Positions 1 to 64,000 of a stretch of DNA of 64,000 nt are shown here, piece by piece; the first letter of the stretch is position 1; every line of letters starts with the position of its first letter. Under the pieces are notes generated by a model. It saw only the letters and a program-made list of their open reading frames with translations, was not told where the DNA came from and made no database searches. The translations under genes and the position numbers were made by a program. Origin of the DNA: Rugalucina vietnamica (lineage: Eukaryota; Mollusca; Bivalvia; Lucinida; Lucinidae); assembly GCA_964017185.1 (NCBI GenBank), contig OZ024869.1:54648761-54712760 (forward strand), written 5' to 3'.

Positions 1-881
1 AAAACGATAATTCAGAAAATAATTATTAATATTGCATTTGTCTACGGTTTATGTGGTGCCTGGCTATTTCGGAGCGCAAAGTGTTTTGTAAGATTAGGTT
101 GGTTTGAAAAAATATGACAAACTTGGTGGCTTTGCTGAAATTTCAAATTTACATGCATCTTCTTTTCAGAAATACCATTGCGGTAAATAATATACTTAAA
201 ATCAAAAGTCGTGCACAACCCTATATATTAATATTTCTGATATTATCCATCCATGGTTTATTCCAATATCAATTGTTTGACTGCAGCAAATTGCAAATTT
301 GGGCCCAAAAAGCTTCAAACATAAATAAATAAAATAAATAGAAATGACCCCACTGAAAGGTCTGACATATCAGTACAAGAATAAAACTAATTTGATCAAC
401 TCATCAATTTCTTTGTAAATATGTTACACTCTATGTGAGGTTTGCCTTTATTAAGCCAGTATGACCATTCGTCAGCAACATGAAAGGCATGAACATGAAA
501 GGCATGTACCGGTCGAGAGTCGATCCTGTGTATTTTTTTTTTTTTTGTATTCTGTGACTTGAGTGTCTTCTCAAACTGTCCAAAATGGGCGAATTGCGCG
601 TCTTATTGGTAGCTACTGGAGGAGGGTAAAACATGGGGCGTTTGACACAGCGATATATGCGGGGAAAGTGGCTTTTAACTTATTTTATTGAGTATATCAT
701 AAATACTATTGTCTACTTTGATGGTAATTCTTTAGTTCGTTATCTGATCGTAGACAATCGATTTCAATACTGTAAGGTATGTTTTGCTCGAAATGAGACG
801 TTATCAATTAATAAAACACAAGACAGAAATGGCGAAGAGACGTCGATCAATAGAATCCTATAGTTCCAAGCCAAAACCATA
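1..881. other. Unassigned AT-rich sequence, no gene recognised
   Basis: Only short open frames occur here, without recognisable domains or convincing splice sites. A poly-T run lies near 533-547. I see no repeat boundary that I can name. Confidence 0.5.
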
Positions 882-1060
882 TGAGCCACGACGTGGGAAA
901 GCCGGTCTTCGGGGTTTTCGACCAAGTTTGACACAAGCCGGCATGTGCAGTTACCGAAGGAAGTTAGAATCTTGAAGTTTTGGATATAAGTAGAGGAGGA
1001 ATTGTACTATCCGTGTAGCGAAGAAAAATGCGCTGATCAGCTGTGCAGTTACCATACCTT
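882..1060 (+). mobile_element. Hairpin MITE family A, copy 1 (3' part lost)
   Basis: It starts with the family terminal inverted repeat (TGAGCC...), then the shared body (GACACAAGCC, GAGGAGGAATTGTACTATCCG) and the first arm of the internal hairpin (GCGCTGATCAGCTGTGCAG). The second hairpin arm and the right terminal repeat are missing. Complete relatives lie at 5859-6101, 16053-16266 and 52322-52544. No coding capacity; a non-autonomous DNA transposon. Confidence 0.75.
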
Positions 1061-1159
1061 CAGTTCACTCTCAACTATCAGGCTTTTACATGTACAATAG
1101 TAAATGCGTCACTTCGTGAAAACAAGAGGACGCATGGTCGCTTTGAAAAATGACAAGTG

Positions 1160-1455
1160 GCTAAGGTCAACAAAAGGTGACATGCCAAGTTTCGTTGAAA
1201 TTGGTCTACCGCTTCTAGAGTAAAAGATTTTTGAATGTGTTGCGGTCGTCTTGGTCATGTGACGAACATTTATACAAACATTCGTTCCACCTTCCTAAGA
1301 ATATTAACCCAAACAAGCCACACAAGTTTTTGTTTGGTTGGCCCTGCGGTTTCAGGGGAGATGTTCGAAAATTGTGACCAATGACGACTACACTAAAGCA
1401 CGCCAGACCATGCACGTTATATAAACTCGCCTACGAGCCTTCGGCTCAAATGAGT
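1160..1455 (+). repeat. GGTCA bivalve repeat (family C), fragment
   Basis: It carries the family's marker phrases: 'CCAAGTTTCGTTGAAAT', 'GGTCATGTGAC', a long-range match to the 3' part of the units near 5 kb and 9-12 kb, and the terminal hairpin GAGCCTTCGGCTC at 1436-1448. It is non-coding and truncated on the left. Confidence 0.65.
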
Positions 1456-1813
1456 TAAGTTTTCAGATTAGCTGGACCATCTGGGTCATTTTTACGTGTG
1501 GTCCATTTATACCAAAGTTCTTATTTCTCCTTCCCGTAAAGCCTCCATGTGTGATTAGGGTTTGATTGATAGAGTTTTAATTGTCAGTGAAAAGAAAATT
1601 GATATATTAAAACACAGGTATAATGCGTCCGATGCGGACAACCCCTGTTAAATTAGGGGTCAGGTATAACAGCCCATGTCAATCTGAGCTATCTAGATTT
1701 GATTGCCATGCCAGATATTTTGAAAGTCCATTTCCCTAGAGATAATATACACAATAATTTATTATGTCATTTAAATGATTTTGATAATTAACAGTGATTA
1801 ACACAATATAAAA
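1456..1813. other. Unassigned spacer
   Basis: AT-rich non-coding sequence; nothing recognisable was seen. Confidence 0.4.
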
Positions 1814-2366
1814 CTAGATAAAGTGCCTTGAGAGGCACGTATACCCCCGGCTGGTAACCACTACCCCCTACCCAACCACCCAGCACATGCTCCCCCGACA
1901 TTGGACGAAAGACAGTACTCTTATCAACTTGCGGTACATTTTAGAAATAAGCGTTGTAGAGCACTTTGCTTACAAACATTGGGGAATGTAGTTTTAAAAT
2001 GACAGATCTATTTAAAACAGTATGCAGAGCTGACTTGTATACTCAATGTCGGACATAATCACGGACATTGTGGGTCAGGTCCTATGGTCTATGTACCAAT
2101 GCTTTTTGAGTTTCTGACACATGGTTGTCAAGACCTACAGAATATTAATCTTGGTAACTATCATATTATATAAATGTGCCCTAGATTTTGACCTCCAGCC
2201 CCACCCCTAGAGTTTGGTGCCAAAATAAGGGTATCTATGATCCAAATAGGAATACATTCCAATAGTATACTGACGTCAACAATGTTCACGGAATGACGGA
2301 ATCACGGAACCACGGAAGGACAGGGTGAATCCAGTATAGTCCCACTTTTCCAAAGCGGGGCTATAA
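1814..2366 (-). mobile_element. Helitron-like non-autonomous element (family B), copy 1
   Basis: Read on the minus strand, the 3' end is the hairpin GTGCC-TCTCAA-GGCAC, a short spacer, then CTAG followed by T. That is the classic Helitron 3' terminus. The body contains the family phrases 'CATATACCCCC'-like GC palindrome, 'GACAGTACTCTTATCAA', 'GACCTCCAGCCCCACCCC'. The 5' end (right side here) is divergent and its boundary near 2366 is a guess. No open frame. Confidence 0.6.
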
Positions 2367-3454
2367 AAATGGTGCACCCACACAAGATTTGGGAAAAAGT
2401 GCGCATCTTAACCAAATTTCGGTTTATGTTCATACCATGAGAGAGAACGTAAAAATAAGGCAAATGCAAATTTTGTTCACACTGTGTATCTATTAGCCAA
2501 GTTATGCCACATTTTCGATGAGGCGTTTTTATTGACGTCAGTATATTTGTTCAGATATGGACATATATATATTTATTATTCGTTGCGATATTATTGGTTT
2601 TAACAGAGTATATACATGTATAGCTTATATCGCTGCATATATGGTAAAGTTCATTGATTTTGTCATGAGTTTTTCGTTTGGATTTGGTTATGTAAGTACC
2701 GATGCGATTTGTTCATGAATTTCGTGATTTATATATTGTTTTTCGTCCATTATGACTATAAATAGTCTTGGTTTTGAGGGCTTGGTCATTCGAGGCTTGA
2801 CAGACCGTTAAGGAGTATTTCTGTGTTGTGGAAGTTCGTTTGCCCGCTCCCCGACCCCTGAGAGGGAATCAAGTAGTTAAGGTCTGAATTATATACATGC
2901 TACGTGAAAAATGAAACCAAAAGATATCGCAACGTTTATAAATATCATTTGACAAGATATTTATATCTTCAGTTCGTTTCAGATTGCCTGTTCTGATAGT
3001 GAGGTTGGATAGATGGATGTGTTTAGGTTGAGTCAGTGATGTGTTCCGAACTATATAAACTGCCCAGTGTGAGCTTAACCAGAGAAAAAGTGAACTTTCA
3101 TGTTTGTGTTAAGGAACTTTGAACTTTTCCACTTCATATTAATGTGGATTCTGGAACTACATCGAGATGGATATATGGTTGCTGGCTGTATAAATTTCAT
3201 TGTATGTGAATTTGTTTATTCGAATAAATAGAATTTGCTCCGGGTCTGTGCTAGCCATCACAAACGTATATTTTTGTTTAGTTGTCTTTCGATTGCGTTA
3301 AAGATGCAACACAGAGAAGTATGCATGGCTATGACTAACATGTAAACAGTTAAGATGTTGTTCAGGTATTGGTACATGTATGTTGTAGCCAATGGGTACT
3401 TTAAACTGTTACATCTTGTTTCCCCAATAAAAGAGATAAGATAATAAATAATTT
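2367..3454. other. Unassigned non-coding sequence
   Basis: No open frame with protein character and no repeat boundary could be identified. It is AT-rich with a short (AT)n tract near 2565-2580. Confidence 0.4.
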
Positions 3455-4018
3455 AAGTTACGTCTGAATGAAATGAAAGAAAACATAAATATAGAGAGAA
3501 AAAGAAAACACTATGCAAACAGCACATTTTCAAAGTGACCTAGATTTTACATGGACCCTGGAGTCCGACCTCATGAAAATACAGCAAACCTAATCTAAAT
3601 ATGAATGATTTTGACAACTGACTCATGAGATATACTCCACCAGAGAAACAAGTACTTAAAGCAAAACTTTGACCCAAATTAAAGGTGACCTAGTTTTTGA
3701 CCTCTAGCCCCACCCCCGGGCATGGACCCTAGGATCCGAACTCACAGAAGCAAAGCAAACCTTGTACGGTACCTTTGGTCCAAATATTAATGGTTTGTGG
3801 TGACTTGTTCATAGAATAGTATTCTATATATATATAGTGTATATTATATACACTATATATATATATATAGTGTATATTATATACACCACTAGAGAAACTT
3901 TAACCAAAACACTGACGCAAATTCTAAAAAACTTTCCGGGATCACGAACGAACAAACCGAACTAACGTACAAACGGAAAAGCAAAAACCATATACCCATC
4001 GACATAAATGCCGGGGAT
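3455..4018 (-). mobile_element. Helitron-like family B, partial copy
   Basis: It shares the 'GCACATTTTCAAAGTGACCT' / 'GACCTCTAGCCCCACCCCCG' tandem body with the copies at 10384-11661 and 14468-15644. It also has their 5' end: an (AACGAAC)-like run, then 'ATACCCATCGACATAAATGC' and 'CCGGGGATAT'. The 3' CTAG hairpin end is not seen, so the copy is truncated. Confidence 0.55.
3824..3886. repeat. AT-rich palindrome (TATATA/GTGTATATTATATACAC)
   Basis: The 17-bp sequence GTGTATATTATATACAC is its own reverse complement around the centre. It is present twice, separated by an (AT)n run, giving a 63-bp region able to form a cruciform. It lies inside the Helitron-like copy. Confidence 0.8.
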
Positions 4019-4430
4019 ATGAAAATATCCTTCGGAAGCAGTGAAAACATTCAAAGGGATAATGTATGAGCCATATCACGCAATTTCGGGTATTGAACCC
4101 TTTTACCAGTGACCCTAAAAAGTAATAATCCGGCGACAGAAGCCAAACGGTTGTACTGCAATATCGAAAATTTACATAAGGGTAGTCTATTGATAGCAAA
4201 ATGCTGTTTAGAATATGTCGCTCATCATGAATGTATTGTCTAACTGATCTCAAAGGACGGACAGAAAAATATAATCTGCACAATGGATGATGTACGGGCC
4301 GCAATACGGCACAACACCAGCTGACATATTGAAAATAAAATTAAAAAAAAAAATCCTTTGGAAGCGGTGAAAACATTCAAAGGGAGAATGTATGACATTT
4401 GAGATTATTTGCATTTTTTTCAGAAATCGT
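4019..4430. repeat. Dispersed repeat family E
   Basis: The phrases 'GAAAACATTCAAAGGGA', 'TTGTACTGCAAT', 'CTGATCTCAAAGGAC', 'AATATAATCTGCAC', 'CACAACACCAGCTG' recur near 40680-40830 and in both copies of the 1.12-kb duplication (for example 41490-41660). A second partial start occurs at 4352-4400. Non-coding; class unknown. Confidence 0.6.
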
Positions 4431-5345
4431 TAATGTTCAGTCCTACTGTCCATTTCCTGCAAGATTTTTCCTATAAATGACATTTTAACAGTTTTCCCCA
4501 ATCAAATGCATGGACGACCTAATCTGACCTTGTCGTAAAATAGGTCAAGGTCATCATAAGGTCATGATTTATTTATACATTGAAATACTTTCGTCATCGA
4601 TGCTTCATTCCAAATTTCGTTGAAATCGGTCAACCAGTTCTGGAGATTTTTGAAGGGTTTTTACCATATATTGGCATGGTGGCCATCTTGGTCATGTGAC
4701 CTGGATTATTTATAGACACATTGGTTCCGCCCTCCCACAGACGGTTCATATAAAATTTGCCTTTGACTTGCCAAGCGCTTTCAGAGAAGACGATCTTTGA
4801 ATAGCATGGTAATATACATGTATATTGCCCCGGGGTGGGGGCAGATGAACCCCTTGGGTCCAATATTTTCATTATTATTCAGGCCTACTGTCAATTTTCT
4901 GCACGATTTCTCCTTTAAATTACATTTTAACAGTTTTACCCATTCAAATGCATTGGCAACCTATGTTGACCTTGCCGTAAAATAGGTCAAGGTCATCACA
5001 GGATCATGATTTATATATACATTGTAGAAATTTAGTCATCGATGCCTCATGCCATGTTTTCGTTGAAATCCGTCCACCGGTTCTGGAGCAGATTTTAAAG
5101 GGTTTTAACCATATATGGGTATGGCAGCCGTCTTGGTCATGTGACCTGGATTATTTATATACACAATGGTTCCCCCTTCCTATAGATGCTTCATATAAAA
5201 TTTGTCTTTGATTGGCCAAGCGGTTTTAGAGAAAAAGATGTTTGAAAATGTGGACAGACGTACGGATGGAAGCACACACACAGGGACGCCGACTCGAGTA
5301 CTATACAGTATAAGCTCCCCATGAGCCTTCAGCTCAAGTGAGCTA
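4431..5345 (+). repeat. GGTCA bivalve repeat (family C), two tandem units
   Basis: Two successive diverged units each contain 'AAAATAGGTCAAGGTCATC', 'GGTTCTGGAG', 'GCCATCTTGGTCATGTGACC'-type phrases and 'TTTGATTGGCCAAGCGG'. The second ends with '(ACGGACG)' and a terminal hairpin around 5316-5345 (GAGCCTTCAGCTC, AAGTGAGCTAA). Short open frames in this region are by-products. Confidence 0.75.
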
Positions 5346-5639
5346 ACAAGAAATCCAAAATTTGATTCCTAATTATTGCAGAAATGGAGTGACTCTTGCC
5401 AAATACACTAACTTGTCTGAAAACTGTACCTAAAATACTGTTTTCTAAAGACTTATTAAATGGTACTTAAATAAAACCGAATTGGACAATAAAAAGTAAT
5501 TTTCAAAGTCCTTTAATATACTTCTGTTATACAGATAACATGAATAGCGTTATATTAAACAGCTTTATAAAATTACATAAAAAGCAGTCAACAAAAGACA
5601 AACAGTACCAATATGGACCAATTTGTAAGAAAACATGTT

Positions 5640-5850
5640 TTAATATATGCAGACAGCTGAGCCTAGCCATTTACATGCTGCAAAGAGTTCAACTAACATC
5701 AAAAGCCTGGTCATTCTCAGAGGGACTAATCAGTACATGGGGCGAAACAGGTAGAACTTGGCTTGTCTCACATATACTCAGTGTGGGACTCAAACCCTCA
5801 ACAAGAGATGATAGAATGATAAAGCAGCGATCACGACCAAAAGGCTAGAG
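5640..5850 (-). mobile_element. Possible degenerate tRNA-derived SINE
   Basis: On the minus strand a box-A-like TAGCCTTTTGG is followed about 50 bases on by a box-B-like GGGTTTGAGTCCC, as in a tRNA-related SINE head. No cloverleaf of full quality can be drawn, so this is not a tRNA gene. The open frame at 5540-5848 on the other strand has no domain character. Confidence 0.35.
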
Positions 5851-5858
5851 GGGCTTCT

Positions 5859-6101
5859 AAAGCCTTAAACGAGAAAACCGGTCTTCAGGGGTTTCTGCCA
5901 AGATCCGACACAAACCAACCAGTACTGTCTCAGAAAGGTGTTAGAAGCTTGAAATTTCAAATATAAGTAGAGGAGGAATTGTACTATCCGTGTAGGGAAA
6001 ACAAAGGCGCTGATCAGCTGTGCAGTTACTGCACAACTGATCTGCGTCTTTGTTTTCGCATACCGGTATGCGAAAATCCAGTTTTCTCATGACGCGGCTC
6101 A
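5859..6101 (+). mobile_element. Hairpin MITE family A, copy 2
   Basis: The left terminus is degenerate (AGCCTTAAACGAGAAAACC); the right terminus GGTTTTCTCATGACGCGGCTC-like is clear. The internal hairpin has arms ACAAAGGCGCTGATCAGCT and its near reverse complement (6001-6058). It is followed by the perfect palindrome CGCATACCGGTATGCG at 6057-6072. Non-coding DNA transposon. Confidence 0.8.
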
Positions 6102-6199
6102 AATTATGTAATCAAATAACATAACTCCATAAAGTTTATAACTGACCGGTGATCAAAGCATTACCTATGTAATTGCTGGTTTCCAGGTTACAGAAAATA

Positions 6200-6685
6200 T
6201 TTTTTTAACAAGAACTCCGCGGAGGTCGATATCGCACCTGCATCGGGCAAAGTCAATAAGCCGTGAAATATAGTTCAAGGGCACCGGGTCAAGGTGCGTG
6301 CTTGAAGGGCATGTCAAGGACAATTACTATGCAAGGTTTCAGACTCGCAGCTATCTCTGATGTCGAGAAAAACAAACCTCGACGTAAAAATTTTCAAAGT
6401 CAGTGGACCGTGAAATATAGGTCAAGGGCACCAGGTTAAGGTGCGTGCTTGAAGGGTATGTCAAGGACAATTACTATGCAAGGTTTCAGACTTGCAGCTA
6501 TCTCTGATGTCGAGAAAACCAAACTTCGACGTAAAAATTATCAAAGTCAGTGGACCGTGAAATATAGGTCAAGGGCACCGGGTTAAGGTGCGTGCTTGAA
6601 GGGTATGTCAAGGACAATTACTATGCAAGGTTTCAGACTCACAGCTATCTCTGATGTCGAGAAAACTAAACTTCGACGTAAATGT
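6200..6685 (+). repeat. 146-bp tandem repeat, three units
   Basis: The phrase CCGTGAAATATA recurs at about 6261, 6408 and 6554, each followed by 'GGGCACCGGGT', 'GTCAAGGACAATTACTATGC', and 'GATGTCGAGAAAA'. Units two and three are almost identical. The array runs into a (GAAC/GGAC)n tract at 6688-6730 and appears to belong to the inverted-repeat element that follows. Confidence 0.85.
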
Positions 6686-6742
6686 TGACGGACGGACGAA
6701 CGAACGAACGAACGAACGTACGGACGGACGGAAATTTGAACT

Positions 6743-8498
6743 CCTATATCGCACCCTGCTATAACACAGTGTATATCCGAGCGTATGCAGAACAGACGGT
6801 TACGGAACGGACAGACGTTTACAGGAGCACGCGCTTTTTCGCGCCAAAAATGTTTTTCCGTTCTTTTAAAGTGACTAATGCAAATATTGAGACCAAACTA
6901 GAGCAGATGTGATGCATACATACCCGTCTAGTTGTCTGTGCTCAAGAGCACAATGATTTTTCAGGGGGTTCGCCATAACTGCCCAAGACGTGTGAAAAAT
7001 GGCATTTTTTGTATTTTTTTTGGCTGTGTGTCGAGATTGCTTGCAAAATAAGCCATTGTCAACCTTTTGGATTTAGTCCGTATGTAGTTAAATACGTCCT
7101 GAACCACCAGACATTAAATATTTTATGTGTTTTCCAGTAAAAATAGCCAAGGTTTGTTTTTTTTCTGAAGCGTATGGTAATTTCATGGTTACGGGGCGGT
7201 ACAGTCGTTTGTTACGGAGCGGAACAGACGAAATGACGCATTTCCATACGAAACGGAACAGACGTAGGCGAGCTTTAGAATACGGATAGAAACAGACGCT
7301 GCATAGTAGAAATGTAAGATACAAACATGTTTTAGCTCACTCGAGCTTTCTGATTCACTATAGACAGCGGAATTTTTACAGACCCAGCGTCTGTCTGTCC
7401 ATCTGTTCCTCAACATCCTGCTTAGCAAATATTTCAACACATTCATAGGGAGAAATACATGAAATACCATCCGGTGGCTGCTAAAGTCCGGACCACAAGC
7501 CAATCACGTTCAATGCCACCCGAAGTATATTTTTGTTTATATTTTCAGCCATGAATAGATACAGCTGCTTAAGGACTGAGTATGCAAACAGGGAACCTTT
7601 TCCTTTGACCGAAATTCTAGGGTCTCTATATTACTAACGTATTCAGCACGAATGCCAGCCTTCCATATAGACCTCCGGTTAAAACAGACATGAGTCTTAT
7701 TATCGGACCTTTTCAGACTTTTTTCAGTCTTTTATTTTAGAATTTATTGTTAGATATGCACTATTAGTGATACTATATTTAAAGGAGAAGAAAAGCCGTG
7801 ATTGCCTCGTGATGCTGAGCACCAATGAAGCCATTGGTACCATTTTAACGCATTTGATATGGCGCGACCTGGGCGAACCCACGACATCTCGCCCCCGAAG
7901 CGGGCGCTTTTACTACTGAGCTATCGGGACCTCTCCCCACTCTCTCTCTGATCTGCTGTTTGCCCCCAAACAACTTTTTGTTTTCACAACATAGTCGATG
8001 CTATTCTGATACATGTACGATGCTGATCCAGGTCACCAGGTGTATTCCATCTGGTCACGTTCGAGTGCTACAATACAGAAGGTTGCCGCAAAGTGTTATA
8101 TTTGACATCACAGTGTTGTTCATGTAGTATTCATGGCCGTCTGTGACCGCTCCGTATGCTGATTCATCTGTTTTTTTTCGTAGGCTACGTCTGTTCCGCC
8201 CCGTAACATAAACGAATCTGTAGACTGTTCCGCTCCGTAATGTTTTTGTTGCTAAGCAACAAAATTCTGCTTAAACTACAAGGCTTCCATGCCGGAAATT
8301 ATGGTGTTTTGGAAGATAGTAGATGGACATGCAAGGCCGATATAACAATACATTCGAAGCGTACAGTTTTGGATGAAAAACTGTACAAAACATTTTTGGC
8401 ACGAAAAAGCGCGTGCTCCTGTAAACGTCTGTCCGTTCCGTAACCGTCTGTTCTGCATACGCTCGGATATACACTGTGTATAAGCAGGTGCGATAAAA
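6743..8498. mobile_element. 1.75-kb element with ~110-bp inverted repeats
   Basis: 6745-6858 and 8387-8495 are near-perfect reverse complements. Both contain GTATATCCGAGCGTATGCAG, ACGGTTACGGAACGGACAGA and GGAGCACGCGCTTTTTCG. The interior has more ACGGAACAGACG-type motifs in both orientations (7190-7280, 8180-8240) and carries an embedded SINE. No transposase is present, so this is a non-autonomous foldback or TIR element. Confidence 0.75.
7795..7935 (-). mobile_element. tRNA-derived SINE (tRNA-Pro-like head)
   Basis: On the minus strand the head reads as a tRNA: GATAGCTCAGTAGTAAAAGC (box A and D arm), then an anticodon arm with loop TTCGGGG (CGG, proline-like), then GTGGGTTCGCCCA (box B and T arm), 7861-7931. 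The tail has 'GGTACCAATGGCTTCATTGG' and GCTCAGCATC. The acceptor stem does not pair well, so it is a SINE rather than a functional tRNA gene. Confidence 0.7.
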
Positions 8499-8853
8499 AT
8501 AGGTAACCAGCTACACCCCCCCCCCATCGCTGACTTGTTAATATTGACCATGCTGCAATTAGGATGTTGTGTTTTTTTTTATTTTTTTTGGGGGGGGGGG
8601 TTGGCTGATTACCTTGTTTTCCCATATTGATCACTGGAAAATGGGAACCAGCAAATTAATGTTGATTATTGGATATGCTCAATTATGTGGTTTTCTTATG
8701 GACCAATATAATTTTCAGCCACACCCTGTGCATCAAACATTTATTTTTGTACACAAATTTGATTTGACTCTTTGAATTTTGATTTAATGTGATTCCTATT
8801 GCTCCAGTCATGTTTTATGGTCATGTTGTAACAGATGCTGCATACATGTAGAA
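8499..8853. other. Spacer with poly-C, poly-T and poly-G runs
   Basis: Homopolymer runs occur at 8516-8524 (C), 8571-8590 (T) and 8590-8600 (G). No gene or repeat family was recognised. Confidence 0.5.
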
Positions 8854-9190
8854 CTAGAAAATGTGTTTATGAAACACTATGTGTTTATGAAAGTATGTGT
8901 GTTTATGAAACACTATGTGTTTATGAATCGTTGTGCCTGGTGTGGGTTTGAGGAACACTTGTAAGACTCAATGAAAATGCCTGCAAAATGACTAAGTTCA
9001 AATTGTAAAAAATGACAAAAAATAATCTGAGGATTACATCAAAACCACATGCATATCTCCAAAGCATGTCCAAACACCTGTTAAGTTTTAAAAGAATTGG
9101 CATGAAACTGTAAGAGGAGTTGCGTGAAAATGTCCGAAAAATGACAGTTCAAATTGCAATTGCAATAAAAGTGACATCCAGAGGACCAAC
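8854..9190 (-). mobile_element. Helitron-like family H2, copy 1
   Basis: On the minus strand the end is the hairpin GTGTTT-CAT-AAACAC, then ATTTT and CTAG followed by T, the Helitron 3' signature. The body includes 'AAAATGACTAAGTTCAAA' and 'AATCTGAGGA' phrases that recur at 12120-12440. 8860-8925 carries a short tandem duplication of the hairpin motif (GTGTTTATGAAACACTAT). The 5' end was not located. Confidence 0.55.
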
Positions 9191-10827
9191 GAATGGTCCT
9201 GTAAACGCTCACCTGAAATCTGAGATATATACCAATAAACTTGTTTGACTAGAATGGAAATATACATGTATATAACCCCAGGGCCGGGTCAGAGCAACCC
9301 CTAGAGTCAATTTCTTTTTTTTTTAAATCATAAAACTTCAGTCCATTTGCCAATTTACTGCAAGTTTTGCCCTTCATATGACATTTTAACAATTTTCTCC
9401 ATTCAACTGCATGTGCGACCTAAGTTGACCTTGCCATAAAATAGGTCAAGTGATCCAAGGGTCACGATTTATACATAGGCCATCTGGTTCTGGAGAAGAT
9501 TTTAAAGGTTTTTGCTATTTATAGCCATAGCAGCCATCTTGGTCATGTGACCTTGACCATTTACACAAATTTTCATTGCCCCTTCTTAACAATCCTCCAC
9601 ATAAAGTTTGGCTTTGATTGACCAAGCGGTTTCAGAGCAGATGATGGTTGTATATTATGGTCATGTACATGTATACAGCCCTGGGGCAGGGGGCAGACAA
9701 CCCCCTGGAGACATTTTTTTTTATATATTTCATAAATATTCTATTTGCCCATTTCCTGCAAGTTTTGCCCCTCAAATCATATTTTAACAATTTTCCCATT
9801 CAAATGCATTGGCGACCTATGTTGACCTTGCCTTAAGATAGGTCAAGGTCATCCAAGGATCACGATTTATACAAACTTTGTAGAGCTCCATTGCCTGATG
9901 CTTCATGCCAAGTTACAAAATCATAGGCCTTCATTTTTGAAGATTTTTGCTATTTATAGCCATGGTGGCCATCTTGGTCATGTGACCTTGACCATTTATA
10001 CAAGTTTTCGTTGCCCCTTCCTAATGATGCTTCACATAAAGTTTGGCTTTGATTGGCCCAGTGGTTTCAGAGGAGATGTTTGAATATTCAGTGATTTTTT
10101 TACCAGCACATCCTGCATCCTATACTCATAATTTGGTCTCTGGGATGCAAAGTTTTAATTTTGGTGAGTCCCAGGATGCAATGATATAGTGGATTAGCTA
10201 TGCAAAATAGTGTTTTGGACTCACAAGTTGGCAGCTGGACCCATTGATATTGAATCCAGTGAAACCCAAGGACCCATTGCCTCAAAATTGTAAATAAATC
10301 ACTGAATATTATGGTCATATACATGTATATAGCCCTAGGGCAGGGACAGACAACCGCCTGGGGACAAAAATTTTTCATAAACACTAGAAAAAGTGCCTTG
10401 AGAGGCACGTATACCCCCGGCTGGTAGCCACCAAGCCCCCTTCCCTACCCCCTACCTAAACAACCCGGCACATGCTCACCCCTGACATTGAACATCACAT
10501 CACCAATGAAAAACAGTACCCTTATCAAGTACATTTTAGACACCACCAAGCCCCCTTCCCCACCCCCTACCTAAACAACCCGGCACATGCTCACCCCTGA
10601 CGTTGAACCTCACATCACCAATGAAAGACAGTACCCTTATCAAGTACATTTTAGAAATAAGCAGTGTAAAGTACTTTACATACAAACATGGGGAAGTGTA
10701 GTTTTAGAATGACATATCTATTTTAGATTGGTATACAGAGCTGACGTGTATACCCAATCTAGGACATAAGCGCGGACATTTTGGGTCAGGTCCTCAGACC
10801 TAGATTGAAATGAAAGTAGAATGTCAT

Positions 10828-10873
<46 letters not shown>

Positions 10874-12135
10874 TAGATCTTGACCTCAGGTCCCACCCCC
10901 ACCCCATGCATGGACCAGTGGGCCTAGCCCTTATGTGGTACCTATGTTGTGTTGTAAGCATGAACGCTTTCTAATACATGGTTGTCAAGATATAGACACA
11001 CAGAATATTAATCTTGGTAAGTACTGTATTTTATGTGTCCTAGATTTTGACCTCGAGCCCCACCCCTAGAGTTTGGTGCCAAGGAATTTAATTCAACCCT
11101 AAAGGGTATCTATGATCCAAACAGGAATAAATTCCTATAAGTATTTGTTAAGATATGAACTTAGAGATGAAAAAACACTATGTAAATAGCACATTTTCAA
11201 GGTGACCTAGATTTTGACCTCTAGCCCCACCTCCCGGGCATGGACCCAAGGTCCGAACTGACAGAAACAAGGCAAACCCTATAGGGTACCTATGGTTAAA
11301 ATATGAATGGTTTCTGATCATTGGTTCATGAGATATACACCACCAGTGAAACTTAAACCAAAACTTTGACCCAAAGTAAAGGTGACCTAGATTTTGACCT
11401 CTAGCCCCACCCCCAGGCATGGACCCAAGGTCCAAACTCACAGAAACAAAGCAAACCCTATAGGGTACCTATGGTTAAAATATGAATGGTTTCTGATCAT
11501 TAGTTCATGAAATATACACCACCAGAGAAACTTTAACAAAAACTTTGACATAAATTCCATGAACGTTCCGGAATAACGAACGAACTAACGAACAAACGAA
11601 TCAACGAACGGACAAGCGAAAACTATATACCCGTCGGCATAAATGCCGGGGGTATAATAGATATTCTGTCCATCTGCCCATTTCCTGCAAGTTTTGCCCC
11701 TCAAATCATATTTTAACAATTTGCCCCATTCATATGCATGGGCGACCTCTATTGACCTTGCCGTAAAATAGGTCAAGGTCATCCAAGTCATGATTTATAC
11801 AAACTTTGAAGAACTCCAGTGCCTGATGCTTCATGCCAAGTTTCAAAATCATAGGCCTTCTGGTTCTGGAGAAGATTTTTAAAGGTTTTGGCTATTTATA
11901 GCCATGGCGGCCATCTTGGTCATCATGTGACCTTGACCATTTATACAAACTTTCGTTCCCCCTTCCTAAGGATGCTCCACATGAAGTTTGGCTATGACTG
12001 GCCCAATGGTTTAAGAGGAGAAGATGTCTGAAAAGTGTGAACAAGGACGACGACAACAACGACAGAGCATGGGTATACTATAAGCTCACCTGTGAGCCAA
12101 AATAAGCTCACCTGTAAGCCTTTGGCTCAGGTGAG
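9191..12135 (+). repeat. GGTCA bivalve repeat (family C), tandem units interrupted by a Helitron-like element
   Basis: It starts with 'CCAGAGGACCA' and 'GCTCACCTGA' phrases, as at 22808. At least three units follow, each with 'TTGACCTTGCC', 'AAATAGGTCAAGG', 'GCCATCTTGGTCATGTGACC', 'GACCATTTATACAA'. The unit at 10376 breaks off at 10383 and resumes at 11662 with the exact expected continuation (CTGCCCATTTCCTGCAAG). The block ends in duplicated terminal hairpins at 12085-12135. Confidence 0.8.
10384..11661 (-). mobile_element. Helitron-like family B, copy 2, nested in family C
   Basis: The 1,278-bp element is bounded on the minus strand by TC at 11661-11660 and by hairpin GTGCC/GGCAC + TTTTT + CTAG at 10387-10384. 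The flanks are A before TC and T after CTAG. The interrupted family C sequence rejoins across the element at an A|T dinucleotide with no target duplication. Contents: a duplicated 'CCACCAAGCCCCCTTCCC' segment, a poly-A run (10832-10869), two to three ~180-bp 'GGTGACCTAGATTTTGACC' units and an (AACGAAC)n tract. No coding capacity. Confidence 0.8.
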
Positions 12136-12304
12136 CTATAAATTAATCTGAGGAGTATATCTCAACCACATGCAAATCTTCTTAGCATGGTTACAACAGC
12201 TGTAAAGTTTCAAAAGTATGGGTATTAAACTGGAGTTGTGCACACAACGTACCCTCTATCCGTTCACTAAAATGCCCCCAAAAATGACTAAGTTCAAAAT
12301 GTAA

Positions 12305-12440
12305 CTAGAAAATGTGTTTATGAAACACTACGCCCCCAACTGGTACCTCACTTTCATGATGTGAAAATGTCCGGAAAATGTCTAAGTTAAAATTGCAAAA
12401 AAGTGACCAAAATTAATCTGATTCATAAATGAATTATGGA
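12305..12440 (-). mobile_element. Helitron-like family H2, copy 2
   Basis: The minus-strand terminus is the same as at 8854: hairpin GTGTTTCATAAACAC, spacer ATTTT, CTAG at 12308-12305, then T. The following 'GCCCCCAACTGGTACC' and 'AAAATGTCTAAGTTAAAAT' also belong to the family. 12136-12300 looks like another, diverged H2 body. Confidence 0.5.
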
Positions 12441-13107
12441 TATCCATAAATAAGGAATAAATAGTAAAACGCCACCCCATCCAGATCAGCTGCCCAGTAA
12501 CTGCATAACTGAAGCAAATCAGGAATAAAGAAAATGACAAATTCGAAAATGATAGTATACAAGGTATTTGAATTGTTTTATGTTGGTTTTGATTTGATTA
12601 TCAATTTTTGTAAACGAAAACTAATGAGAGTTTCTTATGCCAGTAGTGACTTTGTTGTAACGAGTTATTTTACAATTTTGGCTTCTATCATTGTATAAAT
12701 AAAGTTTCACTGCAATTGATATCTGTTTGATTTCTGATTCACTGTGTTGTGACCCTATTAATGAAACATACATGTCAAAATGAAGGAAAAATAGTTTTCT
12801 TATTACATGTATGTACACTTTCTGTTGCCAGTTTTGATGATCTGCTAGACAAGAAGCAAATTTGATTTCAATGAAAATCACAAATTTAACGTTAACCTCA
12901 GAAACTGCAATTTGAATGTGTGAACAACACAAGGGAGAGAAAAAGATTGAATTTTATGATATGAACTTGGAAGCCTTTTGATGCTTAGTTACAAAAATAA
13001 TACTAAAATTTTAAATTTGATTTTACACAATAACTGCGCACTATGTGCAAGCACTAACATGACTAGACAGACAACAATCAATGGCACAAATGCTGTATAT
13101 ATCACAT
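12441..13107. other. Unassigned spacer downstream of the ASB-type gene
   Basis: AT-rich sequence with no repeat or domain recognised. It may contain the distal 3' untranslated region of the gene at 13340-16565 if transcription reads through the MITE. No clear polyadenylation signal could be picked with confidence. Confidence 0.4.
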
Positions 13108-13338
13108 AAAAGCCGCATTGACAAGGAAAAATAATTTTTGTCTATGCAAAAACAAAGGCTCAGATCAGCTGTGCAGTAACTGCACAGACTTATCTGCGCC
13201 TTTGTTTTTGCTACAAGGATAGTACAATTCCTCTTAAATTAAAAACTTCAAATTCCTAGCCTTAATCTGTGACTGTACGAGTGAGTATGTGTCAGACCTG
13301 GTCATAAACCCTGGCCGGTTTTCTCGTATTGCGGCTCA
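13108..13338 (-). mobile_element. Hairpin MITE family A, copy 3, abutting a stop codon
   Basis: This is an inverted copy. The right terminus (GAGAAAACC...GGCTC reversed) ends at 13337; the left terminus is degenerate (AAGCCGCATTGACAAGG). The hairpin arms are at 13146-13215. The right flanking ATTT, the likely target duplication, overlaps the TAA stop of the SOCS-box protein at 13340-13342, so the element begins where the coding sequence ends. Confidence 0.8.
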
Positions 13339-13339
13339 T

Positions 13340-14373
13340 TTAACTTTGGTCATTTAAGGTATACTCTGTTAACCTCAAAAATGTTTGCAATGCTCTTGGT
13401 AATGGTAGCATTGGAATATGTTCATCAATACTAACTGGCAGTGCCCGACGTATAACTATTCTGCAAGACGCTTTAAGCGACCTAAATGGAAACAGCAAAG
13501 ACTGTATCCATGGCGATATTTTGTCATAGCTACTGCACATGCTCAGTTGTTGAAGTTTATAGTTCAGTTCTGTGTCCTTGACCATGGGGCAAAATCCATG
13601 TGCCATAAGCAGCTTCCATGACAACAGCTCTTTACTAGTAGGCCCAATCACTTCCGGGTTTTCCAAAATTGTTTTTGATATTGTTAGTGAGACTAGATCA
13701 GTCATCTCGGCAGGTGTAAGATTGGCACCGTAGGACAGCAACAATTTGATTTTCTCGACTGAATTATGAACATAAGCAAATATGAGTGGTTTCTGCTTCT
13801 TCCAGCCACCCCCTTTATTCACATCAGCACCGTTATCTAGAAGCAATTTCACTAGTGAAGGCTGTACATGCATGTTTGAGCATGCAGTGCCCAGTGGAGT
13901 ACACATATTGTCATCCAGCATGTTTATGTCCATCCCCAGTTCTATCAGTTCTGACACCAACCGCGTATCACCCATGTGGACTGCGGTCGGAAGCAGTGTC
14001 GCTTCTGACAAATCCGCATTAGCCTGTAACAGCAACTTTGTGATCTGTACCGGTGGGAAGTTTGAAGTGTGCACGCGCCTGCCATGCCAGTACGACCAGT
14101 ATTTGGCATTCCTACATGACAGTTTCATCGGCGAATCTCCACAGACAGTCTGCAAGTTGACATCACAGCTGGCATCAATCAACACCTTAACGGCCTCCAC
14201 ATCATCCGATTCGCAAGCGAGGAACAGCGGAGTTCTACCCATATTGTCAACAACATTGACGTCAGCTCCCCGCAGTATTAGCAGTGACAGGGCCTGGACA
14301 CACTCATGACTTCTCCTGTCTTCTCGTTCCTCAGGGTCACAGGTGAAATGTATGGGAAGTTTGCCATCAGTGC
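13340..14373 (-). CDS. Ankyrin-repeat SOCS-box protein, last exon
   Basis: This is the terminal coding exon of an ASB-type protein: ankyrin repeats bind a substrate and the SOCS box recruits Elongin B/C and Cullin-5 to form a ubiquitin ligase. The splice acceptor is TTTTTAAG at 14378-14374 and the stop is TAA at 13342-13340. In order it encodes several ankyrin repeats (for example GRTPLFLACESDDVEAVKVL; TPLGTACSN...LVKLLLDNGADVN; PLIFAY...KIKLLLSYGANLT), then a C-terminal SOCS box (SLKASCRIVIRRAL as BC box, HIPMLPLPRAL as Cul5 box). With the upstream exon it gives about 413-420 residues, typical of the family. The open frame that starts at the internal Met (14242) is only part of the exon; the same frame extends to 14373. 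Which ASB member it corresponds to is not clear. Confidence 0.9.
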
Positions 14374-14467
14374 CTTAAAAAGTGAGAGGTTAAAGAATGA
14401 AAACTCTTTTCGCAAAGACTGATTTATATTCATTATTATAAGCAATATAATGTGAATGCTTTGAAAA

Positions 14468-15644
14468 CTAGAAAAAGTGCCTTGAGAGGCACATATACCC
14501 CCGGCTGGTGGTCACCCAGTCCTCCTTCTCCCTCCCACAACCACCCAGCACATATACACCCCTGACATTGAATCACATATCCCGAACAAAAGACAGTACC
14601 CTTATCAAATACTTTATAGAAGTGTGCATTCTAAAGCACTTTGACCACAGACATGAGGGAGTGTAGTTTTTAGAGTGACATATCTTCTTTAGAGCAGTAC
14701 ACAGAGCTGACTTGTGTACTCCATCTAGGACTTAATCACGGACATTGAGGGTCAGGTCCTCAGTCCTAGATGGAAAATGAAAATAGAATGTCAGTCTAAA
14801 TTAAAAAAAAAAAAAAAAAATAGTAATAATAAAAGTATTGATGTCCTAGATCTTGAACTCAAGCGCCCCCTCCCCCCCCACCCCCCGACATGGACCCAAC
14901 CCTATACCCTATAGGGTATTTATAGTCCAAATATGAATGGCTTCTGATGATTGGCTCATGAGATATACCCCACTAGAGAAACTTTAACCAAAACTTTGAC
15001 GCAAACTAAAGGTGACCTAGAATTTGAACTCTAGCCCCACCCCCGGGCATGGACCCTGGGGTCCAAAATCATAGAAACAAAGCTAACCCTATAGGGTACC
15101 TATAGTCCAAATATGAATGGTTTCTGATATATAGTTCATGAGATATACACCAATAGAGAAACTTTAACCAAAACTTTGACGCAAATTAAAGGTGACCTAA
15201 ATTTTGAACTCTATCCCCACCCCCGGGCATGAACCCTGGGGTCCAAAATCATAGACACAAAGCTAACCCTATAGGGTACCTATAGTCCAAATATGAATGG
15301 TTTCTGATATATAGTTCATGAGATATACACCAATAGAGAAACTTTAACCTAAACTTTGACGCAAATTAAAGGTGACCTAGATTTTGAACTCTAGCCCCAC
15401 CCCCGGGCATGGACCCTGGGGTCCAAACTCAAAGAAACAAAGCCAACCCTATAGAGTACCTATAGTCCAAATATGAATGGTTTCTGATATTTAGTTCATG
15501 AGATATACACCAGCAGAGAAACTTTAACCAAAACTTTGACATTTTAACTGAACTAACGAACCAACGAACTAACGAACATACGAACGGACGAACGGAAAAG
15601 CGAAAACTATATACCCCTCGGCATAAATGCCGGGGGTATAATGA
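14468..15644 (-). mobile_element. Helitron-like family B, copy 3, in the ASB intron
   Basis: On the minus strand it starts TCATTATACCCCCGGC (15644 downwards, preceded by A). It ends with hairpin GTGCC/GGCAC, TTTTT, CTAG at 14471-14468, followed by T. Inside are exact 180-bp tandem units: GGTGACCTA recurs at 15011, 15191 and 15371, with a diverged fourth unit from about 14870. There is a poly-A tract at 14803-14820 and an (AACGAAC)n tract at 15550-15590. It lies wholly within the intron 14374-16336. Confidence 0.8.
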
Positions 15645-16052
15645 TTATGTTTTGCTGGTATGAAATAGTTACATAACTAGATTAAGCCTACCTCATTCAA
15701 TGTGAATGCATAGAAAACATTTTTAAAGCATACATCTGCAATGGGTTTTAATTATACATGTATTCATTAAAAATTTAAATTACTAAAAACTTCTTTAAAA
15801 TACAATACTACCAAGGGAAAATCTGCATTTAGCATACCATAAAACAAATATTTCTGAATGCTTTAGCCAGTACAGTGTAACTGACCTGATGTGTGAAAGT
15901 TGATCAGAAATTACAAACAAAACAATATCTTTAGTGTCAAAGTGTATGCATCTTTGTTTTGTTTTGTTGCTTAACAACCCAGTCAACAGCTATGGCCAAG
16001 TTGGGACCTGCTTCAACTTTTATGGGACATTCACCAAAGACTGGGATCAAAT
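15645..16052. other. Intron sequence
   Basis: AT-rich intron sequence of the ASB-type gene, without recognisable features. Confidence 0.5.
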
Positions 16053-16266
16053 GAGTAGCAACGCCAGAGAACCGGTCTTCGGGAGTTCTGACCAGGTGGG
16101 ACACAAACCATGGTCTCAGAAGAAAGTTAGAATCTTGAAATTTTCGGTAGAGGTAGATGAGGAATTGTACTATCCTAGTTGCGAAAACAAAGGCGCTGAT
16201 CAGCTTCGCAGTTACTGGGCCTTTGTTTTCGTATAGGTAAATACCCGGTTTCTCATGACATGGCTC
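16053..16266 (+). mobile_element. Hairpin MITE family A, copy 4, in the ASB intron
   Basis: The termini are GAG...CTC with the terminal repeats AGAGAACCGG and CCGGTTTCTCATGAC-type. A candidate 4-bp target duplication AAAT lies on each side (16049-16052 and 16267-16270). The internal hairpin is shortened: GCGCTGATCAGCTTCGCAG is followed by only part of the second arm. Confidence 0.8.
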
Positions 16267-16336
16267 AAATGGCATCCATAGCTGAGAAGCTCATCTTTTT
16301 CTCACAGCCCCATAGGGGAACATGAGGCAGCTATAC

Positions 16337-16565
16337 CTGGTATGTTAACATCCACACCAATCTGTAGCAAATGTTTGACCACATCCACACTCCCCTTGGC
16401 ACAGGCGAAACTGATCGGCAGAACTGTCTCTCCTCTGGTGTCACAGAACACGGCCCTGTTGATATCTACCCCAGTCTCCAGAATGGCTGCCAGGTCAGAC
16501 ACTGAGTTATCTGTGATAGCTCGGAGCAGAGAGTTGGCCTCCATGATCAGCTGTTGCCAGTGTAC
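16337..16565 (-). CDS. Ankyrin-repeat SOCS-box protein, upstream exon
   Basis: The exon lies between an acceptor (ACATACAG at 16573-16566) and a donor (CCAG|GTATAG, donor GT at 16336-16335). It encodes the start of an ankyrin domain (NSLLRAITDNSVSDLAAILE, then TVLPISFACAKGSVDVVKHL and GVDVNIPG). The exon ends in phase 1; its last base joins the first two bases of the exon at 14373 to make Gly and continues TDGKLPIHFTCD in frame. This confirms the junction by reading frame. An ATG at 16544-16542 could be the start, or coding may continue into exons beyond this window feature; no upstream exon was found. The sequence upstream of 16566 that remains open is intronic. Confidence 0.85.
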
Positions 16566-16634
16566 CTGTATGTAAATTGGGAAAAGCATAAGCATTTTCA
16601 AGAAAGGAATAAGCATTAAATGATTTATGATCAT

Positions 16635-17484
16635 CAGGGTTCGAAGTGCCCATCTCTCCCCGGGTTTACCCATGGGTTTTACCCGGGTTGGGCTTTAAGC
16701 CTTATTTTGAAAAAGTGGGTACTTAGTGGGTCCTCACTATTTTTGATGTTCACATTTGTGTATTTTACAGTAATTTGACAGACAAAAAATTTTTTTCTTT
16801 TCTTTAAAAACATACACTTAAGTAAAATTTATTACTAATGTGTACTTTATATTACATCCACTAAAATTCCATGACACCATCAATTTTGAATATTAGTAGG
16901 AGCTAATGATAGTTTTAGAACTGTACTTCAATGAAAGCTAGCAATGAAAGTATGTCATCAATCAGTCTCTCACATTTAATAGACAATTGCTTAAATCCTT
17001 TGTTTGTGTTTTCACCTAATTATTGCTCTAGGAAGTGTTGATAACACTTTTATAACAATACCATTTAGGCACTGCTAAAATGAGGTGTTAACTAATTGTT
17101 TGGTATGTTTGTTCTAAATTTATGTCACTTAGTTGACTGCCTTGTATGTCTATCTGTAATGACATCTGGCATGGTAGTTAAATGATGAATTATAGGTAAA
17201 ATGTGACGTAGATTTATCTGATTATTTTTATGGCAGTAGAAATATCTTTCACCATTCTCTTATCATAAGTCTGTCACAGACCAAGTCTTTCTTCTGTGCA
17301 TGTCGATCAGCATTTCTGAAATGCCTTAATACCTTGCTCAATACTCAAGTATCATCATTAGATATAAAGATCATAAAATTTCTGATACTGGTCACTACCC
17401 GCTACCCAGTGGGTATACGGGTTTACCCGCAGAAACCCACTGGGTTGGGTTTTATGGTTTAATACCCGGGTTTTTCGAACCCTG
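16635..17484. mobile_element. hAT-type non-autonomous transposon with 8-bp target duplication
   Basis: The 850-bp element begins CAGGGTTCGAA and ends TTCGAACCCTG, exact terminal inverted repeats. It is flanked by the identical octamer ATGATCAT at 16627-16634 and 17485-17492. An 8-bp duplication with CAGGG ends is characteristic of hAT transposons. Subterminal regions are rich in ACCCGGGT and ACCCACTGGG motifs in both orientations. No transposase frame, so it was mobilised in trans. It sits just upstream of the ASB exon at 16337-16565. Confidence 0.9.
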
Positions 17485-17492
17485 ATGATCAT

Positions 17493-18284
17493 GCCTAATA
17501 TAATACATACACTAGTACATGTGGGATTGTCACTGTGGAAAACTAAAAAAAAAATTTAGCCAGTATAGCGCTGTAGGGAGCGAGGTTCCCGGCAGTGCTG
17601 CATACAAATTTTGTATAGATTCACACCCAACAATGGGCAAATGTTTTTTGTGGTTTTCTTTTTCAGAATAAAAGAATAATTAACCCTCGAAGTTGAAGCG
17701 ATCTGGCTGATGCCAGGTGGATACTGTGGTTTCACATGCATATCCTGTGTATGCCAAGATATGTACTTTCCTCCACCATAGCCCTAGCTGCCGTTGCAAC
17801 TGGTGAAAAGGGGGCTTTGGGTAGTATGGTATAACAGTGACATGGCAAGGTTAGGGAACAAGGGAGGGAAATCCATATTGGCAGGATTCAAATATGGCTT
17901 TAGGCTATCCGCATGATGGTCTTGCCGATAATGCCACTTATCCTAACAACAGTCGTGCCAATAAGCGGGGTTATCTGCAAGACAGTTGTGCAAGATAGCA
18001 TGTGCAGTAGGTTTTGGCTATCAGCATGACAGGAGTATGATATTGTCTAATAACCTTTCTTATGCATGTATTGAATTTCAGAGTCAACAGTACGCTCATT
18101 GAAGTTAATTCAAAAGATTTTTTTTTTAATAATTTGTTATATGTTTTTATAAGGGAAAATCATTTGTGCTAAATACCGTCAGTGAAATAACAATAAAAAT
18201 ATAAATACTCATGTGTTAAAATGTTGCATTAAAATCATGAAAATGCATTTATCAACCCCAAAAATATACATATCATAAATACAT
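17493..18284. other. Unassigned spacer
   Basis: No gene found. The short frame at 17556-17741 has no protein character. Confidence 0.4.
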
Positions 18285-18286
18285 TA

Positions 18287-18615
18287 AGGCAAAAAAAAAA
18301 AAGGAATGTTTCCGGTAACCCGACCGACCCTGTCAAAAACTCTCCGACTCTAATATTTTTTTCCTGTTTTCCGAAAATAAAAACTCGAAAATCGAAAAAA
18401 GATCGTGTTTTTCAAGTACCGGACCAGCAAAAGAATAAAAAATGTTGAATTGAAGTTTTCTGGAGGAGAAAACAGTTTAATTCTGATTAAACTGTATATC
18501 TATGTTCAGATATTTTACATGGTAAGGCTTCCCTCAAAAAAAAAAATCCCGACCTATCGACCCATTTTTTTTCTGGCATGTTACCGGAAACATTCTTTTT
18601 TTTTTTTTTTTGGCC
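18287..18615. mobile_element. TA-flanked MITE (Tc1/mariner-like ends)
   Basis: Left end AGGC + A12 + GGAATGTTTCCGGTAAC and right end GTTACCGGAAACATTC + T-run + GGCC are inverted repeats of about 35 bp. TA dinucleotides lie at 18285-18286 and 18616-18617, the target duplication expected for Tc1/mariner-type insertion. 330 bp, non-coding. Confidence 0.8.
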
Positions 18616-18689
18616 TAATATACATATTTTGATATTGGATTTTGTAGGTTACAACAAGGTTTGCCAATGTCAAAATCAATACATGACTA

Positions 18690-19340
18690 GGATCCTGGGG
18701 TTGGTAACTCAAAGCCATCTTAAGCTTAAGCTTAACTTAAGACCAACTTAAGTATCTCATAGGCAGTGCTCATAGGGATTATGGTGCATAACTGAAAAGG
18801 ACCAGAAGTTACGGTGACAACTTGACAGCATCGTAACTTTGGCTTCGTCTTATGAAGTTACACCTTTCAGTTGAAAAAATTTATGATTGACCCGGTCGGC
18901 AAGCTACTCTTTCATGAGGAAAAATCAATATTGGTTACCGGAACTGCACCTTTCCCGCCTCTTCACTCATACTGTTGAGGGTATAACTCGGTCAATATTG
19001 TTGTGATTTAATCATTTTTGGACGCTTATAAAATCATAATTTGCCACAAACATAACGGGGTTCATACCTTGAGTTAAAGAAACTGTGAAGATCGAAAAAT
19101 ACATGCAAAGCTTTTATTAATATTAACATTTTGTTTTCATATATTTACTGCTTTTAATTCAGTAAGGTTACAGCGATAAACACCGAGTAATTCACCTCGT
19201 ACGAATGATCTATGACGTCACACCGACCCGATCAATAGCTTAGAGTAACTGGAATAGCAAGGGCGTAAAGTTCAAAGTGGTCATCTTAAGTATGTCGTAA
19301 GAAGGAGAACTTATGATGCTTTTGAATTACTGGGCCCTGG
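18690..19340. repeat. Dispersed repeat (family K), copy 1
   Basis: It shares 'TTGGTAACTCAAA', 'TTAAGTATCTC', 'CAGCATC.TAACTTTG', 'TTACACCTTTCA', 'TTAGAGTAACTGGAAT' and 'TTATGAT' in the same order with 20630-20935. CTTAAGCTTAAG-type palindromes occur at 18718-18750. Class unknown. Confidence 0.6.
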
Positions 19341-19414
19341 GCCTCACCGCCGATGCCTGGTGGTCACATTTGCCAATTTGAGTGTCCTGGTGCCTGTAAG
19401 GCTGAGGTAGTGAT

Positions 19415-20605
19415 CAGTGCTTGCACTAACTTTTTGGATCAGGAAGTCATGACTTCCACCCTTTAAGATTTGGAAGTCACAGGCCAAAAATCTGGAAGTC
19501 AGAGATTACTTGCAGTGCCGCGACGTGTCAAGAGTGCATGCGTTCATTAAATTATTTTGTCACTTCATCTAAGAAGACTTCCAAGGTGAAAATTCTGTTG
19601 TGGTTCTATTTGTTTCATGTTTAAGTGTCATTTTGTACTGTTTGCACCTTTGATTTATGTATTCAAATGTTACTAGTTTATGTAACTTAGTGGCCACCTT
19701 TAGGGAAATAGTCTCTCACTATGCTCGGGGTATGTATTCTTTGTACCAATACAGCTAACGTCATGAATATGTGAAAATTATTATTAATTTATGTATTTCA
19801 TTTATTTATTTTTTTTTTCATTTTATTATTTTTTTTTTTTTCATTATTATGATATTTATTTATTTATTTTTTTTTCATTAATATGATATTTTTTTTTTTT
19901 TTATTTTCATTATTTAATACTGCTATTATATCTATTTCGTTTTGATTTTAATCCTTTTAATAGTAGATCTATGTTAATTTTCATTTTCATTATCATTATT
20001 TGTTATTATTATTACTAGTATTGAGTTACCTCCCTTAAATATTTTTTATTATTATTATTTTTTTTTCCCTACAACTTGCTTAATAAGTTTTGACAGAAAA
20101 AATCTTGTGACAATAAGTAAAGTGGGAAATATCTTAGTTCAAAAATATATGCAAAGTTGAAATGTTTTAAAAATGTGTATTGATTAATTGTGATGAAATT
20201 CCATCAGAATATTGATATTCCAACCTACAGTGGACTATTCCTGTTTTACCCAATATTAATGGATTAGTCCAATCTACCTCTCTAACAGTAAATATTGATC
20301 ACGCTTGACCTTGATCTTTTAATTGTTTTGACAAAAGTTACTCTGCTCAACATTTAAAATGAGACACTTTTACACCCTGAAGGCATGGTCTCGCTGTCAC
20401 TAATCCCTGAATAAACAGTTTTAAGATGGTTTTCAATACACTAAAATAGGTAAATTTTCATCTCTGGCAATACGTCGCCTGCCTTGCTGCAGGGCGTATG
20501 AGGATTTTTGTGGAAGTCAGCTGACGTCTGCTGTGTCATTTTTCGACGTACTTGAGTCATTTCAGGACGTAAAAACGCCCAAAACGCCCACTAGTGCAAG
20601 CACTG
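19415..20605. mobile_element. hAT-like MITE with CAGTGCTTGCACTA ends
   Basis: The left end CAGTGCTTGCACTA and the right end TAGTGCAAGCACTG are exact inverted repeats. The flanks share AGTGAT (19409-19414 and 20606-20611). Near both ends lie related GGAAGTCA motifs. The interior is very AT-rich with long T runs (19805-20070) and no coding capacity. The visible duplication is 6 bp, shorter than the 8 bp of a canonical hAT, so the superfamily is inferred from the CA(G) ends. Confidence 0.75.
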
Positions 20606-20629
20606 AGTGATATCATTTCAAGTTCTAGG

Positions 20630-20935
20630 ATTGGTAACTCAAATTTATCTAAAGCTTAAGATCAAATTTCGACCATCTAAAGTATCTCTTGGGGATTATT
20701 GTGAATAACTGAAACAATCTTGAGTTACAGTAACAAGTACAGACAACTTCACAGCATCCTTACTTTGCAATCAATTATCTTGCGAAGTGACACCTTTCAT
20801 AACAAATAATTACAAACACTTAGAGTAACTGGAATCGCAAGGCAGTTAAATTTAAGGTGGACATTTTATTCGAGACCATTGCAAGTATGTTGTAGGTAGG
20901 GGAATTTATGATCACTTCCAGACTTCTACATCGAG
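20630..20935. repeat. Dispersed repeat (family K), copy 2
   Basis: Shorter, diverged relative of 18690-19340 in the same orientation; the hAT-like MITE lies between the two copies. Confidence 0.55.
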
Positions 20936-21739
20936 AAGCTGGTGGTAATGCAAAATTTTAAGCCATCAATCATTATCTGACCAACTTGGTTGTAAATCTT
21001 AAAGACATGGATTCTCTTTGACCGTGGCAAATCTTATACGGTTCCGGCATTTTGGAAAAGCTAAAACTTGGGATTCAATTGATCTTGGGAATTGTGTCAA
21101 TCAAATTCAATTAACATAGCTTCATAAACACCAATGCAACGAGTGTTCAGCTGTCCATGAATGCTGCCGACATAAAAGAGCTTTGAGTAGTAAATGCTAC
21201 ATTGGACACACCAGGGTTAATTTACCTAAAACACTGTAAAAAGATGACAAATTACAATAAAGTCATGAGTTTTTCAGCTGCACTTCACGTTTCCGGTTCA
21301 TGAAAGCCGTAACTGACCAATGAGAACGCTTATTTTGTATCGTAAATTAGTCGCGTTTGTTTACATTCTCCTTTGCGACAATAAATTTGGATCATTTCGT
21401 TACCTTTCTATAGTCGTTTCGTTCAAGACCCAACATTTCTGGAGTACACGACATGGTAATTAATCCATCTATAAAGTGTCAGGTTGTGTACATCTGCGGG
21501 TCACAGACTCTGTCTATTGAAATGGGTACAGGGGAACCACTCAGTGTCACACTCCTCGTTCTAAAAATGATACATTAGTTAAGACGCACGAGACCGCGCG
21601 CTAACAGCTAGCTCGTCTGTCAATGTCTAGTACTGCCCATTCTAATGGTTCCCTGGACGAGGCAACGTCATCCTACGTGTGAAACTATTAATTAAGTTCA
21701 AACGTCTATGACAAGTAAATATAAAGAAGGAAGATTCGC
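20936..21739. other. Unassigned spacer
   Basis: No open frame with domain character; no repeat identified. Confidence 0.4.
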
Positions 21740-22640
21740 AGAAAAAATGCAACTCATACAAAAGCTTTTACACGATTGGCGACAGGCAAATGTAGTCGGT
21801 ATTTCAGAAAGGTGAGATATATGATGCAGCTAATTATCGACCAGTGTCCCTTACTTGTATCTTTTGCAAAACTCTAGAGCATATAATAGTCAGCAACATA
21901 AACAAGCACTTGGCTCTTGAAAACATTTTGCTGACTGTCAACATGGGTTCCGAAGTCAAAGGTCTTGCGAAACCCAGTTAGTATAGTTTTATCATGACTT
22001 GGTTAGTTATCTGGATCGAGCTGTGAGTCGTGGCCACAGGCAGACAGACGTGATTGTCATGGATTTCGCTAAGGCCTTTGACAAGGTCCCACATAAAAGG
22101 TTATCATACAAACTAAGGCAACTAAGACTTTGGGTTTTCTTCGGCGCAATTTGGCACTGGCACCTAGGCAAACTAAGGAAGTTGCATACAAAACATTGGT
22201 TCGTCCTCAGCTTGAGTATGCATCTCCTATTTGGCATCTCTATAATGAAACTCAGACCGCTAGGGTGGAGAAGGTGCGGAGGACTGCTGCCTGGTGGACC
22301 TGCAGGAGATGGAGGAACACCAGTAGGGTGGGTGATATGCTACACGAACTTGAGTGGCCATCCCTGGGGTCCCGCAGGGAGCGGTCCTCCTTAACCTTCT
22401 TCTACAAAATACACTCCGGTACAGTGTCTCTTGATAAAGGCAAATACCTGATCCCGGCACCCAACCTAACGCGTACTCGGGCATCTTATGAATCACAATA
22501 CACAAGACCATTTTGCCTATAGTGATGCCCGGAAACATTCCCTTTTCCCCAGAACTATTCCGGTTTGGAATAGTCTCCCTTTTTCAGTAGTCTCATCTGA
22601 GACCATGGAGGAATTTAAGGCTTCTATTTAAATCATTGGC
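21740..22640 (+). pseudogene. Non-LTR retrotransposon reverse transcriptase, internally deleted
   Basis: Frame-hopping translation gives, in order, NYRPVSLT, (L)TVNMGS in place of the TD.QHGFR region, DVIVMDFAKAFDKVPHKRL (RT motif A), then abruptly LGFLRRNLALAPRQTKEVAY, LVRPQLEYASPIW and SRRERSSLTFFYKIHSGTV of the C-terminal part of CR1/jockey-type LINE proteins. The block between motif A and the thumb, which should hold the catalytic (Y/F)ADD, is missing, so the element is dead. It has at least two frameshifts. 22641-22808 may be its 3' end, with a (GATA)n tail at about 22790-22806. Confidence 0.85.
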
Positions 22641-22807
22641 CCAGAGGCATGTGTTTTAGTATGCCTCTCAGCTATATCTAGTAAATAGTTTTAATGGTCC
22701 ACCACAAATGTTTTTCCCTTGACTAAATTCTAAATTTAGCCACCCACCCCACACCTGAGGTGATGATCAGAAATTGATCGACTCAGTATCAGAAGATAGA
22801 TAGATAG

Positions 22808-25800
22808 ATAACCAGAGGACCATTGGTCCTGAGAACGCTCACCTGAAGCCTGATCTTGGAGTATTAAGTCATCATGAAATGACCTTGACCTTGAATACTC
22901 ACACACCTTTACTGACTTCATAAGTTGTCTGCATCTGCAAAGTTCCAGGTCTCAGGCTGCAATAGTTTCCAAACCCAGTGATTTCTGAGAAAACCATAAT
23001 TTCAATTCTGATAATCAAATGACCTGGGGTCAAGGTCAAGAAATGACCTTGGCCTTCATTAACTACTTACCTTCATTGACTCCATTAGTTGTCTGCATCT
23101 AGCAACTTTCAGGTCTCAGGCTGCACCAGTTTCCAAAATATCCACTGTTTTCGCCTTTTCCCATGTAAAAGCCTATGTTTCCAAAATTTAAATTGCCGTA
23201 AAATAGGTTGCATCCTAGGGTCATTATTTCAACAAACTATGATGGGCTGGAGTCCCAAATGCTACATACCAAGTTTCGCGAAAATCGGCCTGCCGGTTCT
23301 GGAGAAGAAGATTTTTGAGTGGTTTTTACCATAGTTGGGCATGGCGGCCATCTTGGTCATGTGACCCGAATTTCGAGATCAAACTTTTGTTCCCCCTATC
23401 CATAGACGCTCCACATAAAATTTCACTTTGATTGGCTGAGCAGTTTCAGAGAAGAAGATCTTTGAAAAGTGTGTATGGACGACAGACTGGCCAAGGTCAA
23501 GAGATGACCTTGACCTAAATTAATCACATACCTTCATCTACTTCATTAGTTGTTTGCATCTACCACTTTTCAAGCATCAGGCTGCAATAGTTTTCAAAAA
23601 ATCCAGTTTTCACTTTTTCTTATGTAAAAGCCTATGTTTCCAAAATTGACCTTGCCGTTAAATATGTCAAGGTCATCCTAGGGTCATCATTTTATCAAAC
23701 TATGATGGACTGGAGTCCCAAATGCTACATATCAAGTTTCATGAAAATCGGCCTGCCGGTTCTGGAGAAGAAGATTTTTGAGTGTTTTTTTTTACCATAT
23801 ATGGGCGTGGCGGCCATCTTGGTAATGTGACCTGGATTTCGCGATCAAACTTTCGTCTCCCCTACCCATGGATGCTCCACATAAAATTTCACTTTGATTG
23901 GCCCAGCAGTTTCAGAAAAGAAGATCTTTGAAAAGTGTGTATGGACGACAGACTGGCCAAGGTCAAGAGATGACCTTGACCTAAATTAATCACATACCTT
24001 CATCTACTCTATTAGTTGTTTGCATCTACCACTTTTCAAGCATCAGGCTGCAATAGTTTTCAAAAAATCCAGTTTTCACTTTTTCCCATGTAAAAGCCTA
24101 TGTTTCCAAAATTGACCTGGCCGTAAAATATGTCAATGTCATCCTAGGGTCATCATTTTATCAAACTATGATGGGCTGGAGTCCCAAATGCTACATACCA
24201 AGTTTCATGAAAATCGGCCGGCCGGTTCTGGAGAAGAAGATTTTTGAGTGGTTTTTATCATATATGGGCGTGGCAGCCATCTTGGTCATGTGACCTGGAT
24301 TTTGCGATCAAACTTTTGTCTCCCCTACCCATGGATGCTCCACATAAAAATTCACTTTGATTGGCTGAGCAGTTTCAGAGAAGAAGATCTTTGAAAAGTG
24401 TCCAAGGTCAAGAGATGACCTTGACCTACATTAATCACATACCTCCATCTACTCCATTAGTTGTTTGCATCTACCACTTTTCAGGCATCAGGCTGCTATA
24501 GTTTTCAAAAAATCCACAGTTTTCACCTTTTCCCATGTTAAAGCCTATGTTTCCAAAATTGACCTTGCCGTAAATTAGGTCAAGGTCATCCTAGGGTCAT
24601 CATTTTATCAAACTATGATGGACTGGAGTCCCAAATGATACATACCAAGTTTCATGAAAATCGGCCTGCCGGTTCTGGAGAAGAAGATTTTTGAGTGGTC
24701 TTTACCATATATGGGCGTGGCGGCCATCTTGGTCATGTGACCTGGATTTCGCGATCAAACTTTCGTCTCCCCTACCCATGGATGCTCCACAGAAAATTTC
24801 ACTTTGATTCGCCCAGCAGTTTCAGAGAAGAAAATCTTTGAAAAGTGTGAATGGACGACAGACTGGCCAAGGTCAAGAGATGACCTTGACCTAAATTAAT
24901 CACATACCTTCATCTACTCCATTAGTTGTTTGCATCTACCACTTTTCAGGCCTCAGGCTGCAATAGTTTTAAAAAAAGTCCATAGTTTTCACTTTTTCTT
25001 ATGTAAAAGCCTATGTTTCCAAAATTGACCTTGCCGTAAAATAGGTCAAGGTCATCCAAGGGTCATCATTTTATCAAACTATGATGCGCTGAAGTCCCCG
25101 ATGCTACATACCAAGTTTCGTGGAAATCGGCCCACTGGTTCTGGAGAAGAAGATTTTTGAAGGGTTTTTACCCTATATGGGCGTGGCGGCCATCTTGGTC
25201 ATGTGACCTGTATTATGCGATGAAACTTGAAATGCCACTACCCAAGGAGGATCCACATAAAATTTCAACTAGATCGGCCAAGCGGTTTCAGAGAAGAAGA
25301 TCTTTGCAATTGTGGACGACGGACGGACGGACGCCGGATCATGGCCATCCTATAAGCTCACCTTGTGAGCCTTCGGCTCAGGTGAGCTAAAATTCATAGT
25401 TTTCACTTTTTCCCATGTAAAAGCCTATGTTTCCGAATTTGACCTTGCCGTAAAATAGGTCATGGTCATCCTAGGGTCATCATTTTATCAAACTAAGATG
25501 AGCTGAGGTCCCCAATGCTACATGCCAAGTTTCGTGAAAATCGGCTTGCCGGTTCTGGAGAAGAAGATTTTTGAGTGGTTTTTACCATATATGGGCATGG
25601 CGGCCATCTTGGTCATGTGACCTGGATTTCACTATCAAACTTTCGTCTCCTTTACCCATGTATACTCCACATAAAATTTCACTTTGATTGACCAATCAGT
25701 TTCAGAGAAGAAGATCTTTGAAAAGTGTGTATGGACAACAGACTGGCCAAGGTCAAGAGATGACCTTGACCTATATTAATCATATACCTTCATCTACTCC

Positions 25801-26288
25801 ATTAATTGTTTGCATCTACCACTTTTCAGGCCTCAGGCTGCAATAGTTTTCAAAAAATCCATAGTTTTCACTTTTTCCCATGTAAAATCCTATGTTTCCG
25901 AATTTGAACTTGCCGTAAAATAGGTCAAGGTCATCCAAGGGTCATCATTTTATCAAACTATGATTGGTTGAGGTCCCCGATGCTACATACCAAGTTTCGT
26001 GGAAATCGGCCCATCGGTTCTGGAGAAGAAGATTTTTGAAGGGTTTTTACCATATATGGGCGTGGCGGCCATCTTGGTCATGTGACCCGGATCTCGCGAT
26101 AAAACTTCAGTTCCCCCTACCCATGGATGCTCCACATAAAATTTCACTTTGATTGGCCAAGCGGTTTCAGAGAAGAAGATCCTTGAAATTGTGGACGACG
26201 GACGGACGGACGACGGACGACGGACGGACGCCGGATCATGGCCATCTTATAAGCTCACCTTGTGAGCCTTCGGCTCAGGTGAGCTAAA
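22808..26288 (+). repeat. Tandem array of GGTCA bivalve repeat (family C), about seven units of ~460 bp
   Basis: The phrase 'CCAAGGTCAAGAGATGACCT' marks unit starts near 23491, 23956, 24402, 24865 and 25744. Every unit carries 'TGGGGTCATCATTTTATCAA'-like text, 'TACCAAGTTTC', 'GGTTCTGGAGAAGAAGATTT', 'GGCGGCCATCTTGGTCATG' and 'CTCCACATAAAATTTCACTT'. Two terminal structures with (GACGGAC)n and hairpin GAGCCTTCGGCTC, AGGTGAGCTAA occur at 25320-25389 and 26195-26287. The second half therefore looks like a second, 5'-truncated element. The start, with ACCAGAGGACCATTGGTCCT, is at 22811. Non-coding. Confidence 0.85.
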
Positions 26289-27536
26289 AAGTCTGGTAGT
26301 ACAAAATCTAGATCTAAATTTGAAACTTTACGGAGAGAAATCAAAGCTGATATCAGGAAGCAGCATAATCTTTACGTGAACAACTCGGTAGTAGATGGTA
26401 AGGCTAAGGCTAATCCTAGAGATTTTACAGGTATATAAACAGTCAGAAAAAGATACCTAAGATATTTCCCCGTTGAAAAAGAGGAATGGAAGTGGAATTG
26501 CAAAGTCCGAATTTTAGAAGGCGGAACAATTTAATGGTCAGTTTTCGGATGTTTTCACTAAAAGTGAACCTCTTCTGGATAGATCTGCCCCATTCTTGCA
26601 TGATATTGTCGTCACAAAGGAAGGGGTGATCAAAGTAGCCGTCTTAAGCCTTAGGGCCTGATAAACTTCATCCTAGAGTCCTAAAGGAACTGGCAATGGA
26701 ACTAGGTCCGGTAATCGCCCATCTCTTCCAGCAGTCAATTGATACATGTGAAATTCCTAAAGAATGGTATCTTGCTGATATTTGCCTCCTGTTTAAGAAG
26801 AGCGACAGATCTCTTGCCCAAAATTTCCGCCCTGTTTCCTTGATATGCATTCCTTGTAAGCTTCTTGAACTTAGTGTATGCTCAAATATTATATGGTCCA
26901 TCTTAATGAACATGAACTCCTGTCGGACAGGCAACACGCATTTAGGAAATGAGGCTTGGTTAGGACGGTAGGCAATATCCCATATCTCAAAATAAACGGT
27001 CCAAAATATCCCATATCCCAAAATTAATCTAACTAACTCGTATCCCAAAATAAATTCCAATATCCCATATCCCCAAATTCCTGAATATCCCATATCCCAA
27101 AATAAAATACACAAATATCCCAGTATCCCTTAAAAATAGGCCAATATCCCGTATCCCAAAATACCTTATACAAGCCTCGCAAATGGCATAGCTGTGAAAC
27201 TCAGTTGACTACGGTGATAAATGATTGGGCAAAAATCTTGGGCAAAAAAGGCCAGATTGACACTTTTATATTGGATTTGGAAAAAGCCTTCGAAACTCCT
27301 CCCCATGAACTCCTTATAAGCAAATTGTTTAGCTATGGAATAGATGGAACGTACAACATTGAATTGGATATTAAAATGCGTTCCTTTGCTTCAGACAACA
27401 CAATGTGTAGTAGTGAATGGTGTTGTGTTAAATCGGATTGGGCTTCAGCTGTGTCGAGTGTCCCTCAGGGCACCGTTCTCGGCCCCTTGCTGTTTTCTTT
27501 GTATATAAATGACATCTCAACTGACATTGAAAAAAG
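26289..27536 (+). pseudogene. Non-LTR retrotransposon reverse transcriptase fragment
   Basis: Translation in shifting frames gives a pre-RT linker (KFETLRREIKADIRKQHN), LKELAMELGPVIAHLFQQSI, DTCEIPKEWYLADICLLFKK, NFRPVSLICIPCKLLE, then, after a 230-bp insertion, SCETQL, DTFILDLEKAFETPPHELL (motif A region, canonical Asp-x4-Phe kept) and SVPQGTVLGPLLFSLYINDI (motif B region). It stops before (Y/F)ADD, where it joins another repeat at 27536. The element begins directly after the family C terminus at 26287. Multiple stops and frameshifts; not functional. Confidence 0.85.
26951..27180. mobile_element. 230-bp insertion made of an ATATCCCATATCCCAAAAT minisatellite
   Basis: It interrupts the RT fragment. 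AAATG occurs on both sides (26947-26951 and 27181-27185), and the insert ends are inverted (GAGGCTTG near 26951, CAAGCCTC at 27171-27178). The interior is a degenerate tandem repeat of ATATCCCATATCCCAAAATA-like units. The RT reading resumes right after it (CATAGCTGTGAAACTCAG). A small non-autonomous element or captured satellite. Confidence 0.8.
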
Positions 27537-27712
27537 GCACAAGTAGGCAAAGATCAGGAAAAGGCGCAATCAGAAAAAGATTCCCACTCCAAAAACCGAG
27601 ATGGGAAAAAACAAACTAACAATCAGGTACTTATACCATGAAAACATTTCGTAAGCCTAATGAGTAGCTATTTTCCCAATATGTGGCCACTCAGTTACCT
27701 TAACATAACTAG
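27537..27712 (+). repeat. Dispersed repeat family G, 5' part (split by a LINE)
   Basis: AGTAGGCAAAGATCAGGAAA, CACTCCAAAAACCGAG, ACAATCAGGTAC and CCACTCAGTTACC recur in the same order at 39395-39560 and 46583-46745. The intact copy at 46740-46795 continues directly into 'ACATACATAAGGCGCCA', which here is found only at 28890, beyond the inserted LINE. Confidence 0.8.
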
Positions 27713-28888
27713 AATAGAATAGAATAGAATAGAATAGAATAGAATAGAATATTTTATTTGGTATACAAACTCGTAGAGTAAGTGTTCACCACAACATACA
27801 TGTAACAATACACAGCATGGTAAATCAATCAATACATTTTATATTATGTGTTGTATACACAGGTAAACTGACTTGTTTACTTGCTGATCACTGCTAAAGT
27901 ATATTTTGCTTAATTTATATAACTGGAGCATTCAATGCATTTATGAATACAAATAAACATTCACGTAAACTACAAGCGTAGCTTATCATACAATCGTCAC
28001 CTTTAATAAGTAAATTTATTTGTGGATGCAATGTACGTACTCCCAACAGAACTATCTGATTTTAAGAGCATCCGAAACATAACTACATGTACATACAGCT
28101 TTTGTTTCAATTAAACTTGATGGATTAACCAGCCTTGAAAATATATCAAATGCTTCATCACTGTTTGGTCGTAGATCAATGTCACAAGCAAATCTTTGAA
28201 GTAATGAAATCCTCAGATCTTTGTACTTGTTACAGAACAACATAAAATGTATTTCATCCTCAACTTGATTGCATTCAGGGCACACTCTTTGCTCCCGAGG
28301 CAGTCTAGGTCTGAAATATCTTCTTCTTTCAATCATTAAATCGTGAGCACTAATTCTCAATTTTGCTAGTTCCCTGGTTACTGACTTCGGGATAGCGTAA
28401 GTTAAGTATGTTTGAAAAGAATAGTCATTATATAATTTTGAGTATGTGTACAGTTTATTGTCAACAGTAAGTGCAGAAAGTTGCGAGTTTACTTCATTTG
28501 TACAGTAATCTGATATACTTTGTGAAATATCTGCTTCTTCCAAGTTCTGAATATTGAGCTTTGATATAAGTTTATCATAGTAAGTGTAACTTGATCTATG
28601 ACCTCCTGCGTGAAGACTTTTGTGAACTTCAAACACTTCTTTCAAAAGACGAGTAGTTGGAAGCTCGTTTATTCTTTTAATGTATTTCAATGAAATCATG
28701 TTTATGAAGTTCAAAATTCTCCCCCTGCCGAATTCTAGCCTTGCAGCAAAATTTGAGGATTTTTTGTGAACACCAAGTAAGTATTCACAAAACCTGTTAT
28801 GAATTTTTTCGAAAGGCAAATTGTGTAAAGTTTTGTCGTTTATTGAGTAGTCTGTAATCCAAATTTCAGAACCATAAGTTAAAAATAT
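27713..28888 (-). pseudogene. 5'-truncated LINE (CR1/L2-like), C-terminal coding end with pentanucleotide tail
   Basis: The minus-strand frame from 28918 to 28052 runs 288 residues, although the LINE-derived part starts near 28888 (FLTYGSEIW). It contains FEKIHNRFCEYLLGVHK, RELAKLRISAHDLMIERRRY and the Cys-rich VCPECNQVEDEIHFMLFC. This is the usual tail of CR1/L2-type LINE ORF2 proteins, downstream of the reverse transcriptase. The 3' end has AAATAAAATA followed by eight copies of ATTCT (27713-27752), the short-repeat tail typical of this group. The open frame has no internal stop, so the copy is fairly young. It split a family G repeat. Confidence 0.9.
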
Positions 28889-29070
28889 GAAAATATACAT
28901 AAGGCGCCAACAGCACAAAAAATTTTAAACACCAAGAAATAAAACAAAAAGAACCACCACAGAAGAATTGTCTTAAGTTTTGTCGTTTATTGAGTAGTCT
29001 GTAATCCAAATTTCAGAACCACCACAGAAGAATTGTCTAAAGTTTTGTCGTTTATTGAGTAGTCTGTATG
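28889..29070. repeat. Family G 3' part with local duplications
   Basis: After the LINE the family G text resumes (CATAAGGCGCCAACAGCAC, AACACCAAGA, AGAACCACCACAGAAG). The segment AGTTTTGTCGTTTATTGAGT, which belongs to the LINE (28831-28850), is then repeated twice more near 28977 and 29041, each time with CCACCACAGAAGAATTGTCT. Confidence 0.75.
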
Positions 29071-30116
29071 TAAAGATTTGGGTTCTTGAAAACAGTAACT
29101 TTTACAGCAAATGCAAGTGAAAGGCAAGATTTTATTGTTTTAACTGTATATTTGTACAATGGAAGATAGACAGGAAAGTGAAAGTATGAAGATAGATGAA
29201 GATATTTACAAATTATGGAAAAGTATCAGAAAACTATCATGCACATCTCAAGAAATAATATCAAACTCTAATTTTATGAAAGTTTACTTCAACTTCACTT
29301 GATTTTGAGACACCTTGCACTAAATGTCTATACACTGATGATTATTTTCGTATAATATAATCTGTCTTCAACACTGTCTATTCTATTGTACACCATTCGT
29401 AATAATGCACCAGCCTCTCTATTGACCAATTTGTATAAATATTGTTATCAATAAGTCTGTTTATAACAAGCAACTAAAATGTTCCATAGATTATCTGGAT
29501 ATCTCAAACATTCAATGTTGGTTGATATGCATCATTATTCGCAGGACCCCAGAGTGGCTTCCATAACTATGGTACTCATCAGTACAATGGCAGAGATAAA
29601 GCATCAAAGGCGAAGATGCTGGAATTAAATAAGTTACGCATACTAAGGACCTGTTCCAAAAATAATAAACTGGAATTCTCAAAGCGCAAAGAAGCTAATT
29701 CACAAAATTCAACATTTCAAAATTGCAAAGTATTCTATGTACAATGAAACATAAGACTCACAAAAGTCTTCAAAATTATTCCCATCACTATATTACTTCA
29801 AACACTGAAGCTTCTCCAATAAATCAGTATGAATTTGTTATTTTCTTCATAACAAATATCTGCATTTCAAAGTTCATTTCTTCAACATATTTTCACAACT
29901 TCATTCTATATACAAAATCATCTCAGTAACTGAACTAGCTGAATTCAAAGCTAATATTTTCACACACTGCTGATTTTAGTGAGTTACTTGTGATTTAACT
30001 TTGTACAAAGGGATTAACAGTTAACAATTCAAAAAATCTATACAGGTAAACTATACTGTTCAACATGAAAAACTCACATCTCAGATATTGACAAAAAATG
30101 ACCATCAATTTGCTAC
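29071..30116. other. Unassigned AT-rich spacer
   Basis: No gene or named repeat. The frame at 29723-29929 has no domain character. Confidence 0.4.
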
Positions 30117-30225
30117 ACTGTAATCTAAATTTCAGAACCATAAGTTAAAAATATGAAAACATAAGGCGCCAACAGCACAAAAAATTTAAACACCAAGACA
30201 TAAAACAAAAAGAACCACCACAGAA
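30117..30225. repeat. Second copy of the LINE/family G junction
   Basis: The text from 'TCTAAATTTCAGAACCATAAG' (end of the LINE, FLTYGSEI on the minus strand) through 'CATAAGGCGCCAACAGCAC' and 'AGAACCACCACAGAAGAAT' repeats 28860-28975 with few differences. The junction itself was therefore duplicated. Confidence 0.75.
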
Positions 30226-30465
30226 GAATGAGTCTGAAATAAGACCGTTTGCTGATTATTAGGGCAATAGCCCAATGTATTCTGAACCTATTATTATGAA
30301 ATGTTTTAACTCCAGATAGTGTAAAAAAGACGATTTTAGCGGGGGTGGGGGTCAAAATTTCATATGTGAGAAAAATTAAATTTTTCGCTTTTTCTTGCTT
30401 GTAGTCCTTTAATTTCACTACTGTATCATATTTTGTGCATGCAACACTTTATTAAGTGCGATAAA

Positions 30466-31940
30466 CAAATCAAATCAAATCAAATATCTTTATTGGTTTT
30501 AAAATCCAGAAACAGGATTGTTACGAACTACATACAAACATACATAATACTAAACATACAAACAGCAAATGATTTAAATATGCATTACACGTATCTCTGA
30601 TTAACTTAATACAACATTTTATGGTATCTATGACTAAATTAATGACTGGAATGGTATCTATGACCGTAATACTAAAATGGTATCTTTGATCTTAATAATA
30701 TACAACTATGACTAGGACGATACAAGGTATCTACATGTATGACCAACTTAATACGACATTTATGTTATCTATGGCCAAATTAACGACTGGGATGGTATCT
30801 ATGACCTTAATACTGGAATGGTATCTATGACCTTAATAATATACAACTCAAACTAGAACTATATAAAGTATCTATGACCAACTTAATACAACATTTTTAT
30901 GGTATCTACGACAAAATTAACGACTGGGATGGTATATATGACCTTAATACTGGAATGGTATCTATGACCTTAATAATATACAACTCAGACTAGGACTATA
31001 TAAGGTATCTATGACCAACTTAATACAACATTTTTATGGTATCTATGACAAAATTTATGACTGGAATGGTATCTATGACCTTAATAATATACAACTCAGA
31101 CAAGGACTATAAAAGGTATCTATGACCAACTCAGTACAATATTTTATGGTATCTATGACCAAATTTATGACTGGAATGGTATATATGACCTTAATAATAA
31201 TACAACTCAGACTAGGATTTAACAAATTAACCTTAAAAGAAGCAAACATTATTAATGCCAATGCAAGTAACTAGTATATCTGAACAATTGGATCAATCAT
31301 TCAAATTCACATGATTACATTTCCATGGTATCTATGAACAGATGTGTGACTAAAAAAAAATCTATCACAGATGTAATAATACTAAAATTGTGGAATGATA
31401 TCTATAAGACAAACTATTTCAATAAAACTAGCACATACCAATTTAACCTGTATGAAATCTAAATTTTGCCTATAGTTTGTAATGTCTATGAAAAGGCAAT
31501 ACCAGCTATGAAAAAATTGTATCAATTAGAGATAGTAACATTATCTATTAAATCTTCTCTAATTTTGAACATCTTGTGAATATGGGAAATGCATATACTA
31601 AGCACGTCATATTCTTTATTCTGTAAAATGAATCTAAATTTTTCAGATTCACCCATATTTATGAAAGATGGGATAGCCTTTTCCAACTCTGTGAAAACAT
31701 TTAAAGATTGGCACTGTAATGAAAATGAGATTCTGTTTCTATATCAGCTTTACACAAAGGACATAATCGCTCGTTAACAGCTTTATTTTTGTGTCTACCC
31801 TTTTCAATTTGGAGACTATGTGCACTAACACGTAATTTTGCAAAAGATGTAATATATTCCTTAGGCAAATCATTTATTTGCAAATACATTTCTTTATCAT
31901 ACTTAACTTTAAAAGTTCTAAATGTAAAATGAACATGCAT
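30466..31940 (-). pseudogene. Second LINE fragment with (CAAAT)n tail and internal minisatellite
   Basis: On the minus strand 31940-31560 encodes LPKEYITSFAKLRVSAHSLQ, IEKGRHKN, RLCPLCKADIETESHFHY and then, in another frame, FRFILQNKEYDVLSICISHI. This matches the C-terminal region of the LINE at 27713-28888 (KLRISAHDLMIERRRYF, VCPECNQVEDEIHF). The 3' end has AATAAAGATA followed by ATTTG repeats (30466-30488). Between them the 3' region is occupied by a minisatellite. Frameshifted and not functional. Confidence 0.8.
30600..31230. repeat. Minisatellite, ~105-bp units containing GGTATCTATGACC
   Basis: The motif ATGGTATCTATGACC, followed by TTAATAATATACAACTCAGA and CTAGGACTATATAAGGTATC, recurs about five times with progressive divergence. 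It lies within the 3' untranslated part of the second LINE. Confidence 0.85.
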
Positions 31941-32931
31941 AATGCAATTGAAATAAAATTGAAATATTACGTCAACATTTTGGGTACAAACCTTTAGCAG
32001 TTACCTGTATAATATTATTGTCTCAGTACTAACAAGCATTATACAAGACACTGTAACCTCATGAGAAAACCTGCCATCTGTTATATGCAAAACCATATAC
32101 CCAGATTAGCGATGACCAGCCAGCTACTCTGAATCGTGTCATTAATTAACAAAACTCCAATCCATCTTCTATGTGTTGCACAGCTTGATTAGAGTTTGAT
32201 CTTTCCTGCAACTGTTATCTACCGGAGTAGACTGCATTGTTCTGTTGTTATGTTGTGACACTGCCCATGCTGGATCAGTTCAGTGTAGCTCAGTGCGGTA
32301 ACTTGACCACCCAAAGTTCTAAATCAACAAAATCTGTTTTTGTCCTGCTTTAAACATTTGTATATTCTTTTTAACCTTATCACCTCTGATTTTATTCTTT
32401 TTCACGTACACGTTATGTTAGTTCCAAATAGGGAGATGTAGATCTGAAATTCTAAATTCTAAATATAGGGATATTTTCTATAAAATAGACAGATTCCACA
32501 GAATTAAGGAGATATCACATCCCTTGATGGCTATAAAAGTGAAAAATCAAAATGAATCACAATCAGAATAGTTTACCGATGATACGCCGAACTGAGTGAT
32601 GGAGTTTGACTGTAGAGGATTAGGTAATAGCTCTCACAAGCGATGTTAACTCATTAGACACACAGTATGCTGCAAGAACATGTCTAAATCCACTTTTGTC
32701 AAAAATAGAGTTGTTGGTGTCACTGCGTTCTACACACATTTGGGATAGAACATGGTTGCTTAAGTGCAAAGTGATTGCTTAAGACAGGTGTTTTGCTTCA
32801 TACAGATATTTCTTAAGACAGGTTGGACTGTAGTTTCGCTCTAAGCTGCTTGCCAATAAGTGAATTGAAAGCTTATACGTTGATATTGGTGTTCAAGAAA
32901 AGTAGTCCAATCCTCTGCTTGCAGTCAGCTG
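31941..32931. other. Unassigned spacer upstream of the receptor gene
   Basis: No gene or repeat boundary identified. Confidence 0.4.
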
Positions 32932-33222
32932 CTTCACGTCAGGGAAACATGTTCGTGAAATGTATACCCCCGTAAACCCCACTTTTATATAGAAAAACTG
33001 GGGTTTGCAGAGGTATACCTAATTTTCTTACTTTTGATCCAAAACATACATTGTGGGTACTCGTTAGAACCGCATCGGCAAGGCGTTTCTATCGTGTTCC
33101 CACAATGTAAATATGTTTTGAGCAAAAAATATTAAAAATGTCATTTTTTTTTTTCTGGTGAATTTTCATTTTTTACAGCTGAAGAAATCTCTGTATATTG
33201 CATGTGCATGTTTTCATAATGA
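32932..33222 (+). mobile_element. Foldback MITE family F, copy 1
   Basis: The outer ends resemble TGCAT(C/T)ACGAAAACATG in inverted orientation (32932 and 33222). 'ATGTATACCCCCGTAAACCCC' and 'ACTGGGGTTTGCAGAGGTATA' precede the inner hairpin: ACATACATTGTGGGTACTCG, GTTAGAACCGCATCGGCAAG and the partial reverse complement up to 33116. Non-coding. It ends 470 bp upstream of the receptor start. Confidence 0.75.
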
Positions 33223-33695
33223 TGGAACCCGACACCATTCAGTCAGCGTGGCTTACTTGTTGGGGATAGACGTAACCTTACTTGTTGTGGACAGACGTAA
33301 CCTTACTTGTTGTGTGGACAGACGTAATATACAAAATTCTTAAAAGATGTGCACATGTTTCACTTGCATCAAATATACCATATGAATCTTGGTGGTCGGA
33401 AAAATGTTTGACATTCGTATCCATGGAAGTAGGAAAATAGATAGTGGACTACAAAATGTGAAATATTATGAGATAGTGAGAAGACATGTACACGTTTATT
33501 TGATGTAAATTCTGAGTATTTAGACTAGGATCGGAGTGAGGCAGCACTAATTTAATAATAAAAGAAACATCACACGATGAAAACGAAATCGGATCATATA
33601 TACTGTATGTACATCACGGATACACGTACAAAACAAAGAATCAAAGAATAAAACTGTTTTGATGAACTTATCATTTTATTTTCTCTACTTTTCTG
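33223..33695. other. Upstream region of the receptor gene
   Basis: It includes three near-repeats of GGACAGACGTAACCTTACTT (33265-33325). No TATA box or exon can be assigned with confidence. Confidence 0.4.
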
Positions 33696-34652
33696 ATGGA
33701 AAACAAAATTGCCCCGACGTTGTGGATATATCTGAATCCAGTCATAGTTGTAACGGGTGTAATAGGAAATATGTTGACGCTAATAACTGTGTTTAACAGC
33801 CACAGCAAGAAAACTTCGTTCACAGTCATTCTAGCAGCCTTGGCGATCGCTGATGTAGCGGTGTTGACCTGCGCACTCTGTCGAGGCTGGCTGAGGTATG
33901 CGTTCGATTTGTCTGTGGAAAACAGCGGGAGTGTCTGTTGCAAACTTGTTTGGTATTTCCTATATACCCCAGCGCATATCTCTGTGTGGCTTGTTACAGC
34001 TTTAACTGCCGAAAGGACATTCTCTGTGTACTTTCCAGCAAAGTTCAAGGCAGTTTGTGTTCCAAAAACTGGCTTAATTGTTGTAGCTACTGTCGTTGCA
34101 TCATTTTTAGTCGCGGATGGACATTTGCTATTTGGATTTGCACTCATCAGAAACGAAAACTCGTCAGTGTGTACGTTTACAAGTCCTGGATATGAGGATT
34201 TCTTTTTTCGAATTTTCTCATGGATAGATCTGGTGATTGGTTTCATTATACCTGCATCTGTAAGTTTGATATTAAACATCGTGACTGTTGTTCGGTTTCA
34301 TTACACGACAGTGACTCTGTCAACAATAAACAAAGACAAAACGAGACAACTGCTGCGAATAACCACACTAATTAGCACGACCTTCATAGTGCTTTATTTG
34401 CCTGGACTCTTATATCAGATTATTAGGCCACTGATATTTGAGACTACGTCAGACAAATGGGCAAACGACACTGATGAAGTAATCAGCACTTTATTTCTGA
34501 ATCTGATATATTTGAGCCATGCTATCAACTTCTTACTTTATGTTTTCAGTGGAAAGAGATTTCGTAATGAGCTCAGAAACGCTCTCTGTAGATCATCGAA
34601 TGAAGTTCGTCCAGAGCCGCAACCGAAGAACGGTAGAATTCGTATCATTTGA
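33696..34652 (+). CDS. Class A (rhodopsin-like) G-protein-coupled receptor, single exon
   Basis: The 318-residue protein has seven hydrophobic segments at about 11-33, 44-66, 84-107, 125-147, 175-200, 220-243 and 264-285. Signature residues: GN at 24-25 in helix 1; LAIAD (49-53) in helix 2; Cys81/82 before helix 3 and Cys159 in extracellular loop 2 (the usual disulfide); AERTFSVYFP (105-114) in place of DRY; Pro186 in helix 5; FIVLYLPGLL (230-239) in helix 6; SHAINFLLY (274-282) in place of NPxxY. It is followed by a basic helix 8 and a possible palmitoylated Cys298. It acts at the plasma membrane; the ligand is unknown, and the layout resembles invertebrate peptide (FMRFamide/TRH-like) receptors. 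The first ATG of the frame gives a short N-terminus of about 10 residues. Complete, no stops. Confidence 0.9.
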   Translation: MENKIAPTLWIYLNPVIVVTGVIGNMLTLITVFNSHSKKTSFTVILAALAIADVAVLTCALCRGWLRYAFDLSVENSGSVCCKLVWYFLYTPAHISVWLVTALTAERTFSVYFPAKFKAVCVPKTGLIVVATVVASFLVADGHLLFGFALIRNENSSVCTFTSPGYEDFFFRIFSWIDLVIGFIIPASVSLILNIVTVVRFHYTTVTLSTINKDKTRQLLRITTLISTTFIVLYLPGLLYQIIRPLIFETTSDKWANDTDEVISTLFLNLIYLSHAINFLLYVFSGKRFRNELRNALCRSSNEVRPEPQPKNGRIRII

Positions 34653-36897
34653 ACCTCTCTATAGGGCATCAGCAGCTATGATAGTACTCCTGTTCTAGCG
34701 CATTCATTTCTAGCATTCATTGCATTGTAATCTTAAGAGCCGTTTCATGCCTTCTTCTTTCATTACAGTTAGACTGGATTGTTGGGACGAGATTTTTTCT
34801 TTCTCGTTTAAGATGTGCCCCAATTAAAACGTACTCAATAATGATGTGGTTAATTTATTTAAATTAAATGTATTCTTTACACTTAAGTAATTATAAGACA
34901 TGCTGCAAAATTCCAGGCACGTATTACTTATAAGACTTAAGACTTATTTTCACCAATACTTAATGGAATCAATTTGTAGCTTCGTTGTTCGTTTGATTTC
35001 GTTAAGTACACTGTCCCATGTAAATTTAACGATGATCATGTAAAGTATGTATACAAATCTTAAATTTAGATTAGTCTTTTTATAGTCACCTGAGACCGCA
35101 GGCTCACAGGCAATTGGGCCAATAGTTTACATATGCTCTTGCGTCCTTCCGTCGTCGTCTGTTAAGTTTCAAATATTTTTCTCTAAAACCGCTTGACCAA
35201 TCAATGGCAAATTTAGAGTTACCAATTTAAAGAGAAAACGATCGACACAGTGTGCTTGAATTTCGTTGTTCTTTATCCTAATACGTAGATACTATATTAG
35301 AGCTTAAGCCTTTGGCCGAGAAAGGTAATCTTAGTCAAGTTTTCCGATTTGTCAAGTCTCATCCGGCAGTTGGCCAGTCATGTATGATTCTAGGATACCT
35401 GATATAGTTTCTAAGAACCCTCCGTATATCGATTTCAATAGATGTGGGAAATAAATTATGTCTGCATTAAGAGATTTCAGTCGTCGATGATGTACACGAC
35501 AGGTGTTGATATTTATGTCTTGAAAAAAAGTAGAATTAAGTATTTTAGGTTAAGTGGATAAACGTTTATACTATTATCAAGAGTGTAAACCTTCTAAACG
35601 AATGTTGCAACAAGAAATGCAAGACTTTCATTGCAAACATACTTTGGCGCTATGGAAAAAAATTCAAACTTTTAAAATCTAAAAAAATGGTTGTAGATCT
35701 TAACAAGCAAAAGTCGACGCCCAGGAGTCATGTACACTACGAGACTAAGAAGTCACACACTTCAGGTAAGAGACAATATTGGACTTGACGCAGACGTCGC
35801 CTACTCAGCCGCCTCAACCGCCATGTATGGAGAAATGAATGTCATCAATGAGGGTACGTAGTAGCATAAACGAAATCAACTCTAGATTTTTCTAACTTTC
35901 TTGTCTCACGGCTGTTAAATCACATGTCATAAAACACTGTGGCATTGTACACATATGCGTTGGCCTTTGATACTTCTAACCTTAAGTGGAACTAGTTTTC
36001 CCACATATGACATTTCGAATCTTATTACCACTTTAAACCATAATGTAATAAAAGAAAGAATTATTGATTTGCAGCAATGTCTGAACTGAACTGCAATCCA
36101 AGTGATACCCAAGCGCGCAATTCCCTATATTTCTTTACTTGTGGTGTGCACATCATATTCTCAACAAGTGCACAGATAAGTCCAGACTTGACTGTAATTG
36201 AGTGGGCGTACAAACGATAATGTACGCAATGTCTAGCACTTCCACAAACTAGCAACGCTATATATTTGGGTTGTGCCAGTCATACAGACACATTGTCGGT
36301 ACAAAATGGCGAGCACAATAGATTTTTATTACCGAGTTGAATATACATGGGACATTCACGATGTGAACACAAGACGAATAACTGATCATGCTTGTTGTGT
36401 ACATAGAGATACAACTTACAAGTTTAATGACGTGTTGTGCTGCGAATAAATTAACCGTGACACTGTCAGACCGAGGAATGTCTTTACGCTTGACATGTTT
36501 CCTTAGAAAGCTACAAAGCGTATTCTTAGAAATCGGATTATGGTGTCACTGGATCGCAAAGAAGAGCAGGCAAGCAATTTCATATTGCTGTTTAAGATTA
36601 GCCGAGACTCTATTAGATTTTATAAGTCGTATACTTACCCCTTTTTGGTCTATCGTCATCGGGACCAAGGGAACGCTAGGCTAATGACACAAATATATCT
36701 TAGTTTTGTGCCCAGATAGATCTAGAACGTTGATGGACATAGTTTACATGTTGTTACGGATTATACGCCATCAATATGGTCAAGTTTATTAGATTAATTC
36801 AATTACCTAATCCGACAGATTACCACAGAAATAGATTTTTTATATTTAATTTAGAAAGTGTTCTATCTTCGACTAGGGCAATGAACGCCTTACTTTG
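34653..36897. other. 3' flank of the receptor gene and spacer
   Basis: An ATTAAA at 34823-34828 could serve as the polyadenylation signal. A reversed fragment of family C (GGCTCACAGG, GCTTGACCAATCAATGGCAA) lies at about 35085-35215. 35688-35766 holds a small frame ending at a consensus donor CAG|GTAAGAG. No gene is recognised. Confidence 0.4.
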
Positions 36898-37244
36898 TGT
36901 AGGTGCTGGAATGTCTGCTACCAAAATGTGTACTCCCATTAATCCCCATAATGCCTACTGAGCCAAAATGTCTATTCTCATGTCTACTGTGTAAAATGTT
37001 TGATAGCCTGGTAAATTGTGAACTACATTAACATTTCAACAAATTTATGCATTTTCATCCAAATACTTCATTTTAGTGTATTTTATCGTTTTGCAAAAAT
37101 GTATATCTTTGCAACAAATATTTTCTTACAGTAGACATTTTGGTAGTAGACATTTTGGCACAGTAGATATTACGGGAATAGACATTTTGGGAATAGACAT
37201 TGTGGGAGTAGACATTTTAGGAACAGATATTCTAGCACTACCCC
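36898..37244. mobile_element. Foldback element of TAGACATTTTGG motifs
   Basis: 36898-36990 contains CCAAAATGTCTA-type motifs, and 37130-37244 the reverse complement TAGACATTTTGG repeated about seven times at 15-18 bp spacing. The outer ends GTAGGTGCTGGAATGTCTGC and CAGATATTCTAGCACTAC are inverted relatives. It could fold into a long imperfect hairpin. Non-coding. Confidence 0.7.
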
Positions 37245-37408
37245 CATTTGCATCACCAAGGAAACTACAAACGTCTGCATTGTAAGAGGGTAAATAATGA
37301 TAAAAAAATTTGTTGTTTTCAAAGTTTTAAAACAATTTACCAGGTCTTCAGTTTTAAGGCTGATTAACGTAACTCGCAACTGACCGAATTTTGTTTGTAC
37401 ATGTATCT

Positions 37409-38450
37409 TTACCCAGATAGCAATGATATGTTGGACCCACGTGGGCACCATGTTGACCGCCCACATTCACTTCGTGGGTCCGACGTCGGCAGTCCACGTG
37501 GGCCCAACGCAAGTTTGCTCGTGGGATCGACATGGAACCCTCATGATGGCTCCACATCGGATCCACATATGCCTGAATGTGGGTTCCACGTCGAGCCAAC
37601 GTTTGAATATTTTTAAAATGTTATCATTGCAATTAGTTAATATTTTATTACTTATTTCTAAAACTAATACGATGTTCATATTTTGCGTCCTGAAGAAGAT
37701 GCCCAGTGTGCTTGTAAGCACGACTGTTACTCCCACTGCACAAGAAATGCAGCTTAAAGGGAGTAATTAAAAGTATACATACATGTCTGAGTTGTCTTGC
37801 ATACTTATTTAAAGATTATTTTCATTACATTTAGGTGTAAATTTAGTTAATGGTGTAATTGCATATTTTAATAAAATTAACATTTAATGACAACCAAACA
37901 TGACAAACATTTTAAAAGAAATATAAACTATACTGTTTTATATTTTTAGTTTCTGTCATTGTTGCTTATCTTCATTAATATTTGCAATTGTTATGTAATC
38001 TGAAATTGTAATGTGGGCAAAGCGTCGGAAAACCCACGTTTAACCGACCTTACCAATGCATCAATTTGAAATGGTCCCACTTTTGTTATTGGATCATTTC
38101 AATTAATGTTTACCGTGTTTCAAGTGTTTCAGAATTAAACCCCTAATTTAATTATTGCATAATTTTTTGATACAATTATGTTCTGCTTCCAACATAAATG
38201 CGACGTTGGTTCGATGTAATGTACACTGGAAGAGTAAAAGTCTATAAAAGTGTGATAACTAACTTAATATGTTAGCCTGAATGGAGAAACACAAGATATT
38301 TGTAATCTATCAACGTTATTTAATAAATTTCATAAGCCGATTAGATGGCTATATTACGTTGGACCGATGTGGGTCCAATGTTGACAAATCCACGCCCACA
38401 TTTCCACCAACTACCCACGATGGCCCAACGTATCCTTGCTATCTGGGTAA
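37409..38450. mobile_element. 1.04-kb TIR element with TTACCCAGATAGCAA ends
   Basis: TTACCCAGATAGCAA at 37409-37423 and TTGCTATCTGGGTAA at 38436-38450 are exact inverted repeats, continued by GTTGGACC/GGCCCAAC-type sequence. Subterminal zones (37430-37610, 38360-38430) are built from TGGGNCCAACGTNGG motifs in both orientations. These create spurious open frames on both strands but no transposase. The centre is AT-rich. Non-autonomous DNA transposon of unknown superfamily. Confidence 0.85.
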
Positions 38451-38451
38451 A

Positions 38452-39394
38452 TCCTCCTTGACCAATTCCATTAAGCCCTCTGGTAATTACGTGTATTTTC
38501 TCAAGATCATCTACTTTCTTGGCTTCCGTAGGTTGCAGGTCGATTTCATGTACTGTACTCTATATACATTGAAACAACCATATTCCGTTTCTTAATTTCC
38601 TGCTGTTCATCTTTTTTCCTACAAATCTCTTTGACGGTTCTCTCTACACCGAGATTGTCTTCCAATCCTCATAAGTGCCAAATCTGAGTCATAACTTTCT
38701 TAACTTCCGGGAAAGCAGTACAGCGATATTCACAAAATAAGTTATGACATTATCCGAGCTCGATAAACCATATTTCCCAAATTTGGACAAGGGAAGCATA
38801 GGAAGTGGTCACAGATATACATTTCGTCTCTTCATTACTATACAATATTATAATATATCTTTATTTTACGAGGATAACATATTAAGCATAAGCTTATCTA
38901 ACATATGGTCCTCAACAAGACAAATACAACAGTAAAACTACATTATATACAAATAAACAATACAATGTCAACTATTCAATGTACAGATGATCTTGTCTAA
39001 GAATTTAAAATAATTATAATAAAAAAAAATGCAAATCGTTGTGGTAAAGAATGTGATTGCAATGATGTAGAAAAGACATTTAAACAGAAAAATTTAGCAC
39101 AGGAATGAATAAAATGCACGTTTAAGAGCGTTTCAGTAAATAACTTTTTAAAATTATTACGTATTTGGTGATATCTGCTAAGAGATAAGCTTGATAAAGA
39201 AAAATATAAATTTGAGATATATTCAAAATTACATAAAACGGAATGTTTGTTATGATTCTGATTTCCTCCACCAGACCTGGACAGTTGGTCAGGGAAATAA
39301 CGAAAGAAAAAGAAACTATTAAGAATTGTTTTAGTAAATTCCAAGTCGTTTAACCCCAATTTACCAGGTCTTCAGTTTATGTCTGTACTCACAA
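38452..39394. other. AT-rich spacer
   Basis: No gene recognised. CAATTTACCAGGTCTTCAG at 39357 is a copy of sequence at 37333. Confidence 0.4.
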
Positions 39395-39790
39395 TTAAAA
39401 AGGTAAAAGTAAGCAATGACTAGAAAATAGCGCAGTCAGCAAGTATTTCCTACTCCAAAAACCGCGGTGGGAAAAACTAAATTGACAATCAGGTACTTAT
39501 ACAAAAAGAACATATCGTAAACCGAGTGAGCAGCTATTTCTTAATAGGCGACCACTCAGTTACCCGAACTTAACTAAATATATACGTGTAAAACACAAGG
39601 TGCAACAGCACAAAACTTCAACACCAAAACATAGAACAATTAGAACCACAACAGAAGTTTTGCATTGGAACGATCAGTAATATTAAAGTACTGGGGAATT
39701 AAACCGGCTTTACAGGCGCCTAACCTCACCCTCAGCTTCTGCAGTAGTTCACAACATTTAGTTAGTTGTTCGGTCCTCGTGGTGAATCTC
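39395..39790 (+). repeat. Dispersed repeat family G, longest uninterrupted copy
   Basis: It contains all family blocks in order: 'CTCCAAAAACCGCGGTGGGA', 'ACAATCAGGTACTTATAC', 'CGACCACTCAGTTACCCGAA', 'CAACAGCACAAAACTTC', 'AACCACAACAGAAGTTTTGC', 'GGAATTAAACCGGC', 'CTTCTGCAGTAGTTC'. About 400 bp, non-coding; class not determined. Confidence 0.7.
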
Positions 39791-40675
39791 TAACTAGTCA
39801 AAGAATCATTAAGGACAAATTAATAAATTATAAGAAACACCATGATGAATATTAGAAACAAGGACTCACAGATACAATAAGCTGCCCGTCGACTAGGTAT
39901 CCAGGGTGCCGAACAACATTAGTGAAAATCTGGTGTAAAGGAAAAACAGTTGAACTCCGGTGGGCCAAGCAACAGACAAGAAGCTCCAACCCCAACCAAC
40001 TAAAATAAATAACATTAAGTCGAGGTCACCATAGAGTTTTACACCCGACTTACCGCAGTGCAATTAAAGAAGGAAGCATAGTGTTATCAACGGTGATTGG
40101 GTTAAAACCTAAGCATGCATGTATGCGTTTTCAAAGTCAGCGAGTATAATTCAAATGTTTTGAGGTTTTATATCTGGCATGTCATTATCGTTAGATGGAC
40201 TTTTAAATGATTCTTTGGTTATCTGCAAAACAATAAAATAAATGTCATGGAAGGGATAAACCCAAAGATTGCTTTGCCGACAGTGCACTTAGAGCTACAT
40301 CGATCTAAACTATGGTTGACTAAACATGATCGAATAGAGTCTAGTCTGACCAGTGTGACGTCATACTCAGACCAGTGTTCAACCAAGCCTTCCACTAAGG
40401 TTTCGCCGGAACAAGTATGGTCGTCAGTGATGAAATATTTCCCTCTTAATTAATTAAACAATAGCAATGCCAAGAGTTAGGACTTAAAACCCTGTTTAAA
40501 GAGATACAACATGTATACATATTTTGGTTCATTAACCCTGAAGAACAACACGATACACCTTTGTGCATGAAGGCTGCTTACAATTTTAAGGTAAGTAGGG
40601 ACAAGTATGTACAGTTGTAACAACAAAAGCTTAACCGTGATTTAAGATAAAATAAAATATCATGAATAAAATATA
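39791..40675. other. Unassigned spacer
   Basis: No gene recognised; the frame at 40247-40453 has no domain character. Confidence 0.4.
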
Positions 40676-40968
40676 AAGGTTTGATCCTTTGGAAGCAATA
40701 AAAACATTCAAAGGGAGATAGTATGGACTATACTGCGCAATTTCGGGTAATGGACCCTTATCAGTAGCCATTTTTAAACCGGCAACAAAAGCCAGACTAT
40801 TGTACTGCAATTTCGAAAATTATTGTCTAAAAACTTGCATCTGATAATGGCTTTTCGCAGAAAATTTTTGTATGGGGGACGACAGAAAAATTATTTTCAT
40901 GTCAAAATCTTGATCTTAGTTTGTCCTAATAGGACCTGCAAAAATTTTGAAAATCGGTGAACAAATAA
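40676..40968. repeat. Dispersed repeat family E, copy
   Basis: 'TTTGATCCTTTGGAAGCAA', 'ACATTCAAAGGGAGA', 'GCGCAATTTCGGGTAATGGA' and 'TTGTACTGCAATTTCGAAAA' match the copy at 4019-4160. It runs directly into the tandem duplication. Confidence 0.6.
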
Positions 40969-42091
40969 AGTTTTTATGGCCAAAATGAATTTTGCATAGG
41001 GATTTTGCATTGGCAAGGGAGATAATTGATGATCGTGAAAATGCATAATTTTCGAGAATTTTTACCTCATAATGAAGATTTTGTCTCAGGTATGTCATTT
41101 GTGTCAATTTATAATAATTTTGAGCAATCATGATTAAATAGTCAGAATTTTTGCGGGAAAATATTTACCTCCCTTCCATGAGATTTTTGTACAGGAAATC
41201 CCTATTCAAAAATGTTTTTGACCAGAACTTTTTTATTTGTCAACCGATTTTCAAAATTTTTGCTGCACAATTTGCGACAAACTAGATGCTTAATTGTGCC
41301 AAGAAAATATTTCTTCTACATTTGAACAGTTGTAAAATATCTGCGAAAAACCATTATCACACACTACGAAACAGACTTTAACACGAGAAGTCTAAATTAA
41401 AGGCACATTCTTAAACGGGATCAAACTATTTAAACATTGCTTAGAAGTATGTTTCTAAACTGAGTGTTTTGAACACATTGAATATCTTTACTGATCTCAA
41501 AGGACCTAAATAAAAATATAATCTGCACTATGGATGAATTACGGGGAGACTGTTTAGGCCCGCCACACGGCACAACACCAGCTGCAGTAATAGCAAATAA
41601 AATGATAAAGGTTTGATCCTTTTGAGACAATAAAAACATTCAAATGGAGATAGTATGTACTATATTGCGCAATTGACAATTGAAGTTTAGCCAGTGGCTT
41701 GCATCCTTCTTAGAATGGGCTAGTTCTCATACAGATTTACGAACATTGCAACTCGAGCTTATCTAGCTCCCAGTCTGCCAGATCTTGGTTTTCATTATTT
41801 TTTCGACGTGTTTGCAGTTTTTTTTTTTCAGCAATGATACTATAGAATAGTTTACAAACATTAAGACATGCCTATTTCATCCATTTCCTTATAATTTCAT
41901 TGGTCCAATGCCAATGAGTCATTGAAATAACAGATTTATAAGGTGTATGGAATAGGACATGTTCATGAAGGTTCATGAACATGATGAAGGTCAATAAAGA
42001 TCTATGCACCAAAGTTTTAACATGTTTAAGTTGGGCTACACGGTAAATCTTGGTATATAATCCGAGTGCTATCGATCTACCACCCCTTGTC
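40969..42091. repeat. 1.12-kb tandem duplication, unit 1
   Basis: The unit starts AGTTTTTATGGCCAAAATG and ends CTACCACCCCTTGTC. It is followed immediately by unit 2 with the same text at an offset of 1,123 bp. It includes a family E segment (41430-41660) and the short frame 41430-41639 that is duplicated letter for letter. No gene. Confidence 0.95.
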
Positions 42092-43213
42092 AGTTTTTAT
42101 GGCCAAAATGAATTTTGCATAGGGATTTTGCATTGGCAAGGGAGATAATTGATGATCGTGAAAATGCATAATTTTCGAGAATTTTTACCTCATAATGAAG
42201 ATTTTGTCTCAGGTATGTCATTTGTGTCAATTTATAATAATTTTGAGCAATCATGATTAAATAGTCAGAATTTTTGCGGGAAAATATTTACCTCCCTTCC
42301 ATGAGATTTTTGTACAGGAAATCCCTATTCAAAAATGTTTTTGACCAGAACTTTTTTATTTGTCAACCGATTTTCAAAATTTTTGCTGCACAATTTGCGA
42401 CAAACTAGATGCTTAATTGTGCCAAGAAAATATTTCTTCTACATTTGAACAGTTGTAAAATATCTGCGAAAAACCATTATCACACACTACGAAACAGACT
42501 TTAACACGAGAAGTCTAAATTAAAGGCACATTCTTAAACGGGATCAAACTATTTAAACATTGCTTAGAAGTATGTTTCTAAACTGAGTGTTTTGAACACA
42601 TTGAATATCTTTACTGATCTCAAAGGACCTAAATAAAAATATAATCTGCACTATGGATGAATTACGGGGAGACTGTTTAGGCCCGCCACACGGCACAACA
42701 CCAGCTGCAGTAATAGCAAATAAAATGATAAAGGTTTGATCCTTTTGAGACAATAAAAACATTCAAATGGAGATAGTATGTACTATATTGCGCAATTGAC
42801 AATTGAAGTTTAGCCAGTGGCTTGCATCCTTCTTAGAATGGGCTAGTTCTCATACAGATTTACGAACATTGCAACTCGAGCTTATCTAGCTCCCAGTCTG
42901 CCAGATCTTGGTTTTCATTATTTTTTCGACGTGTTTGCAGTTTTTTTTTTCAGCAATGATACTATAGAATAGTTTACAAACATTAAGACATGCCTATTTC
43001 ATCCATTTCCTTATAATTTCATTGGTCCAATGCCAATGAGTCATTGAAATAACAGATTTATAAGGTGTATGGAATAGGACATGTTCATGAAGGTTCATGA
43101 ACATGATGAAGGTCAATAAAGATCTATGCACCAAAGTTTTAACATGTTTAAGTTGGGCTACACGGTAAATCTTGGTATATAATCCGAGTGCTATCGATCT
43201 ACCACCCCTTGTC
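42092..43213. repeat. 1.12-kb tandem duplication, unit 2
   Basis: Apart from a poly-T run of 10 instead of 11 bases (near 42943 versus 41820), I found no difference from unit 1 in the parts compared. The duplication is therefore very recent or an assembly artefact. Confidence 0.95.
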
Positions 43214-43349
43214 ATATTCATTTAAATGGTGGTTGGCCACGCAACTAAGTCTTAAGTAGTGTATACCGAAAGTTGTTCTATCATACTTATGATTGGTAAT
43301 AAAATGATTTTCTATGGACGGTTTCTTTAGACCCAGACATTATTAAAGT

Positions 43350-43649
43350 TGCATCACCAGGAAAACATGTCCGTGCAATATATACCCCCTTAAACCCCAC
43401 TTTTATTTAGGAAAACTGGGGTATGCAGGATATACCTATTTTTCTTATTTTTGCTCCAAAACATAGATTGTGGGTACTCGTTAGATCCGCCTCGCCGAGG
43501 CGGTTCTAACGTGTTCCCACAATCTATGTTTTGAGCAAAAATTAGAAAAAATATCAACACATTTCTAATGAAATTTTAGATTTTTTACAACAACAACAAC
43601 AAAAAAAATAAAATTCTGTATATTGCATGGGCATGTTTTCGTAATGATG
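43350..43649 (+). mobile_element. Foldback MITE family F, copy 2 (best preserved hairpin)
   Basis: Ends TGCATCACCAGGAAAACATG (43350) and the inverted GCATGTTTTCGTAATGATG (43649). The inner hairpin is nearly perfect: ACATAGATTGTGGG...CCGCCTCG and CGAGGCGG...CCCACAATCTATGTT, 43460-43535, centred on CGCCTCGCCGAGGCG. It starts about 136 bp after the tandem duplication. Confidence 0.85.
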
Positions 43650-43897
43650 ATGTAATAAGATCCTGTGGTGCATATATGTTGTATGAGATGCGATGGATAC
43701 ATAACAACAATGGGATGATATGCACTACTTCAGATCAACAATAATCTAACTATTATAGTCTAAGATAACTTTATTCACATCCATTTCAATATGCAATTAA
43801 CAGTGATTTACAGTGAAAAAGGATATCCAAACAGTACAAATATTCACGATAGCAAATATATGTTGCCGTAAAATCGTTTATTAAGGCTGATGTAAAA

Positions 43898-44047
43898 ATG
43901 AAGTTTCACAGAAGTTGCATTAATATAAATAGAGCTGGGACATGTCTTATACTCATGCTTTTCCTTAGTTTATGTTTAATATATTCGTACATGTACATTG
44001 TAAACGTACATGTACAGTTTAACAGTTCTGGAAAAAACACGTTCTAG
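43898..44047 (+). other. Displaced N-terminal signal-anchor frame of the glycosyltransferase
   Basis: The ATG at 43898 opens a 49-codon frame: a short basic head (MKFHRSCININRAG), about 20 hydrophobic residues (TCLILMLFLSLCLIYSYMYI), then a polar stem and TAG at 44045. This is the topology of a type II Golgi membrane anchor. The GT31-like frame starts 112 bases later in the +1 frame, with an A6 run at 44032-44037 inside the overlap. Loss of one A would make a single frame of about 329 codons. The anchor frame is therefore probably the true N-terminus. Confidence 0.7.
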
Positions 44048-44888
44048 AAGCTCATCTTTCAAACAGCGACCACTACTGGTGATAGGGATTTTCTCGAAAC
44101 AAGAAAACGTCTGTTTAAGGAACGCACAACGAACGATGTTTATATCTCAAGCAAGGAAATATAGTCACATAGATATACACACAATTTTTCTCCTAGATGA
44201 ATCTAATGAGGAACTAGAAAAAGAACGAAAGTTAAATAGTGATATCATGTATTTGAATTCAACAATACAAGGATGGAACAAAGCGTTTGCATGGAAATTG
44301 TACACCTGGTACAAGCTTGTCGTTGACAATTTTCCTGACGCTGACTTAGTCGGAAGAATGGATGATGATGTATTTTGTTGCACACCTCAAATCTTTGACC
44401 GGTTTAAAGAAATTAATGATCCATTCCTGTATTACGGGTATAATCTTAAAGTAAAAGGGGAACTCTGCCCCACAGAAGATTGTGCGGATGATATGTTTCT
44501 ATTTATAGGCATGGAGCTCGTGAGGAAAATTATCACAGGTAAATATTGTGAAGGTGAATTCCGAGACAACTGTCTGAGGAGTGAATATCCGTGGAGAAAT
44601 GCAAGGAGCTGGATATCTCTATCAAGCAACAACACAAAGGTCGTGCATGACAACTCAAAGATGATATACTTTTACAGCGGAAATTCTAGCGGTAAAAGAG
44701 AAATGATGAAACTGTACAGGCGGTATGGACGTCATTTTTGTAAGAAGTACCTATTGTTTCATAAAGCAGACGCAAGACATATTTACGAAATGAATAAGGA
44801 AAACGCACAAGATCGTAATGATTCGGCCAGAGTTAAAATGGTGCATGAAAGCCTATCGAAAGCAATCAGTTGTGTAAATGTTAAATGA
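44010..44888 (+). CDS. GT31-like beta-1,3-glycosyltransferase, catalytic region
   Basis: 292 residues in one exon. Such enzymes transfer galactose or N-acetylglucosamine from UDP-sugars in the Golgi lumen. Visible features: PLLVIGIFSKQENVCLRNAQ (21-40), the beta-strand and R-x-x-(I/Q)R-x-T(W/M) type start of the domain; SDIMYLNSTIQGWNKAF and KLYTWYKLVVDNFPDADLVG (77-115); GRMDDDVF with the metal-binding DDD at 118-120; YYGYNLKVKG; CPTEDCADDMFLFIGMEL. Several Cys could form disulfides. The usual C-terminal E(D/E)V segment is not obvious. This frame lacks a signal anchor and is preceded by a TAA at 44001; the anchor is found upstream in another frame. Family assignment is likely, the exact acceptor is unknown. 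A true gene with a sequencing or allelic one-base insertion is the simplest reading; a recent pseudogene is the alternative. Confidence 0.75.
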   Translation: MYSLTVLEKTRSRSSSFKQRPLLVIGIFSKQENVCLRNAQRTMFISQARKYSHIDIHTIFLLDESNEELEKERKLNSDIMYLNSTIQGWNKAFAWKLYTWYKLVVDNFPDADLVGRMDDDVFCCTPQIFDRFKEINDPFLYYGYNLKVKGELCPTEDCADDMFLFIGMELVRKIITGKYCEGEFRDNCLRSEYPWRNARSWISLSSNNTKVVHDNSKMIYFYSGNSSGKREMMKLYRRYGRHFCKKYLLFHKADARHIYEMNKENAQDRNDSARVKMVHESLSKAISCVNVK

Positions 44889-44944
44889 TTATGAACAGTG
44901 ATAGTCGGTTTGTGACAAAGAATGAGGATGGTAGCATGATTATT

Positions 44945-45195
44945 GATTTTCGAAACAATGAAAGAACATTAAGGAACGCTCAAAGACTTAAGCAAGTAAT
45001 GAATATTTTGATTGTTATACTATTTTTCTCTATATAAACCTCACCCGAAACTTGAAGATGAGTGAAAGTTAAACAACGATATCATATGAATTCAACAATA
45101 CAAACATGGAACAAATGGCAATTATGACATCTGGTATAAGACTGTGACTGACAACTGTCCTGACGCTGATTTGGTCGGTCGAATGAATGATTAGC
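44945..45195 (+). pseudogene. Truncated tandem duplicate of the GT31-like gene
   Basis: The segments ATTTTCGAAACAATGAAAGA...AAGGAACGC, GAAAGTTAAACAACGATATC, GAATTCAACAATACAAACAT, GGAACAAA, CTGGTATAAGACTGTGACTG and CCTGACGCTGATTTGGTCGG follow in the same order as in 44090-44365 of the intact gene. A large internal piece is lost between the first two segments, there are several indels and stops, and the copy ends at the position of the DDD motif (GAATGAATGATTAG). Confidence 0.85.
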
Positions 45196-45859
45196 TAAAT
45201 CAGACATTAACTCTGGCGTCCCTTTTACGGGACATAAGCAAACAGCATAGCCCCAGATGTGACGCCGCAGAACGCAATTCTGTTTACTTATATGAATTTC
45301 ATCGAAAACTTGAATTAAAATTAAAAGTCACTCCTAACACCCCTAAAATGAAAGTGGACCCACCCAATTGATAATGATGGGAAAATCCGTTCGTAAAATA
45401 TGGGTTAATTGGAATACATTTACGAATATAGATCGGTTTGGCTGTCTATCCGGTTTTGATATAATACACATACTGCAACATGATGTTGTCACAACCCAAA
45501 AAGCATTTTATGAGAAAAGTGAAAATTGACTATTTCTGCAGTGTCGATGGGAATATTTGAATTTTATTTTGAATTATTTTGAATTTGCAGAAATGAGTGT
45601 ATACAGTCCTGTGTATTTTGATTGGCGTTTGTTCAAAGTAATAAATTCGACTGCGGGTTGCCGGAGCACCATATACTGTAAATTTTCGAAAGGTACAAGA
45701 ATCCTAAGAGGTCGTATCCCTTGAATTTAGATCTTACTGATATTAGCCTCTACAGAAATTATATTTTTCCAATTAGATTCTCCAATGGAATTGACTTTTT
45801 AACTTTCAAATAAAACCAAAGGTATTAACGTGGATAAGCTTTGGGGCCCATGATTGTTT
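45196..45859. other. Unassigned spacer
   Basis: No gene or repeat recognised. Confidence 0.4.
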
Positions 45860-46088
45860 ATGTCAGTACCAAAACTTGCCAATGCAATATACATGTACAT
45901 AGATTTTTTTTCAGCTGTAAAAATTGAAAATTTTGCTGGTAAAATATAATATTTTAATAAAGTTCTTCAAAACATTGATTGTGGGTACCAAAATAAGAAA
46001 AAAATATGTATACCCCTGCATACCCCTGCTTTGCTATACAAAAGTGGGTTATAAGGGGGGTAAACGTTCCACGGACATGTTATCCTGA
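45860..46088 (-). mobile_element. Foldback MITE family F, copy 3 (hairpin deleted)
   Basis: Left end 'ACCAAAACTTGCCAATGCAA' and right end 'GGACATGTTATCCTGATGCA' are the family termini. 'CATTGATTGTGGGTACC' is kept but the GC-rich hairpin centre is absent. It abuts copy 4 in the same orientation. Confidence 0.75.
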
Positions 46089-46360
46089 TGCATTACGAAA
46101 ACTTACCCATGCAATAAACAGAGATTTTTTGAGCTTTCAAACTTGAAAATTTTCAGCTGAAAAATTTTGATATTTTTCTTATCTTTGCTCAAAACATAGA
46201 TTGTGGTACACGTTAGAACCGCCTCGCCGAGGCAGTTCTAACAAGTACCCTCAATACATGTTTTGGAGCAAAAATAGGTATACCCCTGCATACGCCAGTT
46301 TTGCTATAAAAGTGGAGTTCAAGAGGGTATACATTACACAGACATGTTGTCGTGATGTTT
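46089..46360 (-). mobile_element. Foldback MITE family F, copy 4
   Basis: From TGCATTACGAAAACTTACCC (46089) to GACATGTTGTCGTGATG (46360). The inner hairpin runs ACATAGATTGTGG...GAACCGCCTCGCCGAGGCAGTTC...CTCAATACATGTTTTGG. Confidence 0.8.
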
Positions 46361-46582
46361 ATGAACCAGTTCTCTGTTTTGAGTATTCTGAACTTCATCT
46401 TTGGTGTGTTTGTCTAATCTCTCACATAGTTCTTTTCACTGCTCTGACCTTGCAATACAGTGTCGTTGTCTGTTACTCTGTCCTCTTCTTGTTAATGATC
46501 TTGCTTGGATTGCCTAGTTCTTCAAGAATTATGATGTCCTCTGTACCTGGCTTTAAAATTTGTTTTACACATCGCAAAAAAG

Positions 46583-46795
46583 TACAAGTAGGCAAAGATC
46601 AGGAAAAGGCGCAATCAGAAAAAGACTCCCACTCCAAAAACCGAGGTGGGAAAAAACCAAACTAACAATCAGGTACATATACCATGAAAACATTTCGTAA
46701 GCCGAATGAGCAGCTATTTTCCCAATAGGTGGCCACTCAGTTACCTTAACTTAACTGAAAATATGCAAACATACATAAGGCGCCATCAGCACAAA
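46583..46795 (+). repeat. Dispersed repeat family G, copy
   Basis: It is nearly identical to 27537-27712 and continues without interruption into 'ACATACATAAGGCGCCATCAGCAC'. It supplies the empty-site sequence for the LINE insertion at 27713-28888. Confidence 0.75.
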
Positions 46796-46883
46796 GATAC
46801 CGTTCACCGAAAATCTTGAGTGATCGCCAACGAAACGTTTCTGGATAAGGCAGCGACCATTTGATTTTTATGTGTGTGTGTGT

Positions 46884-47136
46884 GGGGGGGGGGGGGGGGG
46901 GGGCTGGAAGATGTTTTCGGGCCTGGATATTTTTTCACTCGCGACGAGGTCTTGTATTTTTATTTTATATACTACAATATGTACAATAGAATTTACCCTG
47001 TCCTAGATATTTTTTTCGGGCAAAATTCTGTCCTGTATTATTTTTTTTCTCAAAAAATCCTCAGCCCCGCCCCCCCCCCCCCCCTACTACAATATGTACA
47101 ATAGAATTTACCCTGTCCTAGATATTTTTTTCGGGC
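46884..47136. repeat. Poly-G/poly-C runs and a 53-bp direct duplication
   Basis: A G run at 46884-46903 is followed by 'ACTACAATATGTACAATAGA' + 'ATTTACCCTGTCCTAGATAT' at 46971-47024. The same text recurs at 47086-47136 after a C run at 47067-47083. Confidence 0.8.
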
Positions 47137-47800
47137 ACTGAACGATTGATTCATGTCGGACCTTTTCGGAAAACCCAAACTTTTCCATGAATTCTGGCTA
47201 ATCGTTAACAACATGTCAAATCCTTGAGGAAGCATGAATGGAAGCTACAACTATTCTTTTCTCTGTGTTCATGTTACCTGCATCAATTGCTTTCCGAGCC
47301 CTCACTCTTTTATAATTCTCCTGACAGTCTCCTCTTTACATCATTTCCTTCTAGGCGACAATGCACGGTAATTGCACCGACAAGCTCTCTGTAGTGTAAA
47401 TCCGTTTTGCAAGAATGCAGAAGCAGCATTTTGCCAAATACCTTGCACCACATCTCTTGCTCTCCTTTTTAAATGTCCTCAGATATTTCTACATAGCTTT
47501 TGGTTGGTCAAATTGTATGGTTTTCGCATAGCTCCAGGTGGTGCAAATCTGCTGCTCTTACATCTTCTTCAGACATGTCTTGGAGAAAATCTATTCTTAG
47601 ACTAGCATCAAAGAGAGGTAATGCACTGTTCTCCCATTAAAATATGTCTTTTTCGGTTTGGTGATGATTCGGGATTCCCGTGTATCACGGGTGTGTGGTA
47701 GATGCATGACTTGTGGTTGGTTCATGGACGTGGTTGTAGTAGCTATAGCTTCACGAGGTAGCTGTTGAAGCTGATTCCGGGTTGTTGTAGTCATTTTTCA
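47137..47800 (-). pseudogene. Possible decayed coding remnant of unknown origin
   Basis: The minus strand has an open frame at 47794-47597 (start MTTTTRNQLQQLPREAIATT). After a one-base frame change near 47618 it continues FDASLRIDFLQDMSEEDVRA with coding-like composition, then further broken pieces down to about 47290. I do not recognise the family. It may be a transposon protein remnant, or chance. Confidence 0.25.
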
Positions 47801-48007
47801 TTAGGTACATAGGAAAATAGATGAAAATAGTGCGCGCGCGTATACGTTTACCTGTAGAAATGCGCGTATACGTTTACCTGTAGAAATTGTGCGGCAAGTG
47901 AACCAACTTGTTTCGAAAATGAGGACAAATACGCTGCCACCATTACAGATGCTACAGCAAATAGTGAGCCTTACGGCTTATGTGTGCTTAAACTAATTTT
48001 TATAATT

Positions 48008-48240
48008 GAGCCACCTCGTGGAAAAACAAACAATGTGATTTCCGAACAGGTCTGACACAAATCAGGCTGTACAGCAACAGAAGCAGGCTAGAAGCTTAAA
48101 ATTTTGGGGTTAGGTAGAGGAGGAATTTTACTATCCGAGTAGCGAAAACAAAGGCGCTGATCAGCTTCGCGGTTACCGCGAAGCTGATCTACGTCTTTGT
48201 TTTCGCCTATGCAGATTGTTGGTTTTCCCATGAGGCGATC
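48008..48240 (+). mobile_element. Hairpin MITE family A, copy 5
   Basis: Termini GAGCCACCTCGTGG and TTTTCCCATGAGGCGATC are degenerate. The hairpin is very good: GCGAAAACAAAGGCGCTGAT, CAGCTTCGCGGTTACCGCGA and AGCTGATCTACGTCTTTGTT at 48134-48206. Confidence 0.8.
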
Positions 48241-49006
48241 ATACAAAATATAATATTTTCAATATCACAAAATTGAATAGTAAGTGATATCACACAATTA
48301 ATTTACACATTCTATTGTTTTTCATGTCATATCAAATGATAATTTGTGTATTATATCAAAAAAATAGGAATTGTAAAGTAAAACGACAAATCGTAAATGA
48401 GGTATTAGCCATGCAAATATCCATAATCGTTAGGGCCACAAGAGAAAAATATGTGTAACAAACTTCAAGTTGAAAGCACATTATTAGCTCTTGTCAGAAT
48501 GGAGCGCCGTAGCATTCCATGTGTGCACATGTTTACTTTGTTTTGCCATCTTTCATCTTTTAGTCTAGTCGTAAGGGAATCTCCTTTCGGTGATGGATAC
48601 AGACCTTACCATAAAACCAACATGTTTAGAGGGCTACACAACCCAGGCATGTACACCTCTAATGTTGAAAATGAGCAAGGCGGTTTTTTAAAAGAAGCTT
48701 GCTTGCCTGCACCTTTGATTGTCACGTGAATACACGATAAGCCAGTTTACTTACCTCATTGCTTGATTATGATAATTGTACGTCGTAAACAAGTCCAAAA
48801 GAAAAGTAAACTATTTTGCGCACAGTTAATTGTCAATGACCTGTCTCTGTGGAGACAGACGTGGAGACAGACGTATTAAGCGTTCCGCACTACGCGGTAG
48901 TGGGAGTGATTTTGGAGCTTGTCGAGTGACTTTCGTGCTTTGAAATGTAAGTACTGCTTTGCTACACACATTTGCCATTATTAGACAATGGTGCACGTGT
49001 ATCCAA

Positions 49007-49007
<1 letters not shown>
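48241..49007. other. Unassigned spacer
   Basis: The frame at 48451-48729 shows no recognisable domain. GTGGAGACAGACGT is tandemly duplicated at 48849-48875. Confidence 0.35.
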
Positions 49008-49093
<86 letters not shown>

Positions 49094-49094
49094 C
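49008..49094. repeat. (AAT)n followed by (ATT)n: perfect AT palindrome
   Basis: About 13 AAT units turn directly into about 15 ATT units, making an inverted repeat with no spacer that could extrude as a cruciform. Confidence 0.95.
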
Positions 49095-49439
49095 TCTATA
49101 TTTAGGAGGACAACGTATTAAGTTCAAATGTTAGTCTTCCATACAGTCCTCCAGTGATTATACATGATGTGTAGCGCCGCTTATTGTCAACGCGAAAAAG
49201 CGGTGCAGTCGTAACGCTCATGTGTTTACATTAAGCGGCGATGATGTAGATTGACTGTGGTTACTGCCAACATTTTTATCAATAAAATGTATGATTGATA
49301 AAATCAACGAAGACTTCTCGACTTTACTTGCACCCTCACTTTGGTTCAGACAAGATATTAATTTATCCCCGGCTGTCATTTAATTTCTGACACTTGACTT
49401 CAAAAATGGCAGTTCTGTGGTTGTCCATATCTTGACTTC

Positions 49440-49675
49440 CATTGATCAAGGAGCATTCATAATTTTTTGGGGGTTTCGGTTGTTGCTTTACGTCCCGGTC
49501 AACAATTTTTCAGTCATGTTGGGATGGAGCCACCGCTTCCTGGGTAGTTAATTAGTACTTAAGGAAGCTGAAAGTGTCTTGCTCAAGGACAGTTACACAG
49601 CATTCTTGGGGTTTGAACCCAGGACCTCTAGATCCAGAGTCCGACGCAACACCACTGAGCCATCGCACTCCCTAA
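49440..49675 (-). mobile_element. tRNA-derived SINE
   Basis: On the minus strand the head GAGTGCGATGGCTCAGTGG (box A) is followed by a diverged anticodon arm (GGACTCTGGATC) and GGTTCAAACCC, an exact box B (49594-49672). The body with GTCCTTGAGCAAGACACTTT and the '...AACATGACTGAAAAATTG' part extends to about 49440. The acceptor stem is weak, so this is a SINE and not a tRNA gene. Confidence 0.75.
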
Positions 49676-49904
49676 CATTCATGATACTTGAAATATAGAT
49701 ACTCTATACATGGCATCATACATGAATCGCTAGGTTCACGACGCCTGTGGGGAGATAGATTTCAAAAATATAGGACACCTAATATTCGGTTGTGCTTTTG
49801 TTATCATTACTTTAAGTCTAAAGCTTGACAGAAACCGATCAGTATGCTTTTTAACTTGGACTAAAGGTAGCCTGCCAGTTTCCATGCCTATAGGTGGGAC
49901 TAGA

Positions 49905-49957
<53 letters not shown>
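49905..49957. repeat. (AAT)n microsatellite
   Basis: About 17 uninterrupted TAA/AAT units. The antisense frame with a run of isoleucines is a by-product. Confidence 0.95.
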
Positions 49958-50165
49958 CTGACTGTGTTTACAATAAGCGTTGATGATGTACATATTATCG
50001 ACACATTGTCAACAGTTAACACTAAGCGTTGCAGCTGCAACCGTTAGTGTAAACATGTTGACACTACGCGTTGCGACTGCACCGCTTATTGTTGCGTTTA
50101 CAATAAGCGGCGTAACAACGCTGATTATTATCGGACTTTTCAGTAGGAGCGCCAAGAGCGAAAAA
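49958..50165. repeat. Cluster of TTTACAATAAGCG palindromes
   Basis: CCGCTTATTGT and ACAATAAGCGG (50085-50114) form an 11-bp stem with a 7-base loop. TTAACACTAAGCGTTGCAG and CTGCAACCGTTAGTGTAAA (50017-50055) form an imperfect 38-bp palindrome. A related set (CGCCGCTTATTGTCAACGCG, TTTACATTAAGCGGCG) lies at 49174-49244. Confidence 0.75.
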
Positions 50166-50822
50166 GCGGTAATTGTATTTTATTTTGAAGCGTTACTCGA
50201 CGTCAAGTAGTCCCTAACCAAAATGGCGGCCGAATTGACGTCGAAATTTCCACTAAAATACAGCGCTGAAAGAAGGCATAATAATAATACACGGACTAAA
50301 TCAAAGCTCGATCCGCCAACTACGATTTTTTGTCAAATCAAAATCGAAACACATGTCACGTGTCAAGTCACTGGGGCGACGTATATAAATAAATACCGAA
50401 AGTGGTGAAAGACTTCCGTGTTTATGTCGCATTTAGTTGGTCTAAGTTATTTTGCAAACTCACAACGTGTCATCGCAGATTCGGCTAATTTTTGCCTTAA
50501 ATGTTCATTAAACCCTATTCCGTGTAACGGCTTTGTAAAATTGCTGGAGAAGACCCGATAATCGTAAAATTGACATCTGATTGATGGCATATTTTCGGAA
50601 TCGATTTTTCATTTACACAGCAGTCGTGTACTGCTGACAGTTTCAGCATATAAACATGTGCTGGTCATTTGTTTTGTAATTTGCAGTAAAATGGTGCAAA
50701 CAAGGAAATTAAATAGATTTTTTGTGGATTTAACGTATAATTACTGTTTTATTTAAATAAATTGGTGCATGTTCTGCTGTTTTTTAAACCATTCATTCAT
50801 TGAGAGAGGGATAATAATTGAC
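50166..50822. other. Spacer with a short ATGGCGGCC-start frame
   Basis: ATG at 50223 in a good context (CCAAAATGGCGGCC) opens 61 codons to 50408 (MAAELTSKFPLKYSAERRHN at the start). No domain or donor site was recognised. A TATAAATAAATA at 50383 lies after it, not before it. Could be a first exon, but evidence is thin. Confidence 0.2.
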
Positions 50823-50991
50823 ATCAGTCTCAGAACCATGAATTCTAATTTCTAGTGGATTTACTTACACGGACAGCCCCTGGCCACAGCCACAAGAAAA
50901 GAATTACCAGGTTTGTTCGAGATGTAAATTATGCACCAGTCATTTGTATGCATGCCCCCCCCCCCATTCCGGGTAATTGGAAACAGGGTTG

Positions 50992-51012
50992 TGTGTGTGT
51001 GTGTGTGTGTGT
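50992..51012. repeat. (GT)n microsatellite
   Basis: Eleven GT units following TTGTG; preceded by a C run at 50956-50965. Confidence 0.9.
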
Positions 51013-51359
51013 TGGGAGGGTGGGGGTGGATTTGACATTGTCAAGCATCCCCTGCTGCAGGAACATTCAGTTGACAAAATCATGGTCATCGGCCCCCGTG
51101 GTTGAGAATGCTGAATTTGATCCCCGCATTTAATCATTTGATCATCACCGCTTTGTCGGGTTTGCCCAATCAGGGCACAAGTTTGCTTGTGGGCGTACGT
51201 GCCAGGTGGTTGTTTCATTTTTGCCCCACCTACTGATTAGCCAGACTCATGAGCTGAAATAATCTTGAAAGGGGCGTAAAACTGAGAAAAACAATCATTG
51301 CTATTTCCCATGTAGTATTGCAGTCTGGGATGTTTTCTCTTACTTTGCCATATCTATTT

Positions 51360-51579
51360 GAGCCGTGTCATGAGAAAATCAGAATTTTGCAATATGTGCG
51401 AGAACAAAGTCTCAGATCAGCTGTACAGTAACTGCACAACTGATCAGTGCCTTTGTTTTTGCTACATGCATAGAACAATTGCTCTTCTTATTCATGTTTC
51501 CAAGCTTCTAGCTTCTGTGACTGTACAGGCCAGTTTGTGTCAGTACTCCTGAGGACCAGTTATTCTCATGTTGCGGCTC
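51360..51579 (-). mobile_element. Hairpin MITE family A, copy 6 (inverted)
   Basis: Termini GAGCCGTGTCATGAGAAAAT and TATTCTCATGTTGCGGCTC are clear inverted repeats. Hairpin: AACAAAGTCTCAGATCAGCT, GTACAGTAACTGCACAACTG, ATCAGTGCCTTTGTTTTTGC at 51403-51461. Flanks ATTT and ATAT. Confidence 0.85.
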
Positions 51580-52321
51580 ATATGCCCCCTATTTAATATG
51601 CATACCCATGGTATCCCCTCCCCCGTCCAGAGACAACTACTGCGACTGAGAACAATTGAACAATAAACGCGTATGAAATAAATATTAACAGTCACAGAAG
51701 TCTGCATAAACACAGTCACAGCTTCGTTTTGGGAACAACTATCAAAAGATCATTTTGATCAATAAAAAGTTGTTCCCAGCCAGGTATCTCTACATGCAAT
51801 TATTAAAACCTGATGTCGTATGAAAATTGATTTTATCTGTGTTGGTTGTTCTCTGTTGCCTCTATTGTCTCTGATCTTCTGTAATCAAACAACCATAAAG
51901 TTGGACAAAATTGAAATTAGAGCAAATCTTTGTAATTTTAAGTTTTTGGAACTTGGTATACTTTTCAATTTTGTTTTGATTTGGTGCATTACAAAGAAAA
52001 GTAACCAAAGTCTGACTTTTTTTCCAAGGAAAAAAGTTACTTCCCTTGCTCTGCACCAGTCATTTGTAACCACTGCTCCCCCACCTATGGGGAAGTGTGG
52101 GGATTATGACTTTTCAGCTTTCAGTGCCCCACCCCCACTCAGAAACAAATGCTGGGGCCCAGCCTATAGATGCAAAAGTCCAGAGTATCCCACCATGGAT
52201 TATCCACCTTGGTTGTACTTAGTAGTGTTGGTTGTCTCTGGATGCTTTGCAAATTGAAGTTGCACATCTTCTGGTGGTGCAGCTGATCTACCCTTCAATT
52301 TCACATTCTTTTAATATAATT
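51580..52321. other. Spacer with a GCACCAGTCATTTGTA repeat
   Basis: GCACCAGTCATTTGTA and nearby C-rich sequence recur at 50931 and 52051. The frame at 51820-52257 starts with a hydrophobic segment but otherwise has no domain character. Confidence 0.4.
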
Positions 52322-52544
52322 GAGCCATGTCATAAGAAAACCAACAATGTGGCTTTTTAACACGTCCAACTCAAACCGAGCTGTACAAGCACAGAAGATG
52401 GCTAGAGGCTGGAAATTTTTTAATTTAGAAAGCAGAGGAAGTGTACTATTAAAGGGGCTGATCAGCTTCGCAATTACTACGAAGCTGGTCTGCGCCTTTG
52501 TTTTTGCATATATGCAAAATGTTGGTTTTATCATGACACAGCTC
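52322..52544 (+). mobile_element. Hairpin MITE family A, copy 7
   Basis: Terminal repeats GAGCCATGTCATAAGAAAAC / GTTTTATCATGACACAGCTC and internal hairpin (GGGGCTGATCAGCTTCGCAA, TACGAAGCTGGTCTGCGCC) at 52453-52500. This copy shows the whole element plan most clearly. Confidence 0.85.
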
Positions 52545-53215
52545 ATTTAAAAATTTAACAGCAGTCATAAATGCATGTACCTAACAGAGAAATGTTATAT
52601 GTATTATAACCACCATGCATCTATATTGTTTTTCAGAATCTTGTGCCATGCAGGACAGAGAAAAATATCAAGTGGAATCTAAAGTCCATGATTTTAATGA
52701 CCAAATCTGTGAAAGACAGTAAAATTGTGACCTGCAAGGATTAATGTTATAATAAACAATGGTGAGGAAATTCATGGCTGGATGTTGAAAGGTCAAAGAG
52801 TACATGCCCACAATGTACACAACTACTTTTAGTGTACTAAGATTACATGTAGGGTTAAACAGCGGATTCTCAGTCAGTTGTGGACTCTGTGAAAGACATC
52901 TCAGTTCTCGAGCAGATTATCTGTCAATAGCATGACAGTGATGTTTTATGGACAGATGAGGCAAGAAAATTAAAAGTATTTACTGTGTTCATGTAATGCA
53001 TTCAGGATGATCATCAAATATTGTCTTTTAAACATTACATCTGTGTCTTTTAATTCTTTCTAAGTTATACAGCGCTACATGTACAAGGAAATGGTGTTTG
53101 ATTCATTTTCCCATCTCTGTTTTTGGAGTGAGGCTTTTGTTCTGATTGTGCCATTTCATCATCATTCACATGGCTTTAATACTTTTACCTTTTTCAAGCT
53201 TTGATATTTTAGATT
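52545..53215. other. Unassigned spacer
   Basis: No gene or repeat recognised. Confidence 0.4.
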
Positions 53216-53217
53216 TA

Positions 53218-53570
53218 CCGTATTCGTTCTAATAACCGCACATGCTCCAATAAGCGCACACCCTCTCCGTTTCCGAAAAAATATGTGTGTACCCGCACAC
53301 TGCTCTACCAGCATATTTATATTTTACCGCAGTTTTACACATTTATATTTTATTAACGACATTAAAGCATAACCTAAAATGATCAAACATTATTTTGTAA
53401 TGACTGGTACACTTTAAATGACATCGTCAATGTTATTTTAGACAGGACTTTTTCATCAATTTATGTGTTCTGGTCGTTCCTAGTGTGCGCTAATTGGAAC
53501 AATATTTTGTAACCATAACTAAGTTATTTTGAAAAATTAAGCACACAGTGCGCTAATTAGAACAAAACGG
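53218..53570. mobile_element. TA-flanked MITE with CCGTATTCGTTCTAAT ends
   Basis: Left TA-CCGTATTCGTTCTAATAACC and right CTAATTAGAACAAAACGG-TA are inverted repeats. TA lies at 53216-53217 and 53571-53572. Subterminal GCGCAC/GTGCGC motifs repeat on both sides. 353 bp, non-coding. Confidence 0.8.
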
Positions 53571-53984
53571 TAGAATGTTTTTGTTTGTTTTGTGTCTAAA
53601 TGTCCCAGAAAATGCCATCATGTTGAGACATCCCAGTAAACAGCTATGATTATGTTGGGACATGGCCGGACTTCTACCTGGAAAAATTTCTGGTTTATAT
53701 GTTGCAGGGCTGTTTTACTTCAATCACATTCCTTTGTGGGTTGACTTAACCACTAAGCTACTCAGGCGGTCAGCAACACTCTTGGCAAGCATTAAGTGCC
53801 TTCTCACTTGTCTCAGCCCTAGTGGGTGGGACAAAAACAAATGTATATAAAAAAGTAAGCAATGGCAAGGAACCAATGCATGTTATATGTATATCAGAAG
53901 TTCCAACAGACAATTTTATTTTAAAGAAAATCCACATGGTAATGGGGTACACAATGAATACATTGGCTGGGCCTCTTTGTTAGC

Positions 53985-55295
53985 TCACCTAAGCCTTTAG
54001 GCTCACACGATGAGCTTATTGTATACCCGTGATCTGTTGTCTCTTTGTCCATCGACAATTTTAATGACATTTAATTCTCCGAAACAGTTATGCAGACGAA
54101 GCTGCCATTTTGTTTCTAGGATTTACACCCGAAAAAGATTTTACAAAGCTGTGACATGTTACCTCGGATCTTAATGATAAAGTGTGAATATGAAAAAGAT
54201 TTTCAAACTTTTGCCCAGCATGGGTGTCAAAACTGGAGCAAGTCTTGTATTCCTAAAAAAAAAAAAAAAAAAAGGATTCAGATTGAACACATTCTGCAGA
54301 TTATTTTTGTTTTAAATTTTAGTTTTCTGTTAATTTGATGCTAGAAAGTAATATTTTCTGAAATAAATAAATTGCGTCATTACATTTTAAGAGAACAGCT
54401 CGCTTCTAAATGTTTCCAGTTGTTTAGAACTCTGAATGTATTGGAAAAGACTTGCTTGTGATTTTTTTTTTCAAGTGTCATAATCCAGAATCTTTTCCAT
54501 GAAGCCGTCATTTTTGAGAATGTCTTATATTCCTGATATTAGCAATTTAAAATCAGCCTAGGCAGGCTGTCACACAGTTTTTTTTGGTTGCATTTCAGAG
54601 ACAATGTGTGATTTTCTGAAATAAATAAAAGGTGTCACCTTATTTTGATATAAAAACTGGTTTCTGCACTATTTTTGCTTTTGATAAATGTATTGGTAAA
54701 GATTTGATTTTGATTTCTTGCAATTTAAGCCGCCATCTTGTCTCTAATGATTTTGAGTCCCCAAAAGTTATTTTGCAAAGCCACAACGTGTCATCACAGA
54801 TTTTGATGATACAGCCTGAATGCAAAGAAAAAATTCCAAATTTTTGTCTGGCATATGTGCCAAAGCTGGAGAAAGTCTTGTATTCCTAATATTAGCAATT
54901 TAAAATCAGCCTAGGCAGGCTGTCACACAGTTTTTTTGGTTGCATTTCAGAGACATTGTGTGATTTTCTGAAATAAATAAAAGGTGTCACCTTATTCTAA
55001 TATAAAAACTGGTTTCTGCACTATTTTTGCTTATGATAGATGTACTGGTAAAGATTTGATTTTGATTTCTTGCAATTTAAGCACCATTTATAAAGTGTCA
55101 TAAGCCACTGCATTCTTGTCAAGAAGCCGCCATCTTGTCTCCAATGATTTTCAGTCCCCAAAAGTTATTTTGCAAAGCCACAACGTGTCATCACAGATTT
55201 TGATGATACAGCCTGAATGCAAAGAAGAAATTCAAAATTTTTGTCTGGCATAGGTGCCAAAGCTGGAGAAAGTCTTATATTCCTGAAATAAACGA
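53985..55295 (-). repeat. Repeat with GGCTCA-type terminal hairpin and ~355-bp tandem units
   Basis: The terminus at 53982-54030 (TTAGCTCACCTAAGCCTTTA, GGCTCACACG) is the reversed end of the family C type. It is followed by three units sharing 'TCTGAAATAAATAAA', 'CACAACGTGTCATCACAGAT', 'GCCATCTTGTCTC' and 'CAGCCTAGGCAGGCTGTCAC'. Units two and three (about 54610-54965 and 54966-55290) are close; the first is diverged and shorter. Poly-A at 54257-54273. Confidence 0.75.
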
Positions 55296-55991
55296 TTCCA
55301 ATCGGGTGTGTATCGGCAGCGACGATCGCGTAGCGAGAAACGTCTGTTTACATTTTTACAATACACAGTATGTGTAGTTTATACAATAATGAGGCGGATC
55401 TAGCTGTTGTCAAAATGGGCTGCGAGTTTGGTTAAGATTCTTTGTGTTTTTATCGTGTACGAACGGGTTAAATTAGGGTACTGATCGTCGATTCATTTTG
55501 AATCAGCTAGATTTCGAACGTTTTTTGGTTGCTATGCTTTTAAAAATATTACTACTCCCTAGCTTGGCGTTTCTACTGTTTTAATTAATAATACTCAGTC
55601 TTTTTCATATTTTGGTGAGGTTAGTGATGCTATTATGTTTGGGAGAAGAGAAGCCAGTGCTTGCCTTATAATGAACAGTATTATTGCAAAATGACAGTTT
55701 ATCTTTTTTAATGTGAGCTATCAGCATTACAAACTTCGTAAAGCGTTTTCCAAGTATTGAAGTTTGTTTGAATTAGTATCCAACGACAACTCGACTTCAA
55801 CATAGCGACGTTATACATCTTTGTATAGCAATTACTTTTCTATAAAATTCAAACATTTTCATCGGATAGACATACATTGTACCAAACGAATTGGATATAA
55901 CATGGGTGTAATTTGATAGACACCATGCTAAGTTTGTTTAATCAGGGCAGGGCGGGTCGACCCTTAAAGTCCTAATAACTGTCTTTCACTT
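55296..55991. other. Unassigned spacer
   Basis: No gene or repeat recognised. Confidence 0.4.
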
Positions 55992-57239
55992 TGAGCAATC
56001 TGCCAAGAATGGGTGGGAATTCAATTGGTATATGCAAATTAACGCCAGTAAATCTCAAGTCCCAAATCCCACAAAACCATACAGTTACATGATGAAAGTG
56101 GTAACAAGTGCCCGATACCTGGGTGTTTACACTGCAACTGATTTGTTCTGGAAAGCCCATGCTATCAGTTATCAACAGTGCAAAGAAATCACTGGGCTTC
56201 GAAGAGACAAACTTAACATAAGAAAACACCTCATAATAAAAACATACACATATGGCTATAGTAAGACCCCAACTGGAGTTTGCTATTGTAAGACCCCAAC
56301 TGGAGTTGGCTATATGTAAGACCTCAAACTGGAGTTGGCTATAGTAACCCCAATTTTTGCTGGTTATTGTAAGACCCCAACTGGAGATGGCTATTGTAAG
56401 ACACCAACTTGAGTTGGTGATAATAAGACCTCAACTGGAGTTGGCTTTTGTAAGACCCCAACTGGAGTTGGCTATTGTAAGACACCAACTGGAGTTGGCT
56501 TTTGTAAGACCCCAACTGGAGTTGGCTATGGTAAGACCCCAACTGGAGTTGGCTATTGTAAGACCCCAACTGGAGTTGGCCATTGTAAGACCACCAACTG
56601 GAGATGGCTATTGTAAGACCCCAACTGGAGTTGGCTATCGTAACACCTCAACTGGAGTTTGCTATTGCTATTGGAGTTTGCCAACTGGAGTTGGCTATCG
56701 TAAGACGTTAACTGGCTGGCTATTGTAAGACCCCAACTGGAGTTGGCCATCGTAAGACCTCAACTGGAGTTGGCTATTGCAAGACCACAACTGGAGTTGG
56801 CTATGGTAAGACCCCAACTGGAATTGGCTATTGTAAGACCACAACTGGGGTATACGGCTCCAGTGTGGGATCCACATAAAAACGAACAAAAAAATGAATA
56901 ACATGTAATAGTGTCCCGAAACAGAATGCTCGGGTCCCTGTGGATTACTCCCCCTACTCAAGTGTCCTGGACACGATGCCCATGAGCAGTGGCGTACTGA
57001 CTCAAGAATACCCCTCTTTTATAAGATCATATATGGTTATACATGTACCGATACCTCTACCTTCGTATATATCATTCGTATATCATTCCAGTCCCGTTTG
57101 TGTCAATCACTGGCTTACAGACAGGTATCTGCGAAGATTGACTACTATAAATGCTCATCTTGCAGTTATTCAGAGACATAACTATCCAGCATCTCCCGCA
57201 AACGTTACTGATTTTGACAGCTTAGTACGAGCTGTGTGA
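55992..57239 (+). pseudogene. LINE reverse transcriptase C-terminal region interrupted by its own minisatellite
   Basis: Before the repeat: NGWEFNWYMQINASKSQV and TSARYLGVYTATDLFWKAH, the post-palm region (usually W...FN.SKC and AKYLGV...DL.W), then LRRDKLNIRKHL. After the repeat: TAPVWDPHKNEQ (usual EYA..VWDPH), a frameshifted stretch, then SFIRSYMVIHVPIPLPSYIS and the C-terminal part ending at TGA 57237-57239. The 27-bp array at 56258-56850 sits exactly where the (M/L)VRPQLEYA motif belongs. At least two frame changes; not functional. Confidence 0.85.
56258..56850 (+). repeat. 27-bp minisatellite GTAAGACCCCAACTGGAGTT-GGCTATT, about 20 units
   Basis: Units start with GTAAGA at 56261, 56288 and so on to 56833. 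Most are exactly 27 bp, with point changes, two shortened units and a scrambled unit near 56665. In one frame each unit reads IVRPQLELA, the same as the LVRPQLEYA motif of the surrounding LINE. Because 27 is a multiple of three, long artefactual frames appear on both strands (56357-56728 plus; 56569-56339 minus). Confidence 0.95.
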
Positions 57240-58679
57240 AAGTTGTGCCACTCAGGACCATAGATTTTACCAAACTGATGTTTTGGTCTTTTCTCTATAA
57301 AATACCAACGCTTTGCACTTTTATTCCTTTTTTTCCTTGGCGCTGCCAAGCGCCAAGCAATTGAGACGGAACGAGGATTTCTCTTTAATCTGCGGGGTCT
57401 TTTCCTTCAATCTGTGGGGTTTCCCTTTGACAGCCAGGGGCCTGGTTCCAGTCGCAATTTTTTGCTTCTCTTGTCGCATTATAAAGCAATTAAAAACGGT
57501 AACCAGACGTTGCTCTCCGCCATTGTCATTAGGACTTGTGGGAAGAATGACGTGCTTGGCTCTAAATGTGTAACATACAGCTGGCGTTCTCGACGGATAG
57601 TACTAAAACCCGGAACTAGTCAAAGGTCCGACCATATACGAATGGTATCCATCGAGGAAGTCTTTTAGCTGCTCCACTGCATTGTCAAAAGACAACTGTT
57701 GCTCCACTGCATTGTCATAAGACAACGGCAGTAACTAACAAAATTTTACTTGCGGAAAACCTGTAAGTGGGTCAGCTCCAGCGTGGGCATTTTCCGGAGA
57801 AGCGTCTGCTAGAGGATCTAAAATTAACATATTGTTGTTACCTATAGTAGCTTCCGAACTTTATAACATTGTTTATAGCTGCACTTAGTAATAAATCTAT
57901 TGAGTATTGTTTATAATTTAAAAGCCACATTTAAACAGTGCCTAAGTTGTCTGCATGAAGCATAGCAAAAGCAAATGTTCTCAATAGTCATATTTTGGTC
58001 AACGCTTGCACATGGGATAAATGGTATTTTGTGGGCTTCTAAGTGCATTTAATACTTGGGACTTGAAGTATTTGAATTTTCGTTATCAGAGTGAGTTTTC
58101 AGCAGCTCTATAAACAGAACAGGACACTTGCAGACGCTCAGATATGACGTTGTATTTACCACAAGAATGAGCCAGTAAAAATCCAGAGCTGGCAGGTTAA
58201 GCAAAGTTCAACATTGGTTTGTGATATGGAATGGTCTAGGACGTCTTCTGCTGGGGAAGGAGTAAAACCCGGGACCAAAATCCGGGACCATTTTTTACGG
58301 TCATCAAAAAGGCACTATCATATGCGTATGCAGTTTATAAGGTCATTTCAATGATGTAAATCATCGTTTATCCAAAGAATTCGAATAATTATTTGAAATT
58401 TTGATCAAAATATGGGACCCCATATGGGAACCCATCCAAGAATTTAGATCCGGGACCAGTTTTGCAGTATAGACGAAATAATGTTTTATACAGACTAGCC
58501 AAGCGTTCCTTTTAACAAGGAAAATTTATTACTATCAGCTGTGTTTACTTTAATATGATACTCCGTTGAGGATGAAAGCCGTTTACAGTAATAAATAGAT
58601 TTTCATGCAACCGTTTTAGCTACATTATGACATTCATGCAAAATACCAATAAAAGTTTATGGTCATATTCCTTTTAGGC
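57240..58679. other. Unassigned sequence, no gene
   Basis: Short frames at 57313-57668 lack domain character. TGCTCCACTGCATTGTCA(A/T)AAGACAAC is duplicated at 57669-57724. TATGGGACCCCATATGGG at 58411-58428 is palindromic. Confidence 0.4.
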
Positions 58680-58905
58680 CGCCATACACTCAGTTACCCG
58701 AACGTAACTCAATATATAAATCGCACTTACATGGAACCAACAGCACAAAAATTCGACACCACAACATAAAACAAGATGAACCACTTTTTTTTTTACAGAA
58801 GCACTGCAATGGAACGGCCTTTAGTAACATAAAACTACAGCTGGGCTTAGACCGGATTTACGAAATCCCAGCCCAACTGGCGCTGGGTTACCCCCTACAG
58901 TACTA
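58680..58905 (+). repeat. Dispersed repeat family G, 3' part
   Basis: 'CACTCAGTTACCCGAACGTA', 'CCAACAGCACAAAAATTCGA', 'GAACCAC', 'GCACTGCAATGGAACGGCC' and 'CTACAGTACTAG' follow the order of 39555-39760. Confidence 0.65.
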
Positions 58906-58911
58906 GTCATC

Positions 58912-59142
58912 AGGAAAACATGTCCGTGTAATGTCTACCCCCTTGAACCCCAATTTTATATAGCAAAACTTGGGTATGCAAGGGTATACCTACTTTTCTT
59001 AAAAAATATGCGGTTCTAACTTATACCTACAATCTGTGTTTTGACCAAAAATAAGAAAACATATCAAGCTTTTTCAGCTGAAAAGTTTACAATTTTTTAA
59101 GCTCAAAAATCTCTGTTTACTGCATGGGCAAGTTTTGGTAAT
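58912..59142 (+). mobile_element. Foldback MITE family F, copy 5
   Basis: Starts AGTCATCAGGAAAACATGTC and ends with GCATGGGCAAGTTTTGGTAAT. Most of the GC-rich hairpin centre is deleted (ATGCGGTTCTAACTTATACC remains). It abuts the family G copy. Confidence 0.75.
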
Positions 59143-60525
59143 ATACTACTCTGCAAGCGGTGGCTGCATCACAATACGACACAGTGAAAATTGTTGAGTG
59201 CCACGACAAACCACAAAACAAACAAACAAAACCTTTAATCAACTAACGCAAGTCAGCTAAAACATCTTTCTATTGAATGATATATTGTATCGTGACTCCT
59301 ACGGCTCAGGAAGTGTAGCTTTAGCATAAAGGATCATTTATTCATATTCTAAGTTGCCAAAAGTAGAGGAATTGTGACAAAATGAAAGCTAAAAACTACT
59401 TCACAATGTCGTTTTGTTGTCATTATACTTTCGTCCGTCTTAAAAATCATATTTTTTCATGTCATTTATATAAACACTGACAGCTTTTAGAGTCACTTCA
59501 TATATCAACGTTCATAGCTTATCTTTATTGAAGCCTGTTTGCGATGTAGGTCAGGTCGCCCGACTTACATGTACATGTATGTATCTTAGATTTTGCCATC
59601 GATCCAGCTACCGTTTATTTCATATCTTGGAAACTGAACATTCCTAGCAACCGGTGGATGTGTATTTAGATACTTATTTGCTAGTGTTTTCCTATTGACA
59701 ATCAGTATATACATATAACAGTTTCCTCCATGCAAATGCAAGTATATTAGCTACCAAATTATATCTTCAGTTACCGTAAAAAGAGGTCATCCTAAGGTCA
59801 ACATCTATAAACGTTTTATAGTCTGGTTCATGTCAAGATCCAAGAACATAAGACATTCGGTTCTGGACAAGAAAATTAAATTCAAGTTTTTATTCAGTGT
59901 GGTCGTTCGTCTCTCACTAATGAGAAAGACCATCATTATTTCTTGAATAAGGTTCATGTGTGTTAATTGGTGAGTTCTTTGATGGTTGACTAGACCAATT
60001 CTAGAACAAATTATAGAACAAGTCAATGTCAAGGAATAAGCTGGTGGCCCATTGGTCTTGGCTTTGCGTTCTCTGTGCTTTCTTTCAGCTCTACAGATTC
60101 TCTTTTTTGCGTAGGGCCAGGCCCTACGCAGGTATATAAATGTACCAAATTGGAATCTTTCCTATGGCGTTAATTGCTTGTCCATGTCTAAAGACGCTTT
60201 TATCACTGGACGCTTTCAATTAGTCGGGTTCTGAGGTACTTGCTTATTAGCATGAGAATATCGAACAATAAATCTAGAACCAGTCTCGCTTGCAAATTAT
60301 GGGTAAAACATGTTACCAGAGCTATCGAGTCGTTTCACCTCAACATTTGTTTCGTAACGTCATTTCGCTTCCAATATATATAGCTAGTCTCCAATGTGTG
60401 TACGTTCTATGACTTTTGTCTGTTTGATTTGAGGCTTAACGTCACAGTCAACATCTAAGGTCATGTCGTGACGGTGTGGGACTTCTGCCGAAAACTGAGA
60501 TGTCATGACATCTCAAAGTGCTGCA
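59143..60525. other. Unassigned sequence, no gene
   Basis: TTTTTTGCGTAGGGCCAGGCCCTACGCAGG at 60103-60132 contains a perfect GCGTAGGGCC/GGCCCTACGC palindrome. Nothing else was recognised. Confidence 0.45.
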
Positions 60526-60529
60526 ATAT

Positions 60530-60612
60530 AGCACCACCAAAAGTCCTATTCATCTACTTTTGGTACCACCTAGTACCACCAAAAGTCCTATTCATCTACA
60601 TTTGGTACCACC
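60530..60612. repeat. 41-bp direct duplication
   Basis: ACCACCAAAAGTCCTATTCA + TCTAC(T/A)TTTGGTACCACCTA occurs twice in a row. Confidence 0.9.
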
Positions 60613-61375
60613 TAAGTAAACAAAGGCTTGTAACATGTATAGGTGGTTGGCAGCTCTGTGCGGAGGCAACAAGCAGCCCATCTATTTGGACTGGGTCCCG
60701 TATTAAGTCAACTCGTTTTGGTGTTTTGGCTACGTTTACCCGAATACCGTCAACGCGGCTTTGGGTCAACTTGGCTCGAGTCATCTCGGTCTGTTTTTGA
60801 TATTGTTACATTATTGCGCACGGGTAAGATTGATAGCTTAAGATGAATCTACAAGGTAAAACAGGTAAGTAATCAGGGAAAATCTTTCTCACTTACTATA
60901 ATTGCTTTTCTAAGTCTGCAAGATGCTAGACTTCGAAAAATGACCTAATTCAACAAGGATTTTATAAAACCACGGTTATTACTTTACCTGGTCTCTACTA
61001 ACGCGATCTATCACGCCCTCTATCGGCAGAGACTCCATGAGGGCGTGATCACCAAAGTATTATGAAACGCTTCACGTACTCAAAAAACTTAGGGGACCAG
61101 TCAGAGAGCAGGATTCCCATTTTACCCATAATGCAACGAATTGTTTACATTTTATTGCTTTTTCACATTCACGAGTATCGAAAAACTACAGGTAGAATGA
61201 CAAGGGAGCGTGGAAATGTGTTAAGTTTATGATATTTTGTACTTCAAATCAATAACTATTCTTAAAATATTTTGTAAATAACTTGTTTTCCCATGATTCA
61301 CGCGTGTTCTCGAGAAAATACCCTTCCCACAATGCACAGCGATGACGTCACTCGTGAAGAAAAAAATGGTATGAC
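60613..61375. other. Unassigned sequence with one strong hairpin
   Basis: ATCACGCCCTC at 61008-61018 and GAGGGCGTGAT at 61037-61047 make an 11-bp perfect stem with an 18-base loop. The overlapping frames at 60468-60846 have no domain character. Confidence 0.45.
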
Positions 61376-61957
61376 GTTCCTTTCGCGAAAGGAAGATTTT
61401 CACACGAAAGGAAGATTCTATTTCAAAATTTTGAACTCATTGGCTACAATTGTGCATAGTTTAAGTTTTAAAAGGTTAAAGGAAATAGGTAATGGCTTTT
61501 GCATGACGTTCACTTTACTTTAATAAAATTGACTTTATAATATAAAACCGCAAGAAAATTTTCCTTTCGCCAGTACGGCTAGTGTCAAATGGCATTTGCT
61601 GTCCTCCTTTTCGAGCAAATTTTCTTCATAGTAAAATTTATTTTACTTTATTTTCTTATCATTTTAATGCAGAATGTACAAAAAGACAAAAAAAGCTGAT
61701 AGGCAGCGATGATGGTAATGGTATTAAGCGTTCATTTCGTAGGCAAATGTTCCTTCCGTCGCCTAAATTTAGTGAGCGTTCTTTACTTATAAGTACCTCT
61801 TTTTTGTCCAAATAACTTTTTTGTCATTTTACACATTTTACTTGATTTTTTTTATTATAACATGTATAACAAAACAATTAAAAACTGTTAAATACCGATG
61901 GCGATAATGATAAAATGTTCCTTTCGTACAAAAATCTTCCTTTCGCGAAAGGAACCT
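61376..61957. mobile_element. MITE with TTCCTTTCGCGAAAGGAA terminal palindromes
   Basis: Near 61378 and again near 61936 the perfect 18-bp palindrome TTCCTTTCGCGAAAGGAA occurs. Left GTTCCTTTCGCGAAAGGAAG + ATTTTCACACGAAAGGAA is the inverted match of the right end (TTCCTTTCGTACAAAAATCT + TCCTTTCGCGAAAGGAAC), about 42 bp. 580 bp, AT-rich, non-coding. Confidence 0.75.
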
Positions 61958-62635
61958 TCCTTTCGCTATTTAGCTATACCCGAGATAAATTTAGTGAAGG
62001 ATCCAGGCGTTTAAGGAGGACAGACATGACGTAAGGAGACGACTGGGTCATCCAGGTTAGGTCTCTAAACACCAATATTAGGATTAAAAGTATTTAACAC
62101 CAGTAACTATTTGCAAGAGATGAACGTGGTTTCCACAAAACCAGGTCGAAAATATGTCAATTAAGAGTCATGGTCATTTCGGTCATATTTCGGGAAGTCC
62201 CTCCTCTTAGGACACACTCAAAGGAAGCGGTATATTCATGGCAGAAGTTCCTCCTGAAAGAACACATTATAATGTTTGTTATTAGGAGTGTTTTCTGAGC
62301 AACTTTGAATGCTGCACTCCACACAGTAAGCAGAGTGAGGAAGGACCTTCTTATTTCTGTACGTTTGAACAGGAGTTGACCTAAAGAACTGGATTGTTTA
62401 GTAGACTTGATAAGTTTTTATTTATTCCTGTACCAAGTATACACACATATAAGCTAGGATGTGTATTTCAGCCAGATTCCATTCGCTATGAAGTATGATG
62501 ATGATCATACATAATTTAAAATTTCAACAAGATTAGATCATTGATTGAGTTAGCTAACGTTAAGCAATGTTTAAATTCAAATTGGCATATTGGCTTATTA
62601 TTAGCTATCAGGTAAAATCATCGCCTTTGGGCAAC
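61958..62635. other. Unassigned spacer
   Basis: No gene or repeat recognised. Confidence 0.4.
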
Positions 62636-63780
62636 TTATTTCAAAATTTTGCCAGCCCTATTGGATTCCATTTTTGAAGGAAGCCAATTTGTTTGTTGAT
62701 GAGACCTCGCCACTTTGATCACTCTTGTGCATTCTGTTCCCAAGACCCCATTGGTTATGTCGAAATCCTTCAAAGAGGCTGGAGAGTGTCTTTGTAGCGT
62801 CTCTTCTGGCCACATTGAAAGCGCTTTCCCTCCTGTAGTTCTCCACAAAAAAACTTTCTTTGGAAGTCGTTCAGGCATTCTCATAACATGGCCAGTCCAA
62901 CTTAGCTGTGCTAGCTTTAAGACTGTATGCATGCTTTGCATCCCTGCTGTCTTCAGGACCTCTGTGTCTGGAATCTTGTCTTACCACTTGATTTTAACAG
63001 CTTTCTCATACAGTAGGAATGGTTAAGTCTCTTTGCATGACGTTGGTATACTGTCCAGGTCTCAAATGCATACAAGAGGGTTGGCAGTACCACAGCAGCC
63101 TTGTAGACTTTCAGTATGTAGTCAAGCTTGATTCCGATATTTGCACGGAGTCTTCCGAATTCCACACTGGCTTTTGCAACTCTGGCAGTAACCACATCAT
63201 CAATGTGCACTGCTCTGGAGAGAGTGCTTCCCAGGTAGATGGATTATCAACCATTTTTTTTAATTTTGGTCCACCCACCGTGATGGTTGGTTCATTGTTC
63301 GGTTTTCCAGATGCTGATTGGTGTACGACCTCTGTCTTTTTGTGCTGATTGTGAGATCATAGTTATCACATGATTGTGAGACCTGATTCATGGTTCTTTG
63401 CATTTTTGTCTTTGAGCTGGCATTATCATTCATACCATCTGCATAGAGGAGCTCATCTAACATATCAGTCTGCACCATAGTTTTGGCTTGCAACCTTCTA
63501 AGGTTGAATATATTGCCATCGTAACGGTACCTGATTGGAAAACCAGTGTCACTGTCCTATGAGCATGGCATGAAACATCATGCTGAACAGTGTTGGTGCC
63601 ATAGCACAGCCCTGTTTGACCCCATTCGTTATCTCAAAGAGTTCAGAGAACTCTCCATCATTTTGCACACGTGTCTGCATGCGATCATGAAATAGCCGCA
63701 TCATTGCTATGAATCTGGGTGGACAGCCAAACGTGACCATGATTTTCTAGAGTCCATCACGACTAACTGTAAAAATCTTT
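62636..63780 (-). pseudogene. Non-LTR reverse transcriptase pseudogene (C-terminal half)
   Basis: On the minus strand, in several frames: TVSRDGL-stop-KIMVTFGCPP (a Trp codon TGG changed to TAG), RFIAMMRLFHDRMQTRVQND, GEFSELFEITNGVKQGCAMA and PTLFSMMFHAML (motif B), DELLYADGMNDNA (the YADD motif, now ADG), QSCDNYDLTISTK, then VHIDDVV-type ARVAKASVEFGRLRANIG, LKVYKAAVVLPTLLYAFETW, TVYQRHAKRLNH, LAQLSWTGHVMRMPERLPKK. This is the familiar invertebrate LINE reverse transcriptase from motif A to the C-terminus. The lost catalytic Asp, stop and frameshifts make it inactive. Confidence 0.9.
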
Positions 63781-63952
63781 GATGAGGTCGATAAATCTCT
63801 TGTAAACGTATATCTACAGGTTGGATTATTTTGACATTCCAATAGGATTCAATGGATCGATCAAAATGGCAAGAAAGGAGATGCCTGCTACGAGGAAAGG
63901 ATAATATGTGACGATGAAGGAGCACGCAGTGAGAACAAAGCTAGAATTAATG

Positions 63953-64000
63953 ACATTACGAAAACTTGCCTATGCAATATACGGAGATTTTTTTAGCTTT
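63953..64000 (-). mobile_element. Foldback MITE family F, copy 6 (cut by window end)
   Basis: ACATTACGAAAACTTGCCTA then TGCAATATACGGAGATTTTT is the same terminus as at 46089. The rest lies beyond the window. Confidence 0.7.

Follow-up and report, generated by a model that had tools for sequence, protein, structure and literature searches.

Within the window, the whole 64,000-nucleotide stretch of Rugalucina vietnamica DNA analysed here (OZ024869.1, 54,648,761-54,712,760), a 27-bp minisatellite interrupts the coding sequence of a LINE, raising the question of whether the repeat was made from the LINE's own codons or was brought in from elsewhere. A sequence-only reading had placed about 20 units at a conserved LINE motif, each reading IVRPQLELA in one frame. 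The array in fact comprises 22 units at the IVRPQLEYA site, with LINE sequence resuming at TAPVWDPH (Table 1); the peptide is read in single units, and not in one frame along the array, where indels move it through all three frames.

Table 1 Features of the minisatellite locus and of a second LINE-like stretch in the window (window positions).
Feature	Positions	Strand	Remarks
5'-truncated, decayed LINE (non-LTR retrotransposon) fragment hosting the array	56014..57326	+	Ends are alignment ends
Left LINE flank adjoining the array (SARYLGV...KTYT), with frame-shifting indels	56098..56253	+	
Insertion of 4 bp (ACAT-like) immediately left of the array, compared with 19 aligned relatives	56246..56253	+	By eye; exact placement ambiguous
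27-bp minisatellite, 22 units, consensus GGCTATTGTAAGACCCCAACTGGAGTT (AIVRPQLEL)	56253..56851	+	Tandem Repeats Finder and wraparound parse
First unit, sharing the register of the native LINE segment	56254..56280	+	
Last unit, running on into native LINE sequence GGGTATACGGCTCCAGTGTGG	56826..56851	+	
Right LINE flank (TAPVWDPH... toward the 3' end), decayed	56852..57326	+	
Second, diverged LINE-like stretch, frameshifted, with a single LVRPQLEYA at 22196	21987..22640	+	By eye; end approximate

Tandem Repeats Finder, run on the window, reported 56253-56848 (period 27, 21.9 copies, 81% matches, 4% indels, score 775), and a wraparound parse gave 56253-56851, where 45 of the 590 cells compared (7.6%) are substitutions relative to the consensus; a further 4 cells are gaps, and 9 bases are inserted. 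Damage affects units 5, 17 and 18 in the numbering of this parse. Pairwise, units differ by 12.8% on average, and many carry private changes. The consensus, read from GCT, gives A-I-V-R-P-Q-L-E-L, and its head-to-tail arrangement and 27-bp length fall within the 10-100 bp range by which TE-derived minisatellites are defined. Neighbouring units are no more similar than distant ones (in 99% of permutations the mean distance is no greater than that observed), so stepwise growth has left no trace. The right junction of the first unit (GAGTTTGCTATT) is one of the two nearest to native TATGC. A start of the Taylor-Breden type, as described in PMC3389668, would leave an incomplete terminal unit; here 26/27 positions are filled in the last unit before native sequence returns, in a locus that is heavily decayed. 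The left edge is, on sequence comparison, not perfectly clean, owing to the 4-bp insertion. Because one third of all lengths are divisible by 3, and because frameshifts occur in both array and flanks, no claim of reading-frame selection on the 27-bp length is made; nothing seen suggests a function or spread of the array.

Both flanks of the array align to LINE copies elsewhere in the genome. The host fragment matches the relative L002 at 1229-1275, 1343-1530 and 1501/1505-2032, and L002, the one relative scanned for RVT_1, has a 423-residue open frame with this domain (E 4.9e-31) and the stretch KAYKAIVRPQLEYAAPVWDPH. Judging from the motif, the host LINE may be CR1/Jockey-like. The host copy is old: its identity to relatives is 66-75% over longer alignments, with many indels. 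Pfam searches with two flank peptides returned a chance-level match alone (DUF2680, E 0.17), a search of solved structures gave only weak matches (best E 0.23), all to a protease without relation to the LINE, and neither the array nor relatives of the LINE occurred in the bacterial and archaeal genomes, viral contigs, phages and plasmids searched.

A search of the host genome (1.09 Gb, 47 contigs) with 55992-57239 recovered, besides the window, 33 pieces distributed over 19 further places (34 matches in total). In all 19 relatives aligned, the part made up of left flank and first unit (query up to 292) overlaps the part made up of last unit and right flank (query from 835) by one unit, and the motif site of each is AAGGCCATTGTCAGACCCCAACTGGAGTATGCAGCTCCAGTGTGG, with small variations. 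A pattern search allowing up to 3 mismatches found 20 native sites, 18 of them in relatives already in the set and 2 that were added, giving 21 copies in all; one relative (L031) has four mismatches at the native site and hence lies outside the 20. The core motif (up to 3 substitutions) occurs exactly once in the LINE strand of every one of the 21 relatives, compared with 17 occurrences in the window, all within the array. L007 has one extra core motif, on the opposite strand and ~1.35 kb away, thus not in tandem. An array carried as an internal tandem repeat of the TE family, as in LTR12, is present in 0/21. A genome search with the right flank revealed no closer relative of the host LINE and added one piece (C8:6523079-6523440) that stops short of the motif. 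Relatives share up to 1,433 bp, with at least 99% identity among the youngest copies.

Some of these relatives have features of their own. Five copies on several contigs (L003, L004, L006, L007 and L023) are 98.6-99.8% identical to L002, start at one shared internal point (L002 position 708) and end near 2136-2140, looking as if a fixed 1.43-kb piece were spreading. Downstream of the LINE piece in L002, a 323-residue open frame (2464-3432) without a Pfam match at E 0.01 looks, by eye, like a LINE endonuclease.

Uniqueness of the array was assessed with a search tool that scores best candidates only, so that its counts are lower bounds. All 13 hits of a 37-bp tandem probe (up to 3 mismatches; reversed-pattern control, 0) and all 5 matches of a 164-bp array probe are in this locus, and the best candidates scored place the 27-bp array nowhere else in the genome. 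A four-unit peptide search (E up to 10) gave 25 matches, comprising 6 here, 11 in an array on C14 (E down to 5.7e-4), which are much weaker than those at the locus, and 8 at three other places. Weaker peptide matches include C14:38.93-38.94 Mb (4) and C13:49.28 Mb (3).

Two further 27-bp arrays were examined. That on C14 (31701687-31704499; L061 4188-7000) is a satellite of ~106 copies with an 81-bp higher-order period, reading AVHRPQLP*, while that on C10 (from 38642500 or before; L062) has ~90 copies in the stretch examined and a 54-bp higher order. When each unit was compared with the array unit by ungapped rotation, the observed value was reached by 256/2000 (C14) and 195/2000 (C10) shuffles, and the gapped local score by 649/2000 and 49/2000, respectively; the C10 unit would thus show a weak resemblance at most. 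Neither stretch matched the L002 LINE frame in tblastn at E 1 or better. The C14 array was rejected as a second case, its DNA being no closer than shuffles and no LINE frame surrounding it.

The native segment, GCC ATT GTC AGA CCC CAA CTG GAG TAT, encodes A I V R P Q L E Y, and the unit is identical to it at 24/27 positions, in register and without rotation, a value reached by 0/2000 shuffles, whatever the rotation or strand. In the valine codon, the third base is A in all 21 units with a base there (GTA) and C in the relatives (GTC); GGCT is found in 19/22 units, where the relatives have GGCC or AGCC, except for L027 with GGCT. Being common to the units, the GTA and GGCT changes predate amplification. 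The ninth codon is changed in most units, from TAT to TTG, and the 17 unit junctions readable by pattern are TTGGC (13), ATGGC (2) and TTTGC (2, one of them the first junction), compared with native TATGC. Flanks differ from L002 at 85/450 sites (18.9%) at codon positions 1 and 2, in a count that runs past the stop codon into untranslated 3' sequence. Set against this, the 7.6% divergence of the units would crudely place amplification ~60% along the decay, an estimate that takes account of neither homogenisation nor changes in L002 itself.

Could a foreign 27-bp satellite have been inserted into the LINE, resembling the motif by chance? The arrays on C14 and C10 show that other 27-bp arrays exist in the genome, but their units are not clearly closer to the array unit than shuffles are, no shuffle attains the in-register match between unit and native LINE segment, and insertion is contradicted by the single-unit (empty) sites, leaving this origin with virtually no chance of being correct. 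Nor is the array at all likely to be an assembly artefact: it is known from one assembly, but the mean unit difference and the many private changes would not be expected of a copying artefact. Slightly more credible, though still improbable, is expansion in an active LINE master copy, from which the array would have been copied here along with the LINE. Within the eight codons A I V R P Q L E, most units share two substitutions, GCC to GCT and GTC to GTA, both synonymous, as if the segment had been under protein selection at the first duplication. However, with ~19% change in the flanks, an absence of replacements in eight codons would not be improbable if amplification came midway, the ninth codon did change in most units, and the array is missing from all 21 relatives and unique in the genome as searched.

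Related copies thus have one unit where the host copy has many, in register with both flanks, and this array was found nowhere else in the genome as searched. Given the single-unit relatives, the lack of this array elsewhere as searched and the 24/27 match in register, expansion in place is well supported: the nine-codon segment was very probably expanded within one old LINE copy, the array being neither a foreign satellite nor a trait of the LINE family. The sequence-only reading had also favoured expansion in place over insertion, and had named as contrary evidence LINE copies lacking the motif at this site and wide occurrence of the satellite outside LINE contexts. Both checks favoured that reading: the motif is in place, once, in all 21 relatives, and the best candidates scored include no copy of this array elsewhere. 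Since the closest relatives are just ~66-75% identical over longer flank alignments, the immediate source subfamily was not found, and an extinct or unscored LINE subfamily could still conceivably have carried the expansion.

Expansion in place would have begun after a 5'-truncated LINE copy had landed at the locus and started to decay, amplification presumably postdating the onset of that decay. The seed may have been the nine codons GCCATTGTCAGACCCCAACTGGAGTAT, duplicated exactly when replication, repair or reverse transcription went wrong between GCC and GCA, which lie 27 bp apart. The duplicated segment would then have been amplified in this one copy to ~22 units, probably by unequal exchange, conversion or slippage between units, after which the units would have drifted apart and the array lost its common reading frame.

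What could have triggered the first duplication is less clear. Breakpoint homology in the relatives, judged by eye, is 2 bp, the GC of GCC/GCA, which repeats at 27 bp. In the classical start model, of Haber-Louis type, the initial unit is bounded by direct repeats of 5-10 bp (PMC3389668, available text); the shared GC at the unit ends here falls short of that length. According to the same source, the two established start models leave 6,817/7,276 human cases unexplained (~6% explained). When the native copy L002 1480-1588 was folded as single-stranded DNA, its plus strand formed a 12-pair hairpin (CCCAACTGGAGT-ATGCA-GCTCCAGT-g-TGGG), in which the loop ATGCA holds the putative breakpoint between TAT and GCA. 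The native fold has z -2.5 on one strand and -2.0 on the other, matched by 1/200 and 10/200 shuffles, respectively, and a 109-base array stretch folds better (z -3.5 on both strands; 1/200 shuffles each). The commonest unit type has an inverted repeat, CCAACT-GG-AGTTGG, not clearly beyond chance, as an arm of 6 is reached by 5.8% of shuffled units. Stalling at such a hairpin, in replication or target-primed reverse transcription, could begin slippage, and the commonest unit type could have acquired its own inverted repeat afterwards. A structural trigger residing in the LINE coding sequence itself is nonetheless doubtful, and we give the hairpin low weight because it was spotted post hoc and in one copy. 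In L035, another relative, a separate 13-bp duplication (TGTGGGACCCCGG, then TGTGGGACCC again; ~507-570, by eye) immediately follows the motif on its 3' side, next to the native hairpin.

Minisatellites derived from TEs at single loci are already well documented, and the array adds one clean example of this known process. In humans, 7,276 cases make up 23% of minisatellites/satellites, 5,747/5,932 clusters are single-locus and 601 cases are L1-associated, according to the available text of Ahmed and Liang (2012, PMC3389668). As described there, those arrays likewise consist of a TE segment that was multiplied in tandem in situ, whereas ours differs in its LINE coding source, its genome, its 27-bp unit, its 22 units and a divergence beyond their 95% cut-off. 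Repeats derived from part of LINE ORF2, as this one is, are also known as satellites (chicken HinfI from CR1, Phodopus PROsat and seal Pvc; PMC9659126, in the part available), but these form families, and the present array is single, small and not found elsewhere. Bivalve satellites BIV160 and HindIII share a TE origin with the array but are linked to another element class, MITE-like elements, in the accessible portions of PMC6947457 and PMC9659126. No such array is described in the available portions of PMC8392823 or PMC10294476; a search of the titles and abstract openings of the papers listed yielded no description of the array repeat, which is no proof of its absence from print, and none of the peptide RPQLEYA.

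The locus documents the states before and after expansion with unusual clarity: 21 sister copies preserve the empty site, the source protein motif can still be recognised, and the unit and both edges are readable to a few bases. Loci of this kind let the start of a minisatellite be studied, although this one alone leaves the general picture unchanged; the broader proposal that bivalve minisatellites are seeded in this way found no support beyond one locus, and no spread was seen.

Elsewhere in the window, the second LINE-like stretch was considered as possible kin of the host LINE and set aside, as it shows no DNA alignment to the host LINE flanks. Other tandem arrays lie at 6261-6682, 14906-15540, 23031-25306 and 30591-31217, with periods of 147, 180, 466 and 111-137 bp, respectively.
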